Assembly (NCBI GenBank): GCA_026419835.1
Contig: JAOAKQ010000003.1
Span: 59,237-123,236, forward strand
DNA from: Sulfolobales archaeon
GTDB lineage: Archaea > Thermoproteota > Thermoprotei_A > Sulfolobales > NBVN01
Length of the DNA stretch: 64,000 nucleotides
Reading direction: 5' to 3'
Shown here piece after piece: positions 1 to 64,000 of this stretch (positions are counted from its first letter, which is position 1; every line of letters starts with the position of its first letter). The notes below the pieces were generated by a model. That model saw only the letters and a list, made by a program, of their open reading frames with translations. It did not search any database and was not told the origin of the DNA. The translations under genes were made by a program, and so were the position numbers.

Positions 1-276
1 TAAACTGCTGAGACCGCTCATTTCCCCACAAACATATGATAGCACACCTTCGATCGGTAATCCAATAGATACTATCTTAAACCCCTTTCGTACACCGCCG
101 ATTCTTATCTCAGGACAGAAGAAGCCGCACACACTGTAACCTCTTCTTTTTAGATTCTCGACAACTTCTGCGAATATAGTTGACTTACCTACGCCAGGTC
201 TTCCAGTAATGACTACCTTAACTACCGGCAGCCCCCGCTCTCTTCCACTCGGTCGGGTTAAACTACTATCCGACAC
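1..276 (-). CDS. THEP1-like nucleoside-triphosphatase / P-loop NTPase (partial, runs off window start)
   Basis: Minus-strand translation contains VVKVVITGRPGVGKSTIFAEVVENLKRRGYSVCGFFCPEIR, a Walker A motif of THEP1 style; start GTG at 276 assumed. Confidence 0.7.
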   Translation of the reverse strand, partial: MSDSSLTRPSGRERGLPVVKVVITGRPGVGKSTIFAEVVENLKRRGYSVCGFFCPEIRIGGVRKGFKIVSIGLPIEGVLSYVCGEMSGLSSL

Positions 277-467
277 CTCGAACATAGCCTACTGCATCTA
301 GACCCATCCCAATTAAAGTCTCGTACGAAGCCTCTGGACACCCATTCAGGTTAAGTAGCAGTATGAGGTATGTAGGAAGCTACCTACCGCAGACCGCCGT
401 TCTACGGTAAGCAGTGGGGATTTAAAGGTGCGGTATCACTACTTCATGGTGCGTAGAAATAGGGAGC

Positions 468-1169
468 GTGGTCGTTAAAATCACTGGTAGAGTGTTCGAC
501 AGCTATAGAAACATCAGCGTACTTACAGGTATATCGAAACTAGTTCTAGAAATGGCGAGAAACGGCCGTAGATTCGTTCTAGTAGCGGGTGGAGGGGGGA
601 GGGCTATAGAATATATTGAACTTGGGAGAAAGCTCGGACTTGGTGAAGGAGTTCTAGACCTAGTTGGTATTGAAGTCAGTAGAGTGAACGCTCTAATACT
701 AGCATCTCTTCTAGGGTCTGAAGCCTACCTACCTATACCGAGAAGTATCGACGAGTTTATGAAAGCATGGAACTCGGGGAAGGTGGTCGTCGTCGGGGGA
801 CTGCAGCCTGGTCAGTCAACTAATGCTGTAGCTGCGGTAATCGCAGAACTAGTTAAAGCTGACCTCCTAGTTAATGCGACAGATGTCAATGGAGTATACG
901 ATTCCGACCCTAAGTTGAATCCCCAAGCAAAACTATTAAGAGAGATCGATGTGAGAACTCTGGAGAGGCTTCTATCGAGTAGAGAGCTAGCCGGTCGCTA
1001 TGAATTGTTCGATAGAGTGGCACTAAACGTAGTCACTAGAAGTAGAATACCTCTAGTCTTCCTAAGCGTATACGATGTAGAGAATATTAAGAAAGCTATT
1101 GAAGGTATGGACTTCACGGGGACCAGAGTAGTTCACGCGCAACTTAAAATCGACGAAACCCGGGTTTAA
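468..1169 (+). CDS. pyrH: Uridylate (UMP) kinase, archaeal type
   Basis: Amino acid kinase fold motifs VAGGGG.. , GGLQPGQSTNAVAA, LLVNATDVNGVYDSDP. Confidence 0.9.
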   Translation: MVVKITGRVFDSYRNISVLTGISKLVLEMARNGRRFVLVAGGGGRAIEYIELGRKLGLGEGVLDLVGIEVSRVNALILASLLGSEAYLPIPRSIDEFMKAWNSGKVVVVGGLQPGQSTNAVAAVIAELVKADLLVNATDVNGVYDSDPKLNPQAKLLREIDVRTLERLLSSRELAGRYELFDRVALNVVTRSRIPLVFLSVYDVENIKKAIEGMDFTGTRVVHAQLKIDETRV

Positions 1170-1430
1170 GGATCTTCTTCATAGTCAAAAGCTACCCCAC
1201 TGAAATACCTGAGCAGCGTTCACTAAATACTCTCTCGGGAGATTCTTCGCTCTCCGAATTGATTTAGATGTGGCCACCATCTAGTGGCACTTAAAGTAAC
1301 TACTTCGCGTACAGTGAGCTATTCGTACTCCCAGTACTACCAACTATTGATTGTAGACAGCTCACTACTTCGCTGTGTTCTGAGAGCTAGGCTAGGCCTT
1401 CTACTGGTTTAGGATATACCGACTCCAGAT

Positions 1431-1462
1431 TAGGTTGCGCACAGCGCGCTGTGCGCAACCTA
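1431..1462. repeat. Perfect 32-nt palindrome, no spacer
   Basis: TAGGTTGCGCACAGCGCGCTGTGCGCAACCTA equals its own reverse complement. Confidence 0.97.
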
Positions 1463-1494
1463 GGGTTCTCGATCTGCTACGCGTAATGTAGTAG

Positions 1495-1593
1495 TGCGGG
1501 GGGTGGGATTCGAACCCACGCAGGCCTACGCCATCGGGGCTCTCACTCAGGGTCCTGAGCCCGACCCCTTCGACCTAGCTCGGGCACCCCCGC
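1495..1593 (-). tRNA. tRNA-Leu(CAG) with a 14-nt intron (about 1540-1553)
   Basis: Acceptor GCGGGGG/CCCCCGC, A73, T-arm GTGGGTTCGAATCCCAC, long variable arm; anticodon CAG at 1555-1557; removing ACCCTGAGTGAGAG restores the TCGGG/CCCGA anticodon stem. Confidence 0.9.
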
Positions 1594-1659
1594 TCCGCGT
1601 AGTTCTGTCGTAGAGGGATTATTAAGTTTCCTATCCATTACCGCTCGAACTTAAATCTG

Positions 1660-3075
1660 GTGAGCTGCCACACAGTTGGGCTCTACGTGAGTCCTGAGAG
1701 ACTCTTCGGTACTGATGGCGTGAGAGGTGTGGTTAACGTTGAACTAACTCCCGAAATGGCTTTGAAGCTATCTCTCTCCATAGGAACGTACTTCGGGCCC
1801 GGCTCCAGGATCCTCGTGGGCTCCGACATGAGGTCCGGCAACAGCTTTCTAACTGGCATCACGATAGGTGGCCTGATCTCCACTGGAGTAAAGGTGTACG
1901 ATGCCGGATTGCTTCCAACACCAGCTCTACAGTACTACGTAAAGACCGGGGGGTTCGATGGTGGTGTTATGGTTACAGCATCTCACAACCCCCCGGAGTA
2001 TAGTGGTATAAAGGTTGTTATGGCCGATGGTATTGAAGCACCGCGCGATGTTGAAGAGGAAATTGAGGAGATATACCGAGAACTAAGGTTTAGGAGAGTC
2101 TCCTGGCGTGAACTATCGGGTAGTGCTGTAAGAGTGCATGATGTAGTAGACCACTATCTAAACGGAATTGTAGGTCTCGTAGACTTAGATAGAGTACGTA
2201 GACTAGACCTTAAGGTAGCCGTAGATCCTGCGAATAATGTTGGGACGCTTACAACGCCTAGGATGCTGAGAGCTCTGGGCGTTAAGGTAGTTACCGTAAA
2301 CGGTGACTTAAGCTACTCTCCATCAAGACCTCCGGAGCCAACACCAGAGAACCTGGGAGACCTGGTATATACTGTGAAGTCCGCTGGAGCGAGCTTTGGC
2401 GTAGCTCACGACGGGGATGCTGATAGAGCTATATTCATTGACGATAGAGGACTCTACGTACCGGGGGATATCTCGGGAGTGCTGCTCTGTAGACACGTAG
2501 CTGAAAACCGCGGAGAGAGAAGCCCTCCTAGAGTTGTTACAGCAGTTTCGAGTTCAACGTTAGTTAGTAAGGTACTGTCTAGATACGGTATAGAGGTTGT
2601 CTGGACTAGGGTTGGTAGTATTACTATATCTAGAACTATGGTTAAGCTGGGAGCTCTAGCTGGTTTCGAGGAAAACGGGGGTTTTATGTACCCCAGGCAC
2701 CAGTACGTTAGAGATGGGACTATGAGTACCGCTCTCATGGTAGAGATGCTAAGTTACGAAAAAACCTCTCTTTCTGGCATACTCAGCGAACTTCCTCAAA
2801 GGTACGTAGTAAAGAAGAGAGTATTTGTTAGTAGAGAGCGCCTACCTGAAGTATACGAGAGAGTTAGAGCTAGATTCAGTAGTCTAGAGTTCATAGATGT
2901 TGATGGACTTAAGGGCATCTCCGATAGATTCTGGTTCCTCGTAAGGCCCAGCGGTACCGAACCCCTAGTAAGAGTTTTTGTTGAAGCCGATTCTGGGCAG
3001 CTGGTGAATGAGGTATTAAAGGAGCTGCTAGACATTTTTGCGGAGGTGTACGGAAGTGAGGTACGTACTACTTAA
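1660..3075 (+). CDS. Phosphoglucosamine mutase / phosphomannomutase family protein
   Basis: LFGTDGVRG, TASHNPPEYSGIK, DGDADRA, RPSGTEPLVRVFVEA motifs. Confidence 0.93.
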   Translation: MSCHTVGLYVSPERLFGTDGVRGVVNVELTPEMALKLSLSIGTYFGPGSRILVGSDMRSGNSFLTGITIGGLISTGVKVYDAGLLPTPALQYYVKTGGFDGGVMVTASHNPPEYSGIKVVMADGIEAPRDVEEEIEEIYRELRFRRVSWRELSGSAVRVHDVVDHYLNGIVGLVDLDRVRRLDLKVAVDPANNVGTLTTPRMLRALGVKVVTVNGDLSYSPSRPPEPTPENLGDLVYTVKSAGASFGVAHDGDADRAIFIDDRGLYVPGDISGVLLCRHVAENRGERSPPRVVTAVSSSTLVSKVLSRYGIEVVWTRVGSITISRTMVKLGALAGFEENGGFMYPRHQYVRDGTMSTALMVEMLSYEKTSLSGILSELPQRYVVKKRVFVSRERLPEVYERVRARFSSLEFIDVDGLKGISDRFWFLVRPSGTEPLVRVFVEADSGQLVNEVLKELLDIFAEVYGSEVRTT

Positions 3076-3478
3076 CCTACTAGCGTGCCCGATGTGCAAG
3101 AACTTCCCACTAAAGCTATCTGTTTTCGAGGAGTTATTGATAGATAGGAGGTATAGCGTAAAGACGCCCTTCTGCGACCTCTACTGCGGACTGAAGAGTG
3201 TGTACATAAAAGAGATAAAAATCGAGGAGCTTGATTGTGGTGAATGTGTGAGACATGACGTTCTATGGGGTATACTCTACTGCTCTAGCTGTGGAAGGTG
3301 GTACCCTATAATAGATGGAATACCGTTCATGTATCCAGACGATTTGAGGACTAAGCCCAGAGTTAGAAGTAGAGAGGAGGAGTTTCTCAGTAAGTACGCG
3401 GATAGAATACCCGCTGAGATACTTGAAAAAGATCCACTAAAGATATTGAAACCTAGAGCTCGAAGAGAGCAGCTCTAG
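3056..3478 (+). CDS. Trm112-family zinc-binding protein
   Basis: LLNLLACPMCKNFPLKL...YCSSCGRWYPIIDGIPFMYPDD; GTG start at 3056 likely, overlapping the upstream gene. Confidence 0.8.
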   Translation: MRYVLLNLLACPMCKNFPLKLSVFEELLIDRRYSVKTPFCDLYCGLKSVYIKEIKIEELDCGECVRHDVLWGILYCSSCGRWYPIIDGIPFMYPDDLRTKPRVRSREEEFLSKYADRIPAEILEKDPLKILKPRARREQL

Positions 3479-3887
3479 GTATCCCATCTACGTAGACTAC
3501 GCGTAATTTAGTAACAAGCTCTACGCCAGATATAACTTCAAGTTCTCTTCTAAGAGTCTGCAGCGCGGTTAGCTTGCTGTTCAAGTTTTCAACAGCTACT
3601 TCAAGCGCTGCCTGCTCCTGCTCAGCTGTAGGATCGAATACCAGCATTAATCCTCTGATAGTGATAGTGTTAGTTACGGCTTCAGGCTTAACTCCTCCGA
3701 GTTTTCCTAAAAGTTCTCTAACCTTTCTCCTCTGTTCAGCTCTAATTCTAAGTTCTTCGAGCTTCTTCAGTAGCTCTCCCATTCTCCTCCTTAGTTCCGC
3801 TATCTCCTCGTCAATACTTCTAATAAACTCTGCGATACTACCGAATTCTCTGATTTCTGTGGAAGTTAGGTCTTTAGGTGAAGACAT
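3453..3887 (-). CDS. Conserved hypothetical protein with N-terminal coiled coil
   Basis: 144-aa ORF; heptad-like DEEIAELRRRMGELLKKLEELRIRAEQRRK; coding-like. Confidence 0.55.
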   Translation of the reverse strand: MSSPKDLTSTEIREFGSIAEFIRSIDEEIAELRRRMGELLKKLEELRIRAEQRRKVRELLGKLGGVKPEAVTNTITIRGLMLVFDPTAEQEQAALEVAVENLNSKLTALQTLRRELEVISGVELVTKLRVVYVDGIPRAALFEL

Positions 3888-4052
3888 AGTAGTACCTCTA
3901 CTAGTTATTCCTAGAAAATTTAAATGTGTTTATCAAAACGACTCATCCCGCGGTTGCCGCGACCTCACTCGCAGTACTAAAACCCGGTAGCACCCGCGGA
4001 GTGAAGCTAGCGGAAACTCCCCCACCGCACTATCTACCAACACTCACTTGGT

Positions 4053-4400
4053 CTAGAGAAGTTTGAGTTTCCCTGTAATTCTATCCAGGAGTTCGTTGGG
4101 TGCCGGCCCCAGACCTACCGCTGTCGTAGTTCCGGGTGGTAGTTCTGTGAGACCCGCATCTCTAACTACGGCTACCGGTATCCCGGCTCTCTCCGCTTCC
4201 TCCACGTACTTAAATAGCTCAGCCTCCGAGAAAACTTTAACAACCACCTTCTTCTGTCCTTCACTAATCCACACACCAAACCACTCAGGCTTTGCTTTCA
4301 TAGCTTCAAGAGCCGCTCCGAGAGATGCGTGAGCTACTTGAACTGCGAGCTTTCCTCTACTCATCTTCAAATCCGTTCTAACTATGACCACCTGCTTCAA
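4053..4400 (-). CDS. pth2: Peptidyl-tRNA hydrolase, PTH2 family
   Basis: MKQVVIVRTDLKMSRGKLAVQVAHASLGA...DAGLTELPPGTTTAVGLGPAP. Confidence 0.95.
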   Translation of the reverse strand: MKQVVIVRTDLKMSRGKLAVQVAHASLGAALEAMKAKPEWFGVWISEGQKKVVVKVFSEAELFKYVEEAERAGIPVAVVRDAGLTELPPGTTTAVGLGPAPNELLDRITGKLKLL

Positions 4401-4405
4401 CTAAA

Positions 4406-4723
4406 TCACCTACTAATAGCTGCCACCACTCTTTCTACGGCATTCTTATTGCTATCGACCATGCACTTATTGAAGCAGCGGTAATCAACTAAGCCGTTCT
4501 TTAAGCACCTCTCTCTACAGCTAGCTTCGAAAGCGTAGATGTCTATTTCAAGTACGAAGTAGTTCGGATTCTGAGAGAGAGATCTAACTCTAACTAGAGG
4601 CCCGAGGTCTCTAAGGAGTTTAACCACTTCCTCTACGAATCCTAGTTTACTCTTATCGAATATGTAGAAGCCGTATCTTCTTAGAGCTTCAGCAACTTCA
4701 GATTTTACACTTTGAAACTCCAT
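4406..4723 (-). CDS. Hypothetical protein with twin CX3C motif
   Basis: 105 aa; CRERCLKNGLVDYRCFNKC; tightly packed with neighbouring minus-strand genes. Confidence 0.6.
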   Translation of the reverse strand: MEFQSVKSEVAEALRRYGFYIFDKSKLGFVEEVVKLLRDLGPLVRVRSLSQNPNYFVLEIDIYAFEASCRERCLKNGLVDYRCFNKCMVDSNKNAVERVVAAISR

Positions 4724-5117
4724 ACTTCTTCACCGGTATCTTAAGTAAGTCTACAACGCACTTTATAACATCGTACGCCGTTCTCTGGCTCAACCTACAC
4801 TCAACCAACCTTACCTTAAGTTTTCTGTAGACAGCTCTCGCTAAGACTGCGCCCGCCGAGTCGTAGACGTACACGTCCCCCCTAACTTTCCTCCTCGGGT
4901 TTCTCCTCATGTCTACGGCAACGAGAAGAGCATCGGGCGGTATCTCGATTAGCGCGTCAAACGCTTCACCCTTAGAGTAGGTGGGTTTAACTGGTATTTT
5001 CTCTAAAACTCGCGTAGTAGCCCTAGAGCAGTCTCTACCTATAGCTAGGTAGGTAGCTACTCTTACGTGAAGCCCCCTTCTGCTAGTAGACCTCTCTACT
5101 CTCACTCTAGCGACCAA
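4698..5117 (-). CDS. Hypothetical protein
   Basis: 139-aa ORF overlapping both neighbours in a tight minus-strand operon. Confidence 0.6.
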   Translation of the reverse strand: MVARVRVERSTSRRGLHVRVATYLAIGRDCSRATTRVLEKIPVKPTYSKGEAFDALIEIPPDALLVAVDMRRNPRRKVRGDVYVYDSAGAVLARAVYRKLKVRLVECRLSQRTAYDVIKCVVDLLKIPVKKYGVSKCKI

Positions 5118-5358
5118 CGCAGTAGACCTCGAGAACGCCGCTCCTCAACTTCAAGTCTACTTTTCCAGAAGCTCTAACTACTATCGCGTTCTCGAACTCG
5201 GCGAACGATATATCAGATACGCACTTATCTGCTTCGATTTTAATGTGTTTAACTGAGGTCAGCTCCTGCTTTCTCGCCAGCAGCCCTTTTTCATCGTATA
5301 GGCTAGCATCTACATCTCCATCCTTCCGGACGTACAGTACGAGAGTACCGCTACCCAA
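5107..5358 (-). CDS. Small hypothetical protein
   Basis: 83-aa ORF overlapping downstream gene by 11 nt. Confidence 0.5.
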   Translation of the reverse strand: MGSGTLVLYVRKDGDVDASLYDEKGLLARKQELTSVKHIKIEADKCVSDISFAEFENAIVVRASGKVDLKLRSGVLEVYCVGR

Positions 5359-5370
5359 ATTAAAACCCAG

Positions 5371-5919
5371 GTGAACTTCTGCGCGTCAATAAAGCCTTAT
5401 CAACAACTTAAGCTAATCCATAAAATCCTACGCGATCTGGGTACTCTGGTGCGAGCATCCTACCTACTCGTACTTCAGCTTCCTCAAGAAATGAGGATTA
5501 AGATAGCGAACGGGACCCAGTGTCTAGAGCGAGGGTACTACATATATTTAGGCTCCGCGTGCGTGGCTAGACCTTATCTAAGAGTTCTAAGACACTTCAG
5601 CTCTTCTAAGAAGGCTAGGTGGCACATAGACTACCTAACTCTAAGCGGCTTCTCCAAACCGCTACTGGGTGTAGTGCTCTACGGAGTCTCCGAAGAAGCT
5701 CTATACCAAACCATATCTAGGCAGGTAGAAATTCGACCAGCGCTACCTAAGTTCGGCACTACGGATAGAAGAAACCACACCACGCACCTCTTTAAAGTGG
5801 AACGCACCAGCATACTAAGCTTAGTTAGCAAAATTCTAGTACTAGCTAGAAGTCTAGGTCCAGACCTCGTAGAAATTGTAGTTAGCGAGTATCTACACGA
5901 ACTCTCGGAGACCTCCTAG
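5371..5919 (+). CDS. DUF123 (GIY-YIG-like) family protein
   Basis: GYYIYLGSACVARPYLRVLRHFSSSKKARWHIDYLT pattern; true start may be downstream of 5371. Confidence 0.75.
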   Translation: MNFCASIKPYQQLKLIHKILRDLGTLVRASYLLVLQLPQEMRIKIANGTQCLERGYYIYLGSACVARPYLRVLRHFSSSKKARWHIDYLTLSGFSKPLLGVVLYGVSEEALYQTISRQVEIRPALPKFGTTDRRNHTTHLFKVERTSILSLVSKILVLARSLGPDLVEIVVSEYLHELSETS

Positions 5920-5994
5920 GAACGGCTTCACCAGGTCGGGGTACCACATAAGCTTAAAAATGCTGTCACAACTTAAGCATACAAGCAAACGGAG

Positions 5995-6450
5995 TTGGAA
6001 AATATGTCGGAAGGTAGGTTAAAGGTAGCTGAGCTAAAACCCGGGATGGAGAAAGTATCTATTTTCGTAAGAGTAATCGACCCGGGAGAAGTAAAGAAGA
6101 TAAGTACTAGAGCTGGAGAAAGAACGATTAGAGAAGCGATTGTTGGTGACGAGAGCGGTAGAGTGAAGTTGGTTATGTGGGGTAAGTCCATCAGAACGCT
6201 AAGTAGAGGTGACGTTATAGAGGTTTCCGGTGCGTGGACTACCGTATTTAAAGGTAAAGTTCAGCTAAACGTCGGTGGCTCTGAAAACGTTAAAGTAGTT
6301 GAAGACCTAGGCAAACTTCCATCAGTAGATGAAGTACCTGAAGAAGAACCTAGGGCTGAGGGCGTACCTCCCAGAAGGCCTAAACGTAGGGAGTTTAGGC
6401 AGAGAAGAAGCCGGTTTACTGGTAGAAGTAGAGGCGAGGAATTTGAGTAA
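5995..6450 (+). CDS. ssb: Single-stranded DNA-binding protein, crenarchaeal SSB (single OB-fold with basic C-terminal tail)
   Basis: KVAELKPGMEKVSIFVRVIDPGEVK...IVGDESGRVKLVMWG and RRP/RRSR-rich tail ending EEFE. Confidence 0.85.
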   Translation: MENMSEGRLKVAELKPGMEKVSIFVRVIDPGEVKKISTRAGERTIREAIVGDESGRVKLVMWGKSIRTLSRGDVIEVSGAWTTVFKGKVQLNVGGSENVKVVEDLGKLPSVDEVPEEEPRAEGVPPRRPKRREFRQRRSRFTGRSRGEEFE

Positions 6451-6781
6451 AGAACCCGGAGCTTCAGACAGACGGAACTCTACTTTAACTTTTGATGACA
6501 TTGCGCAGAAGAAGCCCCTAAGGCATGGTGCTGAAATGGGAGTTAGTGGTGAGGAGTACATTGTGAGCCTAGGAGAAGATAGGGTATTCGCGCTCGCTCC
6601 AGCAGCTTACTACATATGGAGTCTTTGTGATGGTGTGAGGTCCGTTGAAGATATACTCGAGAAAGTCGAGTCGGACCTTAAAGAAGGTGGGGAAGAGGGT
6701 TTGAGCGAGTTTGAACTTAAACACATCTTAGTCTTAGTTCTCTCCGAGCTAGGAAGCGTAGGCCTAATTACCTGGACTTGA
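6443..6781 (+). CDS. PqqD-like protein (RiPP recognition element-like fold)
   Basis: SLGEDRVFALAPAAYYIWSLCDGVRSVEDILEKVESDL; TTG start at 6443 overlaps the end of ssb. Confidence 0.65.
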   Translation: MSKEPGASDRRNSTLTFDDIAQKKPLRHGAEMGVSGEEYIVSLGEDRVFALAPAAYYIWSLCDGVRSVEDILEKVESDLKEGGEEGLSEFELKHILVLVLSELGSVGLITWT

Positions 6782-6813
6782 GGTAGGCTGTATCGTAAAT
6801 TCGGATAGTTCTT

Positions 6814-8298
6814 TCACTGATTTTTTGCTTCGAACTCCCTCGGTTTAATCATTGGGAATGGTATAACCTCTTTAATTGAGTTTACTCCAGTGTATATCAT
6901 TACTAGCCTATCGATACCGAGACCTAGCCCTCCAGTCGGTGGCATTCCGTGCTCTAGAGCTTCAATGAAGTCCCAGTCGAATGGGTGTGCTTCTAGGTCT
7001 CCAAGAGCTCTCCTAGCTTCCTCTTCTCTAAAGAAAGATGCTTGGAGCTCCGGGTCGTTGAGTTCCGTGTACGCGTTCGCTAGCTCCATACCGCCTATGT
7101 ACAGCTCAAATCTCTCCGCTAAGTCCGGTCTAGACCTGTGTGGTTTTGCTAGTGGTGATGAAGACTTCGGAAAATCTACAACAAACGTTGGTTGTACGAG
7201 GTGCTCCCTTCCTACAATGCGGTCGAACAGCTTAACCACGGCCCTCCCCCTATCGTACCCGCCGGCAATTCTCACGGAGTACTTGTCTAAGTACTCAATC
7301 AACTTATCGTCAGGTAGGGATTCTACGTCCAGCCCAGCAAACTCTCTGAAAGCATCGTACAGCGATACTCTCCTATACGGAGGTGAGAGATTTATCTTAA
7401 CAACCTCCCTACCCACCGGGTACTCAACTGCGTCGGTTCCCAGAACTTTCTTAGCTACGGTACTGACCAGCTCTTCAGTTAGTTCCATAACGTCGTTGTA
7501 GTCTGCGTAGGCTTCGTAGGACTCCATCATAGTGAACTCAGGATTGTGCTCAACATCTATATCCTCGTTTCTAAAGTTCTTTCCGATCTCGAACACCTTG
7601 TTGAATCCCGCAACAATGAATCTCTTTAAGTACAGCTCTAGACTTATCCTTAAGTACCACTCCGTATCTAGAGCCCACACATGGGTTTTAAAAGGTCTCG
7701 CAGCGGCACCACCGTAGATAGGCTGGAGCACGGGTGTTTCTACTTCTATATAGCCCTTGCTCCACATGAACTTCCTGATCTCCTCGATAGTCTTAAAACG
7801 AACTTCGAAAACTCTTCTAGCTTGCGGATTAGTCATTATATCTAGATACCTCTTCCTGTACTTAACCTCAGGGTCCAGAATTCTGTGACCCCACTTAACC
7901 GGCGGACTTCTAAGTGCTTTCGCCAGTAGCTGTACGTCGCTAACGGCTATCGTTAGCTCACCCTTCTTCGTGTAGTAGAGACTGCCGGCAACGTATACGT
8001 AGTCGCCCAGGTCTACGAACTTCTCGAAGAAGTTGAAGAGTTCTTTATCCACATCACTCCTGGAGATAGAGCACTGAATTCTCTGCCCGTCGTCTACCAG
8101 GTCGAAGAACACTAGAGCGCCGTGTCTTCTAACTCCAACCACCCTACCAGCTACGTTTACGTAGCTCCCAGGAGTTGGAGATCGAACTATGCTGCGAACG
8201 GGGATGACCTTGCTTTTAGGTACGTGGGGGTAGGGATTCACGTTGAGTTCAACTAGCCTTCTTCTAATACCTCTACGAAGCTCTACTTCACTACTCAC
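6814..8298 (-). CDS. lysS: Lysyl-tRNA synthetase, class II
   Basis: OB-fold N-terminus; class II motifs FRNEDIDVEHNPEFTMMESYEAYADY and GLGLGIDRLVM. Confidence 0.96.
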   Translation of the reverse strand: MSSEVELRRGIRRRLVELNVNPYPHVPKSKVIPVRSIVRSPTPGSYVNVAGRVVGVRRHGALVFFDLVDDGQRIQCSISRSDVDKELFNFFEKFVDLGDYVYVAGSLYYTKKGELTIAVSDVQLLAKALRSPPVKWGHRILDPEVKYRKRYLDIMTNPQARRVFEVRFKTIEEIRKFMWSKGYIEVETPVLQPIYGGAAARPFKTHVWALDTEWYLRISLELYLKRFIVAGFNKVFEIGKNFRNEDIDVEHNPEFTMMESYEAYADYNDVMELTEELVSTVAKKVLGTDAVEYPVGREVVKINLSPPYRRVSLYDAFREFAGLDVESLPDDKLIEYLDKYSVRIAGGYDRGRAVVKLFDRIVGREHLVQPTFVVDFPKSSSPLAKPHRSRPDLAERFELYIGGMELANAYTELNDPELQASFFREEEARRALGDLEAHPFDWDFIEALEHGMPPTGGLGLGIDRLVMIYTGVNSIKEVIPFPMIKPREFEAKNQ

Positions 8299-8455
8299 CT
8301 AGACCACCTTGATTCATAGCCTAACGTCTTCGCCCTCTAAGGTAGGGATCGAGGCTTAAAAGTTCTGAACTCCAGCAGTACCTAGCTCTTCTACTATGAA
8401 GATGGAAACAAAGTTTCTACGAAGAGAGGAGATAAGTTAGAAAAAGACTTCAGCT

Positions 8456-11309
<2,854 letters not shown>

Positions 11310-11319
11310 AGTTAGATCC

Positions 11320-11619
11320 CTAGTCGGCCCTAGCTTCTTCAGCTATAGCTTCATCGATGACCGCCCTGATAGCTAGGCGGTGGTTTCTGCTGTGTGCTTT
11401 CAGTTCCTCCTCATCAACTAGGGTCGCTCCACACGTAGTGCAGTATACCGAACCCTCTCCACCTAGAGCGTTTAGAAGCTCATCAATAGAGGCTCTCTTG
11501 AATTTATCGCACGAGTCAGACTCAGAGACGCCGGTGCTGAAAACTAGGCAACGCCCTACTTGAGGATAGTATACGTGTGGACTGTAGTTTACGCAGTTTC
11601 CGCACCTTTCTTCAACCAT
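11320..11619 (-). CDS. Two-domain Cys-rich/zinc-finger protein
   Basis: CGNCVNY...GRCLVF..DSC plus YCTTCGATLVDEEELKAHSRNH (C2H2-like). Confidence 0.7.
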   Translation of the reverse strand: MVEERCGNCVNYSPHVYYPQVGRCLVFSTGVSESDSCDKFKRASIDELLNALGGEGSVYCTTCGATLVDEEELKAHSRNHRLAIRAVIDEAIAEEARAD

Positions 11620-11623
11620 TAAT

Positions 11624-11881
11624 TCACCCTACTCTCTCGACCCTTATAGCCGCTACTGGGCACGCTTCAGCCGCCTTCGCAACGCACTCGTACAGTTCTT
11701 CAGGTACTTCTCCAATAGATACGCTCTCGCTGATCTCCACGGTGTACTTATCGATTACCCTAGTCTTCTGGTTGTCGAGGCCTAGCTCGAAGACTTCCGG
11801 GCAGATCGCTGGAGCGACACCACAAGATATGCACGTAGCTCTATCTACAACAACTCTGTACCTAGCCAGGTTAAACACCAC
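11624..11881 (-). CDS. Ferredoxin (atypical cysteine pattern)
   Basis: TCISCGVAPAICPEVFEL...CVAKAAEACPVAAIRVE. Confidence 0.85.
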   Translation of the reverse strand: MVFNLARYRVVVDRATCISCGVAPAICPEVFELGLDNQKTRVIDKYTVEISESVSIGEVPEELYECVAKAAEACPVAAIRVERVG

Positions 11882-11993
11882 ATATAGTTCACCTTAACTA
11901 ATTTAAGTTCGAATGTGCTAAGCGGTGAGACGTTATAAACTACCTACATTCCGCATTTATTTGCGTAGTGCGTTAGGTTCTCGTGGTATCCGT

Positions 11994-12329
11994 ATGTACT
12001 TGTGGAAGTGCCAGATTTGTAATTACATACACGAAGGCGCAGAGCCTCCGGAAAGATGTCCTAAGTGCGGAGCTCCTAGAGAGCAGTTTAAGCAAATGTC
12101 CGAGCAGGAGGCTCAGCTTGTGCTGAGATCTAGAAAATCGAACTATCTGCACGTTAGAGCTCTCGCACTTCTAAAGGAGCTCGCAGCTGTTGCTGAAGAA
12201 ATTATTCAAGATAGTCTGGACCCCGGCTGTGTTAAGATAGCCGCTGAAGAGAAGGAGTTCGCTCTAAGAACTACGCAGAAGATTCTAGCTGAACTAGAGA
12301 CTCACGCAAAGAAAAATAAGTGGGGATGA
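11994..12329 (+). CDS. Rubredoxin-like domain protein
   Basis: MYLWKCQICNYIHEGAEPPERCPKCGAPREQF. Confidence 0.8.
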   Translation: MYLWKCQICNYIHEGAEPPERCPKCGAPREQFKQMSEQEAQLVLRSRKSNYLHVRALALLKELAAVAEEIIQDSLDPGCVKIAAEEKEFALRTTQKILAELETHAKKNKWG

Positions 12330-12477
12330 ACTCAAACTATGTGGAAATCTGGGAGTTACGGCTTTTTAAACTATAGGTTCTTCCCGCTGACGTGGGGACT
12401 GCCAGCGCATCTGAGAGCGCTAATCCGCAGCCTTTAGCGGTGTCCATCGTGGTTGATATAGTAAAGCGCGGTATAGA

Positions 12478-13017
12478 GTGTCGGAGAGGCGGTCTATGAA
12501 GGATTCTGAGATTAGGAGGCTCTTATCTACGGCATTAAGCTGCTTAGCGCAGTTCGAAGACATTGTTTCGGAACTATACAGCATACTATCCGAGTTTTCG
12601 CATGAGGAAGCTGCGCGCTTAGCTTTACGCTGGATATCTACCGAGAGTAGGCAGCACTCTAAGTATCTAGGCAATCTCGCAAAACTCCTCGGACTGGGGG
12701 GTGACGTAGGTAGTTGTGCGGAGTTCGTGGGAATTCCGTGGGTTACCGTAGAGAGTCTCTTAAACAACCTTAGAAAAGCTGGGTCTCTTAGTAATGCGGA
12801 TGTTTTGAATACTTTAAGAAAGCTCCACGTAATTGAGCGTTTCACAGCTGAAGAAGCTTACAGCGCCATATTAATTAAACAAATTAAAGATGTAGCTAAC
12901 TTAGCTAGAATAAACTTTGGTATTATTGAAGTAGTCCTCGACGAGATAGTTGAAGAAGAAAAGTACCACGACAAAATAGTTACGGCATTGATTGAAATGT
13001 TGGAAAGTCGTAACTAG
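12478..13017 (+). CDS. Ferritin-like / rubrerythrin-like helical protein
   Basis: 179 aa with ExxH-type motifs ESRQHSKYL and EEEKYHDKIV, helical. Confidence 0.6.
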   Translation: MSERRSMKDSEIRRLLSTALSCLAQFEDIVSELYSILSEFSHEEAARLALRWISTESRQHSKYLGNLAKLLGLGGDVGSCAEFVGIPWVTVESLLNNLRKAGSLSNADVLNTLRKLHVIERFTAEEAYSAILIKQIKDVANLARINFGIIEVVLDEIVEEEKYHDKIVTALIEMLESRN

Positions 13018-13083
13018 AAAAGTTGCTCTAGGCACAGAATAGGTTCACTTTTCATATTCGTTAAACGATTAAGCGGTAATTAG

Positions 13084-13157
13084 TGGGCCCGCGGGGATTC
13101 GAACCCCGGACCTCCGCCGTGTGAGGGCGGCGTCCTAGCCAGCTAGACGACGGGCCC
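13084..13157 (-). tRNA. tRNA-Val(CAC)
   Basis: GGGCCCG/CGGGCCC acceptor, anticodon loop CTCACAC, T-arm CGGGGTTCGAATCCCCG. Confidence 0.95.
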
Positions 13158-13159
13158 TC

Positions 13160-13380
13160 ACCAAACCTAAGAGCTGCGACCAGCTCTAATAAGTCTTTGG
13201 CCACCAGCTTCTCGAGAACTCTGCCGAGCACCTCATCGCCGACCCTCCTCCTTCAGTTCTTGACCATGTTACCCATGGCGCTGAAGACCCCGAGCTCCCC
13301 GTAGCTGACCCCCTGACCTTGGTAGCGTAGACGAACATGAGTCACCTAGTGTCATCAAGAAGCTCCTCAACTAAACCCAT
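13160..13380 (-). pseudogene. Decayed coding remnant (frameshift and internal stop)
   Basis: Minus-strand reading MGLVEELLDDTR*LMFVYATKVRG / QGVSYGELGVFSAMGNMVKN*RRRVGDEVLGRVLEKLVAKDLLELVAALRFG is coding-like but interrupted. Confidence 0.4.
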
Positions 13381-13458
13381 ATCACTCCACGCAGTATACT
13401 TACTTTGGTGTACTGATATAGCTCAGACGTTCCCAGCTGAGTTCTGGAGTGTGTAGGG

Positions 13459-13608
13459 ATGAGTTGCGAAGGAGGGGTTCTTACCGGTCTAGTAGCTATA
13501 GGAGTCTTAGCATACTTTGTCTACCCTAGGGATACACCCAATAATTTAGGGATTGCCATTCAACTTGCCCATAACTTTAGTAATCTCCAAACTTACTTAC
13601 AGAGGTGA
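13459..13608 (+). CDS. Putative 49-aa small membrane protein
   Basis: MSCEGGVLTGLVAIGVLAYFVYPRDTPNNLGIAIQLAHNFSNLQTYLQR; stop overlaps the next gene's GTG (GTGA). Confidence 0.35.
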   Translation: MSCEGGVLTGLVAIGVLAYFVYPRDTPNNLGIAIQLAHNFSNLQTYLQR

Positions 13609-14846
13609 GTAGCTTGGGTACTCGGATACACCTAGAGAGGAACGTTGAGTGGGGCATTAAGATTCTTAAAGACATGGTGTCTATACCGACGGTTAACCCT
13701 CCCGGTGAGAACTACTCTGAGTTCACTAAGCTCTCCAGGGAGATTCTAGAACCTCTCGGATTCGATGTTGAAGTCGTCGAAGTTCCGGGAGAGTACGTTG
13801 CGAAGCACTACCCCGATTACGCTCAGTATCCCAGGTACGTAGTTCTAGCGAGGTACGGCTCCGGCAGACCCGTTCTCCACTTCAACGGACACTACGACGT
13901 CGTCCCCGCCGGCAGTGGCTGGACTAGGAACCCCTTCGAACCAGCTATCGAAGGAGGTAGGTTGTACGGTAGGGGGTCCTCAGATATGAAGGGAGGTATT
14001 GCTGCGTTCATCGCAGCTGCGAAAACTCTCGTGGAGTCTGTAGGAGGGGTTAAAGGTTCTCTAGAACTCGCTCTCGTACCTGACGAGGAGATCGGTGGTG
14101 AAACCGGTACTGGCTACTTGGTTAGAGAGCTCGGCTCGAGACCTGACTACGTAGTTATTGCTGAACCAAGTGGTTCTGGGACCATCTGGGTTGGCCACAA
14201 GGGAGCTCTATGGGTTTTCGTAGAGGTTTTCGGGAGGCAAGCTCACGGATCTACCCCGTGGCTAGGTGTTAACGCCTTCGAGTACATGGTTGAAGTAGCT
14301 AATAGGTTCGTAAGGGAGTACGTACCCCAACTAGAACTTAGGAAGAGTTCCTACGAGTACGACGACCCTAGAGGAGCTAGGCCAACGGCTATGGTAGGTG
14401 GCGAAGTGAGGGGAGGAGCTAAAGTAAACGTGGTGCCGGGTCACTACTCGTTCTCGATAGACCGGAGGGTAGTACCGGAAGAGAAGTTAGAAGATGTAGA
14501 GAAGGAAGTAGTGGAGTTCGTAGAGAAGATCTCGAAAGAACTCAAAGAAGTTAAAATCTCGGTAAGGGTTGTGAACAGACTCCCCCCAGCCTTAACGAAC
14601 CCGGATAGCGAGTTAGTTAGAACGGTTAGAGGAGTCGCGAAAGAAGTACTAAACCACGAGCCACGAACTACTGTCTGCTTAGGAGGGCTCGACATGCGGT
14701 ACTACACTCAAGCCGGTATTCAAACAGTTACCTACGGTCCAGGTCTTCTAGGTGTTGCTCATATAGCGGACGAGTATCTTCCGCTAGACGAGTTCGAGAA
14801 GATGACCAAGATATACTACCTACTCATGGAGAAATACCTCACGTAA
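13605..14846 (+). CDS. M20-family metallopeptidase (ArgE/DapE-like)
   Basis: HFNGHYDVVPAG, GRGSSDMKGG, PDEEIGGETGTG. Confidence 0.93.
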   Translation: MSSLGTRIHLERNVEWGIKILKDMVSIPTVNPPGENYSEFTKLSREILEPLGFDVEVVEVPGEYVAKHYPDYAQYPRYVVLARYGSGRPVLHFNGHYDVVPAGSGWTRNPFEPAIEGGRLYGRGSSDMKGGIAAFIAAAKTLVESVGGVKGSLELALVPDEEIGGETGTGYLVRELGSRPDYVVIAEPSGSGTIWVGHKGALWVFVEVFGRQAHGSTPWLGVNAFEYMVEVANRFVREYVPQLELRKSSYEYDDPRGARPTAMVGGEVRGGAKVNVVPGHYSFSIDRRVVPEEKLEDVEKEVVEFVEKISKELKEVKISVRVVNRLPPALTNPDSELVRTVRGVAKEVLNHEPRTTVCLGGLDMRYYTQAGIQTVTYGPGLLGVAHIADEYLPLDEFEKMTKIYYLLMEKYLT

Positions 14847-15040
14847 GTTCAAGACTTTTATTCATCAAGTAACTTCGATACCGTGAAATAATTTTCAAGC
14901 AACATGCTTAAGGCCGAGGAGTTTTGACTGAACCATTGAGAGAGTCTTCGGAGCTCTTCGCCCACAGAGGAGTTGAATAATCTGAAACTCCGATTCTCTA
15001 TTTCCTATGAAGTTACTTCAGCAGCGGGCATCGAAGAACT

Positions 15041-17167
15041 CTAGGTTTTTAACTCCTCAACGTACATGTAGCACCCAGCTCTTGGTTCGTATATATCTCC
15101 AGACCTCTTCAAGTTGCTTATTACTTTCTCTAGAGTCGCTCTGTCTATGCCTAGAGATTCAGCTAGTTTCTCAAGTTCTGAGTACCTGGTGCACTCGCCT
15201 TTCTCGGTATTTTCTCTAATATGCTTTAAGACCAGTACTTCTCTATCTCTAAGACTCTTAGCCCTACCAGACATTATGGTATCGATATCTATAACTCCTG
15301 TCTCGACATCTATACCAACTCTCTCTAGAACCGAGTTCATGAGTCTAATAGCTTCTAAGGCATCTTCAGCGGTAACCTCATTCTTCAAAGCCATTCTAGC
15401 GTGCGCTTCTGAGAGTCTTATAAGTGCCTCGAGCTGTCTCGTAGTTATAGCTAGAGGTACGTTCGGGTCGGCGGCGCTCCGCTTCCTAAGCTCTATGTAG
15501 TAGTTCTCGATGATCTTCTTAGCTTCCTCCGTGATCTTCGGCTTTACGTACTTTCTCGCGTAGGCAATGTACTTCCTCAGCAGATCTGGGGGTATCTCAG
15601 CTCTAGCTTCCTCAGTACTGTGAACGTCTAGAATGTGCCTAACTACCAGTCTATCACTACCTACCTCAGCAATATCCTTAACTACGAAAATTAGGTCGAA
15701 TCTAGATAGTATTGTTACTGGGAGGTTTATGTTTTCGGAGAGCCCTAAGCTATCAACGTACCTACCTCGCTTCGGGTTACCGGCAGCTAGAACTGACGCT
15801 CTAGCACTGAGTCTTGCGTGAATACCTGCCTTAGATATAGTGACGGAGCCTTGCTCCATAGCTTCGTGAATAGCTACCCTATCTTCCTCCCTCATCTTAT
15901 CGATCTCGTCTATAGCTACAACACCACCATCAGCTAGAACCATAGCTCCCGCCTCGAGAAAGAACTCCCCTGTCTGCTTATCCCTCACAACGGCAGCTGT
16001 GAGACCGGCCGCTGAAGACCCCTTGCCAGTTGTGTAGAGACCTCGCGGAGCTATTCTCGATGCGTACTGGAGGAGCTGGCTCTTAGCGGTACCCGGATCG
16101 CCTACTAGGAGAACGTGGATCTCTCCCCTAATTCTCGTTCCATCAGCTAGGTGCTTAGGTACGCCACCGAATAGTAGTAAAGCTATGGCCTCCTTAAGGT
16201 CCCAGTGACCCTGGATCGCTGGAGCGATACTGGCAGTGATCTTCCTCCTCACTAGACGGTCGCGCGAAAGCTCCAGTATCTTAGCCTCATCTTCAGGACC
16301 TACGTTGACTTCTTCAAGATGTTTCTGAGCCGGCACTACGTTGTTTGCCTCTATGTAGAAGTCGTATATCGATGAAGCTCTTCGACCCCCCCTAGCTAGC
16401 TTAACAATTCCTACTAAGGTAACTCTATCGCCCGGTCTAACAACGTCCACCAGGTCCTCCGAGAGAACGACATCTATGGACCTAGGTAGCTGCCCCGGAG
16501 GTATATCTTCAGGTTTTTCTTGTAAAGTTAGAAGCTGCCAGTCAATAAGTACAGATTTCTCTAGAACTAGCCTGTAGCTTCCCTTTCTAGCGTACTCACC
16601 TTCTTCTCCTCTAAGTAGCTCCACCACGCACTTAGGGCAGTACGAAGGTCTCTCAACCTCCTCAAGTTCTCTCTCATCCGGAGGCCAGACGAACTCGTGT
16701 TCTCCATCTGGTAGTACGTGAACGTAGGTTGCTTTCACTAGCTTTTCCTTCGGTGGTGTGGACCTAACCACTATACCTTCCAACATGATCAACTTGTTTA
16801 GGAGGTCGCTCCTTATTTCTCTTATGGGAGTAGGTCTAACCCAGCTAGTTAATCTACCGTAGAACTTCCGAACCTTTAGTGCGTAGTTCTCGTCGATGGT
16901 CTCCACGACGCTTTTAATGGCTTTCGAGAGAGCTTCTAGAGCTACCTGAGGATCCCTATCGAGCGCTAGAAGAGTTCTATCGTCGTATGTAGCTATATCT
17001 TCGTAGTCTATTAGAATGGACTTTCCCTCGTTAAACAGCATTTCCTTTATTCTCTTCATGTACTTTCTTTCCCTACGGTCATCAACGTAGTTCTGTAGAA
17101 AGTCTTGAAATAGCGAGAGGTAGTCCGAGGCCGCTTCACTCTTACTCAAAGACGAGTTATTTAACAT
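15041..17167 (-). CDS. mcm: Replicative helicase MCM
   Basis: LLVGDPGTAKSQLLQY, IDEIDKM, arginine finger SRFDLIF, zinc motif CPKC..C. Confidence 0.97.
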   Translation of the reverse strand: MLNNSSLSKSEAASDYLSLFQDFLQNYVDDRRERKYMKRIKEMLFNEGKSILIDYEDIATYDDRTLLALDRDPQVALEALSKAIKSVVETIDENYALKVRKFYGRLTSWVRPTPIREIRSDLLNKLIMLEGIVVRSTPPKEKLVKATYVHVLPDGEHEFVWPPDERELEEVERPSYCPKCVVELLRGEEGEYARKGSYRLVLEKSVLIDWQLLTLQEKPEDIPPGQLPRSIDVVLSEDLVDVVRPGDRVTLVGIVKLARGGRRASSIYDFYIEANNVVPAQKHLEEVNVGPEDEAKILELSRDRLVRRKITASIAPAIQGHWDLKEAIALLLFGGVPKHLADGTRIRGEIHVLLVGDPGTAKSQLLQYASRIAPRGLYTTGKGSSAAGLTAAVVRDKQTGEFFLEAGAMVLADGGVVAIDEIDKMREEDRVAIHEAMEQGSVTISKAGIHARLSARASVLAAGNPKRGRYVDSLGLSENINLPVTILSRFDLIFVVKDIAEVGSDRLVVRHILDVHSTEEARAEIPPDLLRKYIAYARKYVKPKITEEAKKIIENYYIELRKRSAADPNVPLAITTRQLEALIRLSEAHARMALKNEVTAEDALEAIRLMNSVLERVGIDVETGVIDIDTIMSGRAKSLRDREVLVLKHIRENTEKGECTRYSELEKLAESLGIDRATLEKVISNLKRSGDIYEPRAGCYMYVEELKT

Positions 17168-17705
17168 ATCTCACCACCGACTCTCTCCACGAATTTAAAA
17201 CTCTTTTTAGAATTCTAAATAGTAGCACCTCCTCTAGAGCTTTACTAACATCGCTCGCCTGCTTTAAGTCTAGGTTGAGTGCTGCGTTGACTACCTTACT
17301 CAACCTAGAGTCGAGCATGTTAGCTATAGCTCTCTTAAGTTTTTCTACTCTAAGTGCTGTCTCGGCGTTTTTTCCGTGACTGAGTCTATAGATCGTTAGC
17401 TCAGCTAGGAAGTATATGTCTTCACGAATATCCGCGGGCTTCCCCCCTCTGGAAATCCTCTCCATGTGGTGATATCTAAACACATCGGAATCTCTAAGTA
17501 GTGTATCGCGAAGCTCGGCGTACCCGCTTTTCTGCAGCTCTAGCGCTAACCACACAGGTAGGCTGACTTCATCTCCTTTCTTAATGTTGATCTTCTCCTT
17601 ATCGATAGCTAGAATACCGAGGTCTTTGAGAGCTAGAACTCTGGCACTACTGAACGATCTATGGACTCTCACCAGAGATACGTAAGCTTCAGGTAGCGCT
17701 AGCAC
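17157..17705 (-). CDS. GINS complex subunit (Gins23-like)
   Basis: N-terminal KKGDEVSLPVWLALELQKSGYAEL plus C-terminal helical domain; overlaps mcm start. Confidence 0.75.
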   Translation of the reverse strand: MLALPEAYVSLVRVHRSFSSARVLALKDLGILAIDKEKINIKKGDEVSLPVWLALELQKSGYAELRDTLLRDSDVFRYHHMERISRGGKPADIREDIYFLAELTIYRLSHGKNAETALRVEKLKRAIANMLDSRLSKVVNAALNLDLKQASDVSKALEEVLLFRILKRVLNSWRESVVRYVK

Positions 17706-17806
17706 TCACTCACCTTATTAAAGCTCAGTTTTGAAAGCATATAACACCGACTATAAAAACGCTTCTACGAGACCTCGAGAGGTTCGAAATCTCGGAAGTA
17801 CGGGCG

Positions 17807-18514
17807 TTACTTGTAGAGAGCAAAAACCATGGCATGGTCCTTGTCGTATGGGTCTAAGTGAACTACATCCAGGATCTCGAAGTTGCTCTTTTCGAGAGTC
17901 TTAATTTCCTTTACGTATATCTCGTCGGGTTCTCTAGTTACATCTATACTTCTAGCTTTAATAGCTAGGTAGAGGTACCCACCGATCTTAAGAAACATCC
18001 TAGCATTGGCCGCAACTATACCCGCCTGCTCGGGCTGAGCTATATCTGCGTAGAGAACGTCGACTTGGGGGACTATCGATGAGTATTTCTCAGGAAATCT
18101 AGCATCAGCTAGTATCGGAACTATGTTCTTTCTATAGTCAGCCACGGAAACAAGTTCTCTCATAACTCTAGGTGCGAATTCTACTGCGTATATACGCCCC
18201 CTGTGCTCTACTATGTCGGATACGTGACTAGCGGTAGTCCCACTTCCAGCGCCCAAGTAGAGAACCCTACTACCGATAGATATAGCTAGCTCCTTTATTC
18301 CCTTGTATAGAGATGCCGCTAGCTTACTCCTGATGTGGTTCCACTCTCTATACTCAACATTTCCGTAGTTAAATAGCCACTCACCGTAAACTCTACGACC
18401 CGGCGTTAGATTCTTCGTAGCCAGCCTAACGGAACCATCCTCTAGCTCAACTACGTAGACCCCCCTGTAGCTGGGGTGTTCTTTCACTGAAACCACTTCA
18501 ATCACGAAATTCAC
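17807..18514 (-). CDS. flpA: Fibrillarin-like rRNA/tRNA 2'-O-methyltransferase
   Basis: VLYLGAGSGTTASHVSDIV, YAVEFAPRVMRELV, VDVLYADIAQPEQ. Confidence 0.96.
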   Translation of the reverse strand: MNFVIEVVSVKEHPSYRGVYVVELEDGSVRLATKNLTPGRRVYGEWLFNYGNVEYREWNHIRSKLAASLYKGIKELAISIGSRVLYLGAGSGTTASHVSDIVEHRGRIYAVEFAPRVMRELVSVADYRKNIVPILADARFPEKYSSIVPQVDVLYADIAQPEQAGIVAANARMFLKIGGYLYLAIKARSIDVTREPDEIYVKEIKTLEKSNFEILDVVHLDPYDKDHAMVFALYK

Positions 18515-18544
18515 CTCTCTAACTAGGTTTAAGCAGCTTATAAC

Positions 18545-19744
18545 TTACTTCTTACCGCGTTTTACTGGTTTTGAGGGTTTTTGAGGTGGTGTTTTCGGTG
18601 GTGGTTTTGCGTAGAGAGTCTTAACCTCCTCTATTCTATCTTCGAGAATCTTCTTGAGTCTTGACGCGATGAACCGCCCGGTGTAGAAGTCAGCTCTAGC
18701 GGCTATTGCGAGTTTCGTAGCTAGAGCTCTAGCTATCTTACCTCTCTGCCATCTAGGTGATTTATGTATCTCAGAGTACTGGAATATTACTCCGTGCTTC
18801 GGCGGCCTACCCCCAGTTCTCAGAGCTCTGAAGAGGGCTTTTTCAGCACCTAGTACCTGTATAGTACTCGCAGGAAGCTTAGCTAGGTCTTCAAGACTTC
18901 CAGCAAGACTCAGAAGTCGGGCTCCCAGTAGCGATCCCACTAGCTCGGTCGTGTTGGGAGCTACTTCCTTCATAACCTGCTCTAGGTACTCAGATAGATT
19001 ATCCCTCATTTCGTAGAGACTCAGAATATGCTCACTGAAAACCCTGATCTTATTCATATCTAACTCCGAAACTTCAGCACCTATACTATCCCTAGCCGCC
19101 CTAGCTATTCTCTCAGCTCTTCCACCTTTAATTCCCAGCTTAGCTAGGTTTTCGAGCGTGAACTGAGGTCTCAACCCCAGAGTAGCTACGAGCTTCGCAT
19201 ACTCCTCGTGCTCTTTTACTAGATCGTCCAGTTCTGGGAAGTGGATACTGTACCACTCGCGCAGTCTTGAAGCAAACAGATTTATAGTCTTATCTAGGTC
19301 GTCTATAGCTCTAATAGCCTGTATAGCCATTAGGTCTCTCTTCAAGGCCTCGCGCCTGAGCTTAGACCTCGTGACGCCCATAGCCACCTCGTATACCAGC
19401 GAGTTGAAGTCTTCTTCATCCCTAGCTAAACCCTCTTTAACTGCTATGCTCGGAAGAGATTTTCTTAGCTCGATAACTAGCTCATTCCTGGGGTCTACTA
19501 CGCAGCTTATATTTCTTTGAGCGAGGAAAGACTCTTCCAACTCTGTCGGTACGATTAAGACTACGCCTGGAGCGAGGATCTTGCTAACTAGGTCGGCGAA
19601 TTCCTGACTTAGCTCACCACTCTCTATTTTTAAAGCTCTCTCGATCATGTACCCGATATCCTTAGAGACTAGGTTGTACTTCAAATTACCGCTCTCATCG
19701 ATTGCTACAGCTCCAACCACAGTCTCCATAACTGCGATCTTCAT
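18545..19744 (-). CDS. Nop5/Nop56-58 C/D box RNP core protein
   Basis: Nop domain MNKIRVFSEHILSLYEMRDNLSEYLEQVMKEVAPNTTELVGSLLGARLLSLAGSLEDLAKLPASTIQVLGAEKALFRAL..PPKHG. Confidence 0.96.
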   Translation of the reverse strand: MKIAVMETVVGAVAIDESGNLKYNLVSKDIGYMIERALKIESGELSQEFADLVSKILAPGVVLIVPTELEESFLAQRNISCVVDPRNELVIELRKSLPSIAVKEGLARDEEDFNSLVYEVAMGVTRSKLRREALKRDLMAIQAIRAIDDLDKTINLFASRLREWYSIHFPELDDLVKEHEEYAKLVATLGLRPQFTLENLAKLGIKGGRAERIARAARDSIGAEVSELDMNKIRVFSEHILSLYEMRDNLSEYLEQVMKEVAPNTTELVGSLLGARLLSLAGSLEDLAKLPASTIQVLGAEKALFRALRTGGRPPKHGVIFQYSEIHKSPRWQRGKIARALATKLAIAARADFYTGRFIASRLKKILEDRIEEVKTLYAKPPPKTPPQKPSKPVKRGKK

Positions 19745-20092
19745 GTCATCCCTCCTCTAGTAGTAATATTTTCGTAATTTAAGTACGCTATTACAGCAAG
19801 ACGCCACCGGCAAGTACTCGCAGACGCGGGTAGTGCGGTAGGAGAGAGCACTGAAACACGCCACACCCGCTTCACCGATCGCCTAGTGCGAGAACTCGAA
19901 TTCCGGTTAACTCTAGTGCCTTCAGCAGTAGAGTGGGGACGCAGCTCGCTTCAGTACCGTAAGTTGGAGGTAGTTGAGTTCTGCGACTCGATTAGGTCGG
20001 TAAGTGTGAACGCGCAGATCTCCGCATCTCGATAGTTTGTAGCTATTCTAAAGCTTGGCTTAGTATCTGGTTGTAGAGAGTAGGTGGGTCTA

Positions 20093-20548
20093 GTGTCTAG
20101 AGGTAGTAGGTCTAGGGGGTACAGAGCTGAGAGAGAGCTCGTCGCTCAGTTATGGAGGAGAGGCTTCGCAGTTATGAGGGCTCCGGCGAGCGGTTCGAAA
20201 GTAAAGAGAGCTCACTACCCGGATGTCGTGGCAATTAAAAATGGGAGAGTAGCGGTTTTCGAGGTTAAGTCTAGGTCGAAGGAGGGGAACATATACATAG
20301 AAGAAGAGCAGATCGCGAAGTTGGTTGAGTTCGCTGCGAGAGCTGGTGGAAAAGCTTTCGTAGCCGTTAAACTCCCTAGGCAGGACTGGGCTTTCGTCCC
20401 AGTTGAGAGGCTCGAGTTAACTAGTTCCGGGTATAGAATTAGAAGAGACATTCTAAGTGATAGCCTCAACTTAGACCAGCTAGAGGTGCTACTCGGATTA
20501 AGAAGCACTCTATTAGAGTATGTAAAAACTTCCGAGGAGATTAAGTAG
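20093..20548 (+). CDS. hjc: Holliday junction resolvase Hjc
   Basis: SRSRGYRAERELVAQLWRRGFAVMRAPASGSK...PDVVAIKNGRVAVFEVKSR. Confidence 0.92.
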   Translation: MSRGSRSRGYRAERELVAQLWRRGFAVMRAPASGSKVKRAHYPDVVAIKNGRVAVFEVKSRSKEGNIYIEEEQIAKLVEFAARAGGKAFVAVKLPRQDWAFVPVERLELTSSGYRIRRDILSDSLNLDQLEVLLGLRSTLLEYVKTSEEIK

Positions 20549-20697
20549 TTAAAGCTCTCACATAGCCGCAGACCTGACTTCCACTACGGAGATGTTGAGT
20601 AGCAGCCGCGCCATTATGAAAGAGCTTTCTAGACCTAGGTCATCGATGCTCAGAACTACGAGGGTCTGCGCTTGCTTAGCTAGTGCGAGAAAGTAGA

Positions 20698-21010
20698 GGG
20701 GTGTGCGGCCCCCGCCTTATCTAAAGACCCCCTACTCCAGGATTCTGCGCACCGTCCTCTACCCGGTGACCCATGAACGCCGGCGTTGGAAGTTAGGTTG
20801 CTCCCTTCCGGGCCTAGCCAGGTTCCTTCCGCGAAGATGGTAGGTCCTCCCCTCCAGGAGGACCTCCACCACCACCGGCCCCATGGGGCGGGCTTCATCG
20901 CTAGTGCGCAGACCTTTTGAGTAGGGGTCTTTAGATAGGCTAGGTTACTGGCCCCGCTTTACGCCTTCGGCTGGGGGAGGCGGCGAGTTCCCAGCCCTAC
21001 CCGCACACCC
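20698..21010 (-). ncRNA. Signal recognition particle RNA (7S RNA)
   Basis: Minus strand carries AACCTGGCTAGGCCCGGAAGGGAGCAACCTAAC (SRP S-domain); ends GGGTGTGCGGG/CCGCACACCC pair; internal TCTAAAGACCCCTACTC... pairings. Confidence 0.9.
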
Positions 21011-21122
21011 AGATTTGCTTTCTTAATGAGTTTTTATGCTTTTCCTTCATTTCAGTGCCGCATAGCTGCGAGCGCGAGCTCTGTCCGGCGCTTCCTACAT
21101 CGAAACGCTCGATCCCCCGGTT

Positions 21123-22595
21123 TTATAGGGTTATCTTACTCATGTAGTACGCTCCTATGATCGTATACAGAGGAAGAAACTCTATTCTACCTAAGTACAT
21201 GGCTATCATGAGAATCGCCTTAGTTAGTGCCGGGGCTGAGGAACTCGCTATACCTGACGATAGCCCCACGCACGATAGTGCTGAAGAAGTTTCGAGGAGA
21301 GAATCTACGTAGCTGTAGGAAGCTATTCCGGATGTAAGGAGGGATAGGTGTAGAGCTATTGAAGTTGCTACCAGGGTTAGTCCGTATAGAGCTACGAACG
21401 AGTATATCGACGATACATCCTCGTCTCTAATTACCTCACCGCCGACCTTTCTAACTACTACAACGGATTTTGGAATAAAGGTCTTACTAGTTTCCCAGAA
21501 AACCAACTTCGCAGTTACGATAGCTCGCTTTATCTTTATACCACCGGCAGTCGAGAACGTCGCGCCACCGATTACCATGGAGAGTATGATTACGACTTTC
21601 ACTACGTCGGGGTGCTCGGAAATTGGAGCTAGGGAGAATCCCGTCGTCGTAAAACCCGATAGTACGTGAAAACTCCATACCCAGAAGGACTCTACGGAAC
21701 TAGTAGCTATACTTATAGCTCCGAGAGCTACGAGGAATGTGGAGAGAATTGCCGCGAAACCCCTAACTTCTATAGACTCCGCGAAATCTCTAAGCCGTCC
21801 TCGCGTCAAGTTGTAGAGGTCCATAAAGTTCAGAGCGCCCAGGGTCATTACTATAGCTGCCGACACCGCTACGAGTCTATTTCCAGCTTCAAACCAGTAC
21901 CCGAGGTTCTGGGAGTGAGTTGACATACCTCCAGTTGCTATAGCGGTCATGGAGTGTAGAACCGAGTCTAGGATGTCCATGCCGGATGCGAGAAAGAGTA
22001 ATACGCCGGCGAGTGTGTATAGTGAGTAGATAGTGAAGAGTCTTCTAGTAGTTGAAACTACCGTTGGGGCTATCTTCGCACCTCTCTCTACTACGTAGAT
22101 GCTTCTAATAGATCTGTGGAGAAACGGTAGGAGAACGCCTGAAATTACAACCACCCCCAGTTCACCAACCCACTGAGTTAGAGCTCTCCAAGCAAGAACT
22201 ACGCGTGGTAGCGCTTCTGGTTTATCCAGGACGGAGAGCCCCGTTCCTGAGAAACCACTCATAGACTCGAAGAACGCGTCAATAAACGGCATCTCAGTAG
22301 CGCGGCTGTAGAGAATAGCTGATAGGAGGGGTGCGAGAACCCAGAAAATTGAGACCACGGTAAACGCGTCAACCAGCTCCGCAATAAAACTCTTCTTACA
22401 TAATATGAAGATAGGTAGTAGCGCAGCAATAGAACCTAGGGCTACTTCGATAATTCTCGCACTAGCGCTTCTCTCAATGTGGTCTTCAGCCAGGACGTAG
22501 CCGGCCACTCCCACGGTGAGAGCTAGTGCTGACACGGTCAGCAGTAGTACAGCTAGGCTAGACACTATTCCCTCAACTCTACTAATTGCCTTCAT
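21123..22595 (-). CDS. TrkH/KtrB-family potassium uptake protein
   Basis: MSGFSGTGLSVLD, STTGGMSTH-like ATGGMSTHSQ, LSGFTTTGFS selectivity loops; multi-TM. Confidence 0.9.
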   Translation of the reverse strand: MKAISRVEGIVSSLAVLLLTVSALALTVGVAGYVLAEDHIERSASARIIEVALGSIAALLPIFILCKKSFIAELVDAFTVVSIFWVLAPLLSAILYSRATEMPFIDAFFESMSGFSGTGLSVLDKPEALPRVVLAWRALTQWVGELGVVVISGVLLPFLHRSIRSIYVVERGAKIAPTVVSTTRRLFTIYSLYTLAGVLLFLASGMDILDSVLHSMTAIATGGMSTHSQNLGYWFEAGNRLVAVSAAIVMTLGALNFMDLYNLTRGRLRDFAESIEVRGFAAILSTFLVALGAISIATSSVESFWVWSFHVLSGFTTTGFSLAPISEHPDVVKVVIILSMVIGGATFSTAGGIKIKRAIVTAKLVFWETSKTFIPKSVVVVRKVGGEVIRDEDVSSIYSFVALYGLTLVATSIALHLSLLTSGIASYSYVDSLLETSSALSCVGLSSGIASSSAPALTKAILMIAMYLGRIEFLPLYTIIGAYYMSKITL

Positions 22596-22816
22596 ACCGC
22601 TATCACACAGCAGCCAACTCTACTGCGCCTACTCAAATACTTCCCTTAGTTACGTATATACCCAGATATCTTACTAAAGAAAAACGCCAGACCTGAATCA
22701 ACGTCCTACTGTACGCGCGCTTCACGGACTTCACGAAACCCACCTCTCCGCTGAAAAGTCAGCGTAAGTACACCCTCACTAAATTCACTGACTAGTTTCG
22801 CGTACATCGATAAATA

Positions 22817-24112
22817 CTACGGCGCCCAGAAGTTCTTTATGTAAGATATGTAGTAGCCAGCAACTATCGCCGTACCTATTACTCCAGCTACGTTGGGTCC
22901 GAGCGCGTGGAAGAGAACGTAGAGACCTGGCTTAACTTGCTGTACCTCTCTTTGAGCTACTCGAGCGGATATTGGAACGGCTGAAACACCAGCACAGCCT
23001 ATCACGGGGTTGACCCTACCCTTAGTTACGATGTAGAGTAGCCAGGAGAACGTTAACCCACCAATGGTAGATACCGAGAATGCTATTAGACCTAGTGCGA
23101 GTATTGTGAATGCCTTAACTACGAACCCTAGGAAGGCCTGCGGAGAAGCATCGGCTACGTACTGCGAGAGAAAGTCGTAGGATAGAGTAGCACCAACACC
23201 GAGCATAGTCAGCATCGTCGCTATATCGAGAAGGGGGTCGGCCATCGTCTTAAAGTACCTCTCGAGCTCACCCATTTTCGACGAGAGCTCCTTCACTATG
23301 TTACCCATGGCAACCGCCACAACTAGGGGGAAGGCCGCTGGGACTAGGGCTCCGATTACGAATAGGCAAACAAACCAGAATACCAGTACGTGCCCGAGGG
23401 TTACCTCCCTAGGGCTCGGCATCTCCACAGCTCTGTACTTCCTCGGTACGAGCGCTCTAATTATGGGTGGCTGTATTACCGGTACTAGAGCTATGTAGCT
23501 GTACACAGCTATTGTTAGAGGTCCTACTAGGTGTGGGGCTATGTTAACGGCTGTGTATATAGTTGTCGGTCCGTCGGCTCCCCCGACGATCCCTATGGCC
23601 ATAGCTTCATTAAGTCTAAATCCGACGGTTAGAGCTATGAGCGTTACGGCGGTTATTCCTAGCTGAGCTGCTGAACCTATGAGTGCTCCTACGGGGAAGG
23701 AGATCAGCGGGCGGAAGTCCGACAGGGCGCCTATACCTGCGAATATCAGTATTGGGCCTATCTCGCTTCGAACCACTAGGTGGTAGATCCACCCGAGGAG
23801 TGACGTGGATTCCGGTGAGCATATCCTAGTGGAGTTCTCGAAGACCACTACGTTCACTAAACCTTCGATACCTCTAATAACTTCCGGAAGTCTCTCGTTA
23901 CTTAAGTCTTGACATACGTATCTAGCTAGGTGAAGACCCGGTACGTTGGCTAGTATCATTCCTAGTCCGATGGGTATTAGAAGTAGTGGTTCAACACCTT
24001 TTCTAACGGCTAGCGCTACTAGCACAGCTCCCCAAGCTATGAATATAGCTCTTATAGCGAGCTCTACGGGATCTCCAAGCATTACTCCGGGTAGTAGCAT
24101 GGAGATATCCAA
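22817..24112 (-). CDS. Sodium ion-translocating decarboxylase beta subunit (OadB/GcdB-like)
   Basis: GIVGGADGPTTIYTA, LIFAGIGALSDFRPLI, VIGCAGVSAVPISARV..NPGLYVL-type region; multi-TM. Confidence 0.93.
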   Translation of the reverse strand: MDISMLLPGVMLGDPVELAIRAIFIAWGAVLVALAVRKGVEPLLLIPIGLGMILANVPGLHLARYVCQDLSNERLPEVIRGIEGLVNVVVFENSTRICSPESTSLLGWIYHLVVRSEIGPILIFAGIGALSDFRPLISFPVGALIGSAAQLGITAVTLIALTVGFRLNEAMAIGIVGGADGPTTIYTAVNIAPHLVGPLTIAVYSYIALVPVIQPPIIRALVPRKYRAVEMPSPREVTLGHVLVFWFVCLFVIGALVPAAFPLVVAVAMGNIVKELSSKMGELERYFKTMADPLLDIATMLTMLGVGATLSYDFLSQYVADASPQAFLGFVVKAFTILALGLIAFSVSTIGGLTFSWLLYIVTKGRVNPVIGCAGVSAVPISARVAQREVQQVKPGLYVLFHALGPNVAGVIGTAIVAGYYISYIKNFWAP

Positions 24113-24212
24113 GGACCCGGCACCACAGCTACGTAAATCTCCGTAATATAAGCTTTAGATGCGGATGTAGCTAAGGCACTAAAGGTTTTAAGTGCTCACG
24201 CAGAAGTGTCTA

Positions 24213-24290
24213 GGGCCCGTAGCTTAGCCTGGTTAGAGCGCCCGGCTGATAACCGGGAGGTCCGGGGTTCGAATCCCCGCGGGCCCACCA
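24213..24290 (+). tRNA. tRNA-Ile(GAT), CCA encoded
   Basis: GGGCCCG/CGGGCCC, anticodon loop CTGATAA, T-arm CGGGGTTCGAATCCCCG, ACCA 3' end. Confidence 0.95.
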
Positions 24291-24346
24291 CAGTTCTCGG
24301 AGCTATATGAGGTAGTGTAGCCGCTACTGTAGGGTAACCTTATATG

Positions 24347-24359
24347 GAATCCCCGCGGG
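24347..24359 (+). repeat. 13-bp direct copy of the tRNA-Ile 3' segment (original at 24271-24283)
   Basis: GAATCCCCGCGGG in both; each followed within about 10 nt by GTTCTCGG. Confidence 0.75.
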
Positions 24360-24362
24360 TAC

Positions 24363-25043
24363 GTGTTCTCGGTGACTCGAATCTACTTCAGTGAGTCTAG
24401 TAGCGAGCTTCGAGGTTTTGAAAGCGCTGCGCGTAGTCTCCTGAAGTGGTTTGCGGAGTACGGTAGGAGATTCCCCTGGAGGGGTGAGGTCGGGTGGTAC
24501 GGTGTTTTAGTTGCTGAAACTATGTTGATTAGAACGAGAGCTGAGGTCGCTGAGAAGGTCTTCCTAGAGTTCATGGAGGAGTTCCCGAAACCCGGACTTC
24601 TCTGTAGCTCCGAGCTCACTAGAGTTGTGAACTACTTCAGAAAGCTCGGATTGCCCGATAGAGCTGGGAGACTCGTAAAAGCTGTCTGCGCTATCTTAAG
24701 TAGTTACGGTGGTGAAGTACCTTGCGACTACGCTAAACTGAGGGAGCTGCCGGGGGTAGGTGACTACATAGCTAGGGTGATACTCTCGAGAGTATGCGGT
24801 AGGAAGTATGCGTTCGTTGATTCGAACGTTCTCCGAGTGCTATCGAGGTTCTACGGAAGACCTATGAGTATTTCTGAAACCGCTCGAGCTCTAGAAGAAA
24901 GTCTCAGTCAGAGAAACCTCCTAGAAGTTAACGTAGCACTCATAGACCTAGGCGCTTCGATATGCAGACCTAGGAAGCCTAGGTGCCCGGACTGCCCTCT
25001 TAGAAGCTCCTGCTCAAGTTACCCGGTCTTCCTAGAGAAGTAG
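24363..25043 (+). CDS. HhH-GPD DNA glycosylase with Fe-S cluster (MutY/MIG-like)
   Basis: FPWRGEVGWYGVLVAETML, LPGVGDYIARVIL, VDSNVLRVLSR, C-x6-C-x2-C-x5-C at C-terminus. Confidence 0.88.
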   Translation: MFSVTRIYFSESSSELRGFESAARSLLKWFAEYGRRFPWRGEVGWYGVLVAETMLIRTRAEVAEKVFLEFMEEFPKPGLLCSSELTRVVNYFRKLGLPDRAGRLVKAVCAILSSYGGEVPCDYAKLRELPGVGDYIARVILSRVCGRKYAFVDSNVLRVLSRFYGRPMSISETARALEESLSQRNLLEVNVALIDLGASICRPRKPRCPDCPLRSSCSSYPVFLEK

Positions 25044-25084
25044 CTGAACTTCCACATATTTAGATAGCACAGCTATACGTCTAG

Positions 25085-26089
25085 GTGCTAGCTGTGATAT
25101 GGAAGGTACTCTCATACCCTAGGTACAGGTTAGCATCCCTACCTACACCAATGGAGAGAGCCAGTAGGTTGAGTAGAGAGCTGGGAGTGAACCTACTGAT
25201 TAAGCGCGACGATGTTATGGAGCTGTGCCTCGGCGGTAACAAGGTTAGGAAGCTGGAGTTCATAGTTGCCGACGCTCTCAGCAAGGGGTGCGACGTACTC
25301 ATAACTCGAGGTGCTACCCACTCAAACCACGTCCGCCTCACAGCGGCCGCTGCGAGAAAAGCAGGCTTAGAGGCGTACGCGGTAATCACCCCGCCGGGGA
25401 GTACGGCTACCCAGGGAAACATACTCCTAGATAAACTCCTCGGAGCTAGGCTAGTCTACGTAGATAGAGTAGAGGAGGCCGACGAAGAGATGGCCAGACT
25501 AGCGGAGGAGCTGAGGTCTAAGGGGAGGAGGCCATACGTCATCCCGGTTGGTGGAGCCTCCGAGCTCGGAGTTATGGGTTACGCGCTAGCATCACTAGAA
25601 ATCCTCCAGCAATCTCTATCGTACGGAGTTAAACCCGACTACATAGTCCACGCAACGGGAACCGGGGCGACTCAGGCAGGGCTGGTGCTCGGACTTAAGA
25701 TGCTCAGAGCCTCCGACGTTAAAGTAATCGGCATATCCAATGGGAGGAAGGCTTCCGAGCTCACTCCGAGACTTGTAAAGCTATTCAACAGCACAGCTAG
25801 AGCGCTCGATATCGATATAGAAGCATCGGAAGAGGACTTCACAGTATACGATGAGTACTCCTTCGGAGGATACGGGGCGATAACATCTGAGGTAGTAGAT
25901 ATTATGAAGTACGTAGCTAGAACCGAGGGTATACCACTAGACCCAGTCTACACAGCCAAAGCTATGTACGGACTCATAGACTTAGTAAGAAGAGGGGCCA
26001 TTAAAGGAGGAAGTACCGTCGTATTCATCCACACGGGAGGGTCCCCTATATCCTTCCAGTACGCAGCTGAAGTAGAGAAGTACCTCTAG
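25085..26089 (+). CDS. PLP-dependent D-cysteine desulfhydrase / ACC deaminase family
   Basis: IKRDDVMELCLGGNKVRKLEF, TRGATHSNHVRLTAAAARKAGL. Confidence 0.92.
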   Translation: MLAVIWKVLSYPRYRLASLPTPMERASRLSRELGVNLLIKRDDVMELCLGGNKVRKLEFIVADALSKGCDVLITRGATHSNHVRLTAAAARKAGLEAYAVITPPGSTATQGNILLDKLLGARLVYVDRVEEADEEMARLAEELRSKGRRPYVIPVGGASELGVMGYALASLEILQQSLSYGVKPDYIVHATGTGATQAGLVLGLKMLRASDVKVIGISNGRKASELTPRLVKLFNSTARALDIDIEASEEDFTVYDEYSFGGYGAITSEVVDIMKYVARTEGIPLDPVYTAKAMYGLIDLVRRGAIKGGSTVVFIHTGGSPISFQYAAEVEKYL

Positions 26090-26123
26090 GAGCTGAGATT
26101 CGATACATCGATAAACTTCGTTA

Positions 26124-26834
26124 TCAACTAGAACTACGTAGGTATAGTTGAAGTAGGAGCTCGGGACTGGCTGTAAAGACACGTACCCCAGCCAGGTCTA
26201 CATCTGGGATTGCACCCGAGCACTTTTTAAGTCTCTTAGCTAAGAGTCTTCTCCGCTGATTAAAGAGACACCTAAGAAAGTCTTCGTAGTCTCTAAAGTC
26301 CTTAGACCACTCTCTTTTTCTCTTCAGTACAACTACCGTTGACCACACCTTGGGTTTAGGTTTGAACGAACTGGGAGGGTAGCTTCCGCCTAGCTCAACG
26401 CTCATGAAGGACCTGGTAAACGCCGTTATTCTACCGTAGTTCGACGCTCCCGGAGGTGCGGCTAGTTTCCTAGCTACGTCATCCTGCAGCACTAGAACCG
26501 CGCTCCTAATACTCGATTTAACTATGCTGACTACTATTCGAGAAGATACTACGTAGGGTGTGTTTGATACTAGCACGCAGTTACCTCTTAGAGACTGAAT
26601 TAAAGGAATACCGTCTGACGCTACGACATCAACCAGGTCTAGAAGAAACCTCTTCCTCGAGTAGTCGACGAACCTGATGTCTATTTCAGAGCACAGCACG
26701 TAGCTAGAGTACTTTCTTAAAAATACAGTTAGAGAGCCGAGACCTGAACCAAGTTCGTACACACAGCACTGCCCGCCTGGGCATAGCTCCTCCAATTTCC
26801 TTAGCACTTCTAGAGCTAGCTCGCAATCAACCAT
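26124..26834 (-). CDS. rsmA: 16S rRNA dimethyladenosine transferase KsgA/RsmA-like (N-terminus extends upstream of the called ATG)
   Basis: In-frame upstream sequence gives ...RGLKPIKRLGQHF-M; YELGSGLGSLT, LVSNTPYVVSS, YPPSSFKPKPKVWSTVV motifs. Confidence 0.85.
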   Translation of the reverse strand: MVDCELALEVLRKLEELCPGGQCCVYELGSGLGSLTVFLRKYSSYVLCSEIDIRFVDYSRKRFLLDLVDVVASDGIPLIQSLRGNCVLVSNTPYVVSSRIVVSIVKSSIRSAVLVLQDDVARKLAAPPGASNYGRITAFTRSFMSVELGGSYPPSSFKPKPKVWSTVVVLKRKREWSKDFRDYEDFLRCLFNQRRRLLAKRLKKCSGAIPDVDLAGVRVFTASPELLLQLYLRSSS

Positions 26835-26993
26835 GAAGTGCTGCCCAAGTCTCTTTATTGGTTTAAGTCCTCTAGCGACGGTGTATATCTCCTTAAGCTC
26901 CAGGCACTCTCTGAGGATATCTGCAGCTATCTCTAACGCACCGCCATATAAAACTTAGTAAAAGAGTTTAAACTAAGTACTGTGGGGCTATAG

Positions 26994-28283
26994 TTGAGTT
27001 CAGTAACCGAGGTAGAGCTAGGCGAAGGCCGCATCATAAGGATAACCGGTCCAGCGAAAGTTGATGTAGTTACCGGTAGGATCTTAGCTGTGGGTTCTAA
27101 ATTTCCAGCTGGTTCTTCTCTCGTAATTCACAAATTCAGGTCTTACGGAATTAAAGTACTTACACAATCGAAAGTTAGAATTACTCTCGGTGAGGGAGCT
27201 AAAGTAGAAGAAGCTAGAAACGGTGAGGAAGTAGTTGATGAATGGCTTAGAGTAGTTGAGTACATACTTAGAAAATGTGCGGAGAGACTCTGCAAGATCT
27301 TGGTAGTAGGTCCGCCGGAGTCGGGTAAGTCCACGTTTACAGCCTTCTTAGCGAACTACCTCAGAGAAGCCGGTGTTAGGGTGGGTGTTATAGATGGGGA
27401 TGTCGGTCAGGAAGACATACTGATCCCTACTACGGTAGCTCTAACTGAGGTTACGAAGCCTATTCTATGGCTTAGAGAGCTGGAGCCTCAGCTATTTAAG
27501 TTCGTCGGCTGCATCTCCCCGCAGTACTGCTACCCGGAGAGCATCCTAGCTATTAAGGAGCTGGTCGATGAAGCGGTTAAGCTAGGGTTTAGAGCCATTG
27601 TAGTCAACACGGATGGGTGGGTTGGAACCACGTCCGGTATAGAGCACAAGCTCGCAATTACTAGGTGGATTAAACCCGATATAGTGGTCGTAACAGATAG
27701 GGAAGTCTTTGACTACCTGTCCAAGTGTATTGATGGCTTGGTTGAGGTAGTCTATACTTCAAGACCTACCGTAGCTCGAGAAAGAAGTAGGGAAGAGAGG
27801 CGAGAGCTGAGAACTCAAGCGTATAGAAAGTACTTCAGTAGGGGTAGGATTAGAAGAGTTAAGCTAGGTAGTATAGGCATCTTAAACATTCGAGCGCTTG
27901 CTGGACGAGCTATACCCGCAGACGAGATTAGAAAGCTTCTAGAGATTTCTGATAGCGACTTAAGTAAAGTAGCTTACTCATCTAAGTACGGAGATACCGT
28001 GTTCTTAGTTACTAAAGAACCTGTGGATATATCGTTAAATCAGAATGAGGCTGGAAAGGTCGCCGTACTTAACTTGAGAGATTTAAGAGGAGCTATAGTA
28101 GGATTGTTAGGAGAAAGATTGAGCGATGTAGGTATTGGCGTGATTTTAGATGCGGACTTAGAATCTCAAGAAGTAACCATTTTGACTCCGTGGGATGGTG
28201 CGATTCGCGGACTAGTCGTTGGTAAGGTGAGACTGAGCGAAGATTTTGAAGAAATTGGGAGGGTGTCTAAGTGTATTCTCTGA
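26994..28283 (+). CDS. Polynucleotide 5'-hydroxyl kinase, Clp1/Grc3 family
   Basis: VVGPPESGKSTFTAFLANYL..VGVIDGDVGQEDILIPTTVAL. Confidence 0.88.
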   Translation: MSSVTEVELGEGRIIRITGPAKVDVVTGRILAVGSKFPAGSSLVIHKFRSYGIKVLTQSKVRITLGEGAKVEEARNGEEVVDEWLRVVEYILRKCAERLCKILVVGPPESGKSTFTAFLANYLREAGVRVGVIDGDVGQEDILIPTTVALTEVTKPILWLRELEPQLFKFVGCISPQYCYPESILAIKELVDEAVKLGFRAIVVNTDGWVGTTSGIEHKLAITRWIKPDIVVVTDREVFDYLSKCIDGLVEVVYTSRPTVARERSREERRELRTQAYRKYFSRGRIRRVKLGSIGILNIRALAGRAIPADEIRKLLEISDSDLSKVAYSSKYGDTVFLVTKEPVDISLNQNEAGKVAVLNLRDLRGAIVGLLGERLSDVGIGVILDADLESQEVTILTPWDGAIRGLVVGKVRLSEDFEEIGRVSKCIL

Positions 28284-29560
28284 AGAGAGCGGTGGAGGAA
28301 CAAGCTAGTAGAGGGTATGTGGAGAGAGTTGAGAAAGTACTGAACCCGGAGCTAGAGCCTACGAAGTACATGAAGAAAGCTGACAGAGCTGGATCCACGG
28401 TTGTCTTTAGGGTTAGCAGTTCGGAGATAGAGTGTGTTAGCGGTGTTGTAAATACTAGAAGGAAACTGTATGAGCTCCTTAAGGCCGGTAGTGATGAAGA
28501 AGCCTATACTAAACTTTCAAGCTCTCTTGATAGAAAAAGCGCTAATTCTCGCGAATTGAAGTTTACCGAGCAGTTCGAAGTCTTCAGCAACTCCTTAACA
28601 TCTCTTCCAGCTATAAAGTTCTACAGTATTGATGGAGGTAGATACATAACGTCGTCTATAGTTATAGCGAGAACGCCGGACCTAGATTCCTTCAACGCGT
28701 CCGTACATAGACTCATGGTTTTAGACGACCGCAGTATGGCTATTAGACTAGTTCCTAGGCATCTCTACAGAATATACGAGTTAAATAAGAAAGCCGGTAG
28801 AGATACTGAGGTAGCTATAGTTATTGGAGCTCATCCACTAGTTGAACTAGCTTCATCAATGTCACCACCGTACGGAGTATTTGAGTTAGAGATGGTTGAG
28901 CACCTAGGTGGAGAACCTCTCGAAATCGTCTACACACCGATGTACGGAATTCCAGTTCCAGCATACGCGTCTATCGTAATCGAGGGTAGGATTACTAGGA
29001 GCTTAGCTAGAGAAGGACCTTTCGTAGATATCTTCGTACTCCCAGATAGAGTGCGGGAACAGCCGGTCGTCGTTGTCGATAGAATGTACGTATCTAGAAA
29101 TCGGGAGTACTTCCACGTAATACTTCCTGGTGGTGGAGATCATCTCATACTCATGGGCTTCCCCAGGGAGGCGGCTATATGGGAATCCGTTAGGAGGGTG
29201 GTACCTAGAGTTAGGAAGGTTAGACTGACTAGAGGAGGAGGTATGTGGCTTCACGCCGTAATATCTATCTCAAAGGAAGTCGAAGGCGAGGGTAAGACGG
29301 CTATTATGGCTGCGTTCGCCGCTCACCCAAGTCTAAAGCACGTGGTGGTTGTTGACGAGGATATAGATCCGGATGACCTCGAGGAGGTTGAGTGGGCGAT
29401 AGCTACTAGACTTCAAGCTAGTAGGGGGTTGGTGGTTATTAGAAATGCTAGAGGGTCTACGCTAGACCCTAGCTCGGACGATGGCTTAACGGATAAGGTA
29501 GGTATAGACGCTACAGCACCCCTCGCTCGACGCGATATGTTTAGAAGACCTGAAGAGTAG
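28271..29560 (+). CDS. UbiD-family decarboxylase (candidate anhydromevalonate phosphate decarboxylase)
   Basis: VVIGAHPLVELASSM, VIEGRI, LPGGGDHLILMGFPREAAI, VVVDEDIDPDDLEEVEWAIATR. Confidence 0.85.
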   Translation: MYSLKRAVEEQASRGYVERVEKVLNPELEPTKYMKKADRAGSTVVFRVSSSEIECVSGVVNTRRKLYELLKAGSDEEAYTKLSSSLDRKSANSRELKFTEQFEVFSNSLTSLPAIKFYSIDGGRYITSSIVIARTPDLDSFNASVHRLMVLDDRSMAIRLVPRHLYRIYELNKKAGRDTEVAIVIGAHPLVELASSMSPPYGVFELEMVEHLGGEPLEIVYTPMYGIPVPAYASIVIEGRITRSLAREGPFVDIFVLPDRVREQPVVVVDRMYVSRNREYFHVILPGGGDHLILMGFPREAAIWESVRRVVPRVRKVRLTRGGGMWLHAVISISKEVEGEGKTAIMAAFAAHPSLKHVVVVDEDIDPDDLEEVEWAIATRLQASRGLVVIRNARGSTLDPSSDDGLTDKVGIDATAPLARRDMFRRPEE

Positions 29561-29571
29561 TTGGTGTAGCT

Positions 29572-30729
29572 ATGTATTTGAGTAGAGAAGAGGAGAGAAT
29601 GCTATCTGGTGAGCTTGGTGAGGCAGTTGCTAGAGCCATGGAGCTCTTGGTGAAGATTGGGGAAGCCCTGGGGGCTGAGAGGCTCGTTGAGATAACCCAC
29701 GCGCACATCTCCGGAGTTTCGTACTTCAACATAGGGGACTTCGGGCTGGAGTTTATTGAAGACATGCTGAATACTAGAGCTAGATTCTCCGTATTTACAA
29801 CTGCGAATCCGCACTCAGTTCTAGCTAGCTACGGTGGTAGGGGATTGAGTACTGAGGTTTGTGAAAAGCAGTTGAGGATCGTTAGTGCTTTGAGGAAGAT
29901 GGGTGCTAGGAGCTTCACCTGCGCTCCGTACTACGTGAGAAAGCCATCTATCGGGGAGCACCTAGCTTGGGCTGAAAGTAGCGCCGTTCTCTACGCCAAC
30001 AGCGTGCTTGGCGCGGTAACTAATAGAGAGACGGGCCCCACAGCTCTTCTATCTGGAGTATGTGGTAGAACGTACTTTGGAGAAGCGCATAGAGGTCTAC
30101 CGGCGGAAGTAGAATTCGTAATCGAGGTCGAGAAGCCGGAGGACCCATCAGAAGCTGGAGCTTACGGACTACTAGTTGGGGAGCTTGTTGGAAGGTCTGT
30201 ACCGGTAGTTCGCGGACTATCCCAATACCCAGAGTACTTCCTCAAGGAGTTCCTGGCAGCTTTCGCTACCCACTCCCCGGCGCATCTAGCTATTCTCGAA
30301 GACGTAACGCCGGGCTTCGGTGGAGTGGAAACATCGAGAGCGGAGAGGATATCGCTCACTAAGTCAGACTTATTGAAGATGTATTCAGATATCGGTAGCT
30401 GCAGTTCTCCGCTGTATCTAATTGGATGCCCCCACCTATCTCTCGAAGAATTGGACTACGTGCTGCCTAGAGTTAAAGACGTTAAGAAGGGGGAGCTCTG
30501 GGTAACCATTGGAGAAGGCGTTCCACAACACCTAGCTGCGGAGCGTGTGAGAGGTCTTAAAGTTCTACCTGGAAGTTGTGCTGTAACCGCTAGACTCGAC
30601 CTACTGGGCGTGGACTGCGTGATAACCGACTCGGCTAAGGCGCTGGTATACATACCGAAGCTAGCTGGCGTTAGAGCTTACTTAGTTAGAAGAGAGGTTC
30701 TTCTAGAGATGGTGTCGAGTGGCGAGTGA
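29572..30729 (+). CDS. Aconitase X catalytic subunit (candidate phosphomevalonate dehydratase large subunit)
   Basis: ITHAHISGVSYFNIGDFGLEFIEDM, ESSAVLYANSVLGAVTNRETGPTAL, IGCPHLSLEEL. Confidence 0.88.
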   Translation: MYLSREEERMLSGELGEAVARAMELLVKIGEALGAERLVEITHAHISGVSYFNIGDFGLEFIEDMLNTRARFSVFTTANPHSVLASYGGRGLSTEVCEKQLRIVSALRKMGARSFTCAPYYVRKPSIGEHLAWAESSAVLYANSVLGAVTNRETGPTALLSGVCGRTYFGEAHRGLPAEVEFVIEVEKPEDPSEAGAYGLLVGELVGRSVPVVRGLSQYPEYFLKEFLAAFATHSPAHLAILEDVTPGFGGVETSRAERISLTKSDLLKMYSDIGSCSSPLYLIGCPHLSLEELDYVLPRVKDVKKGELWVTIGEGVPQHLAAERVRGLKVLPGSCAVTARLDLLGVDCVITDSAKALVYIPKLAGVRAYLVRREVLLEMVSSGE

Positions 30730-31717
30730 AGTAAGTCTCCAGGTAATTGCGGGTGGTGCTGAGCGGAAGATCTGTGGTGAACTAGTTGTTTACGGAAAGC
30801 TACTATCTCCGCTGGGAGATATAGATGCATCAACCGGTCGGTTAAGAAGTGGTAGTAGAGTAAGTGGTAAAATCGTGGCTGTGAAAGGCTTCACAGGCAG
30901 TACTGTAGGACCCTACGTACTCTACTCGCTAGCGAAGAGAGGTTTAGCACCTAGGGCGCTAGTAGTGGAAGAAGTTGACGTAAACTCAGTCACGTCGGCC
31001 GTTATATCCGGTATTCCGCTACTTAAAATCGAAAAACTCACCACACTAGAGAAGCTATATAGTAGTGGCACTAGGTACGTCTGCGTAGAAAACGGTAAGC
31101 TCAAGCCTCGCGGAGTTCTGATAGCTATTGAGGGAGTGGATGGAGCCGGTAAGACTACGGTAGCAAAGTACCTACTCGAGGTTTTTAGAAGGTGTGGTTT
31201 TAGAGCGGTGTATACGTACGAGCCGTACTACGACTCTACAAGAGCCGTGTTCGAGTCTGGAGCTATGAAGCTCACACCCGAATCTGAAGCACTTCTGATG
31301 ATTGCCGATAGGTACTCGCACTTCAACTGGGTAGTTAGGGAGGAGCTAGATCTAGGCAGTGTAGTGATTCTAGATAGGTACAAGCACTCAACAATAGCCT
31401 ACCAGGGGGCGGCGGGTCTCTCGATAGACTGGCTTAGAGAAGTGCAGAAGTACCTCCCAGAGCCAGACGTAGGGATATACCTAGACGTAGACCCGGAGGA
31501 AGGACTTAGAAGAAAGAGTGGGAGCGGTACTAGAGCTCTTACGTATTTTGAAGACCTTGAGAGGTTGAGGAGAGCTCGCGAAGTGTACTTAAATATGGTA
31601 GCGAGGGGTGAGTTAATTCAAGTTAACGCTTCACTCGAACTACCGAGAGTTCTCGAAAAAGTTGTTGATCTAGTAGAGGAAAAGCTTGGTTTAGATCTAG
31701 AGAAGTGCGTTCCGTAG
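30719..31717 (+). CDS. Fusion: aconitase-X small subunit (DUF126 / candidate phosphomevalonate dehydratase small subunit) + thymidylate kinase
   Basis: N-term SGKIVAVKGFTGSTVGPYVLYSLAKRGLAP; C-term VLIAIEGVDGAGKTTVAKYL, YTYEPYYDSTR, DRYKHSTIAYQG in one uninterrupted ORF. Confidence 0.85.
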   Translation: MASEVSLQVIAGGAERKICGELVVYGKLLSPLGDIDASTGRLRSGSRVSGKIVAVKGFTGSTVGPYVLYSLAKRGLAPRALVVEEVDVNSVTSAVISGIPLLKIEKLTTLEKLYSSGTRYVCVENGKLKPRGVLIAIEGVDGAGKTTVAKYLLEVFRRCGFRAVYTYEPYYDSTRAVFESGAMKLTPESEALLMIADRYSHFNWVVREELDLGSVVILDRYKHSTIAYQGAAGLSIDWLREVQKYLPEPDVGIYLDVDPEEGLRRKSGSGTRALTYFEDLERLRRAREVYLNMVARGELIQVNASLELPRVLEKVVDLVEEKLGLDLEKCVP

Positions 31718-33130
31718 GCAGTACTCATCAAGAGCGGCGTTCAGTCCTTTAATAACGTACTCGTAGATTTCCTGACTCAGTACTACCGATCGATTAGTTG
31801 CGTACGACCTAAATTCTTCCTGGTCTAGTAGTTCGCACGGCTGACCCCTAGCTCTAGCTATATCTATAGCTAGGTCTACGTACTCTACAGCATTTGGCAC
31901 CACTATCTCGGGCTTTGTGTTGATGTTTACGTATATACCCTTAAGTTCACCACTACCGCTGTAGTAGCTGTGAACTACGTAGGGAACCCCCTCGATTGCG
32001 ATGGTTCTAATGCTATCCCCGACTTCCTTCCTAATTCTGATACCGTCGTAAGTACCGCTACTTCTAACCTTTCTCTCAAGTAATAGCTTGAACTCACTAT
32101 CGTAGTGGAATTCCACTAGATCGGCCGTACCCAGCCTTATGCTTCTACCATCCAGCTTCTTGTGGTTTATCGCTACTTCCTCGAGGTCTTTAATGGTTTT
32201 AGCTATAAACCTCATGGTGATTTTTCTTAGGACTTCTCTATCTACGTACGCTGAAACTTCGTCTAGTAGCTCAGCTACGTCTCTGTAGAGCCCCCTAGAA
32301 GTCTTTATCATGTGGTGGTAGTCTGCCGTTGGCGTGATCGCTCTTCTTACACCATCTAGGTAAATCTTAGAATCGTGAGTTAGGTATATGGCCACGATCT
32401 TCTCGCCTTTAGTGATAGTGGATATTTCTTTAAGACTACCGGCCTTCTCTTCAACGGAGCTCAGCTGGTTTACGAGGTTTTGAATTTCCGCAGCTATAGC
32501 TTCTAAACTAGCTTCGTCAGCATTGCTCCTCCACTTAATACCTACTCCTTTTCTTACGTACTGAGATGAAATAGTCAGCAACTCGGAGATCCTGTTCTTG
32601 TTCTTTAAGTGAGGGCTGAATAGAACTCTAGTTCCTCTCCAAACAACAGCGAAATCACCTACAACTCTAGCTCCCGGTACTAAAACCGTTCGGTCTCCCG
32701 AGTACGTAGGTACTTTGAGAACTGAAGCAGGTAGGAAAGCACCTTCTCTACAGTCTCGATACTCGATTAGTTCAGCAGGTCCGTAGGGTGATTCTACGAG
32801 ACACCTACCGTTTTTCACACCCTTAACTGAGACAACTACAGTAGCGTACAGACCTACCGGCGGGACGTAAGCTACTACAGCTGGAATATTTTCTGTGAGC
32901 GTGTAGGCTACAGCCTCTGCGTGATCTGCGTGCCCAATTACTAGGATATTCGATGCGTCGTCGTTATCCGTTTTTACCGTTACATCCGCCGGTAGACCTC
33001 TATTCTCGGGTACTCCGAGCCTGGTTGCGATAACGTCACTAACATCCACCAACTCGAAGTTTCTCTCGTGAAGTATCTTCGAGACCGCCGTGGAGTAGAT
33101 ACCGCGCACTCTAACTCTAGCACTCAACAC
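31697..33130 (-). CDS. FAU-1 / RNase E/G-like protein with DUF402 domain
   Basis: RNase E/G-like N-term plus C-terminal DUF402 RLGTADLVEFHYDSEFKLLLERKVRSSGTYDGI. Confidence 0.8.
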   Translation of the reverse strand: MLSARVRVRGIYSTAVSKILHERNFELVDVSDVIATRLGVPENRGLPADVTVKTDNDDASNILVIGHADHAEAVAYTLTENIPAVVAYVPPVGLYATVVVSVKGVKNGRCLVESPYGPAELIEYRDCREGAFLPASVLKVPTYSGDRTVLVPGARVVGDFAVVWRGTRVLFSPHLKNKNRISELLTISSQYVRKGVGIKWRSNADEASLEAIAAEIQNLVNQLSSVEEKAGSLKEISTITKGEKIVAIYLTHDSKIYLDGVRRAITPTADYHHMIKTSRGLYRDVAELLDEVSAYVDREVLRKITMRFIAKTIKDLEEVAINHKKLDGRSIRLGTADLVEFHYDSEFKLLLERKVRSSGTYDGIRIRKEVGDSIRTIAIEGVPYVVHSYYSGSGELKGIYVNINTKPEIVVPNAVEYVDLAIDIARARGQPCELLDQEEFRSYATNRSVVLSQEIYEYVIKGLNAALDEYCLRNALL

Positions 33131-33143
33131 CTAGCCCTCGTCA

Positions 33144-33428
33144 CTAGTCTTTAATGCTGGAGAGAATAGCGATTATGTTCCATATCATCGTTCTAGCGTA
33201 GGAAGGCATATTCGGATCCTGGCTTATCTCATCTAAAGCACTCACAGCATTAGCGGCTCTAACACCTGGTGAAAGAGATTTATCGTTAAGCATTCTAAGC
33301 GCCTCAAAAGCTGCTCTCCTTATATTTCTAGGAACTCCGGAGTCAGCTATAATTCTGTTAAGCATGGTAATTACCTGGTTTAACTTCATTTCGTTTACCT
33401 GGTCCTTACTAATGCTCGGCCCACCCAA
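33144..33428 (-). CDS. UPF0147 family protein
   Basis: IADSGVPRNIRRAAFEALRMLNDKSLSPGVRAANAVSALDEISQDPNMPSYARTMIWNIIAILSS. Confidence 0.88.
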   Translation of the reverse strand: MGGPSISKDQVNEMKLNQVITMLNRIIADSGVPRNIRRAAFEALRMLNDKSLSPGVRAANAVSALDEISQDPNMPSYARTMIWNIIAILSSIKD

Positions 33429-33547
33429 TTCTCAATCCCTATAACCTACGCTAAATAGCTTTAATTTAAAGTAAGATACGCAGAACTCTTCGAACCGGCT
33501 TCAACAGATAGTAGGTAACTCAAGAGTGAGAACGGCTAGTTACAGCA

Positions 33548-33811
33548 CTAAATAACTCTTCCTCCCCTAGAGGAGTGAACCGATAGGTCCGAAACCGAAG
33601 ACTTCCTCGCTCTGTAGGGAGATACCTTAATATCTTCGAGCGTAGGCGGTCTCAGCTTCTTTCCGCAGCTGGGACACCGACTACCTATTCTAGCTAGAAG
33701 TTCAGACGGTGTTGGTAGTCCATACGAATCCTGACCTACTTTAAGAAATTCGTATAGAATGTAGCTACAAGAACTACACCTATATATAACTGGCACTAGC
33801 TCCACCATCAC
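33548..33811 (-). CDS. Zinc-ribbon hypothetical protein
   Basis: CSSC...RCPSCGKKLRPP. Confidence 0.55.
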   Translation of the reverse strand: MMVELVPVIYRCSSCSYILYEFLKVGQDSYGLPTPSELLARIGSRCPSCGKKLRPPTLEDIKVSPYRARKSSVSDLSVHSSRGGRVI

Positions 33812-33910
33812 TATCTTCGGCGTATTACATAGTTAAGCACTTATTTACTAAATACATTTTGGTGAGAGAAAAAGTTTTAATACCTCCCGGGAACTTCCCT
33901 CAAAATTTCT

Positions 33911-34078
33911 TTACTTAAGTAATACTCTCTTTAATTTCACGTTTCTTTCGAACCTCTTGTTTATATAGGAGGAAATAGCCTCTCTAATAACCTCAGATCT
34001 CGATATACCGAGTTCATCAGCTACTTGATTAAGCTTTAGTAGCGTCTCTTCATTAAGTTTGAACGTTACAATACGCAC
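33911..34078 (-). CDS. 55-aa ribbon-helix-helix (CopG-like) DNA-binding protein, absent from the supplied ORF track
   Basis: VRIVTFKLNEETLLKLNQVADELGISRSEVIREAISSYINKRFERNVKLKRVLLK, GTG start. Confidence 0.8.
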   Translation of the reverse strand: MRIVTFKLNEETLLKLNQVADELGISRSEVIREAISSYINKRFERNVKLKRVLLK

Positions 34079-34295
34079 CTACTACACCGTGAACTTCGAG
34101 CTAGGTCACTATATGTTTTTTTAGGTATCTGCGTTACCTAGAGCCAGGTTACTGAAATTAAGTGGAAGTTTGTGAAAGTAATTCTACTATGTACGTAGAT
34201 GAACCCCTACCGCTAATTCCCGCATCCGTAGGTGCGGTATCAAAAATACGGAAAGACTCTTAAAAACCGTAAATAAGTGTTGGAAGTAAGATATT

Positions 34296-34874
34296 TTGGT
34301 AGTTTGGAGGTTGAGGATATTCAAGCTTACTAGGAGGGGGGCGGTGGCGGCACTTGCTCCAGCTGCGGTGGTCCTGTACTTATTTAGCTATACGTATCTA
34401 GGTGCTTCAAGAGGTGTCGCAATCTTTAATTTTCTTTTGAATACCGCTCTAGGTAACTTAGTCTTAAGTTTGGTCGCAGCTTTCTACGCATACAACATAG
34501 CCAAGAGTATTGCTACACCACTGTGTAGTCGGATTACTGAATTAGAGTCACCACTCTTAGAAGACCTACATCTACTCGTACTCGTACCCGCTCTCTCCAC
34601 TACGATCTACCCTGTACTGAGAACTGTCGCCGGAGTTCAGCAGGGCTTTCTCGATCTCTCTTCAGTTCTGCTCACACTAGCTATCTCGTTCCTCATACTG
34701 ATTTCTTATACGGATACGAAGAGAGGTCCGGTCGCAGCTCTAAGCTACGTTAGTGCGATAGTGGTCATATTAGTGGCATTTACTAGGCGTAGAGAAGTTA
34801 GTGAATTCTTCACCGAGCTAGCTAGACTAGTATCTCTCGTTGAGGCACTAATAAGGGAGCTGGGTGTCGTATAG
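34296..34874 (+). CDS. Multi-TM membrane protein
   Basis: 192 aa, about 4-5 hydrophobic segments; first gene of a cluster with DUF4350- and DUF58-like genes. Confidence 0.65.
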   Translation: MVVWRLRIFKLTRRGAVAALAPAAVVLYLFSYTYLGASRGVAIFNFLLNTALGNLVLSLVAAFYAYNIAKSIATPLCSRITELESPLLEDLHLLVLVPALSTTIYPVLRTVAGVQQGFLDLSSVLLTLAISFLILISYTDTKRGPVAALSYVSAIVVILVAFTRRREVSEFFTELARLVSLVEALIRELGVV

Positions 34875-35068
34875 TGGTAGATATTCTCAGAACTCTAGCT
34901 ATAGTTACGATCGTGTCTGCGATCTCTCTCCTAGTACTCTCCGTAATTTTCATGCTCTACGCTCTAGTGGCTACTTCAATAGTAGCTCTAACATCTGGCT
35001 TAGCACTTCTTTCAGCTGGTATTCGCCTAGCTAACTTAGTGACTGGTAGAGATAGATGCCGGCAGTAG
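34874..35068 (+). CDS. Small 2-TM membrane protein
   Basis: 64 aa hydrophobic; overlaps both flanking genes. Confidence 0.6.
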   Translation: MVDILRTLAIVTIVSAISLLVLSVIFMLYALVATSIVALTSGLALLSAGIRLANLVTGRDRCRQ

Positions 35069-36348
35069 CTGTGAAAGCTCTGGGAGCACTAGCCCTCGCA
35101 GTACTCATACCTCTAGTAGTTCTAGCCGCGGTCTTAGAGTACGTGGACTTGCCGGCACACTACTCACCGGGTTCATCACCAATAAATCCGGGGCAGTTCG
35201 GAACCTCAGCCTTCGTAGAGATGCTGAGAGACTACGGAATGCGCATAGTCTACGTATCTAACTGGAGCTACCTGCGTACGCAGAAATTTGAAAGAGGGGT
35301 CTGCGTTCTAATAGTATCACCTGAATACGACTACGTGAGTTATGAAGTTGAGTCTATGGCTAGAGTACTCACTAGCTCCGGAGGAGTACTGGTAGTAGCT
35401 GATGAAACCCCTACTTCAAACACGATCTTCGAATATCTAGGACTTCGAGTTAGGATCTACGGAAATAGATTACTAGATGAGTACTACGACCTCCACCCAA
35501 GAGCTCTATTCAGAGTCAACGACCGCGAGATAGCTCTAAGACTAGATAAAGCATCTGAAATACTCAACTGCAGTACTACGATCGGTGTAGCGGAATCCTA
35601 CGAGTACTCAACTAGGGAAGTTAAGCTAAAACCCGTTGGATGCTTAGAGCGTGTAGGTAACGTAACGTCTCTGATTCTGGGAGATGGCTCCCTACTCACT
35701 AATCAAGTACTGGAGCTGGGCGGTATGTACAGAGAACTAGCTAAATACGTAGCACTCACAATAAGGAAGTACTGCGGAGCGAATTGCTTAGTACTAGTTG
35801 AAGCGGGTAAGTACGTACCTAACAGAGACCTCTTTCTGAAGCTGTACATGCGAAGTGAGAACTCAGAATTCTTTCTACTTCTAAACGACGCAGTGCACTA
35901 CCTTAAATCTGCGGATAACCTCTTTAAGATACGCCTTCTAGAAGGTCTCGAAGAGGAAACGGTCTTCGTACTAGTTCTTATAGCGATTACCGCGCTCTAC
36001 GTGAAACTAGGTAGGAGAGCTGAGCCGGCTAGATCCGTGAGAAGCTATGCATGGAAGAGTAGGGAAGATTTTAAGAAACTACTCGACGCTATGGCAGATA
36101 CGATATCTCTACTAGGTTGCGGGCATTTCTCGAGTAGAGAGCTGGTTCTCTGCCTAGAAAAAGCTGGCTACGAACCCGATAGCTCTAGAAAGCTAGCTAA
36201 ATTCATAGAATTCTCGAACTTCGTTCTAAATAGGGAGTTCTTTAAGTACGTACCTATATGGAAATTCATGGTCAACTCAGCAATAAAGCACTCTGAAAAA
36301 CTACTTGAAGTACTTGAAAAAAGCCTTCTAGGGGAGAGAGCTGCTTAA
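35056..36348 (+). CDS. DUF4350-like membrane-anchored protein
   Basis: N-terminal TM, SSPINPGQFGTSAFVEMLRDYGMRIVYVSN.., VLTSSGGVLVVADETPTSNTIFEYLGL. Confidence 0.7.
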   Translation: MPAVAVKALGALALAVLIPLVVLAAVLEYVDLPAHYSPGSSPINPGQFGTSAFVEMLRDYGMRIVYVSNWSYLRTQKFERGVCVLIVSPEYDYVSYEVESMARVLTSSGGVLVVADETPTSNTIFEYLGLRVRIYGNRLLDEYYDLHPRALFRVNDREIALRLDKASEILNCSTTIGVAESYEYSTREVKLKPVGCLERVGNVTSLILGDGSLLTNQVLELGGMYRELAKYVALTIRKYCGANCLVLVEAGKYVPNRDLFLKLYMRSENSEFFLLLNDAVHYLKSADNLFKIRLLEGLEEETVFVLVLIAITALYVKLGRRAEPARSVRSYAWKSREDFKKLLDAMADTISLLGCGHFSSRELVLCLEKAGYEPDSSRKLAKFIEFSNFVLNREFFKYVPIWKFMVNSAIKHSEKLLEVLEKSLLGERAA

Positions 36349-36361
36349 ATTTAATGAAGTA

Positions 36362-37672
36362 GTGAAGACGAGTAGACTACTCGTTCTACTTACGGCGGTA
36401 GTAGCTACGTTTACCCTTCTAACAGCTCTAAACGCAACTCTAGTCGCACTTTACTTCGCTGTATACTCATCAGTATATCTTGTGCTTAGCTACTCGGTTC
36501 TCAGAAGTACCTCTCAGAGCACTCAATGTAAACTAGAGAGAACGGAGCTTGAACTTGGGGAAAAAGACGTAGCGCTCATCATGCACTTAGTTGTACGTAC
36601 TGAAGCTACTCTCGTTAAAGCAAGGCTATACCTCGGAGTACCGCCACAGCTTTCCGACTCGGACGACTACTCGATTAAATCTGTAAAACTCGATGTAGGG
36701 AAAGAGCGGATAGTTGTGAAGTTTCCACTGTCTAGGCGTACGGGACTTCACGTGCTAGGACCTCTGAGAGTAGTAATTACGGATGTGCTAGAAGTTTTTG
36801 AAGTTCAGGTGTACTACCTAGACTCCATAGTCGTAAAGATCCCGCCAAAAATCGGTTCAGCACCTATAGCTAGGTGGTACGGAATTATCAGATCATCATC
36901 TGGAGCTAGAACTCTCAGTCCAGGTGTTGGAGTTGAGTACCACAGTACGAGAGAGTACAGACCTGAAGACGAGCTTCGGTACGTAGATTGGAAAGCAACC
37001 GCTAGATTGAGTAAATTGCACGTTAAGGTCTTCGAAGTAGAGACCCCTATAAGAGTATTCATGGTCCTCGATGCGCATAGGTACATGTTCATCGGCAACC
37101 CGAAGTCTCTATTCGAATACAGCTCAGACCTAGCACTAGCTCTCTCAAACTACCTCGTAAAGCGTGGAGATAGACTAGTACTTGCGGTTATTTCAGAAGA
37201 TGGAATTAAGCGTAGTGGTGAAATTGGTAGCTACAGCGACCTCGCAGAACTTCTTGGTATCGTTTCGAGTATTAGGTGGCCCCACCGCACACCAATTCTA
37301 AGAGAAGAACCTTCTAGAGCTACGAGCTTGAGATCTCTACACATACCTCTTAAAGAAGTCTCGGCAGTCGTAATTTTCACACCAATTTTCAGTACTCAGA
37401 GGATCTCTGAAATACTCGAGCTAAATACGCTAGCGAGAGAAAGCGGAGTTAGAGTTGTAGTAGCCACACCTATAGTAACTTTCTTCAGTACTACTAGTAG
37501 AGTAAGCGACACGGTGTACAGAGCTCTGAGGTTTAACCTACTTAGCAGAGAGATCAGAAACGTAGAGCTACTCAAGAAGTCGGGTATTCACGTAGTAGCG
37601 CTATCACCACATAAGACTCTGGAGAGAGTTATACTGGACCTAGAGAAAATTCGAGCTACTAAAACACGCTGA
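36362..37672 (+). CDS. DUF58 domain protein
   Basis: EYHSTREYRPEDELRYVDWKATARLSKLHVKVFEVE, vWA-like C-terminus. Confidence 0.88.
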   Translation: MKTSRLLVLLTAVVATFTLLTALNATLVALYFAVYSSVYLVLSYSVLRSTSQSTQCKLERTELELGEKDVALIMHLVVRTEATLVKARLYLGVPPQLSDSDDYSIKSVKLDVGKERIVVKFPLSRRTGLHVLGPLRVVITDVLEVFEVQVYYLDSIVVKIPPKIGSAPIARWYGIIRSSSGARTLSPGVGVEYHSTREYRPEDELRYVDWKATARLSKLHVKVFEVETPIRVFMVLDAHRYMFIGNPKSLFEYSSDLALALSNYLVKRGDRLVLAVISEDGIKRSGEIGSYSDLAELLGIVSSIRWPHRTPILREEPSRATSLRSLHIPLKEVSAVVIFTPIFSTQRISEILELNTLARESGVRVVVATPIVTFFSTTSRVSDTVYRALRFNLLSREIRNVELLKKSGIHVVALSPHKTLERVILDLEKIRATKTR

Positions 37673-37767
37673 TACCTACAGATAGAAGAACTTAGCCTAG
37701 GCGCACAGTATCCGCTTTAGAAGTCGCTCTCAATTCCTCTTAGATCGCGGACGAGCTAGCACGGTAC

Positions 37768-38760
37768 CTACATTCTCTTCGTTCTCCACCTGCATATATC
37801 GTTTGCGCATATTATTCCAGAGATTACGGCAGCTTCGACCTCCCCATCTGGAAATGTTGAAGCTCCCACTAGGTACAGCCCCTTTATGGGTGTCTTAAAG
37901 TAGGGTCTTCTAGTTTCAATCGACTGGTCGAAGGAGTATAGCGCTCCCTCAGGCATTGAAGTATATCTTTCAAATGTCTTCGGTGCTGCCGCGTCCCGAA
38001 CTACTATGTGCTTACTTAAATTCGGTATTACCTTCTCAGCCTTCCGTATTAACGCATCCGCAGTTTCCTTCTTAATCTTCAAGTACTCTTTAGTTCCTCT
38101 CGGTGGGTAGTCGTAGTAGTTAGCTAACGTTATTATCGTGATGCTAGCCATACCACTCGGTGCTAGAGCTGGGTCTGCGTTGGAGTTGATAACTACTCCA
38201 TAGCCTTCGTCTAGGTTCTTAATGAGTGTTGGGTAGTTCGTTAAGTCCATGTCGACACCTAGAAAGACCATGAAGGCTGAAGGAGACATCTTCAAGCTCC
38301 TAATGTACTCAGCGTAGTCTCTATCTAAATACTCCTCTCCAACGAGTTCTAGGAGAGCTGTCTTAGCGTTTACGTTAGCAACAACCACGCTACTTCTAAG
38401 AACTCTATCTCCAGCAACTACTCCCCTCACCTCGCCATTCTCGACCAGTATCTTATCTACCCTATGGTTAACTAAGACCCTGCCACCGCTCTTCTCAATA
38501 GCGTTCTTCAAGCTGTTTGCGAAGTGCTGAGCGCCCCCTCTAGGATAGTACCTTCCGAATAGGTAGTAGGAGATTGATGCTGTGAGAGCGCTTGCTGCTG
38601 AAGTCCTCTCAGGCCCAGCTCCGACGTAGCCTAGTAGTGCGCACAGCAACGTCTTTAAGTCTTCATTCTTAAAGTACTCGTCGAGCTTCTGCTTGAAGGT
38701 CTTGCTCATCCAGTCGTAGAAGTGTGGGTGCTCTCTAGGATAGTTTACTAACTTCTTCAC
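37768..38760 (-). CDS. CRTI-type flavoprotein (phytoene desaturase/retinol saturase-like), C-terminal part of an apparently frameshifted gene
   Basis: YPRGGAQHFANSLKNAIEKSGGRVLVNHRVDKI, GLYLVGASTFPDGEVEAAVISG; continues in frame upstream of the called start. Confidence 0.75.
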   Translation of the reverse strand: MKKLVNYPREHPHFYDWMSKTFKQKLDEYFKNEDLKTLLCALLGYVGAGPERTSAASALTASISYYLFGRYYPRGGAQHFANSLKNAIEKSGGRVLVNHRVDKILVENGEVRGVVAGDRVLRSSVVVANVNAKTALLELVGEEYLDRDYAEYIRSLKMSPSAFMVFLGVDMDLTNYPTLIKNLDEGYGVVINSNADPALAPSGMASITIITLANYYDYPPRGTKEYLKIKKETADALIRKAEKVIPNLSKHIVVRDAAAPKTFERYTSMPEGALYSFDQSIETRRPYFKTPIKGLYLVGASTFPDGEVEAAVISGIICANDICRWRTKRM

Positions 38761-38777
38761 ACCGAAAACTTTGGCTA

Positions 38778-39437
38778 TTAGCTCAGCTGGAAGTGGTGTT
38801 CCGTAGATATCGGCTTCTCTATAGCATTCATCGTAAGCTCTTCTAGCATCTTCAAAAATGAGATGATGCCTTCCCGCTCCTGCGGAAACATCTCCAAGAG
38901 ATTCTCGAGGAACTTCTCGAAGTTCTCAGCACTGATCACCCTCCCCTTGAAAACGTATGCCGCTCTATTCTTCACGAACAGGTCCTCCTTCCTTAATCCA
39001 AGTTCTCGAAGTAGAAACGCTACCGGCCCCCTCTCCCACAGTCCGCTAACATCCTCAACTCCAGTATTGAAAGTAAAGCCCTTCCTCCGAAACGATGAGC
39101 AGTAGCCTCCGACTTGGTAGTGCTGCTCGAGCACTAGGACCCTGAAACCTCTCCTAGCGAGTAAACTCCCGCACGTTAACCCCCCGACGCCGGCACCTAC
39201 GACTATGACGTCGTACTCATCCTCACCTCTAGAGCTCCCCGGCACGACGCGGACGGTCCAGTCGAACCTTCTAAAAGGCTTAACGTACTTCTTCACAACC
39301 AAGTACTCCGAAGCTTTCACTGGGAATACTACAGAGAAGAACACGCCTAAGGCAATCAGCGTATTCGATAGTACTACCCTGTGAGGAACTTCGAGAACGA
39401 GGTTGATTAGCGCGTTAGCTGCAAAACCGCCATCCAA
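38778..39437 (-). CDS. CRTI-type flavoprotein, N-terminal FAD-binding part, with upstream TM segment
   Basis: YDVIVVGAGVGGLTCGSLLARRGFRVLVLEQHYQVGGYCSSF. Confidence 0.75.
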   Translation of the reverse strand: MDGGFAANALINLVLEVPHRVVLSNTLIALGVFFSVVFPVKASEYLVVKKYVKPFRRFDWTVRVVPGSSRGEDEYDVIVVGAGVGGLTCGSLLARRGFRVLVLEQHYQVGGYCSSFRRKGFTFNTGVEDVSGLWERGPVAFLLRELGLRKEDLFVKNRAAYVFKGRVISAENFEKFLENLLEMFPQEREGIISFLKMLEELTMNAIEKPISTEHHFQLS

Positions 39438-39844
39438 ACCGCGGAAATAACGTTGTTGATCAGTACGAATGACCTATCCCTCCAGTAGGCCTCTGGCCAG
39501 TCCTTCTTAGCCGCTTTAAGTGTGAACGGAGACTTCACTAATATGGACAGCGCCGCCATCAGTGACAGTGCTAGGTAGCCTAAGAACCCACCGTACTCCA
39601 CGAATATACCTACATCGAGTAAGGTACCTACGGAAGCTGCGATGAAGTACATGAAGTTGAAGACGTCCATGAGGTAGTATTCTCTTCTCTTAATCTGCGG
39701 CGCTATGATTATGAAAGAAGTTGCGAGAGAGAAGAAAACGCCGAAACCAAATTCAAAATCTATCGATATCCAGTAGATGATCCACGGGGTGAAAGAAAGT
39801 AGCATTATAGATACTTCCCGGAACTCCTCTAGCAGTACCCACAT
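39407..39844 (-). CDS. Multi-TM membrane protein/domain, possibly originally continuous with the CRTI flavoprotein
   Basis: 145 aa, several TM segments; C-terminus overlaps next ORF in another frame with TM continuity. Confidence 0.6.
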   Translation of the reverse strand: MWVLLEEFREVSIMLLSFTPWIIYWISIDFEFGFGVFFSLATSFIIIAPQIKRREYYLMDVFNFMYFIAASVGTLLDVGIFVEYGGFLGYLALSLMAALSILVKSPFTLKAAKKDWPEAYWRDRSFVLINNVISAVWMAVLQLTR

Positions 39845-39869
39845 CTAACTCCAGCTACATACTACTAAA

Positions 39870-39887
39870 CCACATTAATTAATGTGG
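39870..39887. repeat. Perfect 18-nt palindrome upstream of the membrane/CRTI locus
   Basis: CCACATTAATTAATGTGG equals its own reverse complement. Confidence 0.95.
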
Positions 39888-39993
39888 CAGATGCGCGACC
39901 TCCACTACCGGTTTCCAGTTTAGTGAAATGTGCTCTATACTAACGTATTTAACTTAAATTAGTGCGCAAAGTTAGTACCTTCAGAGAAACTGG

Positions 39994-40078
39994 AGCCGGG
40001 GGCGGGATTCGAACCCGCGAACTAGCGGGTTCCCACACCACTGCAGCCCGCCGCCTTAGACCGCTCGGCCACCCCGGC
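39994..40078 (-). tRNA. tRNA-Cys(GCA) with a 10-nt intron (40031-40040)
   Basis: GCCGGGG/CCCCGGC acceptor, U73, anticodon GCA at 40042-40044; removing TGGTGTGGGA restores GCGGG/CCCGC stem with 7-nt loop and 5-nt variable region. Confidence 0.88.
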
Positions 40079-40134
40079 TCCGTGATGCAGTTTTCTCGAA
40101 GTTTAAAAACCTAAGGGTATTTGCTTGGCGGTAG

Positions 40135-40884
40135 TCAAGTGGGGTTTCTTCTAGGTGGGTTTCTTACTGATTCACTGAGCTTTCTAAGGTTTTTATCGCT
40201 TCCGTATGCTATTCTAGCTACGTCTATGATGTACTCATCGCTAGGTGCTCCACCGCGTAATCCAAGGTTTATCGTGATAGCTTTCTTACACATCTCAAGC
40301 TCCATCTTCGACTTTATCTCGTTGGAGACTATTTTACTGCCCACCACGATGGCTACGAAGAACTTGGTCATTCTACTAAACCTATCTTCAAACTCCGGGA
40401 AAGACTTAATTATATTTCCAATAGTTCTCACGGCTTCGTTCTCGTCTACGAGGTCTAGGTAGTACTCGGTGGTGACGTACCTTACGACCTTGCTCAGAGA
40501 AACCTCATCTACAGCACCGAGGTGGTTTTCTATTGTCGTGCGAATACTCTGAGGTTCTCGATTCTTCTTAAGCACGGCGACAATTCTACTGAGATTTATT
40601 TCGTTCGAGAAAACTTCTTCTAGAGCTTTCCCGAATTTTCTAAGAGGTATTCTCAAAATACGCGCAGCCACTATATAGAGACTTATGAGCTCCTTCTCGT
40701 ATACTTCCTCGGAGTGTTTTATTCCTCTAAACGGCTCTACTCGAGCTTCCTTGAGAGTTTTCCTGAGCTCTCCTACAATCCAGTCTCTACTTACAGTATT
40801 CCCAGCTTCAATTTCAGCTACTGCGCTAGCTATAGTGTTAATATAGGCTTTAAGTCTAGTACGCTTAAGAGATGCTTCAATCAT
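40135..40884 (-). CDS. Conserved hypothetical, helical (possibly DUF2192-like)
   Basis: 249-aa ORF; family call from memory only. Confidence 0.55.
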   Translation of the reverse strand: MIEASLKRTRLKAYINTIASAVAEIEAGNTVSRDWIVGELRKTLKEARVEPFRGIKHSEEVYEKELISLYIVAARILRIPLRKFGKALEEVFSNEINLSRIVAVLKKNREPQSIRTTIENHLGAVDEVSLSKVVRYVTTEYYLDLVDENEAVRTIGNIIKSFPEFEDRFSRMTKFFVAIVVGSKIVSNEIKSKMELEMCKKAITINLGLRGGAPSDEYIIDVARIAYGSDKNLRKLSESVRNPPRRNPT

Positions 40885-40946
40885 ACTACGTTACTACCTC
40901 CAGCTACTTCATCAAGGTTATTTTTAGTAAAAGCAAATAAGAACTG

Positions 40947-42485
40947 GTGAGGGATATCGATATAGACTTCATTATCACTAGCGATAGAAGCATGATGAGC
41001 GATCACCACGGTCGAGAGTTCATAGGCTTTGTTGCTACAGGACCTCCAATATTTCTCCCAGAATTTATCTGGACATACTTATGCTGCCCTAAGCCAAAAG
41101 TAGATAGGTTTGGAAGACCTCGAGAAGCTCCCTACGGTCTTAGAAAGATAGAGGCATCACTACTAGAGTCCGGGTTTAAAGCATCGATAATAGACCCCGA
41201 CTACGTACCTAAGTACCTAAGTAAAGCTAAGGCCGTTCTAATAGGACACCACGATTTCTTCGCCTACGGCCCTCCCTCATCTGAGTGGTGGCTTATCACC
41301 GGGAAAGTACCAGTCAACAGAAGACTGTTCACTAAGTTCATGAACAAACTAGCTAGCTATAAGAAGAAGTACGGCTTTAAAATAGTAGTCGGCGGTCCAG
41401 CAGCTTGGCAATGGCGGTGGGAAGATGATAAGATCGACCTATGGGGGGTGGATACAGTAGTAGAAGGTGAGGCAGATCTCGTAGTTAAGAAGTTAGCCCA
41501 GAAAGTACTAGATAACGAGCCCCTACCGAAGTACATTCAAGTCGGTGCTCAGGATTCACCTAAAGTCGATCAGATACCGGTTATCAAAGGTGCTAGTGTT
41601 AACGGTCTCGTAGAGATTATGAGAGGCTGCCCTAGAGGGTGTTCTTTCTGTAGCGTTACTCTGCGGTCTTTGAGGTGCATACCTCTAGAAGTTATAGAGA
41701 GAGAAATAAAGGTAAATAGAGCGAGTGGAGTTAAAAGCGGTATTCTACACTCCGAAGACGTCCTACTATACGGAGCGAATGGTGTGATACCTAGTGAAGA
41801 ACCCCTGAGAAAACTACATGAAATAGCGGTTAGGCGCTTGGAAGGCATAGCGTGGGCTCACGTATCTCTAGCTGCCGTAGTAGTAGCGGAACGTCAGGGA
41901 AGAATTCTCACTAAGATAACGGACACGATCTACTCGAAGCTTAACCAGGACTATATAGGTGTTGAAGTAGGTATTGAGACAGGTTCTCCGAAACTAGCGG
42001 AGAAGATAATGCCGGGCAAGTCAGCGCCTTTCCCACCATCGAGATACCCGGAGATAGTTGAGGAGGCTTTCTCCATAATGCACGAACTTAGGATCGTGCC
42101 AGCAGCTACGTTTATTCTCAATCTACCTGGGGAAACACCGGATGACGTGGTCAAGACAATAGAGCTTACCGAGAGATTGAGGAGCTATAGATCGATCATA
42201 GTTCCAATGATATTCGTACCACTGGGGAGACTGAGGGGAGAGCGAGACATCATAGCTAAAGTAAGACTAACCCGCGAACATGTTGAAGCTATGAAAATAG
42301 CTCTAGACCACAGCTTAATATGGGGTGAGAGAATTATGAGGGAGTTCTATTTAAAAGGAAGAGAAGCGCTGATCTTAAGACTTCTTCTCAAGTACTTTAT
42401 GAAGATAGTTCGGTGGAAGGCGAGTAGTGTATACAGAAAACTTGAAAGTTTCACTGAGAAGGAGCTGGTAATACCTAAGCTGTAG
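40947..42485 (+). CDS. Radical SAM protein with B12-binding-like N-terminal domain
   Basis: EIMRGCPRGCSFCSV (CxxxCxxC), GGPAAWQW.., EGEADLVVKKL, GVEVGIETGSPKLAEKIMPGK. Confidence 0.9.
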   Translation: MRDIDIDFIITSDRSMMSDHHGREFIGFVATGPPIFLPEFIWTYLCCPKPKVDRFGRPREAPYGLRKIEASLLESGFKASIIDPDYVPKYLSKAKAVLIGHHDFFAYGPPSSEWWLITGKVPVNRRLFTKFMNKLASYKKKYGFKIVVGGPAAWQWRWEDDKIDLWGVDTVVEGEADLVVKKLAQKVLDNEPLPKYIQVGAQDSPKVDQIPVIKGASVNGLVEIMRGCPRGCSFCSVTLRSLRCIPLEVIEREIKVNRASGVKSGILHSEDVLLYGANGVIPSEEPLRKLHEIAVRRLEGIAWAHVSLAAVVVAERQGRILTKITDTIYSKLNQDYIGVEVGIETGSPKLAEKIMPGKSAPFPPSRYPEIVEEAFSIMHELRIVPAATFILNLPGETPDDVVKTIELTERLRSYRSIIVPMIFVPLGRLRGERDIIAKVRLTREHVEAMKIALDHSLIWGERIMREFYLKGREALILRLLLKYFMKIVRWKASSVYRKLESFTEKELVIPKL

Positions 42486-42490
42486 CGTAG

Positions 42491-43213
42491 CTACTTAATG
42501 CTTTGAATTACTTTAGGAAGCTCACTTAAGCTCTCTATAGCTGGAACTAGGTTTAAGCAGATAGGGCTCGGTTCAGCCATTCTCAGTGGAAGAAGACCGG
42601 TGTAGTAGATAGCGCGTAGTCCACTGCTTAAAGCCCCCAGTACGTCCTCTACACACGAATCTCCTACATGCACGATTTCCGCAGGTTTAACTCCTACGGA
42701 GCTGACTAGTACTTGAAAAATAAATTTCTGAGGCTTTACGTGCCCTACGTCAGATGAAGATACCACTACGTCAACGTAGTTGGCTAAACCTACGTTTCTC
42801 AAGAGGGACACTACAGCTCTGGTGCTAAAGCTAGTATTGCTAACTACAGCTATCTTCATACCCATCTTCTTTAGAGATGAAAGCAATGTCCGCGCCTCGA
42901 GGTTTTCTCTAGGTCTAAAGTTGTCCGTTGAAGATTCGTAAGCATTCGCTAGTTCCTCAACGAGTTCGCTATCGTATCTTATTCCGAGGCCGGATAGTAC
43001 TATAGAAGCGAGTTCCCTACTACTTAAAAGCATCCTGGTCCCCCCGAGATTTTTAAAAAGCTCGCGTACTATGCCAGTAGGTACCTCATAGCCCCTCAAT
43101 CTAAGTGTTTCTACTATAGACCCGATTCTTAGCTCATTGTATAGTTCTTCGTCCTCCGGCTGCTTTTCCCAGATAAGGGTGAACCACAAATCGAACGATA
43201 TCGCTCTTATCAC
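42491..43213 (-). CDS. HAD-superfamily hydrolase
   Basis: ISFDLWFTLIWE, AVVSNTSF, KPQKFIF, VHVGDSCVEDVLGA. Confidence 0.9.
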   Translation of the reverse strand: MIRAISFDLWFTLIWEKQPEDEELYNELRIGSIVETLRLRGYEVPTGIVRELFKNLGGTRMLLSSRELASIVLSGLGIRYDSELVEELANAYESSTDNFRPRENLEARTLLSSLKKMGMKIAVVSNTSFSTRAVVSLLRNVGLANYVDVVVSSSDVGHVKPQKFIFQVLVSSVGVKPAEIVHVGDSCVEDVLGALSSGLRAIYYTGLLPLRMAEPSPICLNLVPAIESLSELPKVIQSIK

Positions 43214-43401
43214 TCACCAGCCCTAGTAGAGTTCCAGGAGCTACTTATAGGCGTTTGAAGTCCTCAGAGATTCCCACTACCTGGGGTAGGTAGGTTTGAA
43301 GAATGATTGGGCTAGGTGCGAGTCTAGCGTTTTCTCTTACCTACCTTCATTCTGGCTAAAACTTAAATATCTTCTCAGAGTTCTTGGTTAGGTAGTGGAG
43401 A

Positions 43402-43851
43402 GTGTCGTTCAAGCATATAGTGAGGATAGCTGGTGTAGATATAGAAGGTGAGCTCTCTCTAGTTCACGGATTGAGTAAGATAAAGGGTGTTGGACCTCAG
43501 ATAGCTAGAGCTTGCGCTCTAAAGCTCGGGCTAAACCCTAAGACTAAGATCGGGTATCTCAGCGATGAAGATGTTGAGAGAATCGAAGACTTTCTACGAG
43601 ACCCGGTAAAATACGGCGTTCCGCCGTGGATGGTTAATAGAAGAAAGGATTACGAAACGGGCTTAGATAGGCACCTAATAGGTTCCGACCTGATTCTAGC
43701 CGCTAGGCAGGATATTGAGAGAGAGATTAAGATCAGGTCTTGGAGAGGTGTGAGGCACTCGCTCGGACTTAAAGTCCGCGGCCAGCGAACCCATACTACG
43801 GGTAGAGTAGGTCCCGTTGTTGGTGTAACTAAAGGTAAGACTAAGCAGTAG
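43402..43851 (+). CDS. rps13: 30S ribosomal protein S13
   Basis: IKGVGPQIARACALKLG, RGVRHSLGLKVRGQRTHTTGR. Confidence 0.97.
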   Translation: MSFKHIVRIAGVDIEGELSLVHGLSKIKGVGPQIARACALKLGLNPKTKIGYLSDEDVERIEDFLRDPVKYGVPPWMVNRRKDYETGLDRHLIGSDLILAARQDIEREIKIRSWRGVRHSLGLKVRGQRTHTTGRVGPVVGVTKGKTKQ

Positions 43852-43861
43852 GTGACTACAC

Positions 43862-44377
43862 GTGGGAGACCCTAAGAAATCTAGAAAAACGTGGGAGAAG
43901 CCGGGTCATCCGTGGATTAAGGAAAGGCTCGTTGAGGAAATGGAACTTCTAGGTCAGTACGGACTTAGAAATAAGAGGGAGCTATGGAAAGCTCAAACTA
44001 TTCTGAGAACGATCAGAGAGAGAGCGAAGGCTCTTCTATCTCTTCCCGAGGCAGATAGAGTATCTAGGGAGAGGGCTCTAGTAAAGAAGCTCTACAACAT
44101 AGGATTGCTGGAAAGCGATAAGGCGACTATAGACGACATACTGGGGTTGACGGTTAGAAACGTCCTGGAGAGAAGACTCCAGACGGTTGTCTACAAGAAG
44201 GGGTTGGCTAGGACTATTCACGAAGCAAGACAGCTAATAGCTCACGGTCACATAGCTATAGCTGGGCGGAGAGCGAAGTCTCCGGGTAGGTTAGTATCGA
44301 GAAATGAAGAAGATTTAATAAGCTACTCACCCACATCTCCCTACTACATGAAGCAGCCGTCCAGAGCGTCTACGTAG
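43862..44377 (+). CDS. rps4: 30S ribosomal protein S4
   Basis: [18 protein letters not shown]4 domain [34 protein letters not shown]. Confidence 0.97.
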
Positions 44378-44387
44378 GTGGTTTTCT

Positions 44388-44789
44388 ATGGGTATGTCGC
44401 TACGTGAACTCAAGTGGGGCATCGTCCACGTATTCAGCTCGTTCAACAACACCATAGTGCACGTAACAGACCTCAGTGGAGCTGAAACAGTTTCTCGATG
44501 GTCTGGCGGTATGGTGGTTAAGGCCGATAGGGAGAAGCCCTCACCCTACACAGCGATGATGATTGCCTATAGAACGTCTCAAGATGCTATCGATAAGGGG
44601 GTCTCAGCCGTTCACATAAAGGTTAGGGGTGTCGGCGGCCACGGACCCAAGATACCGGGTCCCGGAGCTCAGGCAGCTATAAGAGCTATAGCTAGGTCTG
44701 GACTAATAATAGGTAGAATAGAGGATATTACACCAATACCTCACGATTCCACCAGAAGACCTGGAGGCCGCCGCGGTAGGAGAGTGTAG
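44388..44789 (+). CDS. rps11: 30S ribosomal protein S11
   Basis: [32 protein letters not shown]. Confidence 0.97.
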
Positions 44790-44798
44790 GGAAGTGCG

Positions 44799-45632
44799 AT
44801 GGTCAGTATAGACGTTCTGGAGAGGAGTAGTAGTGAGATAACCCTGGTTCTAAAAGACGTACCTCTCGAATACGCTAACGCTGTAAGAAGAGCGGTACTG
44901 GAGGAGGTACCTACGATGGCTGTTGACTACGTAGTTTTCTACGACAATACTTCAGCACTGAGCGACGAGATAATATCTCACCGCATATCTATGATACCTC
45001 TAAAGTCTGATACCGCTATTGAGCGCTATAAACAGCCCGAGGAGTGTAAGTCCAGCTCACCACCGGATGGATGCTACACGAGCCTGTACCTAGAGGCTGA
45101 AACCGGTCACCAAGAAGAACTCGTAGTCTACTCTAGAGACCTAAAACCGCAGGAAGACCCGGAAGTGATACCTGTTTATAGAGATATCCCAATTCTAAAA
45201 CTGGGGCCCCAGCAGAGAGTCGTCCTGGAAGCGTGGGCTCGGCTAGGTAGAGGAAGGGAGCACATTAAGTGGTCCCCAGCAGCTGTTTCAGTACTAACTC
45301 ACGTACCTATGATCACTATACACGCAGATAGGTGCGTTATGTGTAGGCTATGCGCTGAAAACTGCCCTACGAAAGCTATAGATGTCAAAGACAGTAAGAT
45401 TCAGATAGATGAGAGTAAGTGCACTCTCTGCAGACAATGCGTTAAGGTTTGTAGAACTGAAGCGGTAGAGCTTGACTGGCGTAAGGATGAGTACAAGCTT
45501 CATGTAGAGTCTAGCGGTGTTTTAAAACCGGAGAGGATCGTTCTAGAAGCAATGACCCAGGTCAAGAAGAAGCTGCAGATTTTCTATGAAGAATTTGAGA
45601 AAGCTCTATCCGCTACCGGTGTAAAGCTATGA
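44799..45632 (+). CDS. rpoD: RNA polymerase subunit D with two full 4Fe-4S motifs
   Basis: LEYANAVRRAVLEEVPTMAVDYV; CVMCRLCAENCP and CTLCRQCVKVC. Confidence 0.96.
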   Translation: MVSIDVLERSSSEITLVLKDVPLEYANAVRRAVLEEVPTMAVDYVVFYDNTSALSDEIISHRISMIPLKSDTAIERYKQPEECKSSSPPDGCYTSLYLEAETGHQEELVVYSRDLKPQEDPEVIPVYRDIPILKLGPQQRVVLEAWARLGRGREHIKWSPAAVSVLTHVPMITIHADRCVMCRLCAENCPTKAIDVKDSKIQIDESKCTLCRQCVKVCRTEAVELDWRKDEYKLHVESSGVLKPERIVLEAMTQVKKKLQIFYEEFEKALSATGVKL

Positions 45633-45991
45633 AGAGAACTGGGCCAACCAACTTAGTTCTGAGGAAGTTAATCAGGGAGTTGAGAAAGAGCTCCAATCAG
45701 TACAGCGTCGGGATCTGGGATTACGTAGCGGAGCTACTGGAGAAGCCATCTAGAGAGCGTGTGGTAGTTAACTTAAGTAAGTTAAATAGGTGCTGCGGGC
45801 AGGGTGAGTACGTCGTCGTTCCGGGCAAGGTTCTCGGGTCTGGAGACCTAGAGAAGCCTCTGCTTGTCGCAGCGGTATCGTTCTCGAAGAAAGCCGTAGA
45901 GAAGATACGTAAAGCTGGTGGTTCAACTATCTCCATACCAGATCTTCTAAAGATAAATCCCAGAGGGTCTAACGTGAGGGTGGTGGTGTGA
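45629..45991 (+). CDS. rpl18e: 50S ribosomal protein L18e
   Basis: Position in cluster; RVVVNLSKLNR..VVVPGKVLGSGDLEKPLLVAAVSFSKKAVEKI. Confidence 0.95.
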   Translation: MKRTGPTNLVLRKLIRELRKSSNQYSVGIWDYVAELLEKPSRERVVVNLSKLNRCCGQGEYVVVPGKVLGSGDLEKPLLVAAVSFSKKAVEKIRKAGGSTISIPDLLKINPRGSNVRVVV

Positions 45992-46443
45992 GCTACGGTA
46001 GAGAAGTACTGATAAATGCTGAGGGCCTAGTTCTAGGGAGACTAGCCTCCATTGTAGCTAAGCTCCTCATCTATGGCTATAGAGTCTACATAGTAAATGC
46101 TGAGAGAGCCGTTGTAAGTGGCGACCCGCAGATGGTGAAGGAATCCTACGCACTCTGGTTCGAGATTAAAACTCTGAGAAATCCGGAGAAGTGGTCACCT
46201 CACAGACCTAGAAACCCTGTCTCAATAGTTAAATACGCCGTTCGCGGAATGCTCCCCAAGCACCCATTTAAGAAGATCTTACTATTGAAGAGACTTAAAG
46301 TATACGTTGGATACCCCGATGAATTGAAGAAAGCGAAGCTTCGCACGATCGATGTCTCAGCTATCTGCAGTAGAAAGCTCGGGCACAAGTACGTTACTTT
46401 AGGTGAGGTAGCTAAGTACTTGGGGTGGAGGGGAGAGCTGTGA
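45988..46443 (+). CDS. rpl13: 50S ribosomal protein L13
   Basis: EGLVLGRLASIVAKLL, VVSGDPQMV, RGMLP. Confidence 0.95.
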   Translation: MSYGREVLINAEGLVLGRLASIVAKLLIYGYRVYIVNAERAVVSGDPQMVKESYALWFEIKTLRNPEKWSPHRPRNPVSIVKYAVRGMLPKHPFKKILLLKRLKVYVGYPDELKKAKLRTIDVSAICSRKLGHKYVTLGEVAKYLGWRGEL

Positions 46444-46883
46444 GTACTGAAACTACCTCGAGAACTGATGTCTCGAGGTCTGGAAGAGTAGTTGTAGAGG
46501 TTGGGAAGAGAAAGACGGCTATTGCGAGAGCTATTATAACTTCCGGTACTGGTAGAGTCTGGGTTAATGGTATTCCTCTCGAGGTACACCCAGTTGAGCT
46601 AGCTAGGATTAAGATGATGGAACCTCTTCTACTAGCTGGTGATAGTATAAGAAACTCGGTAGATGTATACGTGCGAGTAAGTGGAGGTGGGTACATGGCT
46701 CAGGCTGAAGCCGTTAGAATAGCTATAGCTAGGGGGCTCGTAAGGTTTACGAATAACGAGGAGCTAAAGCAGGTATTTAGGGAGTACTCTAGGTACATGC
46801 TCTCGGGGGACCCCCGCCAGACGGAGCCTGAGAAGTGGATGAGGTATAGTGCTAGAAGGTGGAGGCAGAAGTCCTATAGGTGA
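46425..46883 (+). CDS. rps9: 30S ribosomal protein S9
   Basis: [47 protein letters not shown]. Confidence 0.96.
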
Positions 46884-47089
46884 TCGCACTGATTATTCCA
46901 GTTAGATGCTTTACGTGCGGTAAGGTCATCGGGCACCTCTGGGAGGAGTACGCTAGGAGAGTTTCGAAAGGCGAGAAACCTGAGGACGTTCTAAACGACC
47001 TCGGAATTAAGAGGTACTGCTGTAGAAGAATGTTCCTATCTCACGTAGATTTAATAGATGAAATCATTGTTTACGGTAGGAAGGTGTAG
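46880..47089 (+). CDS. rpoN: RNA polymerase subunit N
   Basis: [40 protein letters not shown]. Confidence 0.97.
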
Positions 47090-47092
47090 ATA

Positions 47093-47746
47093 TTGAGCGC
47101 GCAGAAGCGTTACGCCGATGAAGCCCCTAAGATAATCTCAGAACTTCTAGTACCGGCGGAACTCTACCTAGAGGCTGGGGTACACATAGGCACCTACGTC
47201 TGCACTAAGTACATGAAGAGATTTGTCTACAAGTCTAGACCCGACGGACCGTACATTCTCGATATTAGAAAGATAGATGAAAGATTGAGAATAGCGGCGA
47301 AGTTCATAGCTTCCTTCGACCTACGCTCAGTGCTAGCTGTATCGTCGAGACCCTACGGCTTCACACCAGTTCAGAAATTCGCGGAGTTTACTGGTGCTAG
47401 GCATGTCGTAGGTAGATTCATTCCGGGAACTATAACCAATCCATACCTAGACATACACGTAGATGCTGAAGTACTGCTAGCTTCGGACCCTAGAGTAGAT
47501 GAGCAGGCTATTGAAGAAGCTTCTAAAGTAGGTATTCCAGTAGTTGCGATAGCGAGCACAGATGCTAAACTAAGTAACGTAGACCTAGTCGTACCGGGTA
47601 ACAATAAGGGAAGGAAATCTCTAGCTCTCATATACTGGCTACTAGCTAGACAGGTACTGAGAGAAAGGGGAGTCCTCCAAGCAGATGGAAACCTACCCGT
47701 AAGCTATGAAGTATTTGAAACTAAGGTGGCGGCGGTTGAACGTTAG
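47093..47746 (+). CDS. rps2: 30S ribosomal protein S2
   Basis: [32 protein letters not shown]. Confidence 0.96.
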
Positions 47747-48599
47747 AAGAGCTGTAGTAGCCGGTCAGTTCTACGAAAATAATCCCAGAGACTTGGTAGA
47801 GCAGATAGAGAGCTGTTTTCTACACGAGCTAGGTCCTCGAGAACTACCGAAAGCGGAGGCTTCTCCCAAGAGAGTTAGCTTAGGGTTCGTAGTCCCTCAC
47901 GCAGGATACATGTACAGCGGCCCAGCTGCAGCACACGCATACTACGCATTCTCCCTAGAGAAGAAGCCTACGACAGTGGTACTAATAGGACCGAACCACA
48001 CAGGTGTAGGTCCTTCAGTATCCGTATACCCAGATGGGTACTGGGAAACACCTCTTGGAAGAGTACCCGTAGATTCAGAACTGACTAAGTTAATCGTCGA
48101 GAAGAGTAAGTTTGCTAGACTAGATACAGCTGCTCATGAATACGAACACTCACTTGAAGTTCAACTACCATTTATACAGTACACGCTCAAAACGAATTTC
48201 AACATAGTTCCCATAACTATTCTAAACCAGACACCGAGAGTAGCTGAAGACTTAGCTAAGGCAGTACTCTCAGCAATTCAAACATTAAGGAGAGACCTCT
48301 TCGATGTAGTAGTAATAGCTACCTCAGACCTAACCCATTACGAACCTCATGAAGTAGCATATAGAAAAGACAGATTGGTTATAGAGAAAATAACTAGTCT
48401 AGACCCCGAAGGACTTTTCAGGGTTGTCGTAGATAAGGGTATCAGTATGTGCGGTCCTGGAAGTGCTATGGCGCTAATCTACCTAGCCAAGGCGGTAAAT
48501 GCTGGAGGAGTTCGTCTACTGAAGTATATAACCTCCGGGGATGTTACCGGAGAGAAAAGCTGGGTAGTTGGCTACGCTTCGATACAGATACTGTGGTAG
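47736..48599 (+). CDS. MEMO1-family protein
   Basis: [56 protein letters not shown] start at 47736 likely. Confidence 0.92.
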
Positions 48600-48640
48600 A
48601 ACCGCTCTGTGTTTATTGACGGTGTGCTACCGTAGCGAAG

Positions 48641-49189
48641 TTAGAGATAGTGTCTAATGGTATTCACTCCATTGAGTCGTCCGTACAGTACTTCTTCTAG
48701 TATCGACGACCTCACGACTCTATTACCTAGAGCGAGGTAGGCCTTCTTTCCCTTAACATCTAGGCCCAGCAGTATGTATATCTGATTAAATTCACTCGGC
48801 GGATCGGGGAAGCACAGGAGTTTGAGTATAGTTTTGAAAGTTTCAGCTACTATACCCTTAGCTCTAATGTCCTGAGGATTCAGTAGGAGACTCTCTATAT
48901 CGTTGGACCTTAGAGCGTTGTTGATGGAGTTCAATACTTTCTGGTAGTGGAGTAAGCTACAGCCACTAGAAAATAGTACAGGGCAATCTACCGAAGTCGA
49001 CGATTTAACTCTTATATTGTCTACCTTCCTCGATAGCAAGACCATGATGACATCCTTATTTAATGTCGAGGAAAAGAAGCAGTCAAGCAGTACTGTACTC
49101 CTATGGCACGAAGGTCTTACTAGTAAGTGGGGAATCCATAGGTAGCTGAGATTTTTTGGAAGTTTCGCTTTCGACACATCGATAAACAT
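48641..49189 (-). CDS. Hypothetical protein
   Basis: 182-aa ORF, no recognised domain. Confidence 0.5.
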   Translation of the reverse strand: MFIDVSKAKLPKNLSYLWIPHLLVRPSCHRSTVLLDCFFSSTLNKDVIMVLLSRKVDNIRVKSSTSVDCPVLFSSGCSLLHYQKVLNSINNALRSNDIESLLLNPQDIRAKGIVAETFKTILKLLCFPDPPSEFNQIYILLGLDVKGKKAYLALGNRVVRSSILEEVLYGRLNGVNTIRHYL

Positions 49190-49225
49190 TCTCTCAGCTC
49201 GATGATTTGATGTCGGTGGGTATCT

Positions 49226-49483
49226 CTACTTCGCGGTCAGCTTCTTTGCTTCTCTCTCAGTTTCTCTGAGAATTATTATATCACCAACTCTCACAGGGCC
49301 CTTAACGTTTCTCGTAATAACCCTACCCTTATCCCTACCGTCCAGAACTCTAACTCTGACCTGGGTAATCTCTCCGGTAACGCCCGTTCTTCCAACTATC
49401 TGAAGTACTTCAGCTGGAAATCCGAACTCCTCCACTACGTTGACCTCGGGCTGGGTTACATCGATCTTTCTAGCTTCACTCAT
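49226..49483 (-). CDS. rps28e: 30S ribosomal protein S28e
   Basis: [58 protein letters not shown]. Confidence 0.97.
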
Positions 49484-49509
49484 TTCAACACCTCTTTCAA
49501 AACGCAGCC

Positions 49510-49531
49510 CCGCTTTAAAGCTTTAAAGCGG
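49510..49531. promoter_or_regulatory. Perfect 22-nt palindrome, candidate symmetric bidirectional promoter for rps28e / rpl24e
   Basis: CCGCTTTAAAGCTTTAAAGCGG; two TTTAAA boxes about 30 nt from each divergent start. Confidence 0.65.
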
Positions 49532-49558
49532 CACAATGTAGTAGTGAGGGTACGGCGC

Positions 49559-49741
49559 ATGCCGAAAGTATACTCATGTAGTTTCTGCGGTAAGCAAGTA
49601 GAGCCCGGGTCCGGGCTTACTTACGTACTTAGAAATGGAACTATACTGCACTTTTGCTCAAGTAAGTGCTTTAAGAACTTCAAGCTCGGTAGAGACCCTA
49701 AGAAAACCCCGTGGAGTGCTTACTACGTTGCGAGAAAGTGA
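49559..49741 (+). CDS. rpl24e: 50S ribosomal protein L24e
   Basis: MPKVYSCSFCGKQVEPGSGLTYVLRNGTILHFCSSKCFKNFKLGRDP. Confidence 0.95.
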   Translation: MPKVYSCSFCGKQVEPGSGLTYVLRNGTILHFCSSKCFKNFKLGRDPKKTPWSAYYVARK

Positions 49742-49747
49742 TCTCTA

Positions 49748-50179
49748 TTGACTAGCAAGAAAGAACTCGTATTGATAAAACCTGATGGAGTTAGGAGGGG
49801 GCTCGTCGGGGAGGTTATTAGAAGACTTGAAATAAAGGGACTTAAGATATTGAAGCTTAAGATGCTTCAATTAACGCGGGAATGTGCCGAGAAACTATAC
49901 GATGTGCATAGGGGGAGGAGCTTCTACGAGGACTTAGTTAAGTTCATGTCTTCAGGTCCGGTAGTAGCTATATTAATTGAAGGAGATGAGTCTGTTGAAG
50001 TTGTTAGGGTGATGATAGGGCCAACGGACGGTAGGAAAGCTCCACCCGGTACTATTAGAGGTGATTACTCAACTTCAGTTCTCGAGAACGTAGTTCACGC
50101 AGCTGATAGTGAAGAGAGGGCTATTTACGAAGCTAAGATAGTCTTCGACCCCGAATGCGATAGCCTATCAAGCTCCTAG
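49748..50179 (+). CDS. ndk: Nucleoside diphosphate kinase
   Basis: [20 protein letters not shown]; active-site region [21 protein letters not shown]. Confidence 0.96.
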
Positions 50180-50323
50180 AGAAGACAGGTTTCTGAGTAA
50201 GAAACCGCGCTACACCCACTGAGTAGTTGCGTCTCATGTTACCTACTTGAACCACCGGGGTCATCAGGATAGTCGAACTTCTTTCACACAATACACCTAG
50301 GTCTACGAATTCGAGAGCTTATG

Positions 50324-50400
<77 letters not shown>

Positions 50401-50610
50401 CTTAAGTAGTAAAGCTGAAGAATATTTAAGGCTTCGGCCTAACGTCAAGAACTTCGGTAGTTAGGTACGTAATCGCAGGGAGTTCGAGGTCCGCGCTAGC
50501 TACGGTATGGGGTAGCTTGTTTAAAGATGGGGGGCTGAGCGTGTAGGTTAAAGCTTTTTACGCACCTAGAGCATAGGTAGACTGGAAACCAGTGCGGAGA
50601 GGATGCTAGG

Positions 50611-50841
50611 ATGCTGTGGAGGTACGATGGAGAAGTTAAATGCCCAAGGTGTGATAGTAGGGCGTCGGTGGTATCTGAAAAATCTACGTTAAATGGAAGT
50701 ATTAGTGTCCGGTATCTTTTAAAGTGCTTTCTATGTGGTTACCGCAGCGTTCTGCAGGAACTAACTATAACTAAGTCCGGAGATAAGCTGAAGATTAGGG
50801 TAGCGCCGCCGGTAGAACCAACTGTAGAGTTAAAGAAGTAG
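50611..50841 (+). CDS. Small zinc-ribbon protein
   Basis: VKCPRCDSRA...LKCFLCGYRS. Confidence 0.55.
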   Translation: MLWRYDGEVKCPRCDSRASVVSEKSTLNGSISVRYLLKCFLCGYRSVLQELTITKSGDKLKIRVAPPVEPTVELKK

Positions 50842-51004
50842 AGCTACGGTTTAAAGTCAACAAATTTTACTCTGCGTCTACGCGTAGCTTACCGCAACAC
50901 TCTTTCTAATACGTACTTCAGCGTGGACGTACTAAGAGCTCTAGCTTAGGTGCTCTAGGTGTTAGTACCTCTTATTTCTTTAAGTCTACCTAGATTTTAG
51001 TGGA

Positions 51005-52525
51005 ATGGTGGAAGTGAGCTCTCCCCAAGAGATAAAGCTACCCCCCAGGCTCTACGCAATAGCAAGAGTCCTGTCGCAGCTTGGGGAAGCTTCCGCAGCT
51101 GAGATAGCTAAGCTAGTCGGTAGGAAGGTGCAGGACATTATGAGAGATCTGGCGGAGCTCGAGAGTAGGGGGTTTGTTGAGACCTTCAGGAAGACCTACT
51201 TCAGGGTGGAGCTCAGCGAACTTGGTAGAAAGTACCTCAGCGGCTCACTACCAGAGGAAGTTATCTTCAGGGAGCTATTAAGTAGGGGAAGTCTCAGCTT
51301 TATCGAGCTGAAGGAGCTCGGCTTGGGTAAGGATGAAGTCGAAGCAGCTATCGGGGTACTCAAGTCGCTGAATTCAATCAGAGTTGCGGGGGGTCGCATA
51401 AGCCTAGTAGAGAGTTCGAGTCAGAGAGTTGAGGAGTACGTACAGAGACTTAGAGAGGGACTACGGAGGTACTCAGTGCCGGTGATGCTGACCGAGGTAC
51501 CGGCATCCCTGTGGGAGGTTAGGAAGAGGGGCTTCATCACCATCCGCGAGCACAGAGAGGTATTTGCTAGAGCTACGGAGCTCCTAGTGAGCAGCTCCAG
51601 TAAGCTCGTGGAAGGTGAGGTAGTGACCGTTGTTACCCCGGAGATAATTAAGCTCGACAGCTGGGACTCTGTGGAGTTCAAGGCTTTCGATATATCTGTG
51701 GAGCTACCCAGGGCCACAGTAGCTAGGAAGCACTTCTTCAACGAGGTCCTGGACTACATGAGGGAACTGATGGTCTCGATGGGTTTCGAGGAGGTTAAGG
51801 GACCCCACGTAGAGCTCGAGTTGTGGAACTTTGACGCTCTATTCGTACCACAGCACCACCCAGCCCGCAGACCCACGGACGTCTACTACGTCGATAGGGA
51901 GCTCAGCGGCTCTTCCAGCGTGGGGGAAGTACTCGATGCGGTCGGGAGGTGCCACAGAACCTTCAGAGGGTACAATTGGGATCCTCGCAAAGCCCTTAGG
52001 CTCGTGCTCAGAACTCACTGCACTTCTGTATCAGCTAGAGTAATGTGGGAGAGAGGTGCCGGTGAGTACAGGGTCTTCACGATAGATAGGGTCTTTAGAC
52101 CCGACACTCCGGACCCAACGCACCTAATGGAGTTCCACCAGCTGGACGGAATAATAGTTGGGAGGAGAGTGTCCTTCAAGGACCTACTCCAGTTCTTCAG
52201 GGAGTTCTCCCGCGGTATGGGACTGGGGGAGGTCAGGTTCAAACCAGCCTACTTCCCGTTTACAGAGCCGAGCGTGGAGGGCTACGTTAAGCACCCTAAG
52301 TTGGGCTGGATAGAGGTGCTACCGGGGGGTATGTTCAGAAGGCAGGTACTGGAGCCGCTGGGACTTAAAGAGCTCAACGTAGCCGCTTGGGGCATTGGGG
52401 TTGACAGGATAGCTATGATATTGCTAGGCATAGATGACATAAGGGAGCTCTACACTGACGACGTGAAGGAGATTGAGAGAACGCCGATCCCGAGGGTGGT
52501 TCTAGGTGGTAGTAGTTTCGGTTAG
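51005..52525 (+). CDS. pheS: Phenylalanyl-tRNA synthetase alpha subunit
   Basis: class II core LLQFFREFSRGMGLGEVRFKPAYFPFTEPSVEGYVKHPKLGWIEVLPGGMFRRQVLEPLG..GWGIGVDR-like. Confidence 0.96.
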   Translation: MVEVSSPQEIKLPPRLYAIARVLSQLGEASAAEIAKLVGRKVQDIMRDLAELESRGFVETFRKTYFRVELSELGRKYLSGSLPEEVIFRELLSRGSLSFIELKELGLGKDEVEAAIGVLKSLNSIRVAGGRISLVESSSQRVEEYVQRLREGLRRYSVPVMLTEVPASLWEVRKRGFITIREHREVFARATELLVSSSSKLVEGEVVTVVTPEIIKLDSWDSVEFKAFDISVELPRATVARKHFFNEVLDYMRELMVSMGFEEVKGPHVELELWNFDALFVPQHHPARRPTDVYYVDRELSGSSSVGEVLDAVGRCHRTFRGYNWDPRKALRLVLRTHCTSVSARVMWERGAGEYRVFTIDRVFRPDTPDPTHLMEFHQLDGIIVGRRVSFKDLLQFFREFSRGMGLGEVRFKPAYFPFTEPSVEGYVKHPKLGWIEVLPGGMFRRQVLEPLGLKELNVAAWGIGVDRIAMILLGIDDIRELYTDDVKEIERTPIPRVVLGGSSFG

Positions 52526-54173
52526 AACGTGGGATCTGGCCCGCTTAATTGGAGTTCAAGTAGAGCTCGAGTCTCTTTCAACAATTTTAAGTAATTTAAA
52601 GCTGGAGGTAGAGGGGATTGAAGCCGATTCTCTAGTTTACGAAGCACCACACGATAGACCCGATCTCTACTCAGCTGAGGGACTAGCCAGAGCTATATCG
52701 CACCAGCTCGGTATTAGAAAACCCACTAAGTACTCCGTATCTAGAAGTAGTCTATACGTAGATTCGAGTGAAGCACCCAGCTATAGACCGTACGTTCTAA
52801 TGACTATTGTCAGAGGGGTGGAGCTGGACGATGAAGCAATTAGCCAGCTCTTCCAGCTTCAGGAAAAACTGCACCTATCTCACTGCGGTAATCGAGAGCT
52901 GGTTTCAATAGGTTTGTACGACCTCGACGAGCTAGCCTTTCCCGTATACTACAAGAGCGTCGATTCGGTAAAGTTTAGACCTCTCGGCTACGGTAGAGTT
53001 ATGGACGCCGCTGAGATGCTGGTTGAGACTGAGAAGGGGCGAGAGTACGGGCACTTAGTTAGAGAAGGTCTCTACCCGCTACTAATTGACTCAAGAGGCG
53101 CAGTGCTCTCGCTTCCACCAATCATAAACTCCGAAGATACTAGGGTAACGGAAAAGACTAGGAACCTACTAATAGACGTAACGGGGACCGAACCAGCTCT
53201 AATGGCTTCCATACTCACGGTCGTCACTATGGCCGCTTACGAGAGAGGTGCTAGGAGCGTTGAGGTAGTGCCAGTCGTGGGTGGAGCTATAGGGGAGGAC
53301 GTAGTTTTCAACATGCTCACGGGGAGAAGAATCCCAGTTAGAGCTAGCAGAATTTCCGAGCTCATAGGCGTTGAACTAAGCCTTGAGGAAGCTCTGAGAG
53401 ATATTGAGAAGCACGGGTACGTAGTTGAGTCCTTAGGAGAGAGTGAAGCAATTGTCTGGGTACCACCCTACAGAGTGGACGTTATTGACGAAGATGACGT
53501 GGTCGAAGACATAGCTATTTCGATTGATTACAACAGAATAGCTGGGAAACTAGAGCCTCCTACGCACAGAGGCGCGGTTCATCCTCTAGAAGCGGTATCT
53601 AAGTACGTGAGAGACGTACTAGTAGGGCTAGACTTTACCGAGGTTATCAGCTTCATTCTAACGGACCCGGACCACCTCACCACTCTAAAGTTTGCGAAGT
53701 TCGTGAGTGTTAAGAATCCGAAAATGAGGATTTACTCCGCTTTAAGACCTTCGCTACTACCCGGAATCTTGAGGAGTTTATCGAAGAACGTGAAGAAGTA
53801 CGGACTCCAGAACCTCAAGATCTTCGAGATCGGGGATGTTGTGGACCCGGAAACTCTAGCTACCACGAGGCTCGCCTCCGGCGCGGTATACGGGCTCGGC
53901 ACAACTCTAACTGACGGTCTCGCCGTAGCCAGGACTTTCCTAGAGGCGTTCGGCTTAAGGCCGCAGTTTAAGAAAGCTGAGGGGCCGGAGCTCGTTATAA
54001 GCGAGAGATTTGTTGTTGTCGAAATCGATGGGGTGTCTCTGGGTATAGTCGGCGAGGTTCACCCTAAGTACTTGAAGTACTTAGAACTTGAAGCTCCGGT
54101 AGCGGTTTTCGAAATTTCTGTAAGTAAGCTAGTTGAACTATTAGCACAACCCCTCAAGATACTTAGTGCGTAG
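52506..54173 (+). CDS. pheT: Phenylalanyl-tRNA synthetase beta subunit
   Basis: [58 protein letters not shown]. Confidence 0.96.
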
Positions 54174-54241
54174 GTCTCCGAATACTGGACCGCTACGCTT
54201 ATAACTTACTTCAGCAAGTTTTAAGTAGCTGGGGTAGGGTC

Positions 54242-54499
54242 TTGAGCGATAAAAAGAAGAGAATTGAGGAGAAGATACTGGAGCACGAACTCGTTCCTAA
54301 GCACGAACTCCTAACGAGAGAAGAAGCTCTCGGAGTGTTGAGAGAGCTTGGCATACGCCCGGAGCAGCTCCCCTGGATTAGAGCTTCAGACCCTATTGCT
54401 AAGCTGCTGGGCGCGAAGCCGGGTGATATCATAAGAATAGTTAGAAAATCTCCTACCGCTGGTACTTCAGTAGCTTATAGGTTTGTAGTTGTAGGATAG
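54242..54499 (+). CDS. rpoH: RNA polymerase subunit H
   Basis: [69 protein letters not shown]. Confidence 0.96.
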
Positions 54500-54508
54500 G
54501 GGGTAGGT

Positions 54509-57500
54509 ATGGAGGATGCGAGCGCGTACATAACGACAAACGTTAGGTGGGAGATATATAAGGACTTCCTTCAGAGAACGGGCTTAGTAAGACACCACAT
54601 AGATTCCTTCAACAACTTTATTGAGAGGGGGTTGAAGGAGATAGTGACAAGCCTAGGTGTTATCGAGGTCCCAGCTAAAGACCCATCGCTTATAGGACTA
54701 ACTATAGAGTTCGAAGATATTAGCATAGGACCTCCGAAGTTCTACGAGGTTGAAGGCAATATAGTTGATGTAACACCAATGATGGCCCGCTTAAGGAATT
54801 TAACGTACAGTGTCTTAGTCAACGCTAAGGTGGTAGTTAAGAGGAATGGAAGTGTACTATACGAAGACGAAGTGCAGATATGCTCCCTCCCGGTAATGGT
54901 GAGATCTAAGATAGACCCGACGTCTAGGATGAGTAAGAAGGAGCTAATAGAAATTGGTGAGGACTGGGGAGATCCCGGCGGTTACTTCATAATTAACGGC
55001 TCTGAGAGGGTAATCGTAGCTCAAGAAGATTTAGCACCAAATAGAGTATTCGTCGAAAAGGCGGAACTAAGTGGAAATATAACTCACTCAGCTAAGATGA
55101 TCTCAGTTTCAGCCGGACTTAGAGTTCCCACCATAGTGGATAGGCTGAAAGACGGTACTCTAGTAATAAACTTCCCCCCTCTCCTAGCTAAAGTGCCGGT
55201 AGTTATTGTAATGAAAGCTCTCGGACTAACGACCGATAAGGAGATCGTCTACGCGATATCTCACGATCCCGAAGTACAGCAAGAGCTTCTACCATCCCTT
55301 CTACAAGTACAAGAAATAAAAACCCGCGAGGACGCTCTCGATTACATAGGTGCTAGAATTGCCGCCGGGCAGGTAGCTGAGGCGAGAAGAAAGAGAGCTG
55401 AGGAAGTTCTAGATAGATACCTATTTCCACACGTGGGAACGGACTCATCTCCATCCGTTAGACTAAAGAAGGCCCTCTACCTTGGGCAGATGATCAACAG
55501 GCTGATAGAGCTTGTCTTAGGAAAGAGAGAAGCGGATGATAGAGACCACTACGGAAATAGGAGACTGAGATTAGCGGGTGATTTATTAGCTCAGCTATTT
55601 AGAGTTGCCTTTAGGCAGTACATAGAGGAACTAAAGAGTTCTCTAGAGAGAGTAACGATAAGGTCCGGACGTATAAATGTTAGGGCATTTGCTAGACCGG
55701 ATATCGTTACTGATAGAATAAGACACGCGCTAGCAACCGGAAACTGGGTCGGTGGGAAGACCGGAGTAAGTCAGATGCTAGATAGAACTAACTGGATATC
55801 TATGCTTAGCCACCTCAGGAGAACGGTTTCACCGCTTAGTAGAGGGCAGCCGCATTTTGAAGCGCGCGACGTTCATGGAACTCAGTTCGGTAGAATATGC
55901 CTATTCGAGACCCCTGAAGGACCTAACTGCGGGTTAGTTAAGAACCTAGCTCTCTACGTAAAGATATCTGCGGGCGTCAATCCGGAGGAGGTCCTGTCGA
56001 TCTTGAAGAAACTAGGTTTAACTCCAGCTGAAGAAGTATTCAAGAAGCTCGTTAACCAGGAACTACCAGTAGAGAGTGTGGAGGCTTACGCTAAGGTATT
56101 TCTAAATGGAACTCTAGTTGGCTACTACTCAGGAAGCGCGGACTCTCTAGCAAAAATCCTCATCTATATGAGGAGAAAGGGTAGACTGCACCCAGAAGTA
56201 AACGTTAAGTACTTAAAGACGGAGTACCTCAACGAGGTCTATGTAAACACAGATGAGGGAAGAACTCTCAGACCTCTCGTAGTAGTAGAAAACGGCAAGC
56301 CCAGAATAACTCAGGAAGTAGTTAATGAGTACTTAGCTGGAAGAATGACTTTCGACGACTTAGTTAGGAGAGGGTACGTTGAGTTTCTAGATCCTGACGA
56401 AGAGGAGAACTCCTACGTTGCGCTAAACCCGGAAGACCTCACACCGGAGCACACGCACCTAGAACTATGGCCTCCAGCTATAGTCGGTGTAGCTGCAGCA
56501 ACCATACCGTACCTAGAGCACAACCAGTCTCCGAGAAATACCTATCAATCAGCTATGGCTAAGCAAGCTCTAGGAGTTTACGCTTCAAACTACAACTTGA
56601 GATTTGATAGCAGAGCGCACATCCTGCACTACCCGCAGAAACCAATAGTTCAAACGAAATTCCTAGATGTTATAGGATACAACGGCAGACCGGCGGGTCA
56701 GAATTTCGTAGTCGCTATTTTATCGTACACCGGCTACAACATGGAGGATGCTGTAATAGTAAATAAGTCCTCCGTAGATAGAGGATTAGCGCGCAGTACG
56801 TTCTACAGGGAGTACTTGACTGAGGAGTTAAGATATGCTGGAGGGCAGATGGATAAAATAGAGATTCCGGAGCCTTCAATAAGAGGTTATAGAGGGAGAG
56901 AAAACTACTCACTACTTGATGATGACGGTATTGTGAGTCCGGAGGCTAAGGTATTCTCAGGAAACGTTTTAGTGGGGAAGACCTCGCCACCTCGATTCAT
57001 GGAGGAGTACAAAGAACTAGGAATAGTGAGCACTACGAGGCGGGATACCTCGATAACTCTTAGACATGGAGATAGAGGTGTTGTGGACTCCGCACTGATA
57101 ACTGTATCGGCTGATGGGAATAAGCTAGTTAGAGTCAGAGTTAGAGACTTGAGAATACCAGAGATAGGTGATAAATTCGCTTCAAGACACGGTCAGAAGG
57201 GTGTTATAGGGTTACTTCTCCCGCAGTACGACATGCCCTACACACCGGACGGCATAACTCCAGATATAATAGTGAACCCGCATGCGCTGCCTTCTAGAAT
57301 GACTATTGGGCAGTTAATTGAGTCTATAGCCGGCAAAGTTGGAGCTCTTGAAGGTAGGTTAGTTGATGGAACGCCGTTCTACGGAGAAAAACCCGACGAA
57401 CTGAAGGTTAGACTACTGCTCAAAGGCTACCCGAAGGAAGGTACCGAGCCTCTCTACGATGGAAGAACGGGGGAGCTCATCACTAATCCCGTATTTATTG

Positions 57501-57922
57501 GTATAGTCTACTACCAGAGACTTCACCACATGGTAGCGGACAAGATCCACTCTAGAGCGAGGGGACCGGTGCAACTACTAACTCGACAGCCAACGGAGGG
57601 AAGAGCTAGAGAAGGCGGTCTTAGATTTGGTGAAATGGAGAGGGATTGTCTCATAGGTCACGGAGCCGCCCTACTACTTCAGGAGAGAATGCTGGAAAGT
57701 TCCGATAAGGTGTTGGTCTACGTTTGCTCCGACTGCGGTCTAATAGGTTGGTTCGATAGAAAGAAGAATAGGTACGTGTGCCCACTGCACGGAGATAAAG
57801 AGAGACTCTACCCAGTCAAGGTTAGCTACGCGTTCAAGCTCCTACTGCAGGAGCTTATGTCTATGATGATCTACCCGAAGCTCATACTCGGAGATAGGTA
57901 TGAGATAGCTGGAGGTAGGTAG
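54509..57922 (+). CDS. rpoB: RNA polymerase subunit B (unsplit)
   Basis: [52 protein letters not shown]. Confidence 0.98.
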
Positions 57923-57924
57923 CT

Positions 57925-60573
57925 ATGGTAGAGTCCGATAAGACAATTAAAGGAATAAAGTTCGGAATTCTATCGCCAGAAATGATTAGAAAGATATCTG
58001 TAACAGCTGTAGTTACCCCGGAAGTCTACGACGAGAACGGTATACCTATAGAAGGCGGTGTGATGGACCCGAGGCTTGGCGTTATAGAGCCCGGTCAGAG
58101 GTGTGCTACTTGTGGAAATACTCTAGCTCAGTGCCCGGGTCACTTCGGCCACCTAGAACTAGCTAAGCCGATAATACACATAGGTTACGTAAGACACATA
58201 TTCATGCTACTAAAAACTACCTGCCACTCCTGCAATAGAGTTAAGATACCTGAAGAAGATGTTCTCAGGTATAGAGACCTCTACCGCAGACTTAGAAATA
58301 GGTGGCCGCAGTTAGCTAGTAGCTTAATTGAGTTCATCAGACAGAAAGCTTCTAAAGCGCTAGAGTGCCCCCACTGCGGATCTAGACAGTTCAAGATAAG
58401 ACTAGAGAAACCAGCTACATTCATAGAGGAAGGTGGTAGAGGAAAGCTCTACCCAGATGTAATTAAGCAGTGGCTCAGTAACATACCTAACACGGACCTG
58501 GAGATCCTCGGTATAGACCCGGAGGTGGCTAGACCTGAGTGGATGATAATTAACGTACTCGCTATACCGCCAATCGCGGTTAGACCGTCGATAGTTCTAG
58601 AAACCGGTATGAGAGCTGAAGACGACTTAACGCATAAGCTCGTTGACATAATTAGAGCTAATGAGAAGTTGAAGGAAGCTTTGAACTCGGGGGCTCCGGA
58701 AATAATACTGGAAGACCTGTGGGAACTGCTTCAGTACCACGTAATGACGTACATAGACAACGAACTACCTGGGGTTCCAGTAGCTAAGAGAAGATCCGGT
58801 ATGCCCCTCAAAACCCTATCTCAGAGACTTAAAGGTAAGGAAGGTAGATTCAGAGGCAACCTCTCGGGCAAGAGAGTAGACTACTCAGCTAGGACGGTGA
58901 TAAGTCCAGACCCGAACCTGGGTATTAACGAAGTTGGCGTACCGTACGAGGTAGCTATGACGCTAACAGTTCCCGAGTACGTAACTCAGTGGAATCTAGA
59001 TAAAATGCGTGAATACGTGTTGAACGGTCCCTACAGGTGGCCTGGAGCGAACTATGTAATAGACCCCTCCGGGCGCCGACTAGACCTAAGGTACGTCAAA
59101 GACCTTAAAGCTCTAGCCGAGAGCCTCAAACCCGGGTATATCGTAGAGAGGCACCTCGTAAACGGAGACATAGTCATGTTCAACAGACAGCCGTCTCTTC
59201 ACAGAATGTCTATAATGGTTCACAGAGTGCGGGTTCTACCTGGAAAGACTTTTAGACTACACCTAGCGGTATGCCCCCCCTATAATGCCGATTTCGATGG
59301 CGATGAGATGAACCTCCACGTTCCGCAGACCGTTGAAGCAAGAGCTGAAGCTGAGGAACTTCTACTCGTAGAGAAGCACATACTAACTCCCAGGTACGGA
59401 GGACCTATAATAGGCGGTATACAGGACTACATAAGCGGAGGCTATCTCCTAACCCTCAAATCAACACTCCTAACTAAAGACCAGGTTTCCGATCTTCTAG
59501 CAACTATAGACTACCTGGGAGAGATTCCGGAGCCGGCTATACTATCGCCAGTAGAGGCTTGGACTGGTAAGCAGATATTCAGCCTACTACTTCCCGAGGA
59601 TTTTAATTTCATAGGGGAAACGAGGCTCTCGTCCGGTAACCTCAAGTGCTCCTCGGATGAGTGCTTCTGGGACACGCTACTCTTGGTGAAGAAGGGTAGG
59701 ATACTGGCTGGAGTAATAGATAAAACTGTAATAGGGTCTCAGCAGCCTAAGTCCATGATGCACTACCTAATTATGGATAAAGGTGTTGAAGTAGGTGCTG
59801 AGTTTATGAATAAAGCATTCAAGCTATTCCTTAGATACATAGAGATGGTAGGTTTTACCATGACTCTAGACAACGTCAAGCCCGATGAGAGAGCTCTGGA
59901 GGAATCCGCGAAAGTAATTAGCGATTCGTACGGTGAAGTTCAAAAGCTGATAGACATGTACAGAGCCGGGCAGCTAGAGCCAGTTCCAGGTAGAACCCTG
60001 AGTGAAACCCTGGAGATCAGGATACTGGACGTACTGGCTAGAGCTCGTGATGACGCTGGCTCGGCGTCTATTAAGTACATGAGCTTAACGAACCCGGTCT
60101 ACATAATGGCTAGAACGGGTGCTAGAGGTGGCAACTTAAACATAACTCAGATGTCCGTCGTTCTAGGTCAGCAGTCAGTTAGAGGTGAGAGAATATGGCG
60201 TGGCTACAGAGGTAGGGTTCTATCGCACTACAAGTACGGAGATCTATCACCCAAAGCTAAGGGTTTTGTTGAGAGCTCGTTCTACAGAGGTCTAACTCCT
60301 CTAGAAGTCTTCTTCCACTCCGCTGGAGGTAGGGAAGGTCTAGTAGACACGGCTGTGAGAACTTCACAGAGTGGCTACATGCAGAGGAGGCTGATAAACG
60401 CTCTTCAAGATCTGTATATAGAGTACGACATGTCGGTCAGAAGTCTCTACGGAGAGCTCGTCCAGTTCAAGTACGGTGAGGATTCCGTAGACCCGAAGAA
60501 AACGGCCTTCGGTAAAGCGGTGGACATAGACAGAATAATCGTAAAGAACGTCGGGTGGAGGATGAGTGTATGA
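57925..60573 (+). CDS. rpoA1: RNA polymerase subunit A'
   Basis: [16 protein letters not shown]; zinc motifs [17 protein letters not shown]. Confidence 0.98.
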
Positions 60574-62036
60574 GCAAGAAGCCTAGGAGGAGTAAGAAAG
60601 AGAAGAAAGTCGTGGAGAAGGAAGCTACGGCGTTCGAAGAAATACGTAGAGCTGTCGTAGAACCCGGCGAGCTCGTAGGTAAGCTAATTGAGGAGTACGG
60701 TCTCAGCCAGAAGCTGCCTCCCGCTATGGTTAACTCTATTAGGTCTATAGTTCTGGGAAAGTACGGTGCTAGACCTAATGAAGTAGCTATTAGACAGGAA
60801 TTCGACCGCCTCGTAGTTCTAGCTCAGAAGATCTACAGTGTAATGGAGCCTTTGAGAAAGACCGTGCCGGAAGCAATTGTAGATGAAGCCTTATCGAAGT
60901 TAATGGAAGCATCGAGCAGGTACTCTCTAACTGACAAGGAGTTGGTCGGGATAAGAGAAGACATAGTCCAGTCGTACCTACGCTCTATAGTAGAACCCGG
61001 GGAACCTGTGGGAACCGTGGCCGCACAATCTATTGGTGAACCCAGTACTCAGATGACGTTGAGAACGTTTCACTTTGCTGGTGTTAGAGAACTTAATGTC
61101 ACGCTGGGCCTACCCAGGCTAATAGAGCTTGTTGACGCAAAGAGAAGACCTGAAACACCGATCATGGAGATATACCTTAGAGACGAGTACAAGCACGACC
61201 TTAACGTAGCTCTCGAAATAGCTCGAAAACTCGAGTACACGAATCTCGAAGCTATAACGGCATCAGCTGAAGTAGACTTAGTAACGGAGAGTGTGTTAAT
61301 AAGGCTAGATAAAGACATGCTTGAAGATAAGGGTCTAACTGTAAATAGTGTTGTGGAAGCTCTATCTAAGGGGAAGGCTCTGGCGGGTAGAGTTAGAGTA
61401 GATGAAGTAGACCCCCTAACACTCGTAGTAGAAGTTCCTAAAGCGCACTCGCACATCTCTAAGATACTTAAATTTAGAGAGAGACTGCTTAAAGCTAAGA
61501 TTAAGGGAGTTAAGGGGATTAGGAAGGTAATTCTTCAGAGAAGGTACAGCCCAGCTACCGGTAGGTACGAGTACGTCTTACTGACCGAGGGTTCGAACTT
61601 GGCTGAAGTTCTAGGAATTCCGCAGGTAGATCACAGAAGAACGAGAACTAACGATATACACGAAATAGAGAGAGTGCTCGGTATAGAAGCGGCTAGGCAG
61701 GCTTTAATAAGTGAGATGATGAATACTCTACGAGAGCAGGGTCTCGAGGTAGACGTAAGGCACGTAATGCTAGTAGCTGACATAATGACGTGGTCCGGTA
61801 TTGTTAGACAGATAGGGAGGCACGGTGTAGTGGGGGAGAAGAGGAGTGCGCTAGCTAGAGCTGCCTTCGAGATAACTACTAAGCAGTTGTTTGATGCGAG
61901 TGTTTCAGGAGAGTTCGATAGTCTGCAGGGTGTTGCGGAGAACGTTATTATAGGTCAGCTAATGCCTTTTGGAACTAGTCTTGTGGAACTTAAAACTAGT
62001 CCGCAGCTACTAGCTAGGGGTGAAGGCGCTCAGTGA
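60555..62036 (+). CDS. rpoA2: RNA polymerase subunit A''
   Basis: [31 protein letters not shown]; long N-terminal region. Confidence 0.97.
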
Positions 62037-62353
62037 GTGACTTAGCTAGACCGGAGCTGGAGAAGGAGATTAAAAACGTTATTAGGACGGGTAAGTACTT
62101 ACTGGGGAGTAAGAAGAGTTTGAAGGCAATACTAACAGGTAGAGCTAGAGCTGTGGTCGTAGCTAGTAAAATACCTCCAGAAATAGAGATCGACGTACTT
62201 CACTACTCTAAACTCGGTAATATACCGGTAGTGAGGTACCCTGGAAGTAGCTACGACCTCGGACTAGTCTGCGGTAAGCAATTCCCGGTTTCAGTTATAG
62301 CTATTCTCGACTTCGGTGAATCTAAATTCGAGGAGGTGCTGGGCTCTGTCTGA
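62033..62353 (+). CDS. rpl30e: 50S ribosomal protein L30e
   Basis: RTGKYLLGSKKSLKAILTGRARAVVVASKIPPEIEIDVLHYSKLGNIPVVRYPGSSYDLG. Confidence 0.96.
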   Translation: MSDLARPELEKEIKNVIRTGKYLLGSKKSLKAILTGRARAVVVASKIPPEIEIDVLHYSKLGNIPVVRYPGSSYDLGLVCGKQFPVSVIAILDFGESKFEEVLGSV

Positions 62354-62360
62354 AATTAGG

Positions 62361-62780
62361 TTGAGCAACGAAGAACTAAGGTACATGGCCCTCTTCAGCG
62401 ATGTAACTGGTGTTGATGTTAGAGACTGCATTATAGATTCTGAGAGTAGTGCTATAGTTTTCATAGTGCCTCCGGGTAAGGCAGGCCTAGCTATTGGAAA
62501 TAGAGGTGCGAACGTTAAGAGGCTGTCTAAGATACTAGGCAAGAGAATAGAAGTCGTTGAGTGGGCTGATAATCTAGAGGACTTCGTTAAGAACCTCTTC
62601 CTTCCAGCTAGAGTTCTGGGGACTAGCTTGATGAAGCTTAAAGACGGTAGGAAGGTGCTCTACGTAAGAGTGAACCAGGAGGATAAGGGGTTAGCTATAG
62701 GTAAGGGCGGTAGAAACGTTAACAAGGCTAGGACCATACTGAAGAGGTACTTCGATATCGACGTAGTTTCAATCATCTGA
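62361..62780 (+). CDS. nusA: NusA-like KH-domain protein
   Basis: VPPGKAGLAIGNRGANVKRLSKILGKRIEVVEW and GLAIGKGGRNVNKA; exact start uncertain. Confidence 0.92.
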   Translation: MSNEELRYMALFSDVTGVDVRDCIIDSESSAIVFIVPPGKAGLAIGNRGANVKRLSKILGKRIEVVEWADNLEDFVKNLFLPARVLGTSLMKLKDGRKVLYVRVNQEDKGLAIGKGGRNVNKARTILKRYFDIDVVSII

Positions 62781-62828
62781 TGGTTCAGCTTATAAGTCGA
62801 TGCTACTCTAAAAGCTTGAGGTGCTAGA

Positions 62829-63272
62829 TTGCCGGGCTCTAAAGCACCTAAAGGTCTCTACGCGGCTAGAAAGCTGAGACTGAAGAGGCTGAAGTTTAGG
62901 TGGTCTCAGAGAGAGTTCAGAGTTAGAATGATGAAACTTAAGGAGAAGTACGATCCACTGGAGGGGGCTCCAATGGCTCGCGGCATAGTTGTGGAGAAAG
63001 TCGGGATTGAGTCTAGGCAGCCAAACTCGGCGCTGAGAAAGTGTGTTAGAGTTCAGTTAGTCAAAAATGGAAAGGTAGTAACGGCGTTCGTTCCGTGGGA
63101 TGGGGGTATAACGTTCATAGACGAACACGACGAGGTTCTGATAGAAGGTATTGGAGGTACTAGAGGCAGGTCTATGGGTGACCTCCCCGGCGTGAGATTT
63201 AAGGTAGTTGCCGTAAATGGAGTATCTCTTAAGGAGCTTCTTAAAGGTAAGAAGCAGAAGCCTATGAGGTAG
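62829..63272 (+). CDS. rps12: 30S ribosomal protein S12
   Basis: [47 protein letters not shown]. Confidence 0.97.
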
Positions 63273-63290
63273 GTAAGGGCTTAGAAGAAT

Positions 63291-64000
63291 TTGAGAATAG
63301 TAGTTACTCACACGGACCTAGACGGTGTAGCTTCCGCAGCTATTATAACTCGCGCATTCGGTAGTGTAGATAGATACGTATTCATACAGCCTCAGGCACT
63401 ACCTAGAGCTCTCTCGAGCATCAACTGCTCGAGTGGGTGTGAAATATACATATCCGACCTCAGCCCGAACGGTGAAAGCGTAAGCTCCCTCCTTAAGAAT
63501 TTGAGGAGACTAGCCGGCTCTGGCGCTAGAATATGGTGGTTCGACCACCACGTATGGGACTCAACCTGGATTAAGGAAGTTTTAGGCATTGGCGTGAGGT
63601 TAGTTCAAGATATGTCTACGTGCTCAGCTGGATTAGTATACAGAGAACTCAGTAGTGGCGACACCGTCTCCGAGCGCCTATCGAGAGCGGCGTGTTCTCT
63701 AGATCTGTGGGTATTTGATGACTGGTTGGGGAACTTCCTAGCTAGATACGTTGGCTACAGTAAGAGTGAGAATTGGCGGAGGAAGGTTACCGCTAAGCTT
63801 TCATCAGGTTCTCTACTGGATAGGGGAATCGCTGAGGTTGTTGAAGATAGTGTTGATAGAGAGCTGAAGATTCTATCTGAAGCTTTAAGAAAGTGCGGTA
63901 TTAGCGATATCTGTGGAATTAAGACGGTACACTACTACAAGTCAGTTAGAGACCACGTAACGTCCTACATAGCGGCGCTTCTAATGGCTAGATACGGAGC
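63291..64000 (+). CDS. DHH-family phosphoesterase-like protein (partial, runs off window end)
   Basis: LRIVVTHTDLDGVASAAIITRAFG...IYISDLSPN...IWWFDHHVWD. Confidence 0.75.
   Translation, partial: MRIVVTHTDLDGVASAAIITRAFGSVDRYVFIQPQALPRALSSINCSSGCEIYISDLSPNGESVSSLLKNLRRLAGSGARIWWFDHHVWDSTWIKEVLGIGVRLVQDMSTCSAGLVYRELSSGDTVSERLSRAACSLDLWVFDDWLGNFLARYVGYSKSENWRRKVTAKLSSGSLLDRGIAEVVEDSVDRELKILSEALRKCGISDICGIKTVHYYKSVRDHVTSYIAALLMARYG

Follow-up and report, generated by a model that had tools for sequence, protein, structure and literature searches.

A single open reading frame in the window (the whole stretch of DNA that was analyzed, 64,000 nucleotides) very probably encodes a genuine bifunctional protein, produced when two adjacent genes of one operon (clp1-ubiD-acnX-L-acnX-S-tmk) merged. 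To judge from its sequence, the fusion most likely combines a predicted phosphomevalonate dehydratase small subunit with a dTMP kinase, each part retaining its usual job. The window belongs to genome G000 (1.42 Mb, 84% complete), and its relevant features are as follows.

26994..28283, + strand: Clp1-type polynucleotide kinase gene, first of the conserved cluster (Pfam CLP1_P, 9.8e-39)
28271..29560, + strand: UbiD-family decarboxylase (UbiD N, Rift, and C domains, Pfam)
29572..30729, + strand: AcnX large subunit (Pfam AcnX, 340.7 bits; phmmer to 7cnr_A, 6.7e-57)
30719..31717, + strand: fused AcnX small subunit and thymidylate kinase (332 aa, GTG start)
30719..31096, + strand: AcnX swivel (small-subunit) domain, residues ~1-126
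30899-30901, + strand: predicted catalytic general-base serine S61 in GSTVG (alignment to TkAcnX Ser62(S))
31085..31117, + strand: junction VENGKLKPRGV, residues ~123-133
31118..31657, + strand: dTMP kinase domain, residues 134-313 (Pfam, TIGR00041, Foldseek)
31130-31159, + strand: P-loop EGVDGAGKTT, within the dTMP kinase domain

Both domains are complete in one conserved open frame

The fused frame contains no internal stops, and its start overlaps the stop of the AcnX large-subunit gene by 11 nt. Pfam placed AcnX_swivel_put at residues 29-102 (66.1 bits, 2.6e-18) and Thymidylate_kin at residues 137-313 (127.8 bits, 4.9e-37), the gathering cut-off being 27 in each case, and the TIGR00041 dTMP kinase model covered residues 132-314 with 130.6 bits versus an equivalog cut-off of 83.25. 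Among structures in the PDB, the nearest solved relatives of the N-terminal half were TK1248, which is the small subunit of TkAcnX (7cnr_B), and AF0055, while the C-terminal half matched many thymidylate kinases. An AlphaFold2 model of the monomer had a mean pLDDT of 95.8 and a pTM of 0.92, and a Foldseek search with this model again retrieved thymidylate kinases (E ~1e-13). Residues 111-140, which include the junction, were modeled with pLDDT values of 97-98; the last swivel strand (127-130) leads almost directly into the first kinase strand (133-139), and the model suggests how the swivel and kinase domains may be oriented relative to each other. Both domains are thus shown to be complete in the fusion protein.

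The same single-frame fusion was found in all seven genomes of the genus that were searched, at 55-73% identity. The six relatives are uncultured Sulfolobales, Desulfurococcales, or Thermoproteota metagenome-assembled genomes (MAGs) from several differently named projects (SKW299, two S1_Bin_METABAT bins, Bin S11, KUA_Bin18, and GXS.bins.2). The host genus consists of uncultured hot-spring archaea, and the fusion is conserved throughout it. No indel or stop was present at the junction in any of the seven species. The chance that the fused frame is an artefact of assembly, sequencing, or annotation, and that the two genes are actually separate, is negligible. Such an error might be suspected because the sources are MAGs and because the two genes are separate in close families, but seven species-level genomes at this level of divergence, from several projects, are all fused with an indel-free junction, which excludes an assembly error for practical purposes and effectively refutes the artefact; the lack of a nearby in-frame start codon for the kinase core of the window also speaks against it. 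The sequence-only reading, which had placed an AcnX small subunit and a dTMP kinase in one polypeptide, is therefore upheld by the single frame, by the Pfam and TIGR00041 scores above cut-off, and by the occurrence in seven of seven genomes. In comparison to L002, for example, the swivel domain gave dN 0.17 and dS 0.69, and the kinase domain dN 0.14 and dS 1.23 (the analysis covers the two domains, the noisy linker values being left out). Purifying selection acts on both domains, dN being well below dS.

We also considered whether the continuous frame might yield two functional proteins by internal initiation or linker processing, which we regard as unlikely. Across the order the two genes are normally unfused, and internal starts near the kinase core are possible in two of the seven species: L006 carries ATG, TTG, and GTG where the kinase begins, and in L005 a GTG stands 8 codons ahead of that point. 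In the window, however, no in-frame ATG, GTG, or TTG occurs between residue 84 and the kinase core, nor in the 40 codons ahead of that core, which leaves the kinase without an ordinary start codon near its beginning, and L002, L003, L004, and L007 lack a start codon within 25 codons upstream of the core. The junction, moreover, is modeled as ordered with high confidence and is free of indels and stops in every species.

Predicted roles of the dehydratase and kinase halves

An AcnX large subunit and a UbiD-type decarboxylase had been read from the sequence upstream of the fusion, and both identifications were supported, the first by Pfam AcnX and the second by its UbiD domains and by TIGR00148 (318 bits versus a cut-off of 245). 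The 28271..29560 product is a probable anhydromevalonate phosphate decarboxylase. The order ksgA-like (- strand), clp1, ubiD, acnX-L, acnX-S/tmk, DUF402 protein (- strand) is common to fused and unfused relatives, with clp1 upstream at the same position in all of the loci L044-L052. The segment 26994-31717 forms a compact block with overlapping gene ends that is kept in L044-L052, and in it the mevalonate genes are bracketed by an RNA-end kinase and a dTMP kinase. The convergent gene at 31697-33130 (- strand) encodes a 477-aa DUF402/RNase E-G-like protein and overlaps the 3' end of the fusion by 21 nt; it has the same convergent position in most relatives but is displaced downstream by ~0.5 kb in L045 and ~3.8 kb in L046. 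Two small ORFs beyond it (33548-33811, - strand, and 34296-34874, + strand) had no Pfam match and have relatives in neighboring genus genomes.

Alignment of the large subunit to TkAcnX matched C117, C286, and C336 with C110, C283, and C342; in TkAcnX, three large-subunit cysteines bind a [4Fe-4S] cluster (PMC10040528). Residues G48, V49, S50, N53, N79, E135, S136, and S137 aligned to the mevalonate 5-phosphate (MVA5P)-binding residues Gly48, Val49, Ser50, Asn53, Asn79, Glu129, Ser130, and Ser131 of TkAcnX (roles from PMC8184944 and PMC10040528), all of which are conserved. The position of TkAcnX Ala47 is occupied by Ser, and the alignment stops short of Lys361 and Tyr365, a KALVY motif being present in the window large subunit. 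The 29572..30729 product is thus a probable phosphomevalonate dehydratase large subunit. In the fused swivel domain, S61-T62-V63 aligned to Ser62, Thr63, and Val64 of the TkAcnX small subunit (7cnr_B), the roles of which have been described, with Ser62 as the general base (PMC8184944).

Elsewhere in G000 we located a mevalonate kinase (253 bits), an isopentenyl phosphate kinase (IPK; 190 bits, over its cut-off), UbiX (143 bits), and a class-II HMG-CoA reductase (L101:1420-2637, contig C30; TIGR00532, 461 bits). The reductase is of the class-II type, for which NCBIfam uses the name 'degradative' (TIGR00532), and not of the NADP class-I type. The set of the archaeal modified mevalonate route (phosphomevalonate dehydratase, UbiD-type decarboxylase, UbiX, and IPK) is present in G000, and no diphosphomevalonate decarboxylase was found in this 84% complete genome, an absence that is provisional. 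Assignment of the genes to the archaeal phosphomevalonate dehydratase route, already proposed in the sequence-only reading, is supported by the aligned MVA5P residues and three cysteines together with this gene inventory.

Fusion to a partner can in general release a domain from its original function, and the swivel domain could on that ground be imagined to have given up catalysis and merely to regulate or scaffold the kinase. We consider this highly improbable. The GSTVG motif was present in 34 of 34 homologues, GSTVG and SPLGD were both kept in all seven fused sequences, and no unfused or second AcnX small subunit was found in any of the seven genus genomes, among the matches listed; the intact large subunit next door would then be left with no small subunit.

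The kinase half retains EGxDGAGKT, TYEP, ADRY, and DRYxxSTxAYQ in the fused sequences, the third motif reading MIADRY in the window. In none of the seven genus genomes did a thymidylate kinase other than the fusion exceed the cut-off, and no second tmk was found there. Because of this and because the motifs of the unfused relatives are kept, a changed kinase substrate appears unlikely on sequence grounds. The earlier suggestion that the kinase had shifted toward a phosphorylated isoprenoid was accordingly not borne out; of the two genes that it had been proposed to look for in the genome, a second tmk was not found in any of the seven genomes and an IPK was located in G000. We assign a very low probability to a kinase domain that phosphorylates a mevalonate-pathway intermediate: the operon context with UbiD and AcnX is compatible with it, as is the sequence DRY(K/M)(H/Y)ST in the fused kinases versus DRYYYSS in most unfused relatives, but the protein is the only candidate dTMP kinase, its TIGR00041 score is well over the cut-off, a separate IPK exceeds its own cut-off, and the same neighborhood occurs with an ordinary unfused tmk across the order.

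On the preferred reading, in which both halves keep their usual jobs, the N-terminal swivel would still dock on the AcnX large subunit and complete the dehydratase by contributing the general-base serine with which mevalonate 5-phosphate is dehydrated, and the C-terminal domain would serve as the dTMP kinase of the cell. Thymidylate kinases generally dimerize. Should this one do so, two phosphomevalonate dehydratases would be tethered to one kinase dimer, (L.S-Tmk)2. The probable benefit would be that two essential enzymes, already encoded side by side, are co-expressed and co-assembled in fixed stoichiometry; substrate channeling is not expected because the two reactions share no metabolite. 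There is also a slim chance that the fusion is a regulatory device, in which the open/closed movement of the two AcnX subunits (~26 degrees in TkAcnX when MVA5P binds) would reach the kinase by way of the short, ordered linker, or the state of the kinase would be relayed to the dehydratase; membrane-lipid precursor flux and dTTP supply would in that case be tuned together.

Distribution and origin of the fusion

Among the genomes searched, the fusion was confined to the genus. It was not found in the other 207 genomes searched within the order. A wider scan took in 398 genomes drawn from the whole phylum, ~325 of which lie outside the order, and returned no other full-length fusion, which answers the survey of Thermoproteota that had been suggested with the sequence-only reading. 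Several candidates were examined and rejected. Matches in G020-G022 and G025/G027 that resembled independent fusions ran through stops, with 1-2 stops separating the genes; the long tmk frames of G404, G468, and G363 were long overlapping frames with no AcnX fusion; and the tmk matches extended upstream in G233 and G466 had stops inside, with AcnX-S not adjoining.

In the family and order outside the genus, AcnX-S and tmk are separate genes. Homologues with two ORFs, which had been named beforehand as grounds for refuting the fusion, thus do exist, but only outside the genus, so they reveal its origin and do not refute it. Coordinates for both genes were available in 104 genomes, among the matches listed, and all counts are lower bounds. 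The two genes were fused in 7 of these 104; AcnX-S immediately preceded tmk in the same orientation in at least 70, the two were neighbors on opposite strands in at least 6 and 1.3 kb apart in at least 1, and they were apart or on different contigs in at least 20. At the unfused loci inspected in detail, -23 to +63 nt separated the AcnX-S stop from the kinase core, and overlaps were frequent. The fused sequences formed one clade in the kinase tree (99/99) and in the swivel tree (100/99), which makes a single fusion event the simplest history. Since the genes are often in tandem and some overlap, that event was most likely one merger of adjacent operon genes, and it would have taken no more than an alteration in the short stretch that separates them or in which they overlap.

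Outside the order, 20 loci with strong tmk matches were read, a sample picked by kinase similarity and not at random. When 2-3 kb around tmk were read, an AcnX-S frame was present in 9 of the 20; it was directly upstream in 2 of these, further upstream on the same strand in 2, and on the opposite strand in 5. Loci of the same phylum with AcnX-S near tmk on opposite strands include L111, L117, L120, L121, and L122. The association of AcnX-S with tmk is wider than the tandem arrangement.

Two groups differed from this pattern. Family f9, which looks like Sulfolobaceae, had an AcnX-S match in none of its genomes, among the matches listed, as expected given that Sulfolobaceae are known for the eukaryote-type mevalonate route (PMC11052028). 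Genus g8 (L099/L030; G018 and G019) has a distant tmk alone (~33% identity) on a contig other than that of AcnX-S, which suggests that its local tmk was lost and then replaced.

Comparison with known systems

A search of open-access papers, with most subscription journals outside its scope, found no prior description of a thymidylate kinase-DUF126 or thymidylate kinase-mevalonate fusion, and a 2024 survey of archaeal fusions mentions neither thymidylate kinase nor tmk in its main text. The domain architecture appears new; the component enzymes are known and their genes were already neighbors. The fusion joins enzymes of two pathways with no common metabolite, and it locks together a neighborhood, AcnX-S next to tmk, that is found widely across the order and reappears in other parts of Thermoproteota, raising the question of why a dTMP kinase accompanies mevalonate genes. 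With apparently a single copy of both activities per genome, one protein would bear on whether lipid- and DNA-precursor synthesis are physically coupled.

Comparison with Type IIb AcnX, or phosphomevalonate dehydratase (T. kodakarensis TkAcnX, 7CNR/7CNS; A. pernix ApPMDh), reveals the same separate large subunit with aligned cysteines and substrate residues and the same small-subunit swivel with its catalytic serine. The characterized Type IIb enzymes, however, have a stand-alone small subunit (134 aa in the TkAcnX structure entry), whereas here a thymidylate kinase is attached to its C terminus. We therefore file the fusion as a variant of Type IIb AcnX and not as a plain member. Like the thymidylate kinases of T. 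thermophilus (5x7j), A. aeolicus (2pbr), and S. tokodaii (2plr), the kinase half is full-length with the P-loop, EP, ADR, and DRY..S..AYQG motifs; unlike them, it is preceded by an AcnX swivel domain and has no start codon of its own in the window. AcnX proteins with fused small and large subunits (PMC8184944) likewise have the small-subunit domain joined by gene fusion, but there it is linked to its own large subunit, whereas in the protein described here it is linked to an unrelated enzyme and the large subunit remains separate.
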